From assembly GCA_913057645.1 (NCBI GenBank), contig CAJXOU010000008.1, positions 1-64,000 of the forward strand: 64,000 nucleotides of DNA, in the 5' to 3' direction. The notes under the pieces were generated by a model. That model was not told where the DNA came from and made no database searches. It worked only from the letters and a program-made list of their open reading frames with translations. Both the position numbers and the translations under genes were made by a program. Each line of letters opens with the position of its first letter. Positions within the stretch are counted from its first letter, which is position 1. Source of the stretch: an uncultured Rhodobiaceae bacterium. GTDB lineage: Bacteria; Pseudomonadota; Alphaproteobacteria; Parvibaculales; Parvibaculaceae. This document shows positions 1 through 64,000 of the stretch, piece by piece.

Positions 1-154
1 TGCGGCAGTGTGACGTGTGGAGGATGGTGAGTTAGCGGAGGGCATGCAGATGCGTGGTTTCGGGGCCGAGGAGGGACTGAGATTCGTGCGATGTACAGTG
101 ACGGGCGCGGACGAGGTCAAGACAGCCGGGTTACAGATGGGCGGCGGGTGACGC

Positions 155-685
155 GGGTTCGATGAAAGCGGTCAGGCGGTGGAACCCGGCAGCGGCAAGC
201 CAGGCATCATCGCCAGGGGGGGGCCGATTCCCGTTGGCTACTACAAGGATCCGGAAAAGACCGCCAAGACATTCAAGACCATTGGCGGCGAACGCTATTC
301 CATTCCCGGCGATTGGTGCGTTGTGGAAAAGGACGGCAGCCTGACATTGCTGGGACGCGGCAGCGTCTGCATCAACACGGCGGGCGAGAAGGTCTACCCG
401 GAGGAGATCGAGGAAGTTCTGAAGACGCACCCGTCCGTGGAGGACGCACTCGTTGTCGGCGTGCCCGATCAGAAATGGGGTCAGGCGGTCACCGGCATCG
501 TCACGCTGGCGAACGGCGCGAAGTTTGACGAAGAGGATTTGCGCAAGCACGTCCGCTCGCACCTCGCTGGCTACAAAACGCCCAAGCGCATTCTGGTGGG
601 TGCCGCGCCTCTTCGCGCGCCGAACGGCAAGGCCGACTACAAGAGCGTTACCGATTTCGCGAAACGCGAGCTTGGGGTTGCCTAG
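155..685 (+). CDS. AMP-dependent acyl-CoA synthetase (FadD-like), C-terminal part only
   Basis: VGYYKDPEKTAKTF, GDWCVVEKDGSLTLLGRGSVCINTAGEKVYPEEIEEVL and YKTPKRILV are ligase C-terminal motifs. Homology-like reading (RxFDESGQAVEPGSGKPG) extends upstream of the ORF start but is broken by a stop and apparent indels. Confidence 0.8.
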   Translation, partial: GFDESGQAVEPGSGKPGIIARGGPIPVGYYKDPEKTAKTFKTIGGERYSIPGDWCVVEKDGSLTLLGRGSVCINTAGEKVYPEEIEEVLKTHPSVEDALVVGVPDQKWGQAVTGIVTLANGAKFDEEDLRKHVRSHLAGYKTPKRILVGAAPLRAPNGKADYKSVTDFAKRELGVA

Positions 686-738
686 ACGACGGTTTAAGTG
701 ACGGAGGCGGCGCGCGGCACTCGCAACGGGAGGACTAC

Positions 739-1491
739 ATGGGACGGGTAGACGGGAAAATCGCCTTTGTGACGGGCGGCGCCAACGGCATGGGGCGTTC
801 TCACGCCTTGCTGCTTGCGCGCGAAGGCGCAACGCTGATCGTGACCGACATGGACGAGAAGGGCGGCAACGCCGTGGTCGAGGAGATTAACGATCACGGT
901 GGGCAGGCGCGATTTTTCAGGCACGATGTGTCGAGCGTCTCGGATTGGGAACGGATTTCACAGCAGGCGAAGTCCACTTTCGGACGCGTCGACATCCTCG
1001 TGAACAATGCCGGTATTCTCGTTTTTTCTGCTGTGCAGGACACCTCGAATGAAGACTTCGCACGTGTTCTCGACGTCAATGTAAAAAGCGTATTCTATGG
1101 CACGAAATATATATTACCCGCGATGAAGGCGGCTGGCGGCGGTTCGATCGTCAATATTTCCTCGATCTACGGACTGATCGGTGCGCCCGCCACGGCGGCG
1201 TATCAGGCATCGAAGGGCGCCGTTCGCTTGCTGACGAAATCGACGGCTGTGGATTATGCGCCTTTCAAGATTCGCGTGAATTCCGTGCACCCCGGAATCA
1301 TCCGCACGAATATGACAAAGGATCTTCTCAGCGATGCGGATGTCGCCAAACAGGTCTTGAGCGCCACGCTTATTGGTCGGCCGGCCGAACCCGTCGAGGT
1401 TTCCTATGCGGTCCTGTTTTTGGCATCCGACGAGTCGTCCTACATGACCGGCTCCGAGGTTGTCGTCGACGGAGGCTACACGACCATGTGA
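739..1491 (+). CDS. SDR-family NAD(P)-dependent oxidoreductase
   Basis: [23 protein letters not shown] motifs; 250 aa. Confidence 0.92.
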
Positions 1492-1734
1492 CGCATTGCG
1501 ATGCGATGGACTCTGAATGCATTGAAGGTCGAAGCTGGTTTGTCGCTGAAACGCGGAGGAAGTTCGATGAAGAACGAGAAATTGCGCGAGAAAATCGGGC
1601 TGCGGAAAGTCGAAAAAGCCGATTGCCGTCCGATTTCATCGACGTCGAGCACGGTCTTGTCGACCGCAAGATTTTTACGGTTTTCAATGCGAGGTTTATC
1701 CGGGCGGCGATCCGCGACAAGCTGCAAGAAGGCG

Positions 1735-1961
1735 CTATCGCCGTCGAAGAGGCGACGGCCGATTTGCGCAAGCAGCGCGGCGTCACCTTGCGCAGCACGC
1801 TGGACCGGCACACCAACGATCACATGGTCTCGTTTTACATGGCAACACCATCCGGCTTCGAAGTCGAGTTCGGCACCGGCGCCCGCACGGTCGATGACAA
1901 GGATTGGAGTGTGGTGTCGCGCGAAAAGATAAGTACTTGGAGCCACGTGCCAGGGGCCTGA
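1735..1961 (+). pseudogene. Remnant of type I extradiol ring-cleavage dioxygenase (BphC/HsaC-like C-terminus)
   Basis: [41 protein letters not shown]...[10 protein letters not shown] matches the family C-terminus; the preceding part of ORF 1488..1961 does not resemble the N-terminal domain. Confidence 0.7.
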
Positions 1962-2024
1962 CGGGGTGGAGAGACAATCGCGTGCCGGTCTCGTGGCCGG
2001 CCAAACGGCGAGGAAGGAAGCGCT

Positions 2025-3437
2025 ATGTGTACATCCGCTGTGAGCAACCCATTCGATCGCATTCGCCACGGGCTCGATTCATGGCTTGTCGAGGACACGT
2101 CGACCGGGCGCTTCATGCTCGACCGCGCCATATTCACCGATCCCGAGTTGTTCGATCTTGAGATGAAGCACATCTTCGAGCGCAACTGGGTGTTTCTCGC
2201 CCATGAAAGCCAGCTCGCCAACGAAAGCGCCTTTCTGACCCTGACAATCGGTCGTCAACCTGTGCTTCTGACCCGGAACCGGTCGGGCGAATTGAAATGC
2301 TTTATAAATGCATGCACGCATCGCGGCGCGCGGCTGTGCCGGGAAAAACGGGGCAGGCGAGCGACATTCACATGCCCGTTTCACGGCTGGACGTTCAGCA
2401 ACGATGGCGCGCTGCTGAATGTCACAGACGAGGAAAATGGCGCATATCCGGAACATTTCGACCGGAGCGATCTGGGTCTCCGCGAAGTCGGACGCCTGGA
2501 ATCCTACAAGGGATTCGTTTTCGCCAGCCTTTCAGAGGACGTGCCACCGCTGAGCGATTACCTTGCGGGTACGAAGACCTTCATCGATCTCATGGTGGAT
2601 CAGTCGCCGGAAGGGAAGCTTGAAATCATCCGCGGGGTCGGGCGGTATACCTATCGCGGCAACTGGAAGATGCAGACCGAGAACGGTCTCGACGGGTATC
2701 ACGTGCCGACCGTGCATTCCAACTACCTGTTGACCGTCGCAAACCGAATGACGGGCGGTTCAACGAACACCACCAAGAGCGCAAACGTATCCGCGTGGAT
2801 GAAGACGGATCAGGGCGGTTTTTTCTCATTCGATCACGGACACGCTTTGATCTGGAACGCGTCGGCCAGTTCTGCCTCCCGGCCCAATTTTGAGTTTGTC
2901 GACCAGTACAAGCGGAAATTCGGCGAGGAGCGCTCCCGCTGGATGACCGAAACCACACGAAATCTTCTTTTGTTTCCGAATGTGTTCCTGATGGATCAGG
3001 TCAGCACACAAGTCCGTATCGTGCGTCCGATCTCGGTCGATGAAACGGAAATAACGACATATTGCATCGCGCCGGTTGGAGAAAGTGCGCGGGCGCGGGC
3101 GATGCGCATTCGACAGTATGAGGATTTCTTCAATGCCAGCGGCATGGCCACGCCCGACGACTTGACGGAGTTCAACAATTGCCAGATCGCGTATGGCCGC
3201 GATGGTGGTCGCTATAACGATTTGTCGCGCGGGGCAACGAGAAGCGTTCAAGGGTCGGGGAAGTTTGGCAAGGGGCTCAACATCGACGCGACCATGAGCA
3301 GCATCAATGTCGCCGATGAAGGACTTTTCGTCACCATGCACAAGGAGTGGATCGAGCGGATGAAACACGCGATCGCGCAGGAGCGGGCGGAAGCGTCCCT
3401 CACTCGCGAAAACGATCGTTCGAGGGCCGCAGAATGA
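2025..3437 (+). CDS. Aromatic ring-hydroxylating dioxygenase, large (Rieske) subunit
   Basis: Rieske motif CTHRGARLCREKRGRRATFTCPFHGW; mononuclear iron region ENGLDGYHVPTVHSNY; 470 aa. Confidence 0.93.
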   Translation: MCTSAVSNPFDRIRHGLDSWLVEDTSTGRFMLDRAIFTDPELFDLEMKHIFERNWVFLAHESQLANESAFLTLTIGRQPVLLTRNRSGELKCFINACTHRGARLCREKRGRRATFTCPFHGWTFSNDGALLNVTDEENGAYPEHFDRSDLGLREVGRLESYKGFVFASLSEDVPPLSDYLAGTKTFIDLMVDQSPEGKLEIIRGVGRYTYRGNWKMQTENGLDGYHVPTVHSNYLLTVANRMTGGSTNTTKSANVSAWMKTDQGGFFSFDHGHALIWNASASSASRPNFEFVDQYKRKFGEERSRWMTETTRNLLLFPNVFLMDQVSTQVRIVRPISVDETEITTYCIAPVGESARARAMRIRQYEDFFNASGMATPDDLTEFNNCQIAYGRDGGRYNDLSRGATRSVQGSGKFGKGLNIDATMSSINVADEGLFVTMHKEWIERMKHAIAQERAEASLTRENDRSRAAE

Positions 3438-3928
3438 CGAGCGGCGAACGATGCTGGATTTCGGTGCAGCGGTTTCTTGGCAGGGAAGCGCTTTGCCTCG
3501 ATGAGCGGAAATGGGATGATTGGCTGGCGCTTTATCGCGAGGACGCCGAATACTGGTTGCCGGCATGGGACGATGATGGGGAACTCACGGTCGATCCGCA
3601 GAGCGAAATCTCGCTGATTTACTATCCAAGCCGTGCCGGTCTGGAGGATCGCATCTACCGCATTCGATCGCGCCGGTCATCCGCGACGATGCCGCTCATG
3701 CGGACCTGCCACATGTTTACGCTGCTTTCCGTCGAGGGACGGGAAGGTGGCGTCCGTGCGCGAACTTCCTGGACGGTTCAGTCGGTTCGCGAGGATCGAA
3801 CCCTCGCCTACTACGGATGGGCGGAATACGATCTGGCGGAGCACGGCGATACCTGGCTTATCGCCCGGAAGAAGACCGTCGTTCTGAACGACGTCGCCGA
3901 CACGATGATCGATGTCTACAACGTCTGA
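3434..3928 (+). CDS. Aromatic ring-hydroxylating dioxygenase, small (beta) subunit
   Basis: ATGA overlap with the alpha subunit; WLALYREDAEYWLPAW...EISLIYYPSRAGLEDRIYRIRS typical of beta subunits. Confidence 0.9.
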   Translation: MTSGERCWISVQRFLGREALCLDERKWDDWLALYREDAEYWLPAWDDDGELTVDPQSEISLIYYPSRAGLEDRIYRIRSRRSSATMPLMRTCHMFTLLSVEGREGGVRARTSWTVQSVREDRTLAYYGWAEYDLAEHGDTWLIARKKTVVLNDVADTMIDVYNV

Positions 3929-3940
3929 GGACAGCAGGAC

Positions 3941-4930
3941 GTGAACAGCAAGCAAGCGCGACCCATTGTCGGCACGATGATCGGAGATCCGGCAGGGGTC
4001 GGTCCCGAGGTGATTGCCCGCGCCCTCGCGACTGGCCATGTGCATGAGCTGTCCATTCCCGTCCTGATCGGCAGCGCGGCGGCAATGGAGCGCGCCGTGG
4101 AAATCACCGGCGTGTCGTGCAGCGTGCGGGTGACCCGATCGATCGACGATCTGAGCGACGACCCTGCTATCGTCGACATCATCGATTCAGGCGCCTTGAA
4201 AGCGTCCGAACTGCCGCTCGCGGAGGATACGGTGCGCGGCGGGGAGGCGTCGGCGCTGTGGCTCGACGAAATGAGCGCCCTTGCATCCGGCGGTGCCATC
4301 GCGGCTGGCGTCATGGGACCAATCAGCTCCGGCTCCCTCAAACTTGCCCGCAAGGTGCCGGGCATCGTCAGTCCGACACCCGGCGAAAGCTATCTTGTTC
4401 TGCTGACTGGGCCGCTCCGCGTCGCGCATCTGACCGACCATATTCCGCTCCGGCGCGTTTGCGAAATCATCAGCCCCGATCTCGTGGCGCTTGCCTTGCG
4501 GCAGATAGACGGCGCTATGCGGAACTGGGGGATCGCCCGCCCGCGGATTGTCGTCGCGGGACTCAACCCTCACGCGATGGGAGATGAAGACCGCGAAGCC
4601 ATCGCGCCCGGCGTCGCGCGGGCGAGGGCGGAAGGCATAGATGTCGAAGGGCCCGTAAGTCCCGACTCCGTGTTCCGGCAATGCGTTGAAGGCCGATACG
4701 ACATCGTCCTCGCCATGTATCACGATCAGGGACACATCGCGGTCAAGACATGGGGCTTTTCCGGCAATTGCGCCATCATCCTCGGGCCGTCCTACCTGCA
4801 TGTGACGGTCGCGCATGGAACGGCCTATGACATTGCGGGCAAGGGCACCGCCGATCCGGCGATGATGCTGAGCGCCATGCGCACGGCGGCCTCTCTTGCC
4901 GCGGGCCGAGGATTTCCCGAGGAACGCTGA
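3941..4930 (+). CDS. PdxA-family dehydrogenase (4-hydroxythreonine-4-P dehydrogenase / TphB-like)
   Basis: GTMIGDPAGVGPEV, MYHDQGHIAVKTWGF, AHGTAYDIAGKGTADP motifs; GTG start. Confidence 0.9.
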   Translation: MNSKQARPIVGTMIGDPAGVGPEVIARALATGHVHELSIPVLIGSAAAMERAVEITGVSCSVRVTRSIDDLSDDPAIVDIIDSGALKASELPLAEDTVRGGEASALWLDEMSALASGGAIAAGVMGPISSGSLKLARKVPGIVSPTPGESYLVLLTGPLRVAHLTDHIPLRRVCEIISPDLVALALRQIDGAMRNWGIARPRIVVAGLNPHAMGDEDREAIAPGVARARAEGIDVEGPVSPDSVFRQCVEGRYDIVLAMYHDQGHIAVKTWGFSGNCAIILGPSYLHVTVAHGTAYDIAGKGTADPAMMLSAMRTAASLAAGRGFPEER

Positions 4931-4947
4931 CGGCCGGATGCCGGATT

Positions 4948-5415
4948 TTATGTTCGGGAGGCGTCGAACCGGCCGGCCATCATTCGCAACGGCGTATATT
5001 CGATCACCGTTTCGTTCCGTTGGGTCACGATCCGGTTGCGGGTGCGCACCAGACCGCGCCCCTTGGATGTCGGTCGCGCCTGAAGCACTTTGCATTCCAC
5101 ATGAATCGTGTCGCCGACAAAGGTAGGTCCCTTGACGTTGAACTCCATGTGCAGGAAGGCGAGGCCCGTCTCCTGCATCATCGACTGGACGAGCAAACCT
5201 TCGGCCATGCAATAGACCAGCGCGCCGGGCACCACACGGCCGTTCATGGGGCCGTGGGCCTTGAGATATTCGACATCGGTGAAGAGCACTTCCACCATGC
5301 CTGTCGTGTTGATGAAATTGACCAGGTCGGTTTCGGTGATCGTCCGGCCGATGGTGCGGAATTCCTCGCCGACGGTGAGGTCGTTCCAGCACATGCCGAG
5401 GCCTATCTTTCGCAT
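4948..5415 (-). CDS. MaoC-like hydratase/dehydratase
   Basis: GEEFRTIGRTITETDLVNFINTTG...GALVYCMAEGL hot-dog fold pattern. Confidence 0.85.
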   Translation of the reverse strand: MRKIGLGMCWNDLTVGEEFRTIGRTITETDLVNFINTTGMVEVLFTDVEYLKAHGPMNGRVVPGALVYCMAEGLLVQSMMQETGLAFLHMEFNVKGPTFVGDTIHVECKVLQARPTSKGRGLVRTRNRIVTQRNETVIEYTPLRMMAGRFDASRT

Positions 5416-5503
5416 GCCCTCTCCTTGCAGGTAGCGGCGGCGACACGGTCCCGCCCGCGACATCCTGTGACTGATGCCGGGAAATGCGTTCCGGTGTTTT
5501 GCT

Positions 5504-6769
5504 TCAGCCTGGAATTCTGACCGGCATGCTCGAGTAACCCTTGATCAGATTTGAAAAAACCCGCGTCGGTTCGCCGACCACTTCGATCGGCTTGTCGGGC
5601 CAGCGTTTCAGGATTTCCTCCCAGACGACGCGGAGCTGCATTTCCGCCAGCCGGTTGCCGACGCAGCGATGGATGCCGAAGCCGAAGGACAGGTGCTGGC
5701 GGGGGTGCTTGCGGTCAATGATGAAGCTGTTGGCGTTTTCGATTGCCTCCTCGTCCCGGTTGCCCGAGACGTACCACATGACGACTTTGTCGCCCTTCTT
5801 GATCTGCTTGCCGCCAAGCTCCGTGTCCTGAAGCGCGGTGCGGCGCATATGCGACAAGGGTGTCTGCCAACGAATGATTTCGGGGACCATGGATTCGACG
5901 AGCGCCGGGTTGTCCCGCAGCTTCTTGTATTGAACCGGGTTCTCGTTCAGGGCCAGAAGGCCGCCGGTGATCGAGTTGCGGGTCGTGTCGTTGCCGCCGA
6001 CGATCAGGAGAAGAATGTTTCCCAGATACTCCATCGGCCCCATGTTTTTCGTCGCTTCGCCTTGGGCCAGCATGGTGATGAGATCGTTGCCCGGCTCGGT
6101 TGCGTTGACGCGCTGATTCCACAACTCGGTGAAGTAGGCGGCGCAATCGCGCAATTCATTCCTGCGGGCCTTCTCGGCCTCCTCGTCGCCGAAGGCGGTG
6201 CCTGCGGTGGCGACATCAGACCAGCGGGTGAGCTTCCGGCGTTCTTCCCAAGGGAAATCGAAAAGGGTAGCGAGCATCTGCGTCGTCAACTCGATCGACA
6301 CGCGGTCTACCCAGTTGAACGTCTCATTGATCGGCAGCGAATCGAGAATCGTGCCGGCGCGCTCGCGGATCGTGCTTTCGAGTTTCGCCAGATTGCCGGG
6401 TGCGACGATCGGGCTCACAACCTTGCGCTGCGCGTCGTGCTTCGGCGGGTCCATCATGATGAACATAGGCAGGAAGAAACCTTCTTCCTGATTGCGGAGG
6501 GCGACGCCGCCCAGGGTGGCTTCGGACGAATAGATGCCGTGGTTGGTGTCGACATGCATGATGTCTTTATATTTGGTCACCGACCAGAACGGGCCGTATT
6601 CGCTCTCCTTGCAGTAATGGACCGGGTCTTCATGGCGTAGACGTTCGAAATACGGCCACATCGTATCTGTCCTGAAGAGCTCCGGGTCGCTGACGTCGAT
6701 CTTTTCAAGTGGGATCGCGTAGGCGTCCGCAATCGACTTGTCTCGATCGGCAGCCAGGGTATTACTCAT
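5504..6769 (-). CDS. Cytochrome P450, CYP153-like (copy 1)
   Basis: GGNDTTRNS I-helix, heme loop HLSFGFGIHRCVGNRLAEMQ, PEIIRWQTPLSHMRRTA; 421 aa. Confidence 0.93.
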   Translation of the reverse strand: MSNTLAADRDKSIADAYAIPLEKIDVSDPELFRTDTMWPYFERLRHEDPVHYCKESEYGPFWSVTKYKDIMHVDTNHGIYSSEATLGGVALRNQEEGFFLPMFIMMDPPKHDAQRKVVSPIVAPGNLAKLESTIRERAGTILDSLPINETFNWVDRVSIELTTQMLATLFDFPWEERRKLTRWSDVATAGTAFGDEEAEKARRNELRDCAAYFTELWNQRVNATEPGNDLITMLAQGEATKNMGPMEYLGNILLLIVGGNDTTRNSITGGLLALNENPVQYKKLRDNPALVESMVPEIIRWQTPLSHMRRTALQDTELGGKQIKKGDKVVMWYVSGNRDEEAIENANSFIIDRKHPRQHLSFGFGIHRCVGNRLAEMQLRVVWEEILKRWPDKPIEVVGEPTRVFSNLIKGYSSMPVRIPG

Positions 6770-6978
6770 GACGGCGTCTCCATTGTATTTCCGGAAGCCT
6801 GAGAAGGCGTGACATATGGGATGCCGGTTAGCCGACGCTCTCCCACCAAATCATTATAAGCATATTCCCATGGATTGTCAGGTTGCATTCATCGGGCGGC
6901 GACGCGGGGTCGCCAACTTTCCGAACAGTCCGTCACACGCCTGTTGCCGGTCCCCCGCCAGCGGCTGCCTGCGGAATG

Positions 6979-8619
6979 TCAGGTCGGCAGGGCGACGGCG
7001 ATCTCGCGCAGCTTGAACTTCTGTACCTTGCCGCTCGGTGTTCGAGGCAGTTCGCCGACGATTTCCGCCCGTTCCGGCAGGTATTGCCTCGCTACCCTGT
7101 GCTCTTCGAGGAAGGCGACCACCTCGCGCAAGCCAACCTCGCGGCCGGGCTTCGGCACGATGAACGCACATGCCCGTTCGCCCAGCCGTTCATCCGGTAC
7201 GCCGACGATCGCTACATCCTGAATGTCGGGATGACGGAAGAGCAGGCCTTCGATCTCGACCACGGGGATATTTTCGCCGCCGCGGATGATGATGTCCTTG
7301 GAGCGTCCGGTCAGCCGGATATAGCCTTGGCCGTCGATCCGCGCCAGGTCGCCTGTGCCGAACCAGCCTTCCGCGTCGTGATTGTACCAGTCCGGTCTTT
7401 TGAGATAGCCAACAAAAGTCGAACAGGCGCGAGCCTTGAGCATGCCCTCCTCGCCGGCGAGCAGGGGTTTGTTCTCGCTGTCGACCACCTGGACTTCCAT
7501 GCCTGGCAGCGCGCGTCCGTCAGTATTGATCGCCTTGTCGTCCGGATCGTCGAGGCATGTCGTTGTCACCAGGCCGTTCTCGGTCATGCCCCAGGCCGAC
7601 ACGATGTTCGCCCCGAGGATTTGCCGCGCCCGCTCGACAAGCGCGCGGGGGATGGGGGCGCCTGCCACCAGGAAGATGCGCAAACGGGATACGTCGCTCC
7701 CGTCCGCCGCCACCGTTTCGGTCAGATCGGACAGGAACGGCGTGGACGCCATGGTGAAGGTGATTCCTTCGCGGGAGATCGACGCGGAGGCGCGCTTCGG
7801 CTCCCACACATCCTGCAGAATGGCGGTCGCTCCGGCCAGAACGGGCATCACCAGCCCGTACATGAAGCCTGTCTGGTGCGCCATCGGCGACGCCATGAAC
7901 ATCACGTCGTCCGCGCCGAGCCCGAGGCGCTCGGCGCAGATGAGGATATTGGAGAGCAGCGTATTCGACGTATGCATGACGCCTTTCGGTTCGCCGGTCG
8001 TGCCGGACGTATACATCAACTGCGTTACGTCGTCGGGATCGGGCCGTCGCGCCGCGAAGAGACGGCCGGCGTCGCGCCGCTGCTCCCACGGCGTATCAAG
8101 AAGGACTTTCTCAAAGCTGGTTTCGCCGTCGCCGCTGATGACGAGCACATTCTTCAGCTGCGGCAGGCCGGCCCGGATGTTGGCCACCATGGCAGGGTAA
8201 TCGAAGCCGCGAAAGGCGCGCGGGATGACGAGTACCTTGCTTTCCGCAAGGCCAAGCATGAAGGACAATTCGCGCTCGCGAAAAATCGGCATCAATGGAT
8301 TGGTCACGGCGCCGATCCGTACGCAAGCCAGATGCAGCGCGGTGAATTGCCACCAGTTCGGCAATTGGCAGGAAACAACATCGCCTTTCTCCACGCCGAG
8401 TTCCGCGAGGCCGACCGCGATACGTTCTACGATCTTGCCTAAATCGCGGTAGCTGAGGCGGGTGGCCTTGTTCGTCATGGAGTTGAAATCGACGACGGCC
8501 GTCTTGTCCGGCATTTTGGCGATGCAACCGTCGAGATAGTCGGCGGCGGTCTTGCCCGGCCAGAAGCCGCCGGCGTTCATCGCCTCGACACGCTTCCTGG
8601 TCAGAATTGGATCGAACAT
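6979..8619 (-). CDS. Acyl-CoA synthetase, cyclohexanecarboxylate-CoA ligase-like
   Basis: MYTSGTTGEPKGVMHT AMP-binding motif, GRSKDIIIRGGENI; start chosen at MFDPILTRKRVEAMNAGG; sits beside AliB/Bad homologues. Confidence 0.85.
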   Translation of the reverse strand: MFDPILTRKRVEAMNAGGFWPGKTAADYLDGCIAKMPDKTAVVDFNSMTNKATRLSYRDLGKIVERIAVGLAELGVEKGDVVSCQLPNWWQFTALHLACVRIGAVTNPLMPIFRERELSFMLGLAESKVLVIPRAFRGFDYPAMVANIRAGLPQLKNVLVISGDGETSFEKVLLDTPWEQRRDAGRLFAARRPDPDDVTQLMYTSGTTGEPKGVMHTSNTLLSNILICAERLGLGADDVMFMASPMAHQTGFMYGLVMPVLAGATAILQDVWEPKRASASISREGITFTMASTPFLSDLTETVAADGSDVSRLRIFLVAGAPIPRALVERARQILGANIVSAWGMTENGLVTTTCLDDPDDKAINTDGRALPGMEVQVVDSENKPLLAGEEGMLKARACSTFVGYLKRPDWYNHDAEGWFGTGDLARIDGQGYIRLTGRSKDIIIRGGENIPVVEIEGLLFRHPDIQDVAIVGVPDERLGERACAFIVPKPGREVGLREVVAFLEEHRVARQYLPERAEIVGELPRTPSGKVQKFKLREIAVALPT

Positions 8620-8659
8620 CGGTAACGCTCCCCTCGCAGGCGGGCTTGAACTCCCGGCA

Positions 8660-9519
8660 TTACTTTGGCTGGAAATAATCCGGTCGTCCGGGGGGCCATG
8701 GGTCGCCCCAGAGCTGCTCGCCGCCATCGACCGTCAATACCTCGCCGGTAATGAACTTGGCGCCCGGCGAGGCGAGATAGGCGACAGCCTCGGCGATGTC
8801 GTGGGCGTCGCCGACATGCAGCATCGGATTTGCGCCAGGATAGGTCTTGAGACCTTCGGGTGGATATTGCGCGAAACCGCTCGTTTCGCAGACGCCCGGT
8901 GCGACGCAGTTGACGCGGATGCGATGCGGTGCCCATTCGATGGCCACCGATTTGGACAGATAGGCAACACCGGCGCGCGCCGCGCATGTGTGCGCGATGC
9001 CCGGCATTCCGCGCCATATGTCCGCGATGATGTTCACGATCGAGCCGGGGTCTTTCTTTCGACCCACTGCCGCGCGGCGCTTTGCATCATGTACCAGGTG
9101 CCGTTGAGATTGGTGTCGATGACGGCGTTCCATCCCTTGACCTTGAAGTCGAGGGCCATTTGCGGAAACTGGCCGCCGGCATTGTTCACGAGAAGGTCGA
9201 GCGCGCCGAATTTATCCCAGACCGCTTCAATAAAACCGTCAACCTGATCCGGATCGCGTATGGTCAGGGACCGGCTGAAGACCTGCGCGCCCATGCTTTC
9301 CAGGAGTGAAACCGTCGCGGCAAGTTTTTCTTCGTTGCGCCCGCATATGGCGACGTTTGCGCCTAGTCGTGCCAAAAGACAGGCAATCGCCTTGCCGAAA
9401 CCGCTGCCGCCGCCGGAAACGACGACCGTTTTCCCCGAAAAAAGATCAGCTCGATAAACCGTGGGTAGAGCCTTCAGTTCCTCATCGGAAAACCCGAATC
9501 GAGTCTTCTGAACTTCCAT
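8660..9519 (-). pseudogene. SDR oxidoreductase interrupted by a -1 frameshift (or sequencing error) near 9050-9065
   Basis: ORF 9034..9519 (N-terminal Rossmann half, ends ...QWVERKTPARS) and ORF 8660..9133 (...RKKDPGSIVNIIADIW..., C-terminal half) form one protein if one A is restored in the AAAG run. Confidence 0.85.
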
Positions 9520-9544
9520 GCGCGTCTCCCTCGAATGTTTTCGG

Positions 9545-10180
9545 TCACGTGACTGTTTCGTTTTCCCTGCTTTGTGCGGGTTCTTCGATCCCGACTCCGT
9601 TGAACAGCATCAGGCACATATGATCGGCTATCGCCTGAATGGACGTTCTGCCGGGACGGTACCATTCGACCGACCAGTTGAGAGCGCCCATCAGCAGCAT
9701 GCGTACGACGCCAAGATTGACGTCGCTGCTCAATGCGCCCGATTTCTGCGCCTTGGTGAAAATGTGCCGCCAGAGTTCGGCGTAGGCGTCGCGCTGCCTG
9801 ATGTGATGCTGTTGCACCTCTTCGGGGACCTGTCCGAAAATGCGGATATTGGCGGATGTGTAGTCGTCATGCTTCAGAAGTGTGGTGAGATGCGCCTCGA
9901 CGGCGACGCGAATTCGGTCGCGGTGCGATGAATCCGCAGGCAGACGTTCCTGGCTCTCCTCGACGGCTTCGTGAACCCGCCTCATGCCTATGTCGAGAAC
10001 TTCCTCGAGGAGTTCGTCCTTCGAACCGAAATGGTAATAGAGGCTGCCCGCCTGCATGCCGGCGGCTCTCGCGATTTCGATCAGGGTCGTCGCCGCGTAG
10101 CCTTTTTGCCGAAACATCTTGGCGGCGGCGTCCAGTATTCTCGCGCGGCTGATGTCGGATTTGCTTTGCTCGCTCGTCAC
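9545..10180 (-). CDS. TetR/AcrR family transcriptional regulator
   Basis: ARILDAAAKMFRQKGYAATTLIEIARAAGMQAGSLYYHFGSKDELL. Confidence 0.93.
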   Translation of the reverse strand: MTSEQSKSDISRARILDAAAKMFRQKGYAATTLIEIARAAGMQAGSLYYHFGSKDELLEEVLDIGMRRVHEAVEESQERLPADSSHRDRIRVAVEAHLTTLLKHDDYTSANIRIFGQVPEEVQQHHIRQRDAYAELWRHIFTKAQKSGALSSDVNLGVVRMLLMGALNWSVEWYRPGRTSIQAIADHMCLMLFNGVGIEEPAQSRENETVT

Positions 10181-10331
10181 AAACGCCCCCTCGCCGCCTG
10201 TTTGGCGGTGCCGATCGTAAATCTAATGTACGTTCGAAACATGTTGCACCTCCCTCGAAAATCGAACTAGTATTAGAAAAAACGTGCCGCCATTGCTATG
10301 GCAAAGTTAAAAATGTGTCTGAAGCGGTGCA

Positions 10332-11111
10332 GTGAGGGAGGCGACTAACATGCGAGGACTCGATCAGAAGCCGGTCATCGTTACCGGCGGCGCAAGCGGT
10401 ATCGGAAAGGCGATTGGGCTCAGGCTTGGCGAAGAGGGTGCCAGGGTCGCCATTTTCGACATGAACGAGAAGGGTGCCGAGGCCGCCGCCGCCGAAATTC
10501 GCCAGAAGGGTGGAGAGGCTTGGGCCTATAAGGTCGACATCACCGACTATGCGGCAGTGGCGCGGGCAGTCGATGCGTTCGAAAAGGCGGCCGGCCAGGT
10601 TTATGGACTGGTGAACAATGCCGGTTGGGACGAGGCGAAGCCTTTTATCCAGACAGAGCCTGATTTCTGGAAAAAGGTGATCGACATCAATCTTTACGGG
10701 CCGCTCAATCTCACTCATGTCGTTGCGCGTCGGCTTGCCGAGCAGGGTGCCGGTCGGGTCGTCAGCATTTCGTCGGATGCGGGCCGTGTGGGCTCGTCTG
10801 GCGAGGCCGTCTATTCCGCGGCCAAGGGCGGCGTCATCGCCTTCATGAAGACGATGGCGCGCGAGTTCGCCCGGAAGGGCGTCACCTTCAATACGATCTG
10901 TCCGGGGCCGACGGACACGCCGCTGCTCGCCTCCGTGGATGCGTCGGGCGGCGGACGTCTGACCGAAGCGCTCACCAAGGCGATCCCGATGCGCCGCCTG
11001 GCGCAACCGGACGATTATCCGGGCATGGTCGCATTCTTTCTGAGCGACGATGCAAGTTTCATTACCGGCCAGACGATCAGCGTCTCGGGCGGTCTCTCAA
11101 TGCACGGTTGA
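10332..11111 (+). CDS. badH: SDR, 2-hydroxycyclohexanecarboxyl-CoA dehydrogenase (BadH-like)
   Basis: NNAGWDEAKPFIQTEPDFW, SSDAGRVGSSGEAVYSAAKGGVIAFMKTMAREFARKGVTFNTICPGPTDTPLL resemble BadH. Confidence 0.8.
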   Translation: MREATNMRGLDQKPVIVTGGASGIGKAIGLRLGEEGARVAIFDMNEKGAEAAAAEIRQKGGEAWAYKVDITDYAAVARAVDAFEKAAGQVYGLVNNAGWDEAKPFIQTEPDFWKKVIDINLYGPLNLTHVVARRLAEQGAGRVVSISSDAGRVGSSGEAVYSAAKGGVIAFMKTMAREFARKGVTFNTICPGPTDTPLLASVDASGGGRLTEALTKAIPMRRLAQPDDYPGMVAFFLSDDASFITGQTISVSGGLSMHG

Positions 11112-11122
11112 CGGGGATTTTC

Positions 11123-11914
11123 ATGGACTACGAAGACATCCTGTATGACGAGAAAAATGGCGTCGCGACCATCACCATCAATCGTCCGAAGGTCTATAAC
11201 GCGTTCCGCTCCCGCACCTGCGTCGAACTGATTGACGCTTTTCTGAAGGCGGGCTGGAGCGAGGAGATCGGTGCGATCGTGCTGACTGGCGCGGGCAACA
11301 AGGCGTTTTGCACCGGCGGCGATCAATCGGATCATGACGGTTCCTATGGCGACGGCGAGACGCGCGGAACCATCGGCATGCCGGTCGAGGAACTGCACAC
11401 GGTCATTCGCGACGTGCCCAAGCCGGTGATTGCGAAGGTGCGGGGCTACGCCATCGGCGGCGGCAATGTGCTGGCGACGTTGTGCGACATGACGATTGCG
11501 GGCGAGAGCGCAATCTTCGGCCAGGTGGGCCCCAAGATGGGCTCCGTCGATCCCGGCTTCGGCACCGCCTATCTCGCCCGCGTGGTCGGGGAGAAGAAGG
11601 CGCGCGAAATCTGGTACATGTGCCGGCGTTACCCGGCGCGCGAGGCGCTGGCGATGGGTCTCGCCAATGCGGTCGTTCCCGACGACAAGCTGGATGAGGA
11701 AGTGGATGCCTGGTGCGCCGAGCTTGTCGAGCGTAGCCCGACGGCGATTGCGATTGCCAAGAAATCGTTCAACGCCGACAGCGATAATATTCGCGGCATT
11801 GGCGGTCTTGGCATGCAGGCGCTCCGCCTCTACTACAACTCGGCGGAGTCGAAAGAGGGCGTCAACGCGCTCAATGAAAAGCGCAAGCCGGAATTCCGCA
11901 AGCATATGAAATAG
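11123..11914 (+). CDS. badI: 2-ketocyclohexanecarboxyl-CoA hydrolase (BadI-like crotonase)
   Basis: YNAFRSRTCVELIDAF, FCTGGDQSDHDGSY, GQVGPKMGSVDPGFGTAYLARVVGEKKAREIWYMCRRY characteristic of BadI/MenB-like enzymes. Confidence 0.85.
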   Translation: MDYEDILYDEKNGVATITINRPKVYNAFRSRTCVELIDAFLKAGWSEEIGAIVLTGAGNKAFCTGGDQSDHDGSYGDGETRGTIGMPVEELHTVIRDVPKPVIAKVRGYAIGGGNVLATLCDMTIAGESAIFGQVGPKMGSVDPGFGTAYLARVVGEKKAREIWYMCRRYPAREALAMGLANAVVPDDKLDEEVDAWCAELVERSPTAIAIAKKSFNADSDNIRGIGGLGMQALRLYYNSAESKEGVNALNEKRKPEFRKHMK

Positions 11915-11922
11915 GTGGTATC

Positions 11923-13080
11923 TTGGACTTTGCCTTTACGTCCGACCAGGGAGCCATTCGAGATACCGCCGCACGATTTGCGCGCGAGCGGCTCGCGCCC
12001 GCCTACAAGGTGCGCGAAACCGCCGGAGCGATCGATCGACAGCTCGTCCGGGATATGGGCGAGCTTGGCCTCGTCGGCGCCGATTTGCCCGAAAAATTCG
12101 GGGCGCCGGGACTCGATAGCGTTACGACCGGCATTATTATCGAGGAAATATCACGCGGCGACATTAGCGTCGGTTATGTCCAGCTCCTGGGTTCGCTGAT
12201 GGGATCGATCGTCGCCGCGCATGCAAGGCCTGAAGTCGCCGATGAAATCGTTCCGAAGATTTGCTCGGGCGAGGCGATCGTCGCGCTCGGTCTGACGGAG
12301 CCGCGAGGCGGCTCCGACGCAGCGCATCTGCAGACGAAAGCGCGCGCCGATGGCGACGGCTACGTCCTGTCGGGCGAGAAAACCTCGATCTCGATGGCCG
12401 AGCAGGCTGATTACATTCTTGTGCTCGCGCGCACGGATGAAAGCAATCCGGGCGCTGGCGGTGTGTCGGCTTTTCTGGTGCCGCTCGACGCGCCGGGTAT
12501 CACCTGTTCGAGCTTCGATGATGTAGGTTCGAAAGCGGTTGGCCGCGGTTCGGTATTCTTCGACAATGTTAAGGTGTCGTCGCGCTACATGGTCGGCCCG
12601 GAGGGCGAAGGTTTCCGGAAGGTCATGCAGGGGTTCGATTATTCCCGCGCGCTGATCGGCCTGCAATGTCTGGCTCCCGCCTTCGCATCGCTGGAAGAGA
12701 CCTGGAAGTATGTGACCGAGCGCGTTGCCTTCGGCAATCCGCTGGCCAAATATCAGGGTGTCACGGAACCGCTGGCCGAAGCCCAGACGCTGCTCGAGGC
12801 GGCGCGTCTGCTTTGCTACAAGACGCTTTGGCTCCGCGACAATGATTTGCCGCATACCGCCGAAGCCGCGATGTGCAAATGGTGGGCACCCAAGACAGCT
12901 TTCCAGGTCATCCACCGTTGCCTGCTCACGCACGGACATGGCGGTTACAGCACTGATCTGCCTCATCAGCAGAGATTGCGCGACGTGATGGGGCTTCAGA
13001 TCGGCGACGGCACCGAGCAAATCCAGAAGATGATCATTTCGCGCGAGAAAGTCGGCCGGGTGGCCGTGCCTTATGCGTGA
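11923..13080 (+). CDS. aliB: Acyl-CoA dehydrogenase, cyclohexanecarboxyl-CoA dehydrogenase-like (AliB)
   Basis: ALGLTEPRGGSDAAHLQTKA, RDVMGLQIGDGTEQIQKMIISRE; TTG start; genomic context with BadH/BadI. Confidence 0.75.
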   Translation: MDFAFTSDQGAIRDTAARFARERLAPAYKVRETAGAIDRQLVRDMGELGLVGADLPEKFGAPGLDSVTTGIIIEEISRGDISVGYVQLLGSLMGSIVAAHARPEVADEIVPKICSGEAIVALGLTEPRGGSDAAHLQTKARADGDGYVLSGEKTSISMAEQADYILVLARTDESNPGAGGVSAFLVPLDAPGITCSSFDDVGSKAVGRGSVFFDNVKVSSRYMVGPEGEGFRKVMQGFDYSRALIGLQCLAPAFASLEETWKYVTERVAFGNPLAKYQGVTEPLAEAQTLLEAARLLCYKTLWLRDNDLPHTAEAAMCKWWAPKTAFQVIHRCLLTHGHGGYSTDLPHQQRLRDVMGLQIGDGTEQIQKMIISREKVGRVAVPYA

Positions 13081-13090
13081 GGGAGGCGAT

Positions 13091-13879
13091 ATGACTAGCG
13101 CCGCGGAAGCCCCGGTCCAGACCGAGATGCGAGACGGCGTCGGAATCGTGGCGCTCAACAGGCCTGACAAGTTCAATTGCCTCTCGTCGGTTGTCATGGC
13201 CGGTCTCGACGAGGCTCTCGCAATGTTCGAGGGAGACAGGAAGGTTCGTGCCGTTCTGTTGCTCGCGCGTGGCAAGCACTTCTGCACCGGTGCCGATCTT
13301 GACGAGGTCCTCGACGCTCGCAGGGAGCGGGGCCGGCTGGAAGCGTTTATCACGGGCGGTCATCGCGTCCTGCGCCGTCTTGAGGTCTCGCCTCTGCCGA
13401 TTGTCGCCGCGGTGAACGGTCTGTGTCTTGCGGGCGGGCTGGAATTGATGATGGCATGTGACGTGGTTTTTGCGGGGCAGTCGGCGCAGATGGGATGCCA
13501 GCATGCCCGCTACGGGCTCGTGCCGGGTTGGGGCGGCACGCAGCGTCTCGCGCGCATCGTCGGTTCGCGGCGTGCCCTTGATCTGATGTTCAGCGGCCGC
13601 TGGCTCAAGGTAGACGAGGCGCTGGCCTGGGGGCTTGTGAACCATATCGTTGACGACAGCGCGCTTGCCGGCAAGGCGGAAGCCTATTGTGCCGATCTCG
13701 CCAAAAAGAATCCGGGCGGTCTTGCCGCCATGAAGCAGCTTTGCAGAAACGGGCTCGACGGATCGCTCCAGGAAGGTCTGGATATGGAACGGAGCGCAGT
13801 CGTGGACGCGCTGATGGACGAAAATGTTTCGGAAGGTCTGGCGGCGTTCCGGGAGCGCCGGGAACCATTATTCCGCTGA
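13091..13879 (+). CDS. Enoyl-CoA hydratase/isomerase (BadK-like by context)
   Basis: NGLCLAGGLELMMACDVVFAGQSAQMGCQHARYGLVPGWGGTQRL crotonase motif. Confidence 0.9.
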   Translation: MTSAAEAPVQTEMRDGVGIVALNRPDKFNCLSSVVMAGLDEALAMFEGDRKVRAVLLLARGKHFCTGADLDEVLDARRERGRLEAFITGGHRVLRRLEVSPLPIVAAVNGLCLAGGLELMMACDVVFAGQSAQMGCQHARYGLVPGWGGTQRLARIVGSRRALDLMFSGRWLKVDEALAWGLVNHIVDDSALAGKAEAYCADLAKKNPGGLAAMKQLCRNGLDGSLQEGLDMERSAVVDALMDENVSEGLAAFRERREPLFR

Positions 13880-13917
13880 CGGATAATCAAGGGGACCTCT
13901 TCGGGAGAAGTGCGATC

Positions 13918-15069
13918 ATGAAACACGAAGCCCAGGTCGAGCAGTTGCGGAAGATCTTCGGCTATCTCGACGCGGGTGAGACCGCGATGGGCGATGCCGT
14001 GTATCGTCATCATGTCAGTGACTACACCAGTCCGGATCAGGCTGGCCGAGAACGGGAGATGCTGTTCCGGCATGAGCCACTCCTGATCGGATTGAGCTGC
14101 GAATTGCCCAATCCCGGCGACTATGTAACCGACGATTTTTCGGGCGTTCCGATCCTGGTGGTGCGGAATGAAGCGGGGCAGGTCAATGCCTTCATCAATG
14201 TCTGCCGCCACCGTGGCGCGCGCGTTGCGTCGGGCTGCGGCAGCGGCAAGACCGTGTTCAGTTGTCCCTATCACGCATGGACCTACGACCGGAGCGGCAG
14301 GCTGAGGTCGATACCGTTCGAGCAGGGCTTCGAGAGCGTCGACAAGACGAGCAACGGCTTGCGGCCTCTGCCGGTGGTGGAGAAATACGGCATGATCTGG
14401 GTCATGCCGACGCCCGGCGGGTCGATCGACATCGACGGCCATCTTGCGGGGATGGCGGACGATCTCGTCGCGTTCGGCCTTGCGAGTTACAGCCACTACG
14501 AGACACGCGTGCTCCGGGCCCGCCTCAACTGGAAGCTCGTGATCGACACGTTTCTCGAAACCTACCATCTGAGCACACTTCACAAGAATACGATCGCGCC
14601 GATCCTGCACTCGAACCTCGGCACGTTCGACGGCATGGCACGAAATCTGCGCATGATTGGCGCCCGCAAGACGATCGACGCGTTGCGCCAGAGGCCGGAA
14701 AGCGAGTGGGATCTGGTCCGCCACTCCGCGCTTGTATACGTGCTCTTTCCGAATACGGTCTTCATCATGCAGGGCGATCATCTGGAGACGTGGAGGGTTT
14801 ATCCGGGCGACAGCGTGGATGAATCAAAAATGCACGTCTCTCTCTATACGCCCGAACCCGCCGTGACCGACAAGGCCAGAAAGTACTGGACCAAGAACAT
14901 GGACTTGCTGATGGCGACCGTGCAGCAGGAAGATTTTCCGCTGGCGGAAAATATCCAGCGTGATTTTCACTCGGGTGCACAAGATTTTGTGACTTTCGGC
15001 GCCAACGAGCCGGCTCTTGCATACTTCCACCGGTCGATAAAAAAGACGCTGGGGATAAACGCCGTGTGA
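13918..15069 (+). CDS. Rieske-type aromatic ring-hydroxylating oxygenase, alpha subunit
   Basis: CRHRGARVASGCGSGKTVFSCPYHAW Rieske motif; start at MKHEAQVEQLRKIFG. Confidence 0.9.
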   Translation: MKHEAQVEQLRKIFGYLDAGETAMGDAVYRHHVSDYTSPDQAGREREMLFRHEPLLIGLSCELPNPGDYVTDDFSGVPILVVRNEAGQVNAFINVCRHRGARVASGCGSGKTVFSCPYHAWTYDRSGRLRSIPFEQGFESVDKTSNGLRPLPVVEKYGMIWVMPTPGGSIDIDGHLAGMADDLVAFGLASYSHYETRVLRARLNWKLVIDTFLETYHLSTLHKNTIAPILHSNLGTFDGMARNLRMIGARKTIDALRQRPESEWDLVRHSALVYVLFPNTVFIMQGDHLETWRVYPGDSVDESKMHVSLYTPEPAVTDKARKYWTKNMDLLMATVQQEDFPLAENIQRDFHSGAQDFVTFGANEPALAYFHRSIKKTLGINAV

Positions 15070-15097
15070 AGCGGAATTGAACAAAAAGGAGATTCCC

Positions 15098-16213
15098 ATG
15101 CATGTCGGCATGAGTACGTTCTTTCAGAACCTCGCTGGCGGTTATACCGACCAGGAGGTCTACGCCCATGAAATCGCGATGGCCGATATGGCCGAGCCGC
15201 TCGGCTTCGATTCTATATGGGCGGCCGAGCACCATTTCGACGAATACACCATGTGCCCGAACGTGGCGCAGTTTCTCACTTATATGGCTGGCCGTACCAA
15301 TAGGGTCGGTCTCGGCTCGATGGTGATGGTGCTGCCTTGGCACGATCCCGTCCGGCTCGCGGAAGAAGTGCTGGTGCTCGACCATGTTTCGAAAGGCCGC
15401 GCCATTCTGGGCGTTGGCCGCGGCCTCGGCCGGATCGAGTTCGAGGGCTTCCGCATCAATATGGGTGAATCCCGCGAACGCTTCGTCGAATATGCGGAGG
15501 CAATTCTGAACGCCTTCGAAACGGGCTATATCGAGGCGAACGGGAAGTTTTACAAACAGCCACGAACGGCCATCAGGCCGTTCCCGTTCCAGAGTTTCCG
15601 CGGCCGGACCTATGCGGCGGCGGTTTCGCCGGAGTCGGCGCGCATCATGGCGCGGCTCGGCATTGGCATTCTGATCATCGCTCAGAAGCCTTGGGAAACG
15701 ACGGTCGCCGAACTCAACAACTACCGGGAAATCTACAGGGAGATAAACAGTACCGAGGCGCCCAAGCCGATCATCGCCAGTTTCATCGCCTGTCATGAGG
15801 ACGCATCGGTCGCTCAGGAGATATACGAAAAATACATAAGGGGATACAGCCGTTCGGCCCTGAACCATTACGAATTTCATAACAAGGGGCTCGCGGACAT
15901 CAAGGGCTATGAGTATTACGGAGCGCTCGCCCGGAATATCGAAAAGCACGGAGTCGACGAGTTTGTCGATTTTCTGGCGAAGCTTCAGGTCTGGGGCACG
16001 CCGGATCAGGTCTACGAGCAGATCATGGAAAACCAAAAGCGCGTCGATGCGGCGGGGCTGATTTCCATTTTCAGCTATGGCGGCATGCCGCAGGAACTTT
16101 CCACTGAAAACATGAAACTTTTCGCGGAAAAGGTTTTACCGCGTCTGAAGCGTCAGGAAGTCAATGGAAGTGTCGGCGGCATGCGCGGTCGCGTGACAAT
16201 CGCCGCCGAATAG
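15098..16213 (+). CDS. Luciferase-like flavin-dependent monooxygenase
   Basis: LGFDSIWAAEHHFDEYTMCPN...GLGSMVMVLPWHDPVRLAEEVLVLDHVSKGRAILGVGRG. Confidence 0.88.
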   Translation: MHVGMSTFFQNLAGGYTDQEVYAHEIAMADMAEPLGFDSIWAAEHHFDEYTMCPNVAQFLTYMAGRTNRVGLGSMVMVLPWHDPVRLAEEVLVLDHVSKGRAILGVGRGLGRIEFEGFRINMGESRERFVEYAEAILNAFETGYIEANGKFYKQPRTAIRPFPFQSFRGRTYAAAVSPESARIMARLGIGILIIAQKPWETTVAELNNYREIYREINSTEAPKPIIASFIACHEDASVAQEIYEKYIRGYSRSALNHYEFHNKGLADIKGYEYYGALARNIEKHGVDEFVDFLAKLQVWGTPDQVYEQIMENQKRVDAAGLISIFSYGGMPQELSTENMKLFAEKVLPRLKRQEVNGSVGGMRGRVTIAAE

Positions 16214-16259
16214 GAGTGGTTGCGCCGGTGAATATTCGTCCACAAACGAGGATAAGATC

Positions 16260-17525
16260 ATGAGCAGCATGAACGTAGCCGAACGCGTCCAGTCCTTGGA
16301 CGATCCATATGCCATTCCGCTCGACAAACTCAATGTCAGCGATCCGGAGCTCTTCAGGTCCAATCGGATGTGGCCGTATTTCGAAAGGCTGCGTCGCGAG
16401 GATCCCGTGCATTATTGTGCGGAAAGCGCTTATGGACCTTTCTGGTCCGTGACAAAATACAAGGACATCATGCATGTCGAGACCAATCATGGCGTCTATT
16501 CGTCCGACGTCGAGCAGGGGGGGATTACGATTCGCGACAATAATGCGGGTCTGAAGCTTCCGATGTTCATCGCAATGGACCCCCCGAAGCACGACGCGCA
16601 GCGGAAGGTGGTGAGCCCGATCGTCGCTCCGGCCAATCTGGCCAAACTCGAAGGCACGATCCGCGAGCGCGCCGGCAAGATTCTCGATTCGCTTCCGGTG
16701 AACGAGACGTTCAACTGGGTCGATCGCGTGTCGATTGAGCTGACGACGCAGATGCTCGCCACCCTGTTCGACTTCCCCTGGGAAGAGCGCCGGAAACTCA
16801 CCCGCTGGTCCGACGTCGCAACCTCGGAGGAAGCCTTCAAGACACCGGAAGGCGAGGCAGCCCGCGAAGCAGAGCTTCTCGAATGCGCCGCCTATTTTAC
16901 CGAGTTGTGGAATCAGCGCGTCAACGCGACCGAACCGGGCGGCGATCTTATCACCATGCTAGCCCAGGGTGAGTCCACCAAGAACATGAGTCCGGCGGAG
17001 TATTTGGGAAATGTCATTCTGCTGATCGTCGGCGGTAACGACACGACCCGCAATTCGCTCACCGGCGGCTTGCTCGCGCTCCACGAGAACCCGGATCAGT
17101 ACAGGAAGCTGCGCGAAAATCCGGCGCTCGTTGAAACCATGATACCGGAAATCATCCGCTGGCAGACGCCGCTCACCCACATGCGCCGCACCGCGCTACA
17201 GGATACCGAGTTGGCCGGCAAGCGGATCAAGAAGGGTGACAGGGTTGTCATGTGGTACATCTCGGGTAACCGGGACGAGGAGGCGATCGACGAGCCGAAC
17301 CGTTTCATCATCGATCGTGCAAGGCCGCGTCAGCATCTCTCCTTCGGCTTCGGCATCCATCGCTGCGTCGGCAACCGGCTGGCGGAAATGCAGCTCCGCG
17401 TCGTCTGGGAGGAAATCCTGAAACGCTGGCCCGACAAGCCGATCGAAGTGGTCGATGAACCAAAGCGGGTCTTTTCCAACTTCATCAAGGGCTATGAGGC
17501 ATTGCCGGTAAGAATCCCGGGCTGA
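16260..17525 (+). CDS. Cytochrome P450, CYP153-like (copy 2)
   Basis: GGNDTTRNSLTGG; HLSFGFGIHRCVGNRLAEMQLRVVWEEILKRWPDKPIEVV, nearly identical to copy 1 in this segment. Confidence 0.93.
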   Translation: MSSMNVAERVQSLDDPYAIPLDKLNVSDPELFRSNRMWPYFERLRREDPVHYCAESAYGPFWSVTKYKDIMHVETNHGVYSSDVEQGGITIRDNNAGLKLPMFIAMDPPKHDAQRKVVSPIVAPANLAKLEGTIRERAGKILDSLPVNETFNWVDRVSIELTTQMLATLFDFPWEERRKLTRWSDVATSEEAFKTPEGEAAREAELLECAAYFTELWNQRVNATEPGGDLITMLAQGESTKNMSPAEYLGNVILLIVGGNDTTRNSLTGGLLALHENPDQYRKLRENPALVETMIPEIIRWQTPLTHMRRTALQDTELAGKRIKKGDRVVMWYISGNRDEEAIDEPNRFIIDRARPRQHLSFGFGIHRCVGNRLAEMQLRVVWEEILKRWPDKPIEVVDEPKRVFSNFIKGYEALPVRIPG

Positions 17526-17535
17526 ACCTGGAGGA

Positions 17536-17560
17536 GGCGGGTGGAAAACTTCCACCCGCC
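17536..17560 (+). terminator. Stem-loop after CYP153 copy 2
   Basis: Perfect 11-bp arms GGCGGGTGGAA-aac-TTCCACCCGCC; no U-tract. Confidence 0.5.
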
Positions 17561-17597
17561 ACATAAGGTCGAAGGCGGCGCGGCGCGTGGCACGCCG

Positions 17598-18338
17598 TCA
17601 TTTTTTTCCGAATGAGGCGACCCGTTCGTGCGCGTCGTAACAGGCACCGGGGCTATGCGCGAGTTCGTAGGCCAGCCCCGCTTGGGCGGTCATGCCGTCG
17701 GTCGCGCTCAGCAGACCTTTGTTGACCTGATTGCTGTAGGTTGAATTGGCGGCGATACGCTGAGCAAGGTCGTTTGTCGCCTGTTCCAGTTCGACATCGT
17801 CGACACAAATGTCGACCAGCCCCATACGCTCCGCCGCCTCCGCCGCGAAAATATCGGAGGTAAACATCATCTGCTTGGCCTTCGACAGCCCGACGCGACG
17901 CGGCAGTCTTTGCGTCATGCCCCAGAGCGGGCTCAGTCCCCACTTGCTATGCGTGTCGCCGAACTTGGCGGAGCGCGCGGCGATGATGATGTCTGCCGCG
18001 AGCGCAAGCTCCAGTCCGCCAGTATAGCAATGCCCGCGGATGCAGGCGACGACCGGTTGCGGCAGTTCGGCCAGCGCCTGAATGGTCTTCGCCTGGAAAT
18101 GCGGTTCCGGCGGGCGCTCGCCCTTCTGGATGTCCTTCAGATCGTGGCCGGCTGAAAAAGCCTTGCCCGCGCCCGTGATGATGACGCATGCCACCTCGTG
18201 AACCTGTCCACGAAGCGCATCCACATGCTCGCGCAGTTCCTCGAACAGCGAGACATTGAGCGCGTTCAAGGTTTCCGGACGGTTGAGCGTCAGCGTACAA
18301 ATACGCCCGCTGTCCTTGCGAAGAACCAGATTCGACAT
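17598..18338 (-). CDS. Enoyl-CoA hydratase
   Basis: LNRPETLNALN, GAGKAFSAGHDLKDI, RGHCYTGGLELALAADIIIAARSAKFG. Confidence 0.9.
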   Translation of the reverse strand: MSNLVLRKDSGRICTLTLNRPETLNALNVSLFEELREHVDALRGQVHEVACVIITGAGKAFSAGHDLKDIQKGERPPEPHFQAKTIQALAELPQPVVACIRGHCYTGGLELALAADIIIAARSAKFGDTHSKWGLSPLWGMTQRLPRRVGLSKAKQMMFTSDIFAAEAAERMGLVDICVDDVELEQATNDLAQRIAANSTYSNQVNKGLLSATDGMTAQAGLAYELAHSPGACYDAHERVASFGKK

Positions 18339-18430
18339 CGGCTTTCTCCCTTCTTCTTCTCGATCTTAATTTGTCTGGCTTGTCTTCATCTGTCGAAGAC
18401 GTACACGCGTGAATGAATCCACCCGTGGGG

Positions 18431-19309
18431 CTACGATGTGCTCGCGGCAGGTGCCATTCGCGTCAGAAAATCCAGAACGGCGCTTGTAAATATGTCGTTC
18501 TTGTCGCCCGCTACCATATGGCCCGCATTTGCGACATCGATAAACTCGGAATGAGGAACAATTTCGGCGAATTGCCGCGCCGCTTCGACCGTCACGAGGT
18601 CGCTGTCGCGGCCCCGGACAAGGAGCGTCGGTATTTTCAGGGAACGTGCGGCCATTTGGAGGCGTTCGGGTTCGCGGCTGCCTTGCGGCTTTTGCGTGCC
18701 GGTGATGAAACGTGGATCCCAATGCCAGTAGTAGCGGCCGTTTTCCCTGAGGCGAAGGTTCTTTGCCAGTCCGCTCAGGTTTTTGGGGCGAGGCCGACCG
18801 GGCATGTAGCGCGAGATCGTATCGGCTGCTTCCTCAAGCGAGGCGAAGCCTTCTTCCAGATTTGACGCCATGAATCCGAGGATTTTCTGAACCCCCTCCA
18901 TGTTCATCTGAGGGGTGATGTCGACAAGGACCAGCGCCGCAAACCCGCGCCGTCCGGCCTTTGCGTATTCTCCCTGCGCGATCATGCCCGCGATGCCGCC
19001 CAGAGATGCGCCGACCAGGACAGGAGGCACGGAGAAGCCGTCCGCGACGTCGAGGAGATCCTCCGCGAAACGCTCCATCCTGTAGTCTCCGTCCGGAGAC
19101 CAGTCGCTTTCGCCGTGCCCGCGCAAATCGACGGCGAGGGCGTAATACCCGTTTTCTCCCAACCTTCTACCGCAGGCTTGCCAAGCATGGCGTGTCTGCC
19201 CGCCGCCATGGGCGAGCATAACCGGACGCGCTTGGTCGGGGCCGAATGCGTCCGCCGCGATTTTGAGATTTTGGACAAGGGTGAACAAGGTCCGGTTTTC
19301 TGACATCAA
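18431..19309 (-). CDS. Alpha/beta hydrolase
   Basis: MLAHGGGQTRHAW, GASLGG nucleophile elbow, RGRDSDLV, NAGHMVAGD. Confidence 0.9.
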   Translation of the reverse strand: MMSENRTLFTLVQNLKIAADAFGPDQARPVMLAHGGGQTRHAWQACGRRLGENGYYALAVDLRGHGESDWSPDGDYRMERFAEDLLDVADGFSVPPVLVGASLGGIAGMIAQGEYAKAGRRGFAALVLVDITPQMNMEGVQKILGFMASNLEEGFASLEEAADTISRYMPGRPRPKNLSGLAKNLRLRENGRYYWHWDPRFITGTQKPQGSREPERLQMAARSLKIPTLLVRGRDSDLVTVEAARQFAEIVPHSEFIDVANAGHMVAGDKNDIFTSAVLDFLTRMAPAASTS

Positions 19310-19473
19310 ACGCCTTTTTCCAATGTTCTTCGTATGTGTATTAAGAGCCGGAATCCATTATGATAAATTGATGGGATGTTGCAAACACGGACGATGGTAT
19401 TGTAGTCGGGTTCGCCCAACCGTTCCCTGATGGGGGGCGATTGGTCTTGAAAACGAAGAATGCAGGTATCCGA

Positions 19474-20277
19474 ATGAAAGCGAGCGTGTCCGTTTCGCGA
19501 GTTGGCCGATTTCCGAAAGGGTCCGGCAAGCGTGCCCTCACAGTTGCGAGGCAAATTGTCGACGACATTGAGCAGCAAGGTGCCGAGGTCGGAGATCGCT
19601 TGCCACCGGAACAGGAGATGCTCTTACGGTATGGCGTGGCCCGCGCGACTTTGCGGGAGGCGCTCAGGTTTCTGGAACTGCAGGGCATCATTTTTCTGCG
19701 GCCCGGCCCCGGCGGCGGGCCGGTTGTTCAGGAGCCTCGACCGAAAGATTTTGCCAGTACAATGGCGTTGCTGCTGCAGTTTCTCGGCACCACATTCCGT
19801 TCGCTGATTGAAGTGAGGCAAGCGGTCGGCCCGACCATGGCGGCGCTTGCGGCGGAGCGTGCGTCCGATGAGGATATCGACAAGCTGAATACCTCATTGG
19901 CCACTTTGAAGACGCTGTCCGTATCTTGCGACTCCTATGCGGAGGAGAACAGGCGTTTCCACGACGTGCTTGCGTGGGCGTCTGGCAATCCCTTGATCGG
20001 ATTTCTGATCAGTTCGCTTCACAACATTACGAATGCGTCGGAAGTCGGCATAACTTACACCGAAGGTGAGCGTGATTATCAGATCAAGGCGTACGGACGG
20101 CTTCTCAAGGCGATTGAAGATCGCAATCCGGACCTCGCCTTCACCGAAATGTCCCGGTTCATAAGCCGATCGGACAAGTATCTGGAATCTCGTCATCCCG
20201 ACATCATGTCCAAGATCGTGCGTTGGCAGGATGTGGACGACCTGAGCGTGCCGCGGGTTCCCCGACGGAAACGCTAG
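19474..20277 (+). CDS. GntR/FadR-type (FCD) transcriptional regulator
   Basis: DRLPPEQEMLLRYGVARATLREALRFLELQGIIFLRPGPGGGPVV winged HTH plus FCD-like C-terminus. Confidence 0.9.
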   Translation: MKASVSVSRVGRFPKGSGKRALTVARQIVDDIEQQGAEVGDRLPPEQEMLLRYGVARATLREALRFLELQGIIFLRPGPGGGPVVQEPRPKDFASTMALLLQFLGTTFRSLIEVRQAVGPTMAALAAERASDEDIDKLNTSLATLKTLSVSCDSYAEENRRFHDVLAWASGNPLIGFLISSLHNITNASEVGITYTEGERDYQIKAYGRLLKAIEDRNPDLAFTEMSRFISRSDKYLESRHPDIMSKIVRWQDVDDLSVPRVPRRKR

Positions 20278-20392
20278 GCGAGTGCTAGCGATTTCGATGT
20301 CGTTTTTTGCGGCACTTGCGTCGGTCCTTGGGCGTCGCTAATTTATGATCATAAATAACGCGGCCGATGAAGTCGCCCATGGGAGGTTAGCT

Positions 20393-21526
20393 ATGACTCT
20401 GCATAGCCGAGTATGTGATATTCTGGAAATCAAATACCCGATTTTGCTGGCCGGTATGGGCGGCGCGAGCGTTCCACGGCTTGCGGCGGCGGTATCGAAT
20501 GCGGGTGGCCTCGGTGTGCTTGGCGCGGCTGCTTGTTCTCCCGATCAGCTGCGCGAATGGATTCGGGAAACGCGATCGTTGACGGACAAACCATTTGGTG
20601 TAGACACCCTGCTGCCAGCCTCCGTGCGTAGGGAAGCCTACAAGGGCAAGGCGGGTCCGTCTCCGATGGATCTGCTGCCTGAGTACCAAAAATTCGCGCA
20701 AGATTTTCTGAAGAAGGAAAACGTTCCGCCGCTGAAATCCAGGGCGCGGGAATCCGAGGAAGCTCACCGGTCGTCAAAATCGAACGCGCCGCTGTTTTCC
20801 AAGGAATTCTTCGAAGCGCAAATGGAAGTCGTTGTTGAGGAGCGGGTTCCTGTCTATGCGGCGGGTCTCGGCAATCCGGGGCCCTGGCTTGATCGGCTCC
20901 ATGCCAACGGCACCAAGGTGATGGCAGTCGTCGGCGCGGTAAAGCATGCGCTGCAGGTAGTCAATTCCGGCATCGATCTGATCGTTGCGCAAGGCCATGA
21001 CGGGGGCGGGCACAATTCACCCGTCGGAACGATGGCGCTCATTCCGCAGGTTGTCGATGCGATCGCTGGCCGCATTCCAGTGCTTGGTGCGGGCGGCATT
21101 TCCGATGGGCGCGGCATCGCGGCTGCAATGATGCTCGGCGCCGAAGGTGCCTGGATCGGTACGGCGTTTCTCGCCACCGACGAGGCGGGCATCGAGGACT
21201 TCCAGAAGGAAGCGATTGTCGAGTCGGGTGACGGTGACACACTGGTTTCTCGAACCGTCACCGGAAAGCCGGCCCGGATCATTCGCAACAAGTGGTCCGA
21301 GGCTTTTGTCGAGGCGGGTCTGGAGCCGTTGCCCATGCCCTTCCAACCCATGGTTGCGATGCCGGTGCTGGCGGCGGCGGCGGCGGTAAAGCGGAAAGAT
21401 ATCGCTCCCGGTTTCGCAGGGCAGGGCATGGGTCTCATTCACAAGGTAAGGCCGGCTGCGGAAGTCATGGCCGATCTCGTGAAAAGCGCCGAAAACTCGT
21501 TGAGCAGCGCAAACACCTATCTGTAA
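20393..21526 (+). CDS. Nitronate monooxygenase / 2-nitropropane dioxygenase-like flavoprotein
   Basis: YPILLAGMGGASVPRLAAAVSNAGGLGVLG, VAQGHDGGGHN, GAGGISDGRGIAAAMMLGAEGAWIGTAFLAT. Confidence 0.88.
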   Translation: MTLHSRVCDILEIKYPILLAGMGGASVPRLAAAVSNAGGLGVLGAAACSPDQLREWIRETRSLTDKPFGVDTLLPASVRREAYKGKAGPSPMDLLPEYQKFAQDFLKKENVPPLKSRARESEEAHRSSKSNAPLFSKEFFEAQMEVVVEERVPVYAAGLGNPGPWLDRLHANGTKVMAVVGAVKHALQVVNSGIDLIVAQGHDGGGHNSPVGTMALIPQVVDAIAGRIPVLGAGGISDGRGIAAAMMLGAEGAWIGTAFLATDEAGIEDFQKEAIVESGDGDTLVSRTVTGKPARIIRNKWSEAFVEAGLEPLPMPFQPMVAMPVLAAAAAVKRKDIAPGFAGQGMGLIHKVRPAAEVMADLVKSAENSLSSANTYL

Positions 21527-21574
21527 GCCTCGGCTGCGCGCCTTGGGGATCATTGAAGGTTCGGAGAAAACGAA

Positions 21575-22021
21575 ATGACAATTGTTGCAAAACTGCCGGA
21601 GTTCAACCAGGAAATCGCACAGGGTTTCATAAACGCAAGCAATTCAATGAAAGGGTTGCCCGAGTTTCTGGGGGTCCGCATCACGCATATCGAGCCGGGC
21701 AAGCTCACTGCCGAGATGGAAGTCTCCGACCGGCTGTTGACGCCGATCGGAAACATGCATGGTGGGGTGCTGGCTGCGATGTGCGACCATGTTCTCGGCT
21801 GCGTTTGCTATCCGCATATGCGGAAAGGACAGTGGGCGGCTACGACGGAATTCAAGCTCAATCTGCTGGCGCCGGTATCGTCGGGCAAGGTGGTAGCAGT
21901 GGCCGAATTGATCGCGATGACAAAATCGACTGCGGTGGTTCGTATAGATGTGACGAACGAGGGCCGCGCCTGTTGTGCGGCCCAAGGCACCGTTCTCATT
22001 CGCGATCCAAAGCCCGCTTAG
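21575..22021 (+). CDS. PaaI-family hot-dog thioesterase
   Basis: GNMHGGVLAAMCDHVLGC motif. Confidence 0.85.
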   Translation: MTIVAKLPEFNQEIAQGFINASNSMKGLPEFLGVRITHIEPGKLTAEMEVSDRLLTPIGNMHGGVLAAMCDHVLGCVCYPHMRKGQWAATTEFKLNLLAPVSSGKVVAVAELIAMTKSTAVVRIDVTNEGRACCAAQGTVLIRDPKPA

Positions 22022-22131
22022 GCAACGCAGCCCCCCTCCCGGCGCTGCGCGGAAGATTGCTCGGCGACCGAATATGGTTTCGATGAGGTAAATTCCGGAA
22101 CGACACCCACCGTTTCGTGGCTGGGATATGA

Positions 22132-23781
<1,650 letters not shown>

Positions 23782-23937
23782 TGGAACTGGGGCGGCCTCC
23801 CTACCGTTTTTTGGAGGGCGCGTGCGGGAACGAAAGTGTTTGACGCTGAATCGCCCACATGATTTATTATAATGAATTTGGATAGCATCCGCACGACGGG
23901 TGGATGCTGCGTAGACGACGATCTGGAGGGCAGAGAG

Positions 23938-25191
23938 ATGACGACCGACACATTGGTTGGAGATCCTGCTTCGACGGTCCCGCTTTCTCAGATGGATGTC
24001 AGCGATCCAAAGCTCTTTCAAAGCGACATGATTGGGAGTTACTTCGCCCGGCTGCGGCGGGAAGACCCCGTCCATTATTGCCCCGAGAGCGCCTACGGGC
24101 CCTACTGGTCGGTAACGAAATTCAACGACATCATGCAGGTCGAGGTGAACCACCAGACATTTTCCTCGGAGGCTAAACTTGGTGGTATCGCCCTGCAGGA
24201 CATGCAAAGCGGCGAAGCGGCGCTTGAGCTTGAGATGTTCATTGCGATGGATCCCCCCAAGCACGACGCTCAGCGCAAGGCAGTCAGTCCAGCTGTCGCC
24301 CCGTCCAATCTTGTTCTGCTGGAGCCCATCATCCGCGAGCGCGCAGGGATTATTCTCGATTCTCTTCCCATAGGCGAGGAGATCGATTGGGTTGATCGAG
24401 TTTCCATCGAGCTTACGACAATGACGCTGGCGACACTGTTCGATTTCCCTTGGGAGGAGCGGCGCAAGCTCACGCGCTGGTCAGATGTTGCGACCTCAAC
24501 ACCAGAGACGGGCGTGGTTTCTTCGTTTGAGCAGCGCCGCGAGGAACTCCTCGAATGTGCGCACTACTTCAAGGGTCTGTGGGACCAGCGGGTCAACGAA
24601 CCGCCGAAGCCCGATCTGATCTCGATGATGGTGCATTCGCCGGCGACGCGGGACATGCCGTATCTCGAATTCCTCGGAAACCTGATTCTCCTGATCGTGG
24701 GCGGTAACGACACCACGCGCAATTCCATCAGCGGCGGGGTGCTCGCTCTTAATCAGAACCCGGCCGAATATCGCAAGCTGATGGCCGATCCGGATCTCAT
24801 CCCGAAAATGATCCCCGAGATCATCCGTTGGCAGACGCCGCTGACGCATATGCGTCGGACGGCGCTCATGGACGCCGAAATCGGTGGCAAGAAGATCAGG
24901 AAGGGCGACAAAGTCGTCATGTGGTACCTCTCGGGAAACCGGGACGACGAGGTGATCGACCGTCCGAACGAGTTCATCATCAACCGTCCGAATTCCCGTC
25001 ACCATCTTTCCTTCGGTTTCGGCGTACATCGCTGTATGGGGAACCGCGTGGCGGAGCTGCAGTTGCGCATCATCTGGGAAGAAATCCTGAAGCGTTTCAG
25101 CAAGGTGGAGGTCGTCGGCGCACCCGAGAGAACGCTGTCCAACTTCATCCGAGGGTTCACCCATTTGCCGGTGAAGCTGTACGTGCATTAG
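23938..25191 (+). CDS. Cytochrome P450, CYP153-like (copy 3, more diverged)
   Basis: GGNDTTRNSISGG; HHLSFGFGVHRCMGNRVAELQLRIIWEEILKRF; start at MTTDTLVGDP. Confidence 0.92.
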   Translation: MTTDTLVGDPASTVPLSQMDVSDPKLFQSDMIGSYFARLRREDPVHYCPESAYGPYWSVTKFNDIMQVEVNHQTFSSEAKLGGIALQDMQSGEAALELEMFIAMDPPKHDAQRKAVSPAVAPSNLVLLEPIIRERAGIILDSLPIGEEIDWVDRVSIELTTMTLATLFDFPWEERRKLTRWSDVATSTPETGVVSSFEQRREELLECAHYFKGLWDQRVNEPPKPDLISMMVHSPATRDMPYLEFLGNLILLIVGGNDTTRNSISGGVLALNQNPAEYRKLMADPDLIPKMIPEIIRWQTPLTHMRRTALMDAEIGGKKIRKGDKVVMWYLSGNRDDEVIDRPNEFIINRPNSRHHLSFGFGVHRCMGNRVAELQLRIIWEEILKRFSKVEVVGAPERTLSNFIRGFTHLPVKLYVH

Positions 25192-25297
25192 AGCCGGGCC
25201 CGGTCCGGCGCATTAATTCGCGACGGAGCGGCGCTCCCGGTTCGTCGCGAAAACGCCCCAGCCGGCTTTTCACCCGGCATGATTGACAAGAGAAAAA

Positions 25298-25624
25298 ATG
25301 CCCACAATCATTTTCATCGAACCGGACGGCGTCGAATATCCGATTGCGGTCAAGAGCGGCACAACCGCGAGGGATGCCGCAGTCAACAACAGTGTGCCGG
25401 GTATTGACGGCGATTGCGGCGGCGAGTGCGCCTGCGCGACCTGCCATGTACATGTCGATGCCGCGTGGATGGCCCGGACCGGCATGGCCGAGCCGGGCGG
25501 CATGGAAGCCAACTTACTACAGTTTGCCGAGGGTTCGACGGAAAACAGCCGCCTTGCTTGTCAGATCACCATGACCGACGATCTCGACGGTCTCATGTTG
25601 AGAATACCTGACGGTCAGCACTAG
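25298..25624 (+). CDS. Adrenodoxin-type [2Fe-2S] ferredoxin
   Basis: GDCGGECACATCHVHV cluster motif and terminal RLACQI; immediately downstream of a P450. Confidence 0.92.
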   Translation: MPTIIFIEPDGVEYPIAVKSGTTARDAAVNNSVPGIDGDCGGECACATCHVHVDAAWMARTGMAEPGGMEANLLQFAEGSTENSRLACQITMTDDLDGLMLRIPDGQH

Positions 25625-25639
25625 GGTCCGAACCCTAGT
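25620..25639 (+). terminator. Stem-loop at ferredoxin stop codon
   Basis: ACTAGGGT-ccga-ACCCTAGT perfect 8-bp arms overlapping the TAG stop. Confidence 0.45.
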
Positions 25640-25853
25640 CGCAGTCGGCGCGCGGATTTCGAGGCCCCTCCCCCGATCCTCCCCTTGAAAGACGGGCGTC
25701 GACTGCCCCTTGGGTCGAGAGAGATACTCCTGACCCAAACCTTGTCTTCGTGCTGATCTCGAAAGCCGGCAGTGTTGGAATGCTGAATCAGCCAAACTCA
25801 TTCGCCTTCGAAGGCGCCGCTTTTCTCCAAGTGTTGGTTTAGCGAGCCTGTTC

Positions 25854-26582
25854 TTATTTTTTCCCGTTCTGCGACGTTCGCTTATTTCGCGAGGGTTCTG
25901 TTTTGTGTATGCCGTCTACGGACATTCCGTCGACCACGAATTTGAGCAGTACATGCATGTTTTTTTTGAAGATGCTGTGGCTGACATAGGTTCCCAGCCA
26001 GGTTTGCAACTGCTGATAATAGATGGCAAACAGACACCGCGCTGCTTCGACCGGATCGATATCGGCGTGAATTTCGCCGCGCGACTGAGCGGCTGAGACG
26101 AAATGGACAAGCTTTTCGATAATCGCTTCTGGAATGGTGAGCACGTCTTTCCGGCGCCCGGGGTTGCCGGAGAAGCTGAGTTCGCGAATTAGCGCGCGGG
26201 CAATGACAACATCGCGTCTGTGATATTCAATAAATCCGTCGAACAATGACTCCGTTTGCTCAAGCAGCGGGGCCTTCTTCCGAATTGTTCCATACACTTC
26301 CTCTATCAACTGGCTCATTTCATCCTTGAAAACAAGGATGAGGAGGTCTTCCTTTGATTTAGCATAGAGAAATAGTGTGCCAGCTCCGATGTCGGCAGCT
26401 TCCGCCACTTCCTGCGTGGTCGTTTCCGTATAACCCTTGATGTGAAACAGAGTACGGGCCGCCGCCGTGATGCGCGCGACCTTTTCCCGCTTGTTGCGCT
26501 CTCTTCGCCCTTCCGTCTGCGGACGTTCTCCCTTTGCGGATTTGGATCTGACTTGCTTGCTAGTTTTCGAGGGTGTGTCCAT
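25854..26582 (-). CDS. TetR family transcriptional regulator
   Basis: RITAAARTLFHIKGYTETTTQEVAEAADIGAGTLFLYAKSKEDLL. Confidence 0.92.
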   Translation of the reverse strand: MDTPSKTSKQVRSKSAKGERPQTEGRRERNKREKVARITAAARTLFHIKGYTETTTQEVAEAADIGAGTLFLYAKSKEDLLILVFKDEMSQLIEEVYGTIRKKAPLLEQTESLFDGFIEYHRRDVVIARALIRELSFSGNPGRRKDVLTIPEAIIEKLVHFVSAAQSRGEIHADIDPVEAARCLFAIYYQQLQTWLGTYVSHSIFKKNMHVLLKFVVDGMSVDGIHKTEPSRNKRTSQNGKK

Positions 26583-26732
26583 CGAGCGTCCTGATTATTG
26601 TGTGGTTGCGTCCAGCGGCCGCCAGGCCCCGTCTGTCAGATTATTTGGCGGCACGGCAAGTATCTCGACCATTCCTGCGCCAATTGTTGGTGAACCTCGC
26701 CGGTTGACAAGTTTGTGCAACGTGCGGAAGAT

Positions 26733-26754
26733 ATGAGTCCACTCATAAATGAGT
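26733..26754. promoter_or_regulatory. Candidate operator of divergent TetR / HpaB-like promoter
   Basis: ATGAGT-cc-ACTCAT-aa-ATGAGT: three alternating half-sites forming two overlapping palindromes between divergent genes. Confidence 0.65.
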
Positions 26755-26852
26755 ATATATAAGATATGGATGGTTGCGGGTGGATTTGTTAGCCATGCCA
26801 CTTGAGCCGGGTGTCGAGACAAGAATCAATACGAGTGTAAAGGGAGAAAGCC

Positions 26853-28334
26853 ATGCCGGCACGTACGGGCGCACAGTTTTTGGAGGGCCTCAAGCAACCT
26901 CGGGAGATTTGGGTCGGCGACCGCAAGATCAAGGGCGTCGCCGACGATCCCGCATTCGCGGGCGCGGCGCGTGGCGTCGCAGCCGTCTACGATCTCCAGT
27001 ATAAAGAGGCTGACGCCTGCCTGATGCCGGATCCGGAGACGGGCGAGAAGATCAATGTTAGCCATATGATTCCTCGATCGAGGCAGGATCTGGCGCGCCG
27101 TCGCGCGGGGCTGGAAAAAATCGCCGCCTATTCGGTCGGCCTGATGGGCCGCACGCCGGACTACATGAATGTGACCTATGCGGGCTTCGCTGGCCGCGCC
27201 GAGGAATGGGCGGTAAATGGCAACGAGGAGGGCGCGGAAAACCTCGTCAACTATCAGAAATATCTGCGCCGCAATGACATTTCGCTGACGCATACGATCG
27301 TCAATCCGACCATCGACAAGGCGCAGGGCGATGCGCCGCAACCTGGCAACGATGTGGCCCTTCGCAAGGTCGGCGAAACGGAGCACGGCATCGTCGTGCG
27401 CGGTGCGCGGATCCTCGCGACGCTCGCCCCTTTCGCCGACGAGATTGCGGTCTATCCGTCTCATCCCTTGCCACCCGATTGCGACGAGTACGCGATCTCC
27501 TTCTGCATTCCGATGTCCACCCCTGGTCTCAAATTCATCTGCCGGGATTCGTTTTCCGAAAGCAGCAATTTTTTCGATCACCCCATCTCGGGCCGGTTCG
27601 ATGAGCAGGATGCCTTCGTGATCTTCGACAATGTCGAAGTGCCCCGGAACCGTCTGCACGTCAACTGCAACACCGCCGTCTACAATTCGGTCATGATGCG
27701 CAGCTGGTGGCCGAACGTCATGCAGCAGACAACGGTCCGGGCGCTGACGAAACTCGAATTTGCCTGGGGCCTCGCCTCGCGGATGACCGAGGTGATCAAC
27801 GACGTCAAGCCGCAGACATGGGAGATGCTCGGCGAAATCTGGAGCTATGCCGAATTGACCCGCGCCTGCCTGAAAGCCGCCGAAGACGGGGCTATAGACT
27901 ATGGCAACGGCGTCTGGCTGCCGGATGCCCAACCCTTCGCCGCCCTTCGCGCGTCGATGCCGCGATGGATGGCGCGGGTCAGCGAAATCATCCAACTCAT
28001 CGGGTCGCATAACGTCTTCGCCGCCCCGAGCCGCGCTCAACTCGACGATGCCGGTCTTCGGCCGCTCATCGACCATTATCTGCGCGGCGCTGGCGATGTG
28101 GGTGCCGAGCAGCGCGCGCGCGTCTTCCGGCTCGCATGGGATTTCGTCGGCACGGGCCTTGCTGGCCGGAACCTCCAGTACGAGCGCTTCTATCTCGGAT
28201 CTTCGGTCCGTAACTATCAGATGGCCCATCTGTTCGGTGACCGCACCCGCGCCAACGAGTTGGTCGATCGCTTTCTGACCGAGGACATTGGCGCGATGAA
28301 AAAAGCGGACCGCCATGTCGCGGAGGCGGTGTGA
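26853..28334 (+). CDS. 4-hydroxyphenylacetate 3-hydroxylase (HpaB) family flavin monooxygenase
   Basis: RTGAQFLEGLKQPREIWVGDRKI, RRAGLEKIAAYSVGLMGRTPDYMN typical HpaB N-terminus. Confidence 0.9.
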   Translation: MPARTGAQFLEGLKQPREIWVGDRKIKGVADDPAFAGAARGVAAVYDLQYKEADACLMPDPETGEKINVSHMIPRSRQDLARRRAGLEKIAAYSVGLMGRTPDYMNVTYAGFAGRAEEWAVNGNEEGAENLVNYQKYLRRNDISLTHTIVNPTIDKAQGDAPQPGNDVALRKVGETEHGIVVRGARILATLAPFADEIAVYPSHPLPPDCDEYAISFCIPMSTPGLKFICRDSFSESSNFFDHPISGRFDEQDAFVIFDNVEVPRNRLHVNCNTAVYNSVMMRSWWPNVMQQTTVRALTKLEFAWGLASRMTEVINDVKPQTWEMLGEIWSYAELTRACLKAAEDGAIDYGNGVWLPDAQPFAALRASMPRWMARVSEIIQLIGSHNVFAAPSRAQLDDAGLRPLIDHYLRGAGDVGAEQRARVFRLAWDFVGTGLAGRNLQYERFYLGSSVRNYQMAHLFGDRTRANELVDRFLTEDIGAMKKADRHVAEAV

Positions 28335-29791
28335 TGGCCGGTACCGTGAAAGTTGCGGGCGTCGAGGTCTCGGCCGATCACTGGATCGGCGGTAAGCGTG
28401 TCGCCTCGAAGCAGAAATTTGCCAACTTCTCGCCCATCGACGGCTCGCATCTCGGCGACCTGTCGGCGGGCGGCAAGGCGGAGGCGGACGCGGCCGTCGC
28501 GGCGGCGCGCAAGGCCTTTCCGGCCTGGGCGGCACTTGGGCCCAAGGGCAGGCTGCCGATCCTGAAAAAATTCGCCGAAGGCATCAGGGCGCGGGTCAAC
28601 GAACTTGCCGCTGTCGAGACCATGGACAATGGCTCGCTTCTGATGGGCAATGTCCATCGCGTCGTGCCGCGCGCGGCGCAGAACATCGAGTTCTTCGCCG
28701 ACTGGGCGATGACGCTCGATGGCCATTCGATCGATTCGCCCGAAGTCGTGAACCATGTGAAATACGACCCGGCGGGTGTCGCCGTCCTGATCACGCCGTG
28801 GAACGCGCCCTTGATGCTGACCACCTGGAAGGTCGGTCCGGCGCTTGCCGCCGGCAACACCATTGTCGTCAAGCCGCCGGAATGGGCGCCGCTCACCTGT
28901 TCGCTCATGGCCGACATCGCACATCAGGCCGGTCTGCCGGCGGGTGTGCTCAACGTCGTTCAGGGGATCGGCGAGGAGGCGGGCGATGCGCTCGTGAACC
29001 ACCCCGACGTCGACCGCATCAGCTTCACCGGTTCGACCGACACGGCGAAGATCATCGGGCAGGCGGCGGCGCGTTCGATCACGCCCATGAGCGCCGAGCT
29101 TGGCGGCAAATCGCCCTTCATCGTCTGTGCCGATGCCGATCTCGATGCGGCCGCGCAAACGGTCGCCGGGCAATACATGAATGCAGGTCAGGTCTGCCTC
29201 GCAGGCACCCGCATCATGGTCGAAAAGAAGATCGAGGAAGAGTTCCTGGAAAAAGTGCGTGGCGCCGCAAGCCACATGATCGTCGGCGACCCGCGCGACA
29301 AGGATACGCGCGTCGGACCGCTCATTCACAAGGAGCACTTCGCGCGCGTGGCCGGTTTCGTCGAACGGGCAAAGGCGGATGGCGCCGTGCCGCTCTGGGG
29401 CGGCAACCGCGCGAATTTCGGCGAACTCTATTTCGAGCCGACGCTCTTCGCGAACATCACGCCGGAGCTCGAGATCGCTCAGCGCGAGGTCTTCGGCCCG
29501 GTCCTCACCTGGCAGAACTTCTCCTCCGACGACGAGGTGATCGAGCTTGCCAACAACACGCGGTACGGTCTCGCGGGCACCTTGTTCAGCCGCAACGAAA
29601 AGCGCGCGATGGACATCGCCTCGCGCGTCACGGCCGGCACGCTCTGGGTCAATTGCTTCTTCGTCCGCGATCTGGCGGCGCCTTTCGGCGGCGCGAAGGA
29701 CTCCGGCATCGGCCGCGAGGGCGGCACCTGGAGCTTCGATTTCTACACTGACATAAAAAACATTTCGGTCCGCAAGGGATCGTTCGCCTGA
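28334..29791 (+). CDS. Aldehyde dehydrogenase (HpaE / hydroxymuconic semialdehyde dehydrogenase-like)
   Basis: ITPWNAPLML, ELGGKSPFIV, NAGQVCLAGTRI, APFGGAKDSGIGREGG. Confidence 0.92.
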   Translation: MAGTVKVAGVEVSADHWIGGKRVASKQKFANFSPIDGSHLGDLSAGGKAEADAAVAAARKAFPAWAALGPKGRLPILKKFAEGIRARVNELAAVETMDNGSLLMGNVHRVVPRAAQNIEFFADWAMTLDGHSIDSPEVVNHVKYDPAGVAVLITPWNAPLMLTTWKVGPALAAGNTIVVKPPEWAPLTCSLMADIAHQAGLPAGVLNVVQGIGEEAGDALVNHPDVDRISFTGSTDTAKIIGQAAARSITPMSAELGGKSPFIVCADADLDAAAQTVAGQYMNAGQVCLAGTRIMVEKKIEEEFLEKVRGAASHMIVGDPRDKDTRVGPLIHKEHFARVAGFVERAKADGAVPLWGGNRANFGELYFEPTLFANITPELEIAQREVFGPVLTWQNFSSDDEVIELANNTRYGLAGTLFSRNEKRAMDIASRVTAGTLWVNCFFVRDLAAPFGGAKDSGIGREGGTWSFDFYTDIKNISVRKGSFA

Positions 29792-29803
29792 GGGGAGGCA
29801 CAC

Positions 29804-30706
29804 ATGGTTCAGGTCACGGAACTCGGCTATATGGGGCTCGGCGTAAAGAGCCTCAATGACTGGAAGGACTACGCAACGAAGATCCTCGGCCTCGAAGTGG
29901 CGGATGAGGGCGAGGCGGGCCGCTGCTATCTGCGGATGGATTACTGGCATCACCGCATTATCCTCGAAGAGGACGGAACGGACGATCTGAATTTCCTCGG
30001 CTTCCGCGTCGCCGGTGTCGAGGAATTCCGCGAGATGCACAGGAAGCTCGTCAACGCCGGTATCGACGTGCGGATCGGCACGTATGAAGAAGCGGCGGAT
30101 CGCCGCGTCCTCGAAGTGATGAAGCTCAAGGACGCAAGCGGCTTTCCGATCGAGATTTTCCACGGGCCGCAGGTGCAGTCCGACAAGCCCTTTCACCCCG
30201 GGCGTCGCATGCATGGCCGCTTCAAGACCGGTGAGGGTGGGCTCGGCCACCTGATCCAGAAGGAAACGGTCGGCTTCGAGAAAACCTACGAATTCTACAA
30301 ACTGCTCGGCATGCGCGGCAGCATCGAATACCGGATTCCCTTCCCCGGCCTCGACAAGCCGTTCGACCTGATGTTCATGCATTGCAACGCGCGCGATCAC
30401 ACGGTGGCTTTCGGTCCGCCCGGCGAGAAGCGCATCAACCACCTGATGATCGAGGTGGAGAGTTTCGACGATGTCGGCCTCACCTATGAGATCGTCCGCG
30501 AGGCGGGCATCCCCATCACCATGACGCCGGGCCGCCACGCGAACGACCACATGTACTCCTTCTACTTCCTCAACCCGTCCGGCTGGATGTGCGAAGTGGG
30601 CTGGGGCGCGCGCGAAGCGACGCATCAATCGGAATATTACCAGCGCGACACCTACGGCCACGAACAGAACCAGGAGGTGATGAAGGGAGGCTTGATGGAG
30701 GTCTGA
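29804..30706 (+). CDS. Type I extradiol dioxygenase (catechol 2,3-dioxygenase-like, VOC fold)
   Basis: GGLGHLIQKE metal-ligand region, PGRHANDHMYSFYFLNPSGWMCEVGWG. Confidence 0.9.
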   Translation: MVQVTELGYMGLGVKSLNDWKDYATKILGLEVADEGEAGRCYLRMDYWHHRIILEEDGTDDLNFLGFRVAGVEEFREMHRKLVNAGIDVRIGTYEEAADRRVLEVMKLKDASGFPIEIFHGPQVQSDKPFHPGRRMHGRFKTGEGGLGHLIQKETVGFEKTYEFYKLLGMRGSIEYRIPFPGLDKPFDLMFMHCNARDHTVAFGPPGEKRINHLMIEVESFDDVGLTYEIVREAGIPITMTPGRHANDHMYSFYFLNPSGWMCEVGWGAREATHQSEYYQRDTYGHEQNQEVMKGGLMEV

Positions 30707-30761
30707 CCGGACCCCGCGAGCCCTCGAACGTCATCTTGAAAAGAACACCAGGGAGAGAGAC

Positions 30762-31595
30762 ATGTCGGTATTGACCGGGCCGCGCGAGGAATGGCGGCGT
30801 ATTCTGCATCAGGGGACGCCGGTCTGGGTGAAGCCGGAAGACGGCGGCAAGCTGCGGCTTGGCGACGGAAGGCTGGTCGATGAGGCAAGCGCCACCTATT
30901 TGCCGCCCTGCGATCCGACCAAGATCATCTGTATCCATCTGAATTACGATTCCCGCCGCGTCGAGTTCAAGGCGCCGCCGCTCGTCACGCCGACCTATTT
31001 CCAGAAGCCGTTGACGACGCTCAATGCGCATCGCGGCTTCCTCAACCGGCCCGCCGATTGCCAGTACCTCAATTATGAAGGTGAGATCGCGGCCATCGTC
31101 GGCAAGCCGATGCGCAATGTCGCGCCGGCCGATGTCTGGGATCATCTGGCGGGCTTCGCGCCGGCCAACGATGTCGGTGCGCAGGACTTCCGCGACACGG
31201 ATGCCGGTTCCATGTTGCGCGTCAAGGGGCAGGACGGGTTCTGCCCCGTCGGCCCCGGCATCGTGCGCGGCGTCGATATCCGGAAAGAGCGCGTGCGCAC
31301 TTATATCAACGGCAAGGTCGTTCAGGACGGTCCGGTGAGCGAGATGACCTTTCCGATCGACTACATCTTCGCCGATCTCTCGCGTCACATCACTTTCCTG
31401 CCGGGCGACATCGTGCTCACCGGCACGCCCGCCAATTCACGGCCGATGAACCCCGGCGATGTCGTCGAAGTGGAAGTGACGGGCATCGGACGCATCTCGA
31501 ACACCGTTCAGGAAGTGCCGGCACCCACGCATGATGTCGGTCACCAGCCGACCGACACCGACGCGGTGCGCCGCGTCGCGCTCGGCCAGTTCTGA
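30762..31595 (+). CDS. Fumarylacetoacetate hydrolase family protein (HpaG-like)
   Basis: [52 protein letters not shown]. Confidence 0.9.
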
Positions 31596-31600
31596 GGGAT

Positions 31601-32389
31601 ATGAAAATGGCGGAAGCCGTGTCTCTGAAATCGCGTTGGGCGGCTGGAGAGGTGACATTCGGCGCCTGGTGCATGATGCCCGGCGCGCTCGGAGTCGAGG
31701 CCGTTTCGTCGCTTGGCTTCGACTGGATACTCGTCGATATGCAGCATGGCTGCATGGACTACGGACAGGCGCTTGATATGATCCGCGCCGCCGACATTCG
31801 CGGACTTCCAGCAATTGTACGCGTGCCCTGGAACGAGCCGGGAATCGTCGGCCGCGTTCTGGACGCGGGTGCCCTTGGCGTCGTCGCTCCGATGATTCAG
31901 ACGGCCGACGATGCGAGGAGTTTGGTTGACTCCTGCCGCTATCCGCCGGTGGGGCGCCGCAGCTTCGGGCCTGTGCGTGTCGGAACGCGCGACGGCGCGG
32001 GGTATGCCTTCACGGCCAATGACCGTGTTGCCGTCGTTCCGATGATTGAGACGCGCTCCGCGCTCGATCAGGTCGATGAAATCGTCGGCTTGCCGGGGGT
32101 CGATGCGGCCCTGGTGGGGCCGTTCGACCTTTCGGTCGCGCTTGGTCTGCCGCCGGGAGACAATGACGGAAAGCCTGCTTTCGACGATGCCATAAAGACT
32201 GTTGTCGCTGCCTGCCGGCGGCACGGCAAGGCGGTAGCCGTCCTGTCGAACGCGATCGTCGCGCCGCTGCGCGTCGCGCAGGGGTTTCAAATGATCTCGG
32301 TTACGACGGACATCGCGGCGCTCTCTTCGGCGAGCATGGCGAGTCTCACGGCTGTGAAAGAAAAAACTGGAACAAAAAATGCTGGATAG
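31601..32389 (+). CDS. HpcH/HpaI aldolase/citrate lyase family protein
   Basis: [52 protein letters not shown]. Confidence 0.92.
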
Positions 32390-33170
32390 TGCGACAAGGT
32401 CAAAAATCGTTGACGAGCTTTTCGACGTCTACGAGACACGCAGGCCGCTCCGGCGGCTGACCGGAACCTATCCTGGCTTGACCGTCGAGGATTCCTATCT
32501 GGTTCAGGAAGAGTTCGTCCGCCGCAAGGTTGACGCGGGCGCGAAGGTGAAGGGCTACAAGGTAGGGCTCACGTCGAAACCGATGCAGGAAATGGCCGGA
32601 TCTTCGGAGCCGGATTTCAGCGCCATAACCGACGACATGTTCCTGCCTGAAGCGACGCCGATCGATGCTTCCCGGTTTTTCCGCCCGATGATCGAAATCG
32701 AAATCGCATTCGTCATGAAGCACGCGCTCAAGGGGCCGGGCGTGCTGCCCGTCGACGTCATCAGGGCGACCGATTTTGTTGTCCCTGCGATTGAGATTGT
32801 CGATTTCCGCGTAATGCCGGAGCCCGGTTTCGGCATGATCGACACCGTGGCCGATCTGGCTGCCTGCGGCGCTGTCGTGCTGGGCGCCAATCCGAGACGG
32901 CTCGACGCGATCGACGTGCGGCGCGTACATGGCGAATTGAGGTTGAACGGCAAATTGGAAGTCGAGGGCGATGCCTCGGCGGTTCTGGGCAATCCCGTCA
33001 CGTCCGTCGCCTGGCTTGCGAACAAGCTCGGCCAATTCGGCGTTGTTTTCGAGCCGGGGCAGGTCGTGCTTACCGGGTCCTTTGTGCGGGCAATCCCCGT
33101 TAAGGCCGGCGACGACGTTTTGTGCCGCTTCGACCAGGGATTGGGCGATCTGTCGATGAGTTTTACCTGA
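32379..33170 (+). CDS. 2-keto-4-pentenoate hydratase / 2-oxo-hept-3-ene-1,7-dioate hydratase-like
   Basis: [42 protein letters not shown]. Confidence 0.88.
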
Positions 33171-33265
33171 GTCGTGGACGGCCGGTTACTGCGCCAAACA
33201 GGAAAAGTGTCGCGCAATTTCTCGCATATGCAGGTTATATCATTCTGTATAAGGATTAAAAGCAC

Positions 33266-33721
33266 ATGAAGCTAGTTCCTTTGATGAAAATTCACGTTCT
33301 TGTCGCCTCGCCATTCGACATCGGCGACACGACGCATGGCAAGCGGCTTGTCGCCAACATTACGGGGGGCGCGTTCGAGGGCAATCGCCTAACGGGCACC
33401 GTTTGCAGCAGTGGCGCCGACTGGATCGTCATCGATTCCGAGAATTTGGGGCATATCGACGTGCGGATCGTTCTGCAGACGAACGATGGCGCACACATCT
33501 ATGTTCATTATACGGGCTTTCTCGAATATAACGACAAGTTCGTCACCGCGGCGCTTAGTGGCGGAGAAACGAAAATCGGCGACTCGTATTTTTTGAGCCA
33601 GCTGCGTTTCGAGACCGGCGCCGAAAAATATAAATGGTTGAACAGGGTTCTGGGCGTCGGGGAAGGGCGCGTTTATCCCGGCGGCATCGAGTATCAGGTT
33701 TACGAGCAGGCGCACGATTGA
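33266..33721 (+). CDS. DUF3237 family protein
   Basis: GGAFEGNRLTGTVCSSGADWIVID...RFETGAEKYKWLNRVLGVGEG. Confidence 0.75.
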   Translation: MKLVPLMKIHVLVASPFDIGDTTHGKRLVANITGGAFEGNRLTGTVCSSGADWIVIDSENLGHIDVRIVLQTNDGAHIYVHYTGFLEYNDKFVTAALSGGETKIGDSYFLSQLRFETGAEKYKWLNRVLGVGEGRVYPGGIEYQVYEQAHD

Positions 33722-33834
33722 AACACGCACCCCGGAGAGCGGGAGGTGGCGGGTTGCCCGCTGTTCGTTTATGCGGCGCTGCAAGCGGGCGGCATGGGGT
33801 TTCGGTGCGTCGGACAAATTGAGGGAGCACGCAT

Positions 33835-35526
33835 ATGGCTGACAACGGAGCGGGAGCCGGTATTCGCTGGGACAAGGAAGTAGACTGGCTGGTCGTGGGC
33901 GGCGGCGGCGCCGGAATGGTGTCGGCTCTGACGGCCAATCATCTGGGCCTCGATACGCTGGTGATCGAAAAAGCGCCTTATATGGGCGGCAGCACGGCTC
34001 GATCGGGTGGCGTGGTCTGGATTCCCAACAACTACCTGGTGCGCGAAGGCGGGTTACCGGACTCGGAGGAACGGGCCAGGAGCTACATGGCCAGCACGGT
34101 CGGCAACCGCGTGCCCTCGGAAGTTCAGGAATCGTTTGTGAAGTACGGTCCGCAGATGATCGAGTTCCTGCGCGATCACACGGAAACGCGCTTCGTTTGG
34201 AGCAAGGGATATTCGGACTATTACCCCGAAGCGACTGGCGGCTTCCCTGAAGGCCGCGCCCTGGAAGCCGTTCCCTTCAACGGGACTTTGCTTGGCGCCA
34301 ATCAGAAATATTTCCGCCCGCCGGTTCTGTCGGGCACTCATTACGCCGGCCTCCTGCTGTTCGAGTTGTTTTCGGTCGCCCGGATGCGCCGTCATTGGGA
34401 CGGAAAACGCAAGTTCATGAAGGCGGCTTTCAACACGATCACAAACAGGCTGCTTGGAAGAAAAGTGATGACGGCGGGGCAGGGCACCGCCGGTCGGCTC
34501 TTTTACTCCATATTGCGTGCCAACATTCCGTTCGAAGTGAATACGGCCCTGACGTCGCTGGTGACGGAGAACGGTCGCGTCGTGGGCGCCGAGGTGTCGA
34601 AGGGCGGCAGGACGCTTCGGTACAAGGCGCGGCGCGGCGTGGCGCTGACCGCCGGCGGTTTCGCCCACAATCAGGAAATGCGCGATCGTTATCTGCCGCA
34701 TCCCACAAGCTCGAAATGGTCGCTTGCCGCCGAAAGCGATATGGGCGATGCCATTCGTGCCGGCGAGAGCATTGGTGCCCGGCTCGATCTGATGGACGAC
34801 GCTTGGTGGGGTCCGGTCAGTCACGTAAACGCCAACGAGAACCCGCATTTTTGCGTTCTCGAGCGCTCGCTGCCGGGATCGATGATCGTGAATTCCTCGG
34901 GCGATCGCTTTGTAAACGAGGCGGCGCCCTATTGCGACGTGGTCACCAGAATTTACGAAATGCATAACGGGACAGGTACGTCCTGCGTGCCGGTATGGCT
35001 TATCCTGGATAAGGCGTACAAGGATTACTATATGATTGCCTCGAACATGCCGCGCCAGCCCATACCGAAGCGGTGGAACGAAAGCGGCGACGTGATCTCG
35101 GCGCCAGACCTTGCGGAACTTGCGGAGAAGATAGGCGTTCCGGCGGATCGACTCGCGAAGTCGATGGAGCGATTCAACAAGCTTGCCGAAACCGGTGTCG
35201 ATGAGGACTATCATAGGGGCGACAGTGCGCATGACCGCATGTACGGCGATCCCTATTTCAAAAATCCGAACCTGGCGCCGTTGACGAAAGCTCCCTTCTT
35301 CGCCATCCGGCTCTATCCCGGCGACATCGGCACGCGCGGCGGGCTTGTTATCAACAGGTTCGGACAGGTGGTCTCGCAGTCGGGGGAGGTTATCGAGGGC
35401 CTTTGGGCGGCGGGCAACAGCACGGCGTCGGTCATGGGAAATTCCTACCCCGGACCCGGCGCGACTATCGGACCGGCCATGACATTCGGTTACATTTCTG
35501 CCATGAAAGGAGCGGGACTCATCTGA
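33835..35526 (+). CDS. FAD-binding dehydrogenase (3-ketosteroid delta1-dehydrogenase / fumarate reductase-like)
   Basis: VVGGGGAGMVSALTANHLGLDTLVIEKAPYMGGSTARSGGVVWIPNN; YPGPGATIGPAMTFGYISA. Confidence 0.88.
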   Translation: MADNGAGAGIRWDKEVDWLVVGGGGAGMVSALTANHLGLDTLVIEKAPYMGGSTARSGGVVWIPNNYLVREGGLPDSEERARSYMASTVGNRVPSEVQESFVKYGPQMIEFLRDHTETRFVWSKGYSDYYPEATGGFPEGRALEAVPFNGTLLGANQKYFRPPVLSGTHYAGLLLFELFSVARMRRHWDGKRKFMKAAFNTITNRLLGRKVMTAGQGTAGRLFYSILRANIPFEVNTALTSLVTENGRVVGAEVSKGGRTLRYKARRGVALTAGGFAHNQEMRDRYLPHPTSSKWSLAAESDMGDAIRAGESIGARLDLMDDAWWGPVSHVNANENPHFCVLERSLPGSMIVNSSGDRFVNEAAPYCDVVTRIYEMHNGTGTSCVPVWLILDKAYKDYYMIASNMPRQPIPKRWNESGDVISAPDLAELAEKIGVPADRLAKSMERFNKLAETGVDEDYHRGDSAHDRMYGDPYFKNPNLAPLTKAPFFAIRLYPGDIGTRGGLVINRFGQVVSQSGEVIEGLWAAGNSTASVMGNSYPGPGATIGPAMTFGYISAMKGAGLI

Positions 35527-35639
35527 CGTTTTAGGTATGTTTGACTTGGAAATTGTCGGCCCGCCAGTTCCGGGAGGGCGGCCTCTTGAAAGTTGCCGTG
35601 TGCCTGCCGCCCGTCTTGTGGACAGATAGCTAAGCTGAC

Positions 35640-35860
35640 AGCCTCTTCTTTTCGAGCTTCATAGGGCTCAAGTATACCCGAGCGTCGAGTGCCGGCGCAG
35701 GAGACCGTAGACGTGTTCGATGTCATCGAACACGTCTACCTTGGCGTGGTCTCTTGTGTGGTCGACCTTGCGGGCGCCCGTTCGATCTGGAGTGACGCAT
35801 CGGCGCATCCGGCTTTCCACGCCGCCAGACCGCCGTCCGCGGAGCATCGGCGACAAGCCG
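35640..35860 (-). mobile_element. IS3-family transposase C-terminal remnant
   Basis: Minus-strand HTRDHAKVDVFDDIEHVYGLLRRHSTLGYT, then in another frame LSPMKLEKKRLSA; resembles the IS3 OrfB terminus (VFDYIE-FYN-RRHSTLGYLSP). Confidence 0.7.
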
Positions 35861-35915
35861 GGTTGTCGCCCAATTCAGGGGCCAGACCGCCATAGGGCTT
35901 CCAGAAGCAGACGCG

Positions 35916-37004
35916 TCAAGCCACCTTGCGTTTGCTGCTCTTTCTCAGGGCCGGTATGACGTGTCTGGCGAACGAACGCATGCTTTTGGCTGCCTCCTCG
36001 TAGCTCATGCCGCCGAAAAGGAAGCAGGGATTGATGTCGAATTCGCCCAGAAGCGATTTGCGATATTCGAACTTGTCGACGATTTCCTTGGGCGTCCCCC
36101 AGGCCGTGACATCGAGATAGGTTCTGGCCATTCCATCCTTGCCGAGCGCGCGAATGGCGTCGACGGCCTGGGCGTAGGACTCGTAGCCCTTGGCATTTTT
36201 AAAATGCTCGCCGGCCAGTTCATAGTGATCGAGTACCGAAAGCAGATAGTTGGTCACATATTTCTGTCCCAACTCCTTCGCGCGTGCAGGATCGGTGTCG
36301 CAATAGGTGAAGTCGCATATCATGATCGGCGGTGCGTCTTCGCCATGTTGTGTCTTGTACGCAGCCTTGTATTCCTTGACGGCCTCGGCCTGAGCCTCCC
36401 ACGGCTTTTGAGCGAAGATCACCATCCGCGCGCCAGCCTTCGCGCACTGAAGAACGGATTCCGGCGACATGGCGACCTGATAGATACGCTCCTTGAAGGA
36501 GCCGCGCGGATTGGGACGGATTTCGGTCCGCTTCTGCGGATAGAAGGGGCCGCTCCCTTCGATGAAGCCGGTCTCGAGAGCGTCGATAATCATCGGGCTT
36601 GCTTCGTCGAAGCGTTGGCGCGCTTCGTCCATATTCACGCCCATACCGGCATATTCCTTGCGCGCCAGGCCGCGACCCATCCCGAAGAGTGTTCGGCCTT
36701 GGCAAAGGTGATCCAGCAGGACGACCTTTTCCGCAATCCGAACGGGCACATTCCAGGGAAGGATGACGGCGCCGGTGCCTAGCTTGATGCGTTTGGTGCG
36801 CGCCGCCATGTAGCTCAGGAACTGAGTGTTGTCGGGACAAAACGAATAGTCCTCGAAATGGTGCTCGACGGGCCACAATGCGTCAAAGCCGAGTTCTTCC
36901 GCCAAAAGCCCGAGACGGATCTCCTCGTCATAGACTTGGCCGTCGGTTACGCCGGAGTTGGCTCTGTCGAAATTCTGAAAAACCATCTGAATGCCGAACT
37001 GCAT
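35916..37004 (-). CDS. Luciferase-like flavin-dependent monooxygenase
   Basis: LGFDALWPVEHHFEDYSFCPDNTQFLSYMAARTKRIKLGTGAVILPWNVPVRIAEKVVLLDHLCQGR. Confidence 0.88.
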   Translation of the reverse strand: MQFGIQMVFQNFDRANSGVTDGQVYDEEIRLGLLAEELGFDALWPVEHHFEDYSFCPDNTQFLSYMAARTKRIKLGTGAVILPWNVPVRIAEKVVLLDHLCQGRTLFGMGRGLARKEYAGMGVNMDEARQRFDEASPMIIDALETGFIEGSGPFYPQKRTEIRPNPRGSFKERIYQVAMSPESVLQCAKAGARMVIFAQKPWEAQAEAVKEYKAAYKTQHGEDAPPIMICDFTYCDTDPARAKELGQKYVTNYLLSVLDHYELAGEHFKNAKGYESYAQAVDAIRALGKDGMARTYLDVTAWGTPKEIVDKFEYRKSLLGEFDINPCFLFGGMSYEEAAKSMRSFARHVIPALRKSSKRKVA

Positions 37005-37043
37005 CGGAATATCTCCCTGTCGTAATGATTTCGGTTTCTTGTT

Positions 37044-37856
37044 TCAGCGGCCCTTATAGTTAGGCCTGCGCTTCTCCATGAATGCCTTGGGCCCCTCGCG
37101 GGCATCCTCGGTCTTGAACACGGGTGCTGCGAAGCGCGACTCCATACCCATCGCCTCGCTCTCGGGGCGACCCAGACATTCGCGGGCGGATTTGCGAATT
37201 GCCTGAACGGCGATCGGCCCATTCGCGGCGATCTTCTCCGCGAGTTCGAATGCCGCGTCGAGCACCTGGTTTTGGGGGACGACACGATTCAGGAATCCCA
37301 GATCGTAGGCTTCCTGCGCGCTGATCAGGTCGCCGGTGAGCAGCAGTTCCATCGCCCTTGCATAAGGTATCTGGCGCGGAAGGCGCACCGTTGAGCCGCC
37401 GCCCGGAAAAATCGCCCATTTGACTTCCTGCACACCGAGCTTTGCCGTATCCGCAGCGATACGCATGTCCGTTCCTTGCGCCAACTCCATCCCGCCTGCG
37501 ACGGCAAAGCCGTTGATCGCGGCGATGACCGGCTTTGTCACATCGAATGTGCGCAACAAGCCCTTGGCCAGGATATTCGGATCAGCCAGAATTTTCTGAT
37601 CCCATTCGTTTTGCGGTTTGCGTGCGCCATTTATGAGCGGGATGAGTTGCCCGAGATCCGCGCCCGAACAAAACGCCTTGTCTCCGGCGCCGGTGACGAT
37701 GGCGACGCGGATATTCGCGTCGTCGCGCACCTCTTCCCAATGACCGGCAAGCCTGACCAACATCTCCGGACTGAACGAGTTGCGCGCTTCCGGGCGGTTG
37801 AGCGTGATCAGCGCGATATGGCCCTTTTTTTCGAGCAGGGCCGGTTCCATCGTCAT
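37044..37856 (-). CDS. Enoyl-CoA hydratase
   Basis: LNRPEARNSFS, GAGDKAFCSGADLGQLI, NGFAVAGGMELAQGTDMRIAADTAKLG. Confidence 0.9.
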   Translation of the reverse strand: MTMEPALLEKKGHIALITLNRPEARNSFSPEMLVRLAGHWEEVRDDANIRVAIVTGAGDKAFCSGADLGQLIPLINGARKPQNEWDQKILADPNILAKGLLRTFDVTKPVIAAINGFAVAGGMELAQGTDMRIAADTAKLGVQEVKWAIFPGGGSTVRLPRQIPYARAMELLLTGDLISAQEAYDLGFLNRVVPQNQVLDAAFELAEKIAANGPIAVQAIRKSARECLGRPESEAMGMESRFAAPVFKTEDAREGPKAFMEKRRPNYKGR

Positions 37857-38012
37857 GTTCGCGTCTCCTCTGAATAACATATATGTGTTGCTGATCGCAT
37901 GGATGTAAATTTATCTGGACTCGGGTTGCGCGGCCAGCGAAGATTTATGATCAGGGATTGTCAAATTAAAAGTCGCGCCCTTGAAACCAAATACGACGCT
38001 GGGAGAGCGCCA

Positions 38013-39116
38013 ATGATCAAGAAGCCGATATCCGCGGATTCGCACATCACCGAACCTCCGCATTGCTATGTTGATTACATTGATCCCAAATTCCGCGATC
38101 GCGCGCCGCGCATCCAGCGGATCGACAAGATTGGCGATGCTTTCATCGTCGATGGTATGGGGTCTCCAGTTCCGATGGGGCTGGTGGCCGCCGCCGGCAA
38201 GGATCCGGCGGAGATCACGACAGACGGCGTCGCCTTCGAAGACCTGTGGAAGAGCGGCTGGGACGCCAAGTTCCGCGTTGCGGACCAGGAGAAGGATGGC
38301 ATTGCGGCCGAGTTCATCTATCCGACGGTCGGAATGGTGATCTGCAACCATCCCGACTTCGACTACAAGAAGGCCTGCTTCGACGCTTATAATCGCTGGT
38401 TGCAGGAATACTGCGGGGAGGCGCCTGACCGTCTTTACGGTCTTGCGCAGGTTTCCATGCGATCACCGGAAGATGGCGTTGCGGAAATCAGGCATGCGAA
38501 GGAGATGGGCTTCAAGGGTGTGATGATGCCCGGAAACCCCGCCGTCGAGGATTATGATTCAACTGTATACGACAAGGTCTGGGCGACCGCTGTCGAGTGC
38601 GACATGCCGCTCTCGTTCCACATCCTGACCGGCAAATCGGACAGTCTTTCGGGGCAGGTCCGGGGTCCGCGTATCAACGGCTTCCTGTCGATCATTCGTG
38701 GCTGCCAGGACGTGATGGGCACTTTCATATTCGGCGGTGTCTTCGATCGCTTCCCCGACCTCAAGGTTGTCTGCGTCGAGGCCGATGCGGGCTGGGTTCC
38801 GCACTACATGTATCGCATGGACCATGCCTACAAGCGTCATCGCTACTGGATGAAGGCGCCGCCGCTCAAGCGGATGCCGAGCGACTATTTCAACGACAAC
38901 ATCTATGTGACGTTCCAGGACGACTGGGTTGCCTTCAGGATGAAGGATATGTGCAATGTTCGCCGCCTGATGTGGGCGAACGATTTCCCGCATTCGGATT
39001 CGACCTGGCCCTGGTCGCAGGCAATGCTGGAAGAGCACACGAAAAATCTGAGCGAGCAGGAACGCAACTGGATATGCCACGACAACGTCGCGGAACTCTA
39101 CAAGCTCGCCGTTTGA
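38013..39116 (+). CDS. Amidohydrolase-2 family metal-dependent hydrolase
   Basis: ISADSHITEPP, DLKVVCVEADAGWVPHYMYRMDHAYKRH, WANDFPHSDSTWP. Confidence 0.88.
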   Translation: MIKKPISADSHITEPPHCYVDYIDPKFRDRAPRIQRIDKIGDAFIVDGMGSPVPMGLVAAAGKDPAEITTDGVAFEDLWKSGWDAKFRVADQEKDGIAAEFIYPTVGMVICNHPDFDYKKACFDAYNRWLQEYCGEAPDRLYGLAQVSMRSPEDGVAEIRHAKEMGFKGVMMPGNPAVEDYDSTVYDKVWATAVECDMPLSFHILTGKSDSLSGQVRGPRINGFLSIIRGCQDVMGTFIFGGVFDRFPDLKVVCVEADAGWVPHYMYRMDHAYKRHRYWMKAPPLKRMPSDYFNDNIYVTFQDDWVAFRMKDMCNVRRLMWANDFPHSDSTWPWSQAMLEEHTKNLSEQERNWICHDNVAELYKLAV

Positions 39117-39174
39117 CGATCCGTATACTGATGTCAAGGCGCAGGTTTTTTCGATTCACGGGGAGGACGTTTTC

Positions 39175-40857
39175 ATGGACTACGATCTGAAGATCGTGGG
39201 TGGATTCATTGTCGACGGCACCGGCTCTCCGGGCTATGCCGGAGACATCGGTATTCGCGATGGCAAAGTTGTGGCTATGGGGCAGGCCCCCGCCGGGGCG
39301 AGGACGACTATCGACGCCCTGGGGCAGGTCGTTGCCCCCGGCGTCGTCGATATACATACGCATTACGATGCCCAGCTTCTGTGGGACAGGAATCTGTCGA
39401 TCTCGCCGTGGCACGGCGTGACGACGGTCGTGGTGGGCAATTGCGGGTTCGGCATCGCACCGACGCGCAAGGAGCACCGCGGCCTTATTCTGCGGACGCT
39501 CGAAAATGTCGAGGGCATGAGCGTCAGGGCGCTGGAGGCCGGTCTCGGCGACGAATGGGGGTTCGAGACGTTTCCCGAATATCTCGACGTCGTGGAAAAG
39601 AAGGGTACGTTGATCAACGTGGCCGTTCTTCTGGGGCATACGCCGCTTCGCCTCTATGCCCTCGGGCCTGAATCCACCGAACGGGCGGCGCGGCCGGAGG
39701 AGGTCAGGCATATGAAAAGCCTGATGCGCGAGGGCCTCGAAGCGGGCGCACTCGGTTATGCGACATCGAAATCGCCGACGCATGTGGGCTACGAGGGCAG
39801 ACCGGTTCCAAGCCGGCTGGCGGCGTTCAGCGAGATACGGGAGATCGCGTCGGCGCTGGGCGAGGCGGGCGAAGGCGTGATACAGGCGACTGTCGGCAAG
39901 GAACTGTCATTTGATGAATTCGCGGAATTGAACCGCGTTTCCGGTCGCCATGTCAGTTGGACGGCGTTGCTGGGCGGTGGCGGGGTGCTGAATGTCGGCT
40001 CCGCAGCCGAGCAGTTGGCGCGCTCAAACGAACTTCAGTCGGCTGGTTACGCGGTGTTTCCGCAGGTCACCTGCAGGCCACTCAATTTTGAATTTCGATT
40101 CGATCAGCCGTTTCTGTTCCAGAGCATGCCGGTCTTCGCGCCGGTGAACAAAGCCGACCGCGCGGAAAAACTGAGGCTTTACGCCGACAACTCTTTCCGG
40201 GCGGGATTCCGGGACGCGATGCGTGGTCCGATTCTCAGTGCATGGGACAAGGCGGTCATCGCTTATTGTCCGGATCGGCCGGAGTTCGGAGAACGGCTGG
40301 TGTGCGACGTAGCAGCGGAACTCGGATGCAACTCGATCGATCTTGCGTTGGATCTCTCGATTCAAAGCGATCTGCAGACGCGGTTCCGCCTGCCTGTCGC
40401 AAACGCCGACGAAGACGAAGTGGCAACGTTGCTGCGCGATTCCTGCACGGTGCTCGGCCTCTCGGACGCAGGCGCGCATGCGAGCCAACTCTGCGATGCA
40501 TGTTTTTCTACGCATCTTCTCGGAAGATGGGTCCGTGAAAAGCGCGTTTTGACGCTGGAGGAGGCGGTCCGGATGCTGACATCGCGGCCCGCCGAGGTGT
40601 TCGGCATCAAGGATCGCGGTCGCCTCGCTGTGGGAATGCCCGCCGATGTCCTGATCTTCGACGCCGAAACGGTTGGCGCAAGTTCCCTTCGCAGGGTCTA
40701 TGACCTGCCTGCTGGCGAAGACCGGCTGATTTCCGATGCCTCGGGCATTTCGGCCGTCGTCGTCAACGGGACATTGATCCGGCGCAATGGCGTCGATGTG
40801 TTGGGCGCCGAAGGTCGTTTGCCGGGCCGTCTGTTGCGCCATGGCGCAGCAGCCTGA
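39175..40857 (+). CDS. D-aminoacylase-like amidohydrolase
   Basis: VDIHTHYDAQLLWDRNLSISPWHGVTTVVVGNCGFGIAP; LGLSDAGAHASQ. Confidence 0.88.
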   Translation: MDYDLKIVGGFIVDGTGSPGYAGDIGIRDGKVVAMGQAPAGARTTIDALGQVVAPGVVDIHTHYDAQLLWDRNLSISPWHGVTTVVVGNCGFGIAPTRKEHRGLILRTLENVEGMSVRALEAGLGDEWGFETFPEYLDVVEKKGTLINVAVLLGHTPLRLYALGPESTERAARPEEVRHMKSLMREGLEAGALGYATSKSPTHVGYEGRPVPSRLAAFSEIREIASALGEAGEGVIQATVGKELSFDEFAELNRVSGRHVSWTALLGGGGVLNVGSAAEQLARSNELQSAGYAVFPQVTCRPLNFEFRFDQPFLFQSMPVFAPVNKADRAEKLRLYADNSFRAGFRDAMRGPILSAWDKAVIAYCPDRPEFGERLVCDVAAELGCNSIDLALDLSIQSDLQTRFRLPVANADEDEVATLLRDSCTVLGLSDAGAHASQLCDACFSTHLLGRWVREKRVLTLEEAVRMLTSRPAEVFGIKDRGRLAVGMPADVLIFDAETVGASSLRRVYDLPAGEDRLISDASGISAVVVNGTLIRRNGVDVLGAEGRLPGRLLRHGAAA

Positions 40858-40871
40858 GGAGGACGTGAAAA

Positions 40872-41765
40872 ATGAGTCTTGAGGAACTTGCTGTCGTTCG
40901 TCAGCTGCTTGCGGGCCTTGTGACCGGGGAGGCTCGTTCTCTTGAGGATTTTCGTACCTCGTATGACGAGGCTGGCAAGGCGTTCGGTCTTCCCGAAGGC
41001 GTGACGGTCACGCCGGTTTCCGCCGGCGGGGTTCCCGGCGAATGGCTGACGCCGGCTGCCGGTGCCGGCAAGCGGGTTTTGCTCTATCTGCATGGAGGAG
41101 GCTATGCGCTTGGTTCTCTCGACTCGCATCGCCATCTTGCGGCGCGCGCAGCTCTTGCCCTGAAAGGCCGGGTTCTGCTGATCGACTACAGGCGGTCTCC
41201 AGAGCATCCATTTCCGGCGGCTGTCGATGATGCGCTTGCTGCTTATCGCTGGTTGATCGAGACGGGCGTCGACCCGGCGAAGCTCGCTGTGGCGGGAGAT
41301 TCAGCCGGCGGCGGCCTGACGGTTGCCGTGCTTCTGGCGGCGCGCGATGCCGGTCTCGGACTTCCGGCTGCGGCCGTTTGTATTTCGCCGTGGGCCAATC
41401 TTGAAAATAAAGGTGCCTCTTATGGCGCGAAAGCGAATGTGGACCCGATGGTGCGCCATGCCGATCTTGAGCTGTGGACGGCGGCCTATCTGGGAACTTC
41501 AACCCCGCGCAGGACGCCTCTGGCATCGCCGGTATATGCCGATCTCAAGGGATTGCCGCCATTCCTGATTCAGGTAGGCAGTTCGGAGGTTTTGCTCTCG
41601 GATAGCCACTTATTGGCCGATAGATTGAAAGAGGCTGGCGTATCCGTCAATCTCCATGTCTGGCCGGAGATGATTCATGTCTGGCACTGGTTTGCGCCGG
41701 TCTTGAGCGAAGGCCGCGCGGCGATCGACGAGCTGGCCAGCTTCCTGGATACAAAGCTCGGATGA
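40872..41765 (+). CDS. Alpha/beta hydrolase, hormone-sensitive-lipase family
   Basis: LYLHGGGYALGS, VAGDSAGGGL motifs. Confidence 0.92.
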   Translation: MSLEELAVVRQLLAGLVTGEARSLEDFRTSYDEAGKAFGLPEGVTVTPVSAGGVPGEWLTPAAGAGKRVLLYLHGGGYALGSLDSHRHLAARAALALKGRVLLIDYRRSPEHPFPAAVDDALAAYRWLIETGVDPAKLAVAGDSAGGGLTVAVLLAARDAGLGLPAAAVCISPWANLENKGASYGAKANVDPMVRHADLELWTAAYLGTSTPRRTPLASPVYADLKGLPPFLIQVGSSEVLLSDSHLLADRLKEAGVSVNLHVWPEMIHVWHWFAPVLSEGRAAIDELASFLDTKLG

Positions 41766-42605
41766 TTATGGCGCTGTATCGTCGTCGATTTCAAGTTGGT
41801 CCTCGTCGTCTACAGTCTCCTTAAAGCCTTGCCCGTTTTGTGAGATGTGCTCGGCGATAGCGTTTTTCAGTAACGCCGTGAACGGTTGTTTACGATTGCG
41901 AAAATACTCGTTGGGAGCGGCTATGCCGATCGCGACCGAGCGTCCGGACGGACCCATCGGAATGGGCATCGCCAGCATAGTCGCTCCCGGCGTCACGAGA
42001 TCGCTGTAAAGCGCAAGCCCGCGTTTTCTGATTCTTTGCAGTTCGTCTTCGATCTCCTGCATCGATTCCCGCCGCTCCGGCATGGCGGCAAGGGCATCAT
42101 GAATCAGACGTCTCGCTTCGGGCAACGGAAGTTCGCTCAGCAGAACGCGGCCAATCGTCGAAAAAGCGAGCATTCGCTTGGTGCTTGGCTTGACATGGAA
42201 GCGGATGGGCGACGTACCTTGAATCACCTTCACATATTGAGCATAAGCCCCTAGACGCGCAGCGAGGATGATCGTGCATCCCGTATCGGCCGAAAGCCGT
42301 CTCATAAGGCGCTGGACATTCCGGATCGGTAACGCCTCGGCTTCCACCCAGTTTCCCAGCAGAGATATCCGGATGCTTGGAAAAAAAGTCTTGCCCCGGT
42401 CGTCGTGCTCCAGATAACCGAGGCTCACGAGGCTTTTCAGAAGGGCGGCGGTGCTGGAATGAGGATAACTCAGCGCCTGCGCTACGTCTTGAATCGTCAC
42501 CGGGCGTCTTACTTCGTCGAAATACTCGAAAATCTCCAGAACACGGGTCGCGGATTTTACCGTTGCAGCCGACGGCTGTTCGGATTTGAGGACATTAGCG
42601 TTCAT
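41766..42605 (-). CDS. IclR family transcriptional regulator
   Basis: ATRVLEIFEYFDEVRRPVTIQDVAQALSYPHSSTAALLKSLVSLGYL plus IclR effector domain. Confidence 0.9.
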   Translation of the reverse strand: MNANVLKSEQPSAATVKSATRVLEIFEYFDEVRRPVTIQDVAQALSYPHSSTAALLKSLVSLGYLEHDDRGKTFFPSIRISLLGNWVEAEALPIRNVQRLMRRLSADTGCTIILAARLGAYAQYVKVIQGTSPIRFHVKPSTKRMLAFSTIGRVLLSELPLPEARRLIHDALAAMPERRESMQEIEDELQRIRKRGLALYSDLVTPGATMLAMPIPMGPSGRSVAIGIAAPNEYFRNRKQPFTALLKNAIAEHISQNGQGFKETVDDEDQLEIDDDTAP

Positions 42606-42659
42606 GCGACAACTCTGATTTATATGGTCTCTTCCGCGTCTCGTTTTTCGTTTGTTTCC

Positions 42660-45573
<2,914 letters not shown>

Positions 45574-45591
45574 TGTCGCGATCCTGTTCTT

Positions 45592-45621
45592 GAATTGTTA
45601 TTCCTCGAATTGTTATTCCTC
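45592..45621. repeat. Two exact tandem copies of a 15-bp unit
   Basis: GAATTGTTATTCCTC x2. Confidence 0.9.
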
Positions 45622-45627
45622 GCCAGA

Positions 45628-46197
45628 TCAAGGCTTCTTGCCATCCGGTGGCCAGGCGACGACGCCATCCTCAAGCGGGATTTTCAGGCTTTTGAGCAGT
45701 TGCGAGAAAAGCGTCCAGTTGCCGATGGCGACAACCAGTTCGATGCGTTCTTCGGCCGTTTTCAGGTGTGCCGCACAGGCAGTCCATGTGGCGTCCGAAA
45801 TCATGCCGCCGTCGAGCGTCTCGTCGGTCGCGGCGAGAACGGCGCGGTCGGCGTCTGACAGGCAGGAAGCATTTTTCCAATCCCGCGTGGCGACCAGATC
45901 CGCCTCCGGAATGTCCAGCATGCGGGCGACCCGCCAATGTTGTGTCCATTCATAGAGCGATTTTGTCTTCCAGCCGATACGCATGATGATGAGTTCGCGC
46001 AGTCTTGCATCGAGCTTGTTACCCTGGAAAAGCAGGGTGTTCAGCGTCGAGGCAAGCTCGCGCGCTACATCGGGATGCCGGAGCAAGACCCTGAAGACGC
46101 TGAGTGGCGCCATTTGTTCGGATATGCCGGCCTTCGCGGCCGCGGCCGCCGCTTCCGCCATCGACAGCAGGGGAACCCTGGGCGTTTCATCGGTCAT
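45628..46197 (-). CDS. Carboxymuconolactone decarboxylase family protein
   Basis: LDARLRELIIMRIGWKTKSLYEWTQHWRVARMLDI. Confidence 0.85.
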   Translation of the reverse strand: MTDETPRVPLLSMAEAAAAAAKAGISEQMAPLSVFRVLLRHPDVARELASTLNTLLFQGNKLDARLRELIIMRIGWKTKSLYEWTQHWRVARMLDIPEADLVATRDWKNASCLSDADRAVLAATDETLDGGMISDATWTACAAHLKTAEERIELVVAIGNWTLFSQLLKSLKIPLEDGVVAWPPDGKKP

Positions 46198-46267
46198 TAT
46201 TATTTTGTCCTCCCCGAAATTTTGCGAAGCGGAAGTTTAGGGCTTCGCATTCTACGTTTGAATCTTT

Positions 46268-46305
46268 ATAACACATACAAGGATAAAAAAATATATATGT
46301 GTTAT
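46268..46305. promoter_or_regulatory. Candidate operator in divergent intergenic region
   Basis: ATAACACATA (46268-46277) and TATGTGTTAT (46296-46305): perfect 10-bp inverted repeat, 18-bp spacer. Confidence 0.55.
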
Positions 46306-46345
46306 CGACGCGTCGTCGGTGCCGACACTAAGCAGGGAGTTGAAA

Positions 46346-47440
46346 ATGTTGCCGAAAAAATCGATGGCGATGGTGCAGACGGCTCCGCGCAAACTCGAAG
46401 CCCGAGATTTGCCGATCCCCCAGATCGCCGACGACAGCGCCATCCTTCGCATCGAAGCCTGCGGCATTTGCGGCAGCGACTACGAACAATACGAAGGGGT
46501 CTTGCAGACTCCGATGCCGGTGATTCCGGGCCACGAACCTCTCGGGATTGTCGAGGCAATTGGCGACAAGGCCGCCAGGCGCTGGGGCGTCGATGTTGGT
46601 GATCGGGTCGCCATCGAGACGATGTTGTCGTGCCATTGCTGCGACACCTGTGTCGGCGGGCATTATCACCTCTGCGACCGCCGCCAGATCTACTCATATA
46701 TTCCGCTCACGGAGTCACCGGGCCTCTGGGGTGCCTATTCACAATATATGTATCTCGCGCCCAACACGATCCTTCACAAGATGGACAAGAACCTTCCGGC
46801 GGAACTGGCGGTCATGTTCAATCCGCTGGGCGCCGGTTTCCGCTGGGCGGTAGAGATTCCGCAGACGCAGGTTGGCGATACCGTTTTGATTTTTGGGCCC
46901 GGACAGCGCGGGCTTGCGAGCGTCGTTGCAGCACGTGAAGCCGGCGCGGGAAAGATCATAGTCACGGGGCTTGCGGCCGATTCAAACAAGCTCCAGATGG
47001 CGCTTGCTCTGGGCGCCGATCACATCATCGACGTGCAGAACGAAAATGTTGTCGATCGCGTGCGGGCGTTGACAAACGGAAAGGGCGCGGACGTCATCGT
47101 TGAGGTTACATCCTACGCGACTCAGCCGGTCCGTGAAGCCCTGGATTGTGTCCGTATGGGCGGAACGGTCGTCCTTGCCGGCGTCAAGGGATTTAAGCCC
47201 GTCTCCGATTTTGTGTCCGACCTTATCGTCATGAAGGAAATCACCATCAAGGGCGCGATCGGCGTTACGTCGTCGGGATACAAGAAGGCGATCGAGATGA
47301 TCGAGCGCCGCAAATATCCTCTTGAGCTCATGCACACTCATAATTTCGAGCTTGAGGAAGCTGAACTGGCGATCAAGACGCTGGCGCGCCAGATCGAGGG
47401 GCAGGAATCCGTCCATTCCTGTCTCATTCCGGCGACTTGA
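46346..47440 (+). CDS. Zinc-dependent alcohol dehydrogenase (MDR family)
   Basis: EACGICGSDYEQYEG, GHEPLGIVEAIG, structural zinc CHCCDTCVGGHYHLC. Confidence 0.9.
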   Translation: MLPKKSMAMVQTAPRKLEARDLPIPQIADDSAILRIEACGICGSDYEQYEGVLQTPMPVIPGHEPLGIVEAIGDKAARRWGVDVGDRVAIETMLSCHCCDTCVGGHYHLCDRRQIYSYIPLTESPGLWGAYSQYMYLAPNTILHKMDKNLPAELAVMFNPLGAGFRWAVEIPQTQVGDTVLIFGPGQRGLASVVAAREAGAGKIIVTGLAADSNKLQMALALGADHIIDVQNENVVDRVRALTNGKGADVIVEVTSYATQPVREALDCVRMGGTVVLAGVKGFKPVSDFVSDLIVMKEITIKGAIGVTSSGYKKAIEMIERRKYPLELMHTHNFELEEAELAIKTLARQIEGQESVHSCLIPAT

Positions 47441-47530
47441 TCTGTCTACAGAATATTTTTCAAACGGAAGGCGTGCGGCTGCTCAACGAAAAGGCTGCGT
47501 GCGGGGGGCGATGATGATGAGGGCAGTTTC

Positions 47531-48700
47531 GTGAAGAATTTCAGCGACAAGGCTGCGATCGTCGGGATAGGCGAGACCGGTTATGTAAAAGGGTCGGACC
47601 AGACGGCCGTGGCCATGATGCTCGATGCCGCCAGGCGGGCCATCGCGGATGCGGGGCTGAAGCCTGGGGACATCGACGGCATGGTGCCGCCGCCCGTCTA
47701 TACAACCTCGGAGGAACTGGCCGCCAACCTTGGCGTCGATGTGCTGCGATATGCATCGACGGTCAACATGGGAGGCGCGAGCCCGACTACGGCGTTGCAG
47801 AATGCCGCCATGGCCGTGGCCTCCGGTATCTGCGACAACGTGCTGGTCACGCTCGGCTGGAATGGCTACTCGGCGCTGCGTCCAAAAGCGGGGGTGCCGC
47901 CAAGCCGGCCAATGAACATGAACACGCTGACCTCGACCATCCGGGGTTACTATCTCCCCTATGGCGTTCTGTTGCCGGTGCAGATGTATGCTTGGCTCGC
48001 GACGCGGCACTCGAAACTTTACAATGTTGGCCCCGAGGCGACGGGTTGGATTGCGATGGCGTGCCGCAAGCATGCCCAACTCAACGACCGCGCCCTGACC
48101 TGCGGTCAACCGATGACGATGGACGATTACATGCGGTCGCGCATGGTATCCTCGCCGTTCCGTTTATTCGATTGCTGTCTCGAGACGGATGGGGCCTGCG
48201 CCGTCGTGGTGACGAGCGCCGAGCGGGCGAAGGACTTGCCTCACAGGCCAGTCTATATCTCCGGCGCGGCCGAGGGCCATCCTTATCCTGCCGACGATAT
48301 TCCGTCACGGCCGGATCCTTTCAAGATCGGTTTGAGCTACGCCGCGCCACGCGCTTTCGCCATGGCCGGCGTGACACCGAAGGACATGGACTTTCTGCAG
48401 GTCTACGACTGTTTTACCTATGTCGTGCTGCTCCAGCTCGAAGCCTTGGGTTATTTCGAGCCGGGTGGCGCACTCGATTTCGTCAAGGATGGACAGATCG
48501 AGCTCGGCGGAAAGTTCCCGCTCAATACGCATGGCGGGCTTTTGAGCGAGGCGCATGTGTGGGGCCTCAATCATGTGCTTGAGGCGACCCGCCAATTGCG
48601 CGGCGATGCGGGCAAGCGGCAAATTCCGGATGCCGAAATCGGACTCGTGACCGGATGGGGCGATCTCGGCGATGGTAGCCTCGCGATTTTGAGGAGGTAA
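47531..48700 (+). CDS. Thiolase-like / lipid-transfer protein (Ltp-type)
   Basis: [73 protein letters not shown] start. Confidence 0.88.
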
Positions 48701-48702
48701 AA

Positions 48703-49125
48703 ATGGAAATTGAGCAACCGAAATATCCTCAGCCCGCGACCGTCGATCCGGTCGACGCGGAGTTCTGGAAGCTTTGCCAGGACAGCGTCCTGCGTTTTCA
48801 GCAGTGCAGCCATTGTGATACCTGGCGGTTCCTTCCGCGTTACATGTGTGCAAAATGTAGCTCGCCGGATTACGAGTGGATGCCGAGCAGCGGGCGCGGG
48901 CGCATTTTTTCCTGGACGGTGACCTACCAGCCCTTTCATCCGGCTTTCGCACGCGACGTGCCCTACATAGCTGCGGTCGTGGAATTGGAAGAAGGCGTCC
49001 GCATGGCGACGCGCTTGCTCGACTGCGACCCGGAGGCAGTTGAACTGGACATGCCTGTGGTCCTTGTCTTCAAGGATATCGGCGACGGATTCATGCTTCC
49101 GTGTTTCAAACCTGCCCCGAAATAA
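48703..49125 (+). CDS. DUF35 zinc-ribbon/OB-fold protein
   Basis: CSHCDTWRFLPRYMCAKCSS zinc ribbon, GRGRIFSWTVTYQPFHPAF. Confidence 0.9.
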   Translation: MEIEQPKYPQPATVDPVDAEFWKLCQDSVLRFQQCSHCDTWRFLPRYMCAKCSSPDYEWMPSSGRGRIFSWTVTYQPFHPAFARDVPYIAAVVELEEGVRMATRLLDCDPEAVELDMPVVLVFKDIGDGFMLPCFKPAPK

Positions 49126-49164
49126 ATGCAAAGCCAATCGCCATCTACGCATCGGAGATCGAAA

Positions 49165-50358
49165 ATGGATCTGGCATACGGCCCCAAATACGAGGCCTTC
49201 CGGGAAGAAGTCAGGGCGTTCCTGACGAAATACAAGAGTCAGGCGCCTAAGGGGCTCGGTGCTGCCGGGCGCCCGTCTCCCGAAGCCTGTTCCTGGCAGC
49301 AACTGCTGATCCAGTACGGCTATGCCGCGCGGACGATTCCGAAAGACTACGGCGGTTATGGTGCCAAGCCGGATATTCTCGAATCGCGCATCATCGCGGA
49401 GGAATTTTCCGCTGCTCGTGTGCCTTCGGCGTTGCAGAACCAGGGTATCTCCATGCTGGTGCCGACGCTTCTGGAACTTGGCACCGAGGAGCAAAAGAAA
49501 AAATGGGTGAAGCCGACGCTTCGCGGCGAGGTGGTCTGGTGCCAGGGATATTCCGAGCCGGGTTCGGGTTCGGACCTCGCCAGCCTTCAGACAAGGGCGA
49601 CTGTCGATGGCGACGATTTCGTCATCAACGGTCAGAAAATCTGGACCAGTACCGCGCATGAGGCGGACATGATCTTCTGCCTGGTGCGCACTGAGCCCGA
49701 CAAGCCGAAGCATGAAGGCATTTCCTATCTGATTTTCTCGATGAAAACGCCCGGCATCGAAGTCCGTCCGCTCACCACCATGACGGGCCATGCCGAATTC
49801 AACGAAGTCTTCTTCACCGATGTGCGCGTACCGAAGACGCAGATCGTCGGCCAGCGCGGGCAGGGGTGGTTCGTCGCCAACGCAACGCTGAAACACGAAC
49901 GCGGAATGCTGGGTGATCCGGCCGCTATGGAAACCAGGTTCCAGGCCCTTGTCGATCTGATGCGCGAGGAGACTGTCGACGGGCAGCGGGCCATCGACAA
50001 TCCAATTTTCCGGGACCGCTTGGTAAGGCTTCAGGCAGAACTTGCCGCCATGAAGTTCAATGGGCTCCGGCTGCTGACCAGCGCCAGCAAGGGCGAAGAT
50101 TCCGGCTTGGCGCGCCTGATCGTGAAGCTTCAATCCTGCGAACTTACCCATCAAATATCGGCGCTCGCGATCGACGTCATGGGAGAGTTTGGCGTTCTCT
50201 ACGACGACAGCCCCTATCTGCGCAGCCACGGCTCGTGGCAGTGGGGATACATGTTTCAGCTTGGGCTCATCATCGGCGGCGGCACGGCGCAGATTCAGAA
50301 AAACATTATTTCGGAACGTGGGCTTGGAATGCCGCGCGAACCGAAGCTGGCAAAATAG
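49165..50358 (+). CDS. Acyl-CoA dehydrogenase
   Basis: WCQGYSEPGSGSDLASLQTRA, DDFVINGQKIWTS. Confidence 0.92.
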   Translation: MDLAYGPKYEAFREEVRAFLTKYKSQAPKGLGAAGRPSPEACSWQQLLIQYGYAARTIPKDYGGYGAKPDILESRIIAEEFSAARVPSALQNQGISMLVPTLLELGTEEQKKKWVKPTLRGEVVWCQGYSEPGSGSDLASLQTRATVDGDDFVINGQKIWTSTAHEADMIFCLVRTEPDKPKHEGISYLIFSMKTPGIEVRPLTTMTGHAEFNEVFFTDVRVPKTQIVGQRGQGWFVANATLKHERGMLGDPAAMETRFQALVDLMREETVDGQRAIDNPIFRDRLVRLQAELAAMKFNGLRLLTSASKGEDSGLARLIVKLQSCELTHQISALAIDVMGEFGVLYDDSPYLRSHGSWQWGYMFQLGLIIGGGTAQIQKNIISERGLGMPREPKLAK

Positions 50359-50369
50359 GAATTTATCCG

Positions 50370-51455
50370 ATGGAATTTGCATTGTCGGAAGAGCAGCGCA
50401 TGTTGCAGGATAGCGTCCGCCGTTTTCTTGAACAGAATGCGCCGCTTGACAAGGTACGCCTTGCCGCCGGGAACACGCATACCGTTCAGCGGTCCCTGTG
50501 GGCGGGCGCCAGCGAGCTGGGTATCCCTGGAATGCTGATTCCGGAAGATTTTGGCGGCATGGGTCTTGGGTTTCTCGACGCGGCGATCGTTTACGAGATG
50601 TTCGGTCGGCATGTGGCGCCGCTGCCTTTCCTTGGGACCGCCGTCATGGCGCCGCTCGCGCTGATGCTTGCAGGCAGCGAGGCCCAGCAGGAAAAGTGGC
50701 TTCCAAAAATCGCCGCGGGCGAGATTGTCGCAGGCGTGGCCGTCACGGAAAGAATCGGCATCCGCGAAGGTGCCGGCGTGAAAGCCCGGAAGGGAACGCT
50801 CACGGGCAAGTCCCTCTTCGTGATCGACTGGGCTGAGGCCGATCTCTACATCGTGGCCGACAGCGACCATGGACTTCATCTCGTTTTGCCCGACGCGAAG
50901 GGTTTGTCGCGGCGGGCGCTCAACACCATCGACAAGACCCGATCGGTTGGCGAACTTGTCTTCGATCGGGTCGCGGCTGAGCCCTTGCGCCTATCCAGCG
51001 CCGACGCGGTTGCGCGGGTGATAGATGCCGGTAGGGTCATGCTTGCCGCCGACACCCTCGGCGCGGGTCAGATGATGATCGAGAAGGCGGTAGCTTATGC
51101 GGGAGAGCGCAAGCAGTTCGGCCGTGTGATCGGGTCGTTTCAGGCCGTGAAACACCTCTGCGCCGAGATGGCGGCCGCTCTCGAACCATCGCGTTCGCTG
51201 GTGTGGTATGCGGCCCATGCGCTGGACGAGGTGCCGGGCGACGCGCGCCTCATGGCATGTCATGCCAAGAGCCATTTGTCGGAAGTGGGCCGCTTCGTCG
51301 CGCGCACCGCGACCGAGGTTCATGGCGGCATGGGCTTCACCGATCTGCTTGGCCTGCATTACTGGTTCAAGCGTATTGGTTTCGATCGGCAGCTGTTGGG
51401 CGGGCCGGAGCTGGTTCGTCTCGAAGCGGCGCACTTGCAGGGCTGGGCTGCCTAG
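50370..51455 (+). CDS. Acyl-CoA dehydrogenase family protein (shorter paralogue)
   Basis: MEFALSEEQRMLQDSVRRFLEQ; YAGERKQFGRVIGSFQAVKHLCAEMA. Confidence 0.9.
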   Translation: MEFALSEEQRMLQDSVRRFLEQNAPLDKVRLAAGNTHTVQRSLWAGASELGIPGMLIPEDFGGMGLGFLDAAIVYEMFGRHVAPLPFLGTAVMAPLALMLAGSEAQQEKWLPKIAAGEIVAGVAVTERIGIREGAGVKARKGTLTGKSLFVIDWAEADLYIVADSDHGLHLVLPDAKGLSRRALNTIDKTRSVGELVFDRVAAEPLRLSSADAVARVIDAGRVMLAADTLGAGQMMIEKAVAYAGERKQFGRVIGSFQAVKHLCAEMAAALEPSRSLVWYAAHALDEVPGDARLMACHAKSHLSEVGRFVARTATEVHGGMGFTDLLGLHYWFKRIGFDRQLLGGPELVRLEAAHLQGWAA

Positions 51456-51688
51456 ACCCCGACCCGGGTATCGGGAAGCATGGATACGGTTGTCGATGTG
51501 TGTTGCCGCGACTCACGGCGCGGTAATATTCGCATCGGCCCGGCAATGGGGAGAGAGGCGGATTTATCGCGGCCAACCTTTCGCCGGAATTTTTGAAAGA
51601 GGCGGACAATTCGGTCTTTTGCCCACCCGGAGAAATTCATTATAATAAAAATACAATCACCCGGATCGTCGCCGCGAAAGGTCAGCAG

Positions 51689-52888
51689 ATGGATATCGAG
51701 CTTACGAAAGAGGACGATGCCTTTCGCGCGGAAGTCCGTCGGTTCATTTCGGAAAAACTCCCCAGGGAGCTCGCGGAGAGAGAGACAGTGGGCGCGTCTG
51801 GCGAGCGCGGGGCGCTCAGGCGCTGGCAGAAGGACCTCCACGAGAAAGGCTGGGTAGCGGTCAATTGGCCCAGGCAGTATGGCGGCACTGGATGGACGCC
51901 GATGCAGAAGCATATTTTCAACGAGGAGATGGCCGCCGCTAACGCGCCGCGTCTGTCGCCTTTCGGTCTGTCGATGGTCGGGCCGGTGATTTACACTTTC
52001 GGCAACGAAGAACAAAAGAAGCAGCATTTGCCGGGTATATTGTCGGGAGATGTTTGGTGGTGCCAAGGCTATTCGGAGCCAGGATCCGGATCGGACCTCG
52101 CCTCGCTGAGGACCAGGGCCGTGCGTCAGGGCGACCATTACATCGTCAACGGCCAGAAAATCTGGACGTCGTACGCCCACGAAGCCGATTGGATATTCTG
52201 TCTCGTGCGAACGGATGAGACCGCTAAACCGCAGGAAGGTATCTCGTTCCTTCTGATCGACATGAAGACGCCCGGCATTGAGGTGAAGCCCATCATTTCA
52301 ATCGATGGCCTGCATCACTTGAACGAAGTTTTTTTTACTGACGTCAAGGTGCCGGTGACGAATCGCATCGGCGATGAAAACAAGGGCTGGACCTACGCGA
52401 AGTTCCTGCTCGTCAATGAGCGCACCGGCATTGCAGGTGTTCCTGAGTCCAAGCGCAAGATCGCGCACCTCAGAAAAATCGTGAAACAGGAAAGGCTCGG
52501 CGATGGCGCGGCGCTGGCGGACGAACCGGCATTCATGACGAGGCTCTCCGAAATCGAGGTAAAGCTTACAGGTCTCGAATATACCAATCTGAGGATCGTC
52601 GCGGAGGAGGTGGCGGGCCGCCCTGCGGGCCCCTCTTCTTCGACCTTGAAGATTGTCGGGACCGAAGTTCAGCAGGCGTTGTCGGAGCTTGCCGTCGAAG
52701 CAGCCGCCTTCTACGCCATGCCGTTCCAGAGGGAACATTTGATGGGAATCGCCAATGAAGCGCCCGTCGGGCCCGCCTATGCGGTGAGCGTGACAAGTGC
52801 CTATAATTTCGGTCGCGCCGCTTCGATTTATGGCGGCTCGAACGAAATCCAGCGCAATGTCATCGCAAAGGCCGTTCTGGGACTTTGA
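51689..52888 (+). CDS. Acyl-CoA dehydrogenase
   Basis: WCQGYSEPGSGSDLASLRTRA; SIYGGSNEIQRNVIAKAVLGL. Confidence 0.92.
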   Translation: MDIELTKEDDAFRAEVRRFISEKLPRELAERETVGASGERGALRRWQKDLHEKGWVAVNWPRQYGGTGWTPMQKHIFNEEMAAANAPRLSPFGLSMVGPVIYTFGNEEQKKQHLPGILSGDVWWCQGYSEPGSGSDLASLRTRAVRQGDHYIVNGQKIWTSYAHEADWIFCLVRTDETAKPQEGISFLLIDMKTPGIEVKPIISIDGLHHLNEVFFTDVKVPVTNRIGDENKGWTYAKFLLVNERTGIAGVPESKRKIAHLRKIVKQERLGDGAALADEPAFMTRLSEIEVKLTGLEYTNLRIVAEEVAGRPAGPSSSTLKIVGTEVQQALSELAVEAAAFYAMPFQREHLMGIANEAPVGPAYAVSVTSAYNFGRAASIYGGSNEIQRNVIAKAVLGL

Positions 52889-53059
52889 CGGACCATCCGG
52901 GATGCGTCCCTTTTTTATGTCAGTCCACCAACCCTTCAGGCTCAAGCCGCCCGCGAATAGCGCTTGAGCTGTTGATCGACATTGCCGAACTGGGTTTCGA
53001 TCATGGTGAGGTGCTTGTCGTCCCCCAGGCGCGGCCGGAGAACATCGTGCGGCGGTCGA

Positions 53060-53291
53060 CGGCGAAGGCGCCGTCTTCTGGAACAAAGAGAAGATGGCGG
53101 ACAATCGCGAACTTTTGGACCGGATCAAGGAAGTGGCGGTGCTGGAGCCGCAACCGGAAGTCCATGTCCGGGGCGACCGGAATGCGGGCTTCGAGTTCAT
53201 CGGCCGGGTGACTGTCACCTGTCAGCGCGACGGCATCCAGAAGGTCGCCTTCATCACCGAGCCCGTCTCCGGCGCGGCGCAGCAGGAGTGA
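53060..53291 (+). pseudogene. ExbD/TolR C-terminal remnant
   Basis: DGEGAVFWNKEKMADNRELLDRIKEVAVLEPQPEVHVRGDRNAGFEFIGRVTVTCQRDGIQKVAFITEP. Confidence 0.65.
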
Positions 53292-53295
53292 ACCC

Positions 53296-53560
53296 ATGGC
53301 CATGAATGTCGGCGACGGCAAGGAAGACGACGTGATGATGGAGGTCAACACGAGCCCCTGATCGACGTCATGCTGGTGCTGCTGATCATGCTGATCATCA
53401 CCATCCCGATCCAGACCCATGCGGTGAAGCTCGACATGCCGCAGAACCTGTCAGCCCCGCCGCCCGAGACGGAGCCGCAGGTCGTCGATCTCGAACTCGA
53501 CTTCGACGGCACGGTGTTCTGGAACGGTGTCCCCGTCCCGGACCCCGGCGCGCAATGCCT
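53296..53560 (+). pseudogene. ExbD N-terminal remnant with frameshift and truncation
   Basis: MAMNVGDGKEDDVMMEVNTSP then frame change to LIDVMLVLLIMLIITIPIQTHAVKLDMPQN...DGTVFWNGVPVPD; C-terminus lost. Confidence 0.75.
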
Positions 53561-53695
53561 TCGCGACGGTCAAAGACCCGAACCCCACGTCACTCGCGCA
53601 GATATGGATCGTCCTCACCAGATGAGCGGTCCATTGACCATATCCGAACCGGAATAGAAGGCTCCGGCGACTTATCTCTTTTTCGAACCGGTCCC

Positions 53696-54481
53696 ATGAA
53701 ATGGCAAAACACAGAGCAATATGAGTGGCTTCAGGCCTTGTCGGCGCATGGGCTTGCGTGGGAATTTTTGCGCCGCAATCGCGCCTACAGGAGCGCGGCT
53801 GCAAATCTTGGCGTGACGTGGCCGCCGGATGGCAGCCCGCCCGATGAGACCTGGTCCGCCGGCGACCAAATGTCCGAGGCACGGGAATGGGGCTTGCGCC
53901 TTTTCGAAACGCCCGATCGCGACGCGCGCGAGGCGAATATTTTCTGGATGCCGGAGTTCTGCCCGAGTGTTCTTCCGGTCGTTGCGAGCCAGAATGTCGG
54001 TCACGTGTCGGGCCGGTTTCTGAATTTAAGCCGCCTGCGATGCCGCAATGTCCTCATCCCCGGAGAAGACATTCAACATCTTCTGTGCGCCGACCAGGGC
54101 CGGTTCCTGCAACTGTCTGTTACTGGCGAATGCCTTACGCGCCCGGTGCAGGTGCTTGCGAACGTCTTGCCCATGACGCCCTATTCGGAGACAAGATGGC
54201 GCGGCTTCAGGCGGCTGAACGACCTTGTGTGCACCGAGACGCTACGAACGAAATTTTATCCGCCGGACCTTGGCGCTCGACGCCTCTCCCGAGTTCTGCA
54301 GGCGCTGGACGGCTATCTCGCTGGAGCATCCCAGCGCGAGGTCGCGATTGCGCTGTTCGGTGCGGAGCGTGTCGAGGCTGACTGGCGCGATCCGCGGAAC
54401 CATCTCTGCGACCAAGTGCGCCGCGCCATTAGACGCGGCCGCGACCTGATGAATGGCGGTTATCTAAAATTGTTGCGATGA
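53696..54481 (+). CDS. DUF6499/DUF2285-like protein typical of integrative conjugative elements
   Basis: WEFLRRNRAYRSAAANLGV N-terminal region and RLSRVLQALDGYLAGASQREVAIALFG C-terminal region. Confidence 0.7.
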   Translation: MKWQNTEQYEWLQALSAHGLAWEFLRRNRAYRSAAANLGVTWPPDGSPPDETWSAGDQMSEAREWGLRLFETPDRDAREANIFWMPEFCPSVLPVVASQNVGHVSGRFLNLSRLRCRNVLIPGEDIQHLLCADQGRFLQLSVTGECLTRPVQVLANVLPMTPYSETRWRGFRRLNDLVCTETLRTKFYPPDLGARRLSRVLQALDGYLAGASQREVAIALFGAERVEADWRDPRNHLCDQVRRAIRRGRDLMNGGYLKLLR

Positions 54482-54487
54482 GGGAGC

Positions 54488-54763
54488 TCAGTGCGCCCCG
54501 GTAGTGAGAAGATGACGATAACCATTATCCGACATCCATCTGGCACGGCGCAAGTGGCTCGCCAGGGCGTTGCGGGATCGCTCGGCCTCTCGCGCGGGGT
54601 CGATACCCAGAACGATCCTCGACATCGCCTCATCCGACGCGCCGGCTGCGACGGCGTCGAGCAACCGCAGATAAACGATCAGATGACGCTCGTCATAGTC
54701 GGTGATTGTCTCCGACCAAGGGACGTCCTCGACGATCTCTGGATTGAGTTCCGGCTTAGGCAT
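54488..54763 (-). CDS. DUF2285-like small protein
   Basis: YDERHLIVYLRLLDAVAAGASDEAMSRIVLGIDPAREAERSRNALASHLRRARWM. Confidence 0.65.
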   Translation of the reverse strand: MPKPELNPEIVEDVPWSETITDYDERHLIVYLRLLDAVAAGASDEAMSRIVLGIDPAREAERSRNALASHLRRARWMSDNGYRHLLTTGAH

Positions 54764-54799
54764 GTCCCGCTCCGCTCATGGTTCCGTGCCATCCGAATA

Positions 54800-54830
54800 A
54801 CATACTATAGTTGATAAACTTAAAGTATGT
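54800..54830. promoter_or_regulatory. Inverted repeat between divergent DUF2285 and XRE genes
   Basis: ACATACT (54800-54806) / AGTATGT (54824-54830), with inner AGTT-gata-AACT dyad. Confidence 0.5.
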
Positions 54831-54849
54831 AATCCGCTGACCTCGGCGC

Positions 54850-55068
54850 ATGGATATGCGCAAGACGGTCGGCGAGAATGTCAGGCGGATCAGGCTCAAA
54901 AAGGGTCTGACCCAGGAACAGTTCGCCGAGATTTCCGGTTTCAGCCAGCAATACATCAGCGGGCTCGAACAAGGCCGCCGCAATCCAACCGTCGTGACGC
55001 TTTATGAACTCGCGACCGCGTTGGGTGTCAGTCATCTCGATCTCCTGCGTCCGGACAGATCGGGCTGA
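54850..55068 (+). CDS. XRE-family HTH regulator
   Basis: VGENVRRIRLKKGLTQEQFAEISGFSQQYISGLEQGRRNPTVVTLYELATAL. Confidence 0.9.
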   Translation: MDMRKTVGENVRRIRLKKGLTQEQFAEISGFSQQYISGLEQGRRNPTVVTLYELATALGVSHLDLLRPDRSG

Positions 55069-55215
55069 GACTCGATCACCTTGTTTTTCGGATGTGGCGA
55101 AGGGCGATCTCGTCCCATCAGTCAAGTTCGCACCGCATCAAAATATCCTAAAATGGGATAATCCGAAACTGGGATTATTTGATCGGACCGTTTCGCTTCC
55201 AGCCGGTCCGGCCGA

Positions 55216-55458
55216 ATGTCCAAGACCCTTCGCACGCCGCGTCAACGAAAGCTGCTGGCGCTGCTGATCAAGCTTCGCAAGGCGAAGGGCCTGACGCAGG
55301 CGGATGTCGCCGCGCGGCTCAAGCGCACCCAGTCCTTTGTCGCCAAATATGAAGGCGGCGAACGCCGTCTCGATATCATCGAATTCGTCGACGTCGTGCA
55401 GGCGCTTGGCGGCGATCCCGGTGACGTTCTCAAGGAACTATACAAGCCCAAGGGTTAA
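55216..55458 (+). CDS. XRE-family HTH regulator
   Basis: LLIKLRKAKGLTQADVAARLKRTQSFVAKYEGGERRLDIIEFV. Confidence 0.9.
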   Translation: MSKTLRTPRQRKLLALLIKLRKAKGLTQADVAARLKRTQSFVAKYEGGERRLDIIEFVDVVQALGGDPGDVLKELYKPKG

Positions 55459-55694
55459 GGTCGCCGCGCTCTCGCGCGGCGTCTTTGTTTGAGGCGTCTC
55501 CCCGTCACGCGTGATGGGCGGCGCTTCCTTCTAGGCCCGCCGCGGCATGCCGCAACCCTCCGCTTCCGCTCCGGGTCCTCCACTCCGTTCCGGCCTTCGG
55601 TGCGTCCCGCCTCTGACGGCGGGCCTTCCGGTCGCTTCTCGCCGCCCATCCCGCTTCCGGGAGAGACGCGGTGGGAATTGACGGGAGCTGGCCG

Positions 55695-56624
55695 ATGCGC
55701 GGAGAACATAATCGTCAGGCCGGGAGGCAGGCGGGGCCGCAGCTTTATGCCGATGTGACGGCAAAGATCGTCGCGGAGCTGGAGGCGGGCCGGGTGCCTT
55801 GGGTGCAGCCCTGGGACGAAGCAAAGGCCGGGCCCGGTCTGCCGCGCAATGCGGCGACGGGTAACACCTATTCGGGGATCAATATCCTGATCCTCTGGAG
55901 CGCCGTCATCGAGCGGTGTTTCGCCGCCCAGAACTGGCTCACCTTCCGGCAGGCGCTCTCGCTTGGCGGGCATGTGCGCAAGGGCGAGACGGGCGTGACC
56001 CTCGTCTATGCCGACCGCTTCACGCCCAAGGCGGAACGGGAACGCGCGGCGGCGGAAGGCGAGGAGGCCCGGAGGGTTCCCTTCCTCAAGCGCTTCACCG
56101 TCTTCAATGTCGCGCAGTGCGACGGCCTGCCGGGCGATCTGCTCGCACCGCCCGCCATGCTGCCGGAATGCGAGACCGTACCCGTCGCCGAGGCGCTGAT
56201 CGCGGCGACCGGCGCGGCATTCCATACCGGCGGCGCGAAGGCCTTTTATGTGCCGAGCCTCGACCGCATCGAGGTGCCGCCGCAAGCGGCCTTTCACGAG
56301 CCGATCAATTATTACCGCACCTGTTTCCATGAACTCGGCCACTGGACCGGCCATCCCTCGCGGCTGGCGCGCGACCTCTCCGGGCGGTTCGGCTCGCGCG
56401 CCTATGCGGCGGAGGAACTCGTCGCCGAAATGGCAAGCGCCTTTGCATGTGCCGCGCTCGGCATCGTGCCGACGGTGCGCCATGCCGACTATATCGCCTC
56501 ATGGCTCGACCTCTTGCGCGACGACGAGCGTGCCATCTTCCGTGCCGCGAGCCTTGCCTCAAAGGCAGCGGATTTCCTGCTGGCCTTCCGAGTGGACGGC
56601 ATAGAGCCGGGGAGGGCGGCATGA
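55695..56624 (+). CDS. ArdC-like antirestriction protein (ssDNA-binding N-terminus + zincin-like domain)
   Basis: GRVPWVQPWDEA...GNTYSGINILILW; metallopeptidase-like TCFHELGHWTGH and AAEELVAEMASAF. Confidence 0.88.
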   Translation: MRGEHNRQAGRQAGPQLYADVTAKIVAELEAGRVPWVQPWDEAKAGPGLPRNAATGNTYSGINILILWSAVIERCFAAQNWLTFRQALSLGGHVRKGETGVTLVYADRFTPKAERERAAAEGEEARRVPFLKRFTVFNVAQCDGLPGDLLAPPAMLPECETVPVAEALIAATGAAFHTGGAKAFYVPSLDRIEVPPQAAFHEPINYYRTCFHELGHWTGHPSRLARDLSGRFGSRAYAAEELVAEMASAFACAALGIVPTVRHADYIASWLDLLRDDERAIFRAASLASKAADFLLAFRVDGIEPGRAA

Positions 56625-56818
56625 GCGGACACCCGCCTCTCGATGTGGAAACAACACCGGAAGGCGAGCAGTGCCTTGTTCCGGGTGTCGCGCCGATCCG
56701 GGAACGCGACCGGCTGGCGGCCGTCATGGCCGCGCCGCTGCGGCCGCGCAAGGCCCAGAAGCCGCTCAATATCGGCCTCTTTGACGAAGACAGTCGCAAC
56801 CAGTTGAGCCTGTTCTGA
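56622..56818 (+). CDS. Small hypothetical protein of ICE backbone
   Basis: Overlaps the ArdC stop codon (ATGA); 65 aa; co-directional with flanking genes. Confidence 0.55.
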
Positions 56819-56830
56819 AGGAGACGCCCC

Positions 56831-57349
56831 ATGAAGAAATGGACCGTGCAATGCGGCTTCGCCGCCTATTACGCCAACACCGTAACGGTCGAGGCCGACA
56901 CGCTCGCGGAGGCGCTGGAGAGGGCCATCGTCGCCGCCAATGAGAGCGACGGCTGGAAGCCGCTCGACGATTGCGGCCCGACTTTTATCGATGCCGCCGC
57001 CGAAGGCGACGAGGCCGATCCGTGGCGGGACTTCGCCTCCTCGCTTCCCGTGCCGCCGCGCTTCTCGGAGTGCGGCGAGCCGGTCGCCGTGACCGTCACG
57101 GTTTCCGGCGGCGTCGTGCAACAGGTCGAGATCGAGGGCGGGCGCGCCCGCGTCCATGTCCATGACTACGACACCGAAGGTGCCGCTCCCGGCACGCCCG
57201 GCCTTCATATCGATGCGGACGGCGACACCTATGCGCTTGCCGACTGGTCGAACTTCTCTCTGCCCAATGAGGCGGCGGAGAGCCCGAGTCCCACCCAAGA
57301 GAACCGGAAAGGAGACACCAATGGAACTGCGTCACATCCCGATCGATGA
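56831..57349 (+). CDS. Hypothetical protein
   Basis: Co-directional ORF preceded by aaggag; overlaps the parB start. Confidence 0.6.
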   Translation: MKKWTVQCGFAAYYANTVTVEADTLAEALERAIVAANESDGWKPLDDCGPTFIDAAAEGDEADPWRDFASSLPVPPRFSECGEPVAVTVTVSGGVVQQVEIEGGRARVHVHDYDTEGAAPGTPGLHIDADGDTYALADWSNFSLPNEAAESPSPTQENRKGDTNGTASHPDR

Positions 57350-59039
57350 ACTGCGCCCCGCCGCGATCAATATGCGGCATGGCAAGCGCCCGCCCGATAT
57401 CGACGACATCCTGCCCTCGATCCGAGCGCGCGGCATCCTGCAGCCGTTGCTCGTGCGCCCCGTCGAGACGGAAGCGAATGCCTATGAGATCGTCGCCGGA
57501 CGGCGGCGCTATTTCTCGGCGAAAGCCGTCAGGGACGAGCAGGGCGAGGTCGAACCCTTGCCCTGTGCCGTGATGGAGCCCGGCGACGATGCCGCCGCGC
57601 TCGAAGCCTCGCTGATCGAGAACATCGCCCGTCTCGACCCCGACGAGATGAGCCAGTATGAGTGTTTCGCGCGGCTCACCCGCGAGGGCAAATCCGTCGC
57701 CGACATCGCCGCGACCTTCGGTCTCACCGAACTGATGGTGAAGCGCCGCCTCGCGCTCGGCACGCTGATCGCGCCGATCCGCGCGGCTTATCGGGCGGAG
57801 AAGATCGATGCCGCATCGATCCGTCATCTGACGCTCGCCTCGCAGGCGAAGCAGAAGGAATGGTGGAAACTCTGGAAGGAAAACCGGAATGCCTGTCCAA
57901 TGGGCCACCGGCTGAAGCAATGGCTCTTCGGCGGCCAGTCGATTGCGACCGGCGCGGCGCTCTTCCCGCTCGATACTTACGAAGGCGAAATCGTCACCGA
58001 TCTTTTCGGCGAGGAAGGGTACTTCGCCGATCCGGACCTCTTCTGGAGGAAGCAGGGTGAGGCCATTGCGGCCAAGGCAGACGCGCTGCGCGAGGCGGGT
58101 TGGGCGGAGGTGATCGTCATGGAGCCCGGCGAGCACTTCCCCGCATGGGACTATGAGAAGGTGCCGAAGAAGAAGGGCAGCAAGGTCTATGTCGAGGTCT
58201 CAGGCCGCGGCGAGGTCAGTTTCCACGAGGGCTATCTCTCCCGCGTGGAGGCGCGCCGCAGGGAGAAAAAGGAGGGTGCGGAAGCGGCGAGCAGTGCCCG
58301 GCCCGAGGTCACCAAAGCGATGCGTAACTATCTCGAACTGCATCGCCATGCCGCTATCCGCGCCGAATTGCTAGACCATCCCGGCATCGCGCTCCGCCTG
58401 ATGCTGGCCCATGCCATCGCCGGATCGGCGCTCTGGCAGGTGACGCCGGAACCGCAGAAAGCGGCGTCCGACGCCATCGCGAAAAGCCTCGCGGCCAATG
58501 TCGCCGAATGTGCCTTCCGGGGCTGGCAGGCCAATATCCGGGCCTTGCTCGGTCTGCCGGAAGAGCGCGAAAACCTCACCGCGCCGCACGGCGACGACGC
58601 AGCAACCGTCGCCCTCTTCGCCAAGCTGCTGATGCTCAATGACGAGGAAATCATGAATGTGCTTGTCACCGTGATGGGCGAGACATTGCAGGTCGGGAGC
58701 GCGGCGGTCGAGGCGCTGGCGGTGGTGCTGAAGCGCGACATGGGCCCGGTCTGGGAGCCGGACGAGACCTTCTTCGAACTGCTGCGCGACCGCAGCACGA
58801 TCAATGCGATGCTGGCCGATATCGCCGGAAAAAACGTCGCCGACCAGAACGTCGCGGAGAAGGCGTCCGTGCAGAAGCAGATCATCCGCGACTGTCTCGC
58901 GGGCACGAATGGCCGCACGAAAGTCACCACATGGCTGCCGCGCTGGATGCATGTCCCGGCCCGGGCCTATCGCGACGATGGCGGTTTCGCGCCCGCCGAG
59001 GCATGGCATCGCGTCGCCGGATATTTCGGGAAGATGTGA
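57321..59039 (+). CDS. ParB/RepB/Spo0J family partition-like protein
   Basis: IPIDELRPAAINMRHG, ILQPLLVRPV, YEIVAGRRRYFSAKAV, ENIARLDPDEMSQYECFARLTREGKSVADIAATFGLTELMVKRRLALG. Confidence 0.9.
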   Translation: MELRHIPIDELRPAAINMRHGKRPPDIDDILPSIRARGILQPLLVRPVETEANAYEIVAGRRRYFSAKAVRDEQGEVEPLPCAVMEPGDDAAALEASLIENIARLDPDEMSQYECFARLTREGKSVADIAATFGLTELMVKRRLALGTLIAPIRAAYRAEKIDAASIRHLTLASQAKQKEWWKLWKENRNACPMGHRLKQWLFGGQSIATGAALFPLDTYEGEIVTDLFGEEGYFADPDLFWRKQGEAIAAKADALREAGWAEVIVMEPGEHFPAWDYEKVPKKKGSKVYVEVSGRGEVSFHEGYLSRVEARRREKKEGAEAASSARPEVTKAMRNYLELHRHAAIRAELLDHPGIALRLMLAHAIAGSALWQVTPEPQKAASDAIAKSLAANVAECAFRGWQANIRALLGLPEERENLTAPHGDDAATVALFAKLLMLNDEEIMNVLVTVMGETLQVGSAAVEALAVVLKRDMGPVWEPDETFFELLRDRSTINAMLADIAGKNVADQNVAEKASVQKQIIRDCLAGTNGRTKVTTWLPRWMHVPARAYRDDGGFAPAEAWHRVAGYFGKM

Positions 59040-59045
59040 GATTTT

Positions 59046-59078
59046 GCGGGCGGCGTCTTCGCCGCCCGCTCTTTTTCA
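59046..59078 (+). terminator. Rho-independent-like terminator after parB
   Basis: GCGGGCGGCG-tctt-CGCCGCCCGC followed by TCTTTTTC. Confidence 0.75.
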
Positions 59079-59394
59079 TGAGCGAATAGCTTGTTGCGCA
59101 TCGCTTGCCGCGCTCCGGTATCGCGATGGCGGCGTGATCGTGGGCGTGATTGCAGAGACAGCTATGGCGTCGTCACGCAACACGCGGGAACGCGATGCAG
59201 GCGCGCTGGGCCGCGTTCCGGCAGCAAGGTGAGGCGCATTCTTGCCCGCTCTTCGCCACGCATCTGCCGCGTCGCCCTCACTCCGCATGAGCCTTCTCCG
59301 GCATCTTCGGCGCTACCCCATTGGCGCTGAACCGATCCCTTGCTTCCGGCCTTTCATCATCCGGCCCGCCGCCTCAGGAGGCTTGGCGCGCATG

Positions 59395-59522
59395 GATCGC
59401 AGGCCGGACAGCGCCTCACCGAAAAGAACCTCAACATCCAGCCGACCATCACGGTGCGGCCCGGCTGGCCGATCCGCGTCATCGTGCAGAAGGACCTGAT
59501 CCTGCGCGCTTACCGAGGATGA
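59395..59522 (+). pseudogene. TrbI C-terminal fragment
   Basis: GQRLTEKNLNIQPTITVRPGWPIRVIVQKDLILRAYRG resembles the TrbI/VirB10 C-terminus; no N-terminal part upstream. Confidence 0.75.
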
Positions 59523-59527
59523 GAACC

Positions 59528-59833
59528 ATGCCCGACCTGAAACTCGGAAAACTCCCCGACCGCACGCCGGTCAAGATTACCTTCGCCGCACCACCCGATC
59601 TCAACAAGGCGCTCCAGGTCTATGCCGCGCTCTATCGCGAGACCTATGGCGAAGCGGAGTCCATCTCGGAACTCATTCCCTACATGCTGCAAAGCTTTCT
59701 GGAGGCCGACCGCGGCTTTGCGAGGGCTCGGAAGGATATGCCGGATATGGAGGGCAGGGGCGCGACCACCGCCCTGGATCGCGGAAGACGAATATCGAGA
59801 GCGCAACCGCTAATAACAGACAAGGAGGATTGA
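59528..59833 (+). CDS. DUF2274 domain protein (follows trbI in ICEs)
   Basis: MPDLKLGKLPDRTPVKITFAAPPDLNKALQVYAALYRETYGEAESISELIPYMLQSFLEADRGF. Confidence 0.8.
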   Translation: MPDLKLGKLPDRTPVKITFAAPPDLNKALQVYAALYRETYGEAESISELIPYMLQSFLEADRGFARARKDMPDMEGRGATTALDRGRRISRAQPLITDKED

Positions 59834-59834
59834 G

Positions 59835-60143
59835 ATGTCTGTGATCGGGATGTTCACGCCGACCAGGGAGGGTGGCTGGTCCGGCACGATTCGGACGCTC
59901 ACTATCGATGCGAAGCTGCGCTTCGTGCCGAACGACAATCGGGACAGCGAACGGGCACCGGCGTTCAAACTGTTCGTTGGTCGCTCAGAGGTCGGCGCCG
60001 CATGGCGGGAGCGGGGCGGTGAGAAGGAGTATCTGAGTGTCCGGCTCGACGATCCGGTACTGGCAGCGCCCGTTCATGCGGCGCTGTTCCCGGCGGAGGG
60101 TGGGGAGGAGGCCCATCTCGTCTGGAGGCGGCGGGAAGGTTAG
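59835..60143 (+). CDS. DUF736 domain protein
   Basis: MSVIGMFTPTREGGWSGTIRTLTIDAKLRFVPNDNRDSERAPAFKLFVGRSEVGAAW. Confidence 0.85.
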   Translation: MSVIGMFTPTREGGWSGTIRTLTIDAKLRFVPNDNRDSERAPAFKLFVGRSEVGAAWRERGGEKEYLSVRLDDPVLAAPVHAALFPAEGGEEAHLVWRRREG

Positions 60144-60173
60144 ACGCGGGCCGGTGGGGCGTTTGATGATGCA

Positions 60174-60213
60174 ACAAAACCTCGGACGTTAGCCCTATGG
60201 TCCGAGGTTTTGT
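60174..60213 (+). terminator. Perfect stem-loop between DUF736 gene and abiE-like operon
   Basis: ACAAAACCTCGGAC / GTCCGAGGTTTTGT, 14-bp perfect arms, 12-nt loop. Confidence 0.55.
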
Positions 60214-60291
60214 GACACGTCTTTTGAGTGGCTCCGGCTCCAGACGGTCCGAGCCTAGCCTGCCGACTTGGAGGCCGAATGTCTTAGAACT

Positions 60292-60371
60292 TTCCCAATT
60301 CTTGGGAAGGCTATATTTTAAATATGGTTTGAGACGGACTTGACAAAGTATTGTCTATCCGAACATACTTT
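60292..60371. promoter_or_regulatory. Cluster of inverted repeats upstream of abiEi-like gene
   Basis: TTCCCAA-ttc-TTGGGAA (60292-60308); ATATTT-t-AAATAT; AAAGTAT (60345-60351)/ATACTTT (60365-60371); TTGACA at 60340-60345. Confidence 0.55.
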
Positions 60372-60433
60372 CTTCATCGGAGGTAAAACCATATCTGATA
60401 TATTTCTTTTTCCGATTATAAGAAAGTCTGATC

Positions 60434-61243
60434 ATGTCCCGGCTCGTTTCAGCCCCGTTTTTCAGCGCCAGGCCGGTCTTCGACCGGGCCGAGTATGCCG
60501 CCGCGGTCGGCCGTCGCCCCGACGACAAGGTGGTCACGGCGATGCTCTCCCAGCATCTTCGGGCCGGCAATATCAAGCGCATCGCGCGGGGCGTTTTCGC
60601 GTCCGTCCCAAAGCATGCCGATTCCGCCAAGTGGTCGGTCGATCGTTTCCTGGCGGCATCCCGCCTGCGGCGCCGCGGCGTTATCGCCTATCACTCGGCC
60701 CTCGAGCTTCACGGCTGTGCTTATACGGAAGGCCACGAGGTGCAGGTCATCGCACCCGGCGAGCCGGGCGTCGTCGAGACTGCGGATTTCTCGTGCCGGT
60801 TCGTGAAACCGCCGCGTGGCATCGCCTCGAAAAACGGAAGCCTGATGGACGGCGTTACGGTCGTCGATCGCATGGGGCTCGACGTTCGCGTAACGACAAT
60901 CGAGCGGACGATCGCCGACCTTTTTGATCGGTATGATCTTGCCGGCGGCGCAGAGGAGCTTTTCAATTCGCTTGACTTGGTCGCGCGCGTCGACACCGCC
61001 GCCTTGGTCCGGCATGCACGCGCGCTCGGCAACGCGACGGCGGTCGGCGCCTTGGGATATTGGCTGGAGCGCGAACAGGACCGGCTCGATGTAGAAAGCG
61101 CCGCGCTCAAAAAGCTGCACGCGCTCGCCCCGCGACAAGCGCGATACGCCTTAGCCACCAAACCGGGCGAAGGCCGGACGGCCGCGGGGTGGAACGTGAT
61201 CCTGCCCGTTGAGGTCATAGAGCCTCAGTTCGAGGGGGTGTAA
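60434..61243 (+). CDS. AbiEi-like antitoxin / transcriptional regulator of type IV TA system
   Basis: N-terminal winged-helix-like region (QHLRAGNIKRIARGVFAS), YHSALELHG, VTTIERTIADLFDRYDLAGG; directly followed by nucleotidyltransferase. Confidence 0.8.
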   Translation: MSRLVSAPFFSARPVFDRAEYAAAVGRRPDDKVVTAMLSQHLRAGNIKRIARGVFASVPKHADSAKWSVDRFLAASRLRRRGVIAYHSALELHGCAYTEGHEVQVIAPGEPGVVETADFSCRFVKPPRGIASKNGSLMDGVTVVDRMGLDVRVTTIERTIADLFDRYDLAGGAEELFNSLDLVARVDTAALVRHARALGNATAVGALGYWLEREQDRLDVESAALKKLHALAPRQARYALATKPGEGRTAAGWNVILPVEVIEPQFEGV

Positions 61244-62221
61244 ATGGCGGCGCCCTCGACCCAGACCCTGCAGCGCATCGCCAGCGAGACCGGTCATCAG
61301 GTCGGCACGATCGAGAAGGTGATGCGCCTTCTCGACATCCTGCAGGAGATCGCTCGCGACCGGATTCTGAGCGAGCAATTCGCCCTCAAGGGCGGCACGG
61401 CGCTCAACGTCTTTCATCTCGGTCTCGACCGTCTGTCGGTCGATATCGACCTCAACTATGTCGGCGCGCTCGATCGTGCGGCGATGGAAACTGAGCGGCC
61501 GCAGCTTGAGGCGGCTCTGGGCCGACTGCTGGCGTCCCAAGGATACGACATCCGTCGCCAGCCTGACGAGCATGCCGGTGGCAAGTGGATCATGCGCTTT
61601 GCGTCGGCGCTCGGCGGAAACGCGACGCTTGAGCTCGACGTGAACTACATGGCGCGTCAGCCTCTGTTCGGCACCGCCCGCGTATCGTCGGTCGCGCTTG
61701 GAGAAGTGCGTGCAAGCGACGTGCTGGTGCTCGATATTCATGAGGTCGTCGCCGGCAAGCTCGTCGCACTCTTCGATCGCCATGCCGCACGCGACCTTTT
61801 CGATGCGCGCCGTATCCTGTCGATTGAGGGACTGGACTGGAAGAACATCAAAGCCGCGTTTCTCGCGTTCGGCGCCTGCGCGCGCCGGGATTGGCGAGCG
61901 GTTTCGACCGACGCGATCAAGGGCGACCCGCGGGAGCTTCGTCAGAAACTTATGATCTGCCTGCCGCGCGGTTACTTCGGCGGCAAAGACGAGATCGATG
62001 CGTGGATCGAGGAGACGGTCGCGCTCTGCCGGGAGCGATTTGTACTTCTATTTGATCTGACCGCGACCGAGCGGGATTTTCTCGATGGCGTTCTCGACCG
62101 CGGTGAGATCAACCCTGATCTGCTTGATGTGGCGCCCGAGGTACGGACGAGGATTGGTGCCATGCCGATGCTCGCCTGGAAATGTCAGCATGTTCGGAAA
62201 CATCGGGGATTGGACCGATAG
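61244..62221 (+). CDS. AbiEii/AbiGii-type nucleotidyltransferase toxin
   Basis: EQFALKGGTALNVFHLGLDRLSVDIDLNYVG nucleotidyltransferase motif. Confidence 0.85.
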   Translation: MAAPSTQTLQRIASETGHQVGTIEKVMRLLDILQEIARDRILSEQFALKGGTALNVFHLGLDRLSVDIDLNYVGALDRAAMETERPQLEAALGRLLASQGYDIRRQPDEHAGGKWIMRFASALGGNATLELDVNYMARQPLFGTARVSSVALGEVRASDVLVLDIHEVVAGKLVALFDRHAARDLFDARRILSIEGLDWKNIKAAFLAFGACARRDWRAVSTDAIKGDPRELRQKLMICLPRGYFGGKDEIDAWIEETVALCRERFVLLFDLTATERDFLDGVLDRGEINPDLLDVAPEVRTRIGAMPMLAWKCQHVRKHRGLDR

Positions 62222-62328
62222 ATGCCAATGGTCAAACTGCGTCATTTGGTTCCAGTCGGCGACAGTGGACTCATTCAAATCTTGTTCACATTCTCGGAAT
62301 CTCACATTCCGTCAGCCGCAAGTATCGG

Positions 62329-62350
62329 TGGTTGCGGGCCCCCGCAACCA
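62329..62350. other. Candidate attachment site / tRNA-fMet 3'-end scar
   Basis: TGGTTGCGGGccCCCGCAACCA; CCCCCGCAACCA (62339-62350) matches the 3' end typical of initiator tRNA genes and is followed directly by a terminator. Confidence 0.55.
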
Positions 62351-62354
62351 AATC

Positions 62355-62388
62355 AAAAGCCCGCAGGATTTTTCCTGCGGGCTTTTTT
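62355..62388 (+). terminator. Rho-independent terminator
   Basis: AGCCCGCAGGA-tttt-TCCTGCGGGCT followed by a T-run. Confidence 0.88.
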
Positions 62389-62426
62389 GTTGGTCTATCG
62401 CTGGCGGGGCTGCATGCAAATCCACT

Positions 62427-63095
62427 ATGGTGGCCGCCGAATTCGATCAGGAAGGCGAACTTGTCGGGATGGACGGAAATCCGTTGCAGGGCGTGAGTTT
62501 CGGGGAGGCGGCGAAAGGTGTCGTCGCGATGGCGCGGTTCGCGGGCGCGCGCGGCTGGGTGCCGGCGACGAGCGGCAATTTTTCCGTAAGGTTGGATGAA
62601 GAAAGGGCGGCGCTGACCGCGACGGGCGCGAACAAGGCCGAGCTCGACGAGACAGGCGTGATCGAGGCGGAGATCGCCGGGCCGAAGCATCCGCGGGCGT
62701 CGGCCGAAGCGCCGCTTCATCTCATGCGCTACCGCGCTGCGCCCGAAATCGGCGCCATCGCCCATGTGCACGGGCTCGCGGCTACCGTTCTCTCGCGGCG
62801 GCACGAGACGGCGGGACATATCCGGCTCGAGGGCTGGGAGCTCCTGAAGGCGTTTCCGGGCATCGATACGCATGAAGCCCATCTCGACATTCCGATCGTT
62901 CCGAACGACCAGGACACGGACAGGCTGGCGGCGCTGGTCGAGGAAAGACTGGCGGCGGGCGGGCCCTTCCACGGTTACCTCATCGCGGGTCACGGCCTAT
63001 ATGTATGGGGACGGACTGCGGCGGAAACGATCCGCCATATGGAAGCATTCGATTTTCTGCTGACCGCACAGATGCATGAGGAGGGCGCACGATGA
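62427..63095 (+). CDS. mtnB: Methylthioribulose-1-phosphate dehydratase
   Basis: RGWVPATSGNFSVRLDE class II aldolase fold; IAHVHGLAATVLSR; operon with mtnD and mtnC. Confidence 0.92.
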   Translation: MVAAEFDQEGELVGMDGNPLQGVSFGEAAKGVVAMARFAGARGWVPATSGNFSVRLDEERAALTATGANKAELDETGVIEAEIAGPKHPRASAEAPLHLMRYRAAPEIGAIAHVHGLAATVLSRRHETAGHIRLEGWELLKAFPGIDTHEAHLDIPIVPNDQDTDRLAALVEERLAAGGPFHGYLIAGHGLYVWGRTAAETIRHMEAFDFLLTAQMHEEGAR

Positions 63096-63646
63096 CCCGG
63101 CTCACCATTTATCCCGACACCGATCCCCAGACCGTTCTGCTCGAAACGAGCGACGGCGGCAAGATCGCAGCGGAACTTGCCACGATCGGCGTTTCCTTCG
63201 AGCGGTGGGAAGCACCTCATGCGCTTGGCGAAGACGCCGATCAGGATGCGGTGCTCGCCGCGTATGAGCGAGACGTTGCCCGGATCATGGAAGAAGGTGG
63301 CTACAAGAGCGTGGATGTCGTGCGCGTCAAACCCGACAATCCGAACCGCACCGAACTCCGGCAGAAATTCCTGGCAGAGCACACGCATGACGACGACGAA
63401 GTGCGTTTCTTCGTGGATGGCGCCGGCGCGTTCTATCTCAGAAGGGACGGCCGGGTGTTCCAGGTCGTCTGCGAGCGCAACGACCTGATCAGCGTGCCGG
63501 CCGGAATCACGCACTGGTTCGACACAGGCCCCGCGCCCGATTTCTGCGCGATCCGTATCTTCACGACGCCGGAGGGCTGGGTCGGCCATTTCACCGGCGA
63601 CGACATCGCGACCCGCTTTCCGAAATTCGAAAGCGAGACGGCATGA
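63092..63646 (+). CDS. mtnD: Acireductone dioxygenase
   Basis: FLAEHTHDDDEVRFFVDGAGAFYLR metal-binding cupin motif; GITHWFDTG. Confidence 0.93.
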   Translation: MTRLTIYPDTDPQTVLLETSDGGKIAAELATIGVSFERWEAPHALGEDADQDAVLAAYERDVARIMEEGGYKSVDVVRVKPDNPNRTELRQKFLAEHTHDDDEVRFFVDGAGAFYLRRDGRVFQVVCERNDLISVPAGITHWFDTGPAPDFCAIRIFTTPEGWVGHFTGDDIATRFPKFESETA

Positions 63647-64000
63647 CGGCGATCCGCGCCGTCGTGACCGACATCGAGGGAACGACGACACCTCTCGCCT
63701 TTGTGCACGAGGTTCTGTTCCCTTATGCGCGAAAACGGCTTCGGCAATTCGTGAAGGAACATGAAGACAACCGGCAAGTCGCTGCGGCGCTTGCCGAAGC
63801 ACGTGAGCTTGGCGGCATCGGAGAGGCCGATGCGGATGGGACCGCCGATCTTCTGCTCTCCTGGATGGACGAAGACCGGAAAGCCGGACCGCTCAAGCTT
63901 CTTCAGGGGCTGATATGGCGGCAGGGCTATGAAGAGGGCGCTCTCAAGGGCGAAATCTACGAAGACGCCGCCGCGCTGCTCGAACAGTGGCACGAGCGGG
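63643..64000 (+). CDS. mtnC: Enolase-phosphatase E1 (truncated by window end)
   Basis: AVVTDIEGTTTPLAFVHEVLFPYAR; LQGLIWRQGYEEG. Confidence 0.92.
   Translation, partial: MTAIRAVVTDIEGTTTPLAFVHEVLFPYARKRLRQFVKEHEDNRQVAAALAEARELGGIGEADADGTADLLLSWMDEDRKAGPLKLLQGLIWRQGYEEGALKGEIYEDAAALLEQWHER

Follow-up and report, generated by a model that had tools for sequence, protein, structure and literature searches.

We are highly confident that the dyad near the right-hand end of the window (the whole 64,000-nt stretch of DNA that was analysed) is the attR of an ICE that entered the gene of the initiator tRNA, tRNA-fMet, through the action of a large serine recombinase (LSR), and that the copy present here is probably immobile. 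What is surprising about this element lies outside the window, namely the enzyme class, the palindromic attachment site and a recombinase reading frame that runs into the initiator tRNA.

The attachment scar, its empty site and its filled sites

The dyad, TGGTTGCGGG-CC-CCCGCAACCA, occupies positions 62329-62350 of the window, exactly as a 10-bp dyad had been described in the first-pass annotation, and ends in the 12-mer CCCCCGCAACCA (62339-62350), which the same annotation had likened to the 3' end of bacterial initiator tRNA genes. The likeness holds, as the tRNA-fMet gene of the uninterrupted locus L050 (see below) aligns with it, and because the last base of the T-stem agrees as well between window and tRNA-fMet, the shared block comprises 13 bp (GCCCCCGCAACCA). 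The window contains a single copy of the 12-mer and the whole 3.75-Mb assembly just two, the second lying within an apparent crotonase (enoyl-CoA hydratase) coding gene, where we read it as a chance occurrence. No tRNA gene was found in the 64,000-nt window, in keeping with the earlier remark that no tRNA body precedes the scar. Of the trailer that had been noted behind the tRNA end, the strong terminator stands, its hairpin at 62355-62388 having a predicted folding energy of -27.9 kcal/mol; the motif AAATC does not, as its first A belongs to CCA, after which the bases are AATCAAAAGCCC. The features of the window are the following:

59-62338, plus strand: right-hand part of the integrated element, of which 59-59401 is collinear with the element of two relatives, G010 and G013
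59-53000, strand not specified: catabolic cargo, with genes for P450s, Rieske oxygenases, a Baeyer-Villiger-type (flavin) monooxygenase, HpaB, an extradiol dioxygenase, FAA hydrolase, acyl-CoA dehydrogenases, CoA ligases and thiolase
53555-59039, strand not specified: ICE maintenance genes (RovC/DUF2285-type regulators, two HTH proteins, the anti-restriction protein ArdC, a ParB-like protein)
59321-59833, plus strand: DUF2274 protein gene, which follows trbI in the intact element
59385-59504, plus strand: trbI remnant, final 40 profile positions (codons) only
60434-62221, plus strand: AbiEi/AbiEii-type toxin-antitoxin pair in the variable right end, where G010 has other genes
62329-62350, plus strand: attR core, the 22-bp dyad, with an element-derived left arm, a 2-bp centre and the tRNA-fMet 3' end as right arm
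62339-62350, plus strand: duplicated tRNA-fMet 3' end, CCCCCGCAACCA (13 bp with the preceding G), from alignment to the empty site L050
62355-62388, plus strand: original chromosomal rrn/tRNA-fMet operon terminator, also found behind the intact tRNA-fMet in L050 and supported by its fold
62469-64000, plus strand: chromosomal flank mtnB-mtnD-mtnC, 77-79% identical to G013/G010 versus 97.7% for the element (start of mtnB uncertain; mtnC cut off by the window end)

The empty counterpart of this site is found in Parvibaculum sp. HXMU1428-15 (L050), in which the 23S end, 5S, tRNA-fMet (782-858), the terminator and mtnB follow one another without interruption. Aligned with this locus, the window matches from GCCCCCGCAACCA through the terminator into mtnB and is unrelated to it left of GCCCCCGCAACCA, and at the level of the alignment such a break is the pattern of an insertion into a tRNA 3' end. 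A relative with tRNA-fMet directly upstream of mtnB, a possibility that had been raised from the window alone, thus exists, is free of the island and has the same terminator, and the rrn/tRNA-fMet operon's own terminator has been left behind on the right-hand side of the element.

Filled sites are provided by two further genomes. In another Parvibaculum (G010), tRNA-fMet (c110796-110872), the element and the dyad (7069-7090, 1.4 kb from mtnB) all lie on one contig, NZ_JAUYUS010000052.1, and in the single 3,914,745-bp chromosome of P. lavamentivorans DS-1 (G013) the order is 23S-5S-tRNA-fMet (1906619-1906695), element and dyad (2010401-2010422). From CCA to CCA the element spans 103,727 bp in both. 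The two copies are ~100.0% identical over 103.7 kb, compared with only 80.9% for the right flank; this contrast between element and flank marks a recent horizontal transfer and places the boundaries of the element at the tRNA and the dyad. Judged by these identities, a degradative ICE has moved very recently between Parvibaculum species, DS-1 included. Window positions 59-59401 are collinear with the same element at 94.6-97.7% identity, and in the comparison with DS-1 the element reaches 97.7% and the mtn flank 77-78%. Hence attL and attR are accompanied by an empty attB (L050) and by filled sites (G010, G013), and these comparisons bear out the earlier view of an island boundary created by insertion into a tRNA 3' end, with core metabolism (mtnB-mtnD-mtnC) beginning downstream in the chromosomal flank from 62469. 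The intact tRNA-fMet with a matching repeat at the far end, which that view implied, is present in the two relatives; the window's own assembly is without tRNA-fMet.

A degradative ICE and its reduced copy

In G010 and G013, the intact copies encode TraG, TrbE, TrbL, TrbF-like (VirB8), TrbG-like (CagX) and TrbI proteins together with a DUF3363 relaxase, so that relaxase, coupling protein and T4SS are all found in these copies, and not in that of the window. The combination of conjugation and maintenance genes with ~53 kb of catabolic genes characterizes the element as an ICE with degradative cargo. The paper on the DS-1 genome remarks on abundant P450 and acyl-CoA enzyme genes (PMC3368416). 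It has no wording such as 'island', 'integrase' or 'conjuga-' and apparently no description of the 103.7-kb element (1906696-2010422 of DS-1).

Contig C147 (5000 bp) provides the left end of the element in the window genome, a Parvibaculum; it is 97.9% identical to the intact left end and shares a 15-bp overlap with the start of the window, which lies on contig C8. No initiator tRNA is present among the 42 tRNAs of this assembly, because C147 stops ~350 bp short of it, and the attL of the window genome is therefore deduced from C147 and the relatives. The LSR gene on C147 contains one extra base, a 1-bp frameshift that might be an assembly error. With respect to G010/G013, moreover, 24.6 kb carrying the relaxase gene, traG and the trb operon have been lost at a junction near 59397-59401, which lies within one contig, and no second TrbI was found in the whole window genome. 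That the copy could nevertheless be a functional, self-transmissible ICE, as its intact attR, regulators, ArdC, ParB and cargo might indicate, is hardly credible in the face of this deletion, the trbI stub and the frameshifted recombinase; given the loss of the conjugation operon and the recombinase frame, the element copy is probably immobile. It is extremely improbable that the mobile element comprises 53.5-62.3 kb only, with the catabolic genes at 1-53 kb belonging to the core. All ICE hallmark genes of the window do fall within 53.5-62.3 kb, but the catabolic genes lie inside the tRNA-fMet-bounded 103.7-kb element of G010/G013, at ~100% identity between these two.

Several local differences from the intact element were also seen. 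Positions 1-58 of the window have no counterpart in the intact element or in the adjoining C147 and are probably a contig-end assembly artefact. A stretch of ~415 bp of the window (1549-1962) is missing from the G010/G013 element, the BLAST matches stopping at window position 1548 and restarting at 1963; a small ORF (1488-1961) to which no Pfam family matched is covered by it. Identity to the DS-1 element is 90% between 30001 and 32000, against 95% and 100% in the adjacent stretches, a dip that suggests mosaic exchange among the catabolic genes. Gene content varies at the element's right end, with AbiEi/AbiEii in the window (60138-62264) and a GGDEF-type protein, large ORFs and a different AbiEii-like gene in G010 (L090, 7154-20000).

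The serine recombinase, its deduced palindromic site and its reading frame

An integrase gene beside the tRNA end, as foreseen in the first-pass annotation, was found, though it encodes a serine recombinase, unlike the usual tyrosine integrase. The gene at attL carries Resolvase, Recombinase and Zn-ribbon domains, the composition of an LSR, and its product matches the TP901-1 integrase. Joining the ends of the element yields a deduced attP, CGCAAGTATCGGTGGTTGCGGG-CC-CCCGCAACCAACGATACTTGCG. This 46-bp sequence is an almost perfect palindrome about a central CC, its arms being symmetric at 21 of 22 positions, as is characteristic of the dyad of a serine-integrase site; the attP expected in the circle of DS-1 is CGCAAGTATCGGTGGTTGCGGGCCCCCGCAACCAACGATACTTGCG. 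The dyad of the window is explained accordingly, because attR consists of the left half of the palindromic attP and a tRNA end that equals the right arm. The central dinucleotide coincides with tRNA positions 65-66, and the centre of the dyad is TC in two genomes whose tRNA-fMet has T65 (G313, G400) and CC in genomes with C65. This tracking of tRNA position 65 supports the proposed crossover position, the exact bases of which are deduced from sequence comparison.

These observations lead us to propose that the LSR pairs the palindromic attP with the tRNA-fMet 3' end and that strand exchange would take place at the central dinucleotide, that is, at tRNA positions 65-66. Being identical to the tRNA 3' end, the right arm of attP would rebuild this end at attL, and the tRNA would be restored on integration, with the original tRNA end and its terminator staying behind at attR. 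The element would also provide a new terminator behind the rRNA operon: a strong element-borne hairpin with a T-run directly follows CCA at attL, attR retains the original terminator, and most related loci have a comparable hairpin behind the tRNA end. For this reason the terminator of the rRNA operon, like the tRNA end, has probably been replaced by that of the element.

Two other origins of the scar can be weighed against this proposal. An ordinary palindrome, i.e., an extra terminator stem or a REP-like repeat that resembles a tRNA by chance, would account for a perfect 10-bp dyad beside a terminator, but carries virtually no weight. With its two centre bases left free, the dyad is present in 8 of 385 alphaproteobacterial genomes (reversed control, 0/385), and with one mismatch allowed it is found in 7 of 27 Parvibaculum genomes. 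At L085, L108, L111 and L112 the element-side flank of the window's attR recurs next to different chromosomal flanks. Furthermore, the dyad centre follows tRNA position 65, the whole tRNA stands at this place in the empty site, and the 12-mer is nearly unique in the genome. It is also very unlikely that the scar was made by a tyrosine-integrase element with the LSR as a mere passenger, even though most tRNA-targeting ICEs use tyrosine integrases (PMC4701971, PMC8627217). Within the element no such gene was detected, PF00589 having no match in 1906696-2010400 of DS-1 nor on contig C14 of G010; the LSR gene lies immediately beside attL, and throughout the class its homologues are found time and again next to tRNA-fMet; and a palindromic attP with a 2-bp centre suits a serine recombinase. 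The window genome does possess tyrosine integrases, including two close to tRNA-Ser and tRNA-Gln genes; these are encoded on different contigs and have no relation to the scar site. A tripartite ICE of the ICEMcSym1271 type, with IntM at a met-tRNA (PMC5882170), was considered and rejected, because its three tyrosine recombinases and att pairs are not found here and a single recombinase with a single pair of sites suffices in G010/G013.

The proposed LSR-mediated insertion into tRNA-fMet would have a further consequence for the recombinase itself. In all LSR genes located ≤700 bp from tRNA-fMet among 30 loci, the reading frame passes without a stop through the terminator-coding linker and attL and continues on the tRNA's antisense strand. 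The tail encoded in the integrated state ends in VAGAGFEPATFRL or a very similar sequence, and its stop codon lies across from the anticodon; the LSR gene of L148 has, besides this tRNA-antisense frame, a frame break further upstream. When identical copies were merged and L126 and L127 added, 15 distinct LSR genes resulted, and all 15 enter tRNA-fMet in one and the same phase, with linkers that differ in length, although, as LSR homologues share ancestry, they do not represent 15 independent events. In the deduced G013/G010 circle, by comparison, the tail would come from the other end of the element and read VAGARNHRYLRLTECEIPRA before the stop. Because the frame crosses the attachment site into the antisense tRNA, integration swaps the encoded C-terminus of the LSR, and the phase, kept despite changes in linker length, suggests that the frame has been preserved. 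Since these bases also make up the attP arm, a constraint at the level of DNA may likewise account for the kept tail. The antisense-tRNA tail is a prediction from the reading frame, and we suggest only tentatively, as a rather unlikely possibility, that the swapped tail may report the integration state to the LSR, for example through stability or a bias between integration and excision.

Distribution, meaning and relation to known systems

Close homologues of the LSR (E <= 1e-60) were found in 33 of the 385 sampled alphaproteobacterial genomes, several of them with a complete or a 3'-half tRNA-fMet right behind the gene. Elements are stacked at this site: at L113 an element end of this type directly adjoins another element, whose LSR is 51% identical, and L124, with one site between two convergent LSR genes, looks like the junction of two neighbouring elements. 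Loci with the dyad and an adjacent LSR gene (L113, L118, L122-L124, L130) were no longer counted as attR; L113 and L124 are better described as such junctions, and L118, L122, L123 and L130 could be junctions or copies of attP. Paired tRNA-fMet scars ~128 bp apart (L109, 1374 and 1501; L122, 3146 and 3274) suggest repeated insertions at one site. At L116, L119, L127, L129 and L139 the LSR is followed only by the tRNA-fMet 3' half from the anticodon loop, without the 5' half; these loci probably represent copies of attP, or else junctions, in which the stretch identical to the tRNA is longer, and since the identity reaches the anticodon loop, crossover may take place at different points in different subfamilies. 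Target choice also varies within the family, as some related LSRs lie directly next to other tRNA genes: those at L131 (tRNA-Met) and L136 (tRNA-Glu) likewise read into the tRNA, and that at L132 (tRNA-Thr) does so in another phase.

In engineering, serine integrases are highly valued tools. The attP/attB pair deduced here is short and built on a tRNA, and it can be tested directly across a broad bacterial class. The in-frame fusion of recombinase and antisense tRNA opens a state-dependent integrase tail to testing. The degradative ICE can be observed both as a recent transfer among Parvibaculum, including the surfactant degrader DS-1, and as a relic without transfer genes. The target of this widespread alphaproteobacterial LSR group may be the sole initiator tRNA gene, as DS-1 has one tRNA-fMet match and one rRNA operon (PMC3368416).

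No report of an LSR-ICE at tRNA-fMet, of this palindromic attP or of an antisense-tRNA tail was found in the part of the literature covered. The use of trb-type T4SSs by ICEs and the targeting of tRNA 3' ends are well known, and LSRs at tRNA genes, a use of such genes that has been called rare (PMC3218068), have precedents. The Paracoccus aminophilus prophage phi-Pam-6 likewise combines an alphaproteobacterial serine recombinase with a tRNA-Met gene, is induced by mitomycin C and is flanked by a 17-bp repeat of the tRNA 3' end, CCCTCCTCCGCTACCAT; it differs in being a phage rather than an ICE and in a target that, by its repeat, looks like an elongator tRNA-Met, and the available part of the report describes neither a palindromic attP nor a frame into the tRNA (PMC3925955). 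As cited elsewhere, phi-RSM1 (tRNA-Ser) and Mycobacterium AICEs (tRNA-Leu) also employ serine recombinases to enter tRNA genes, but the former is a filamentous phage, the latter are actinobacterial, and the tRNAs are other than tRNA-fMet (PMC3218068). Tn4371- and ICEMlSym-like ICEs share with the present element the trb-type T4SS, relaxase, ArdC, ParB and DUF2285 regulators, and in some cases degradative cargo, whereas nearly all of them have a tyrosine integrase in place of an LSR at tRNA-fMet (PMC8627217, PMC9960961). A parallel to the exchanged recombinase tail is provided by streptococcal rumA ICEs with a single serine integrase, in which the att site lies in the integrase gene and 3' ends are exchanged with the target; there, however, the target is a protein gene, and here the exchanged part is tRNA antisense and is restored on its own strand (PMC4701971).
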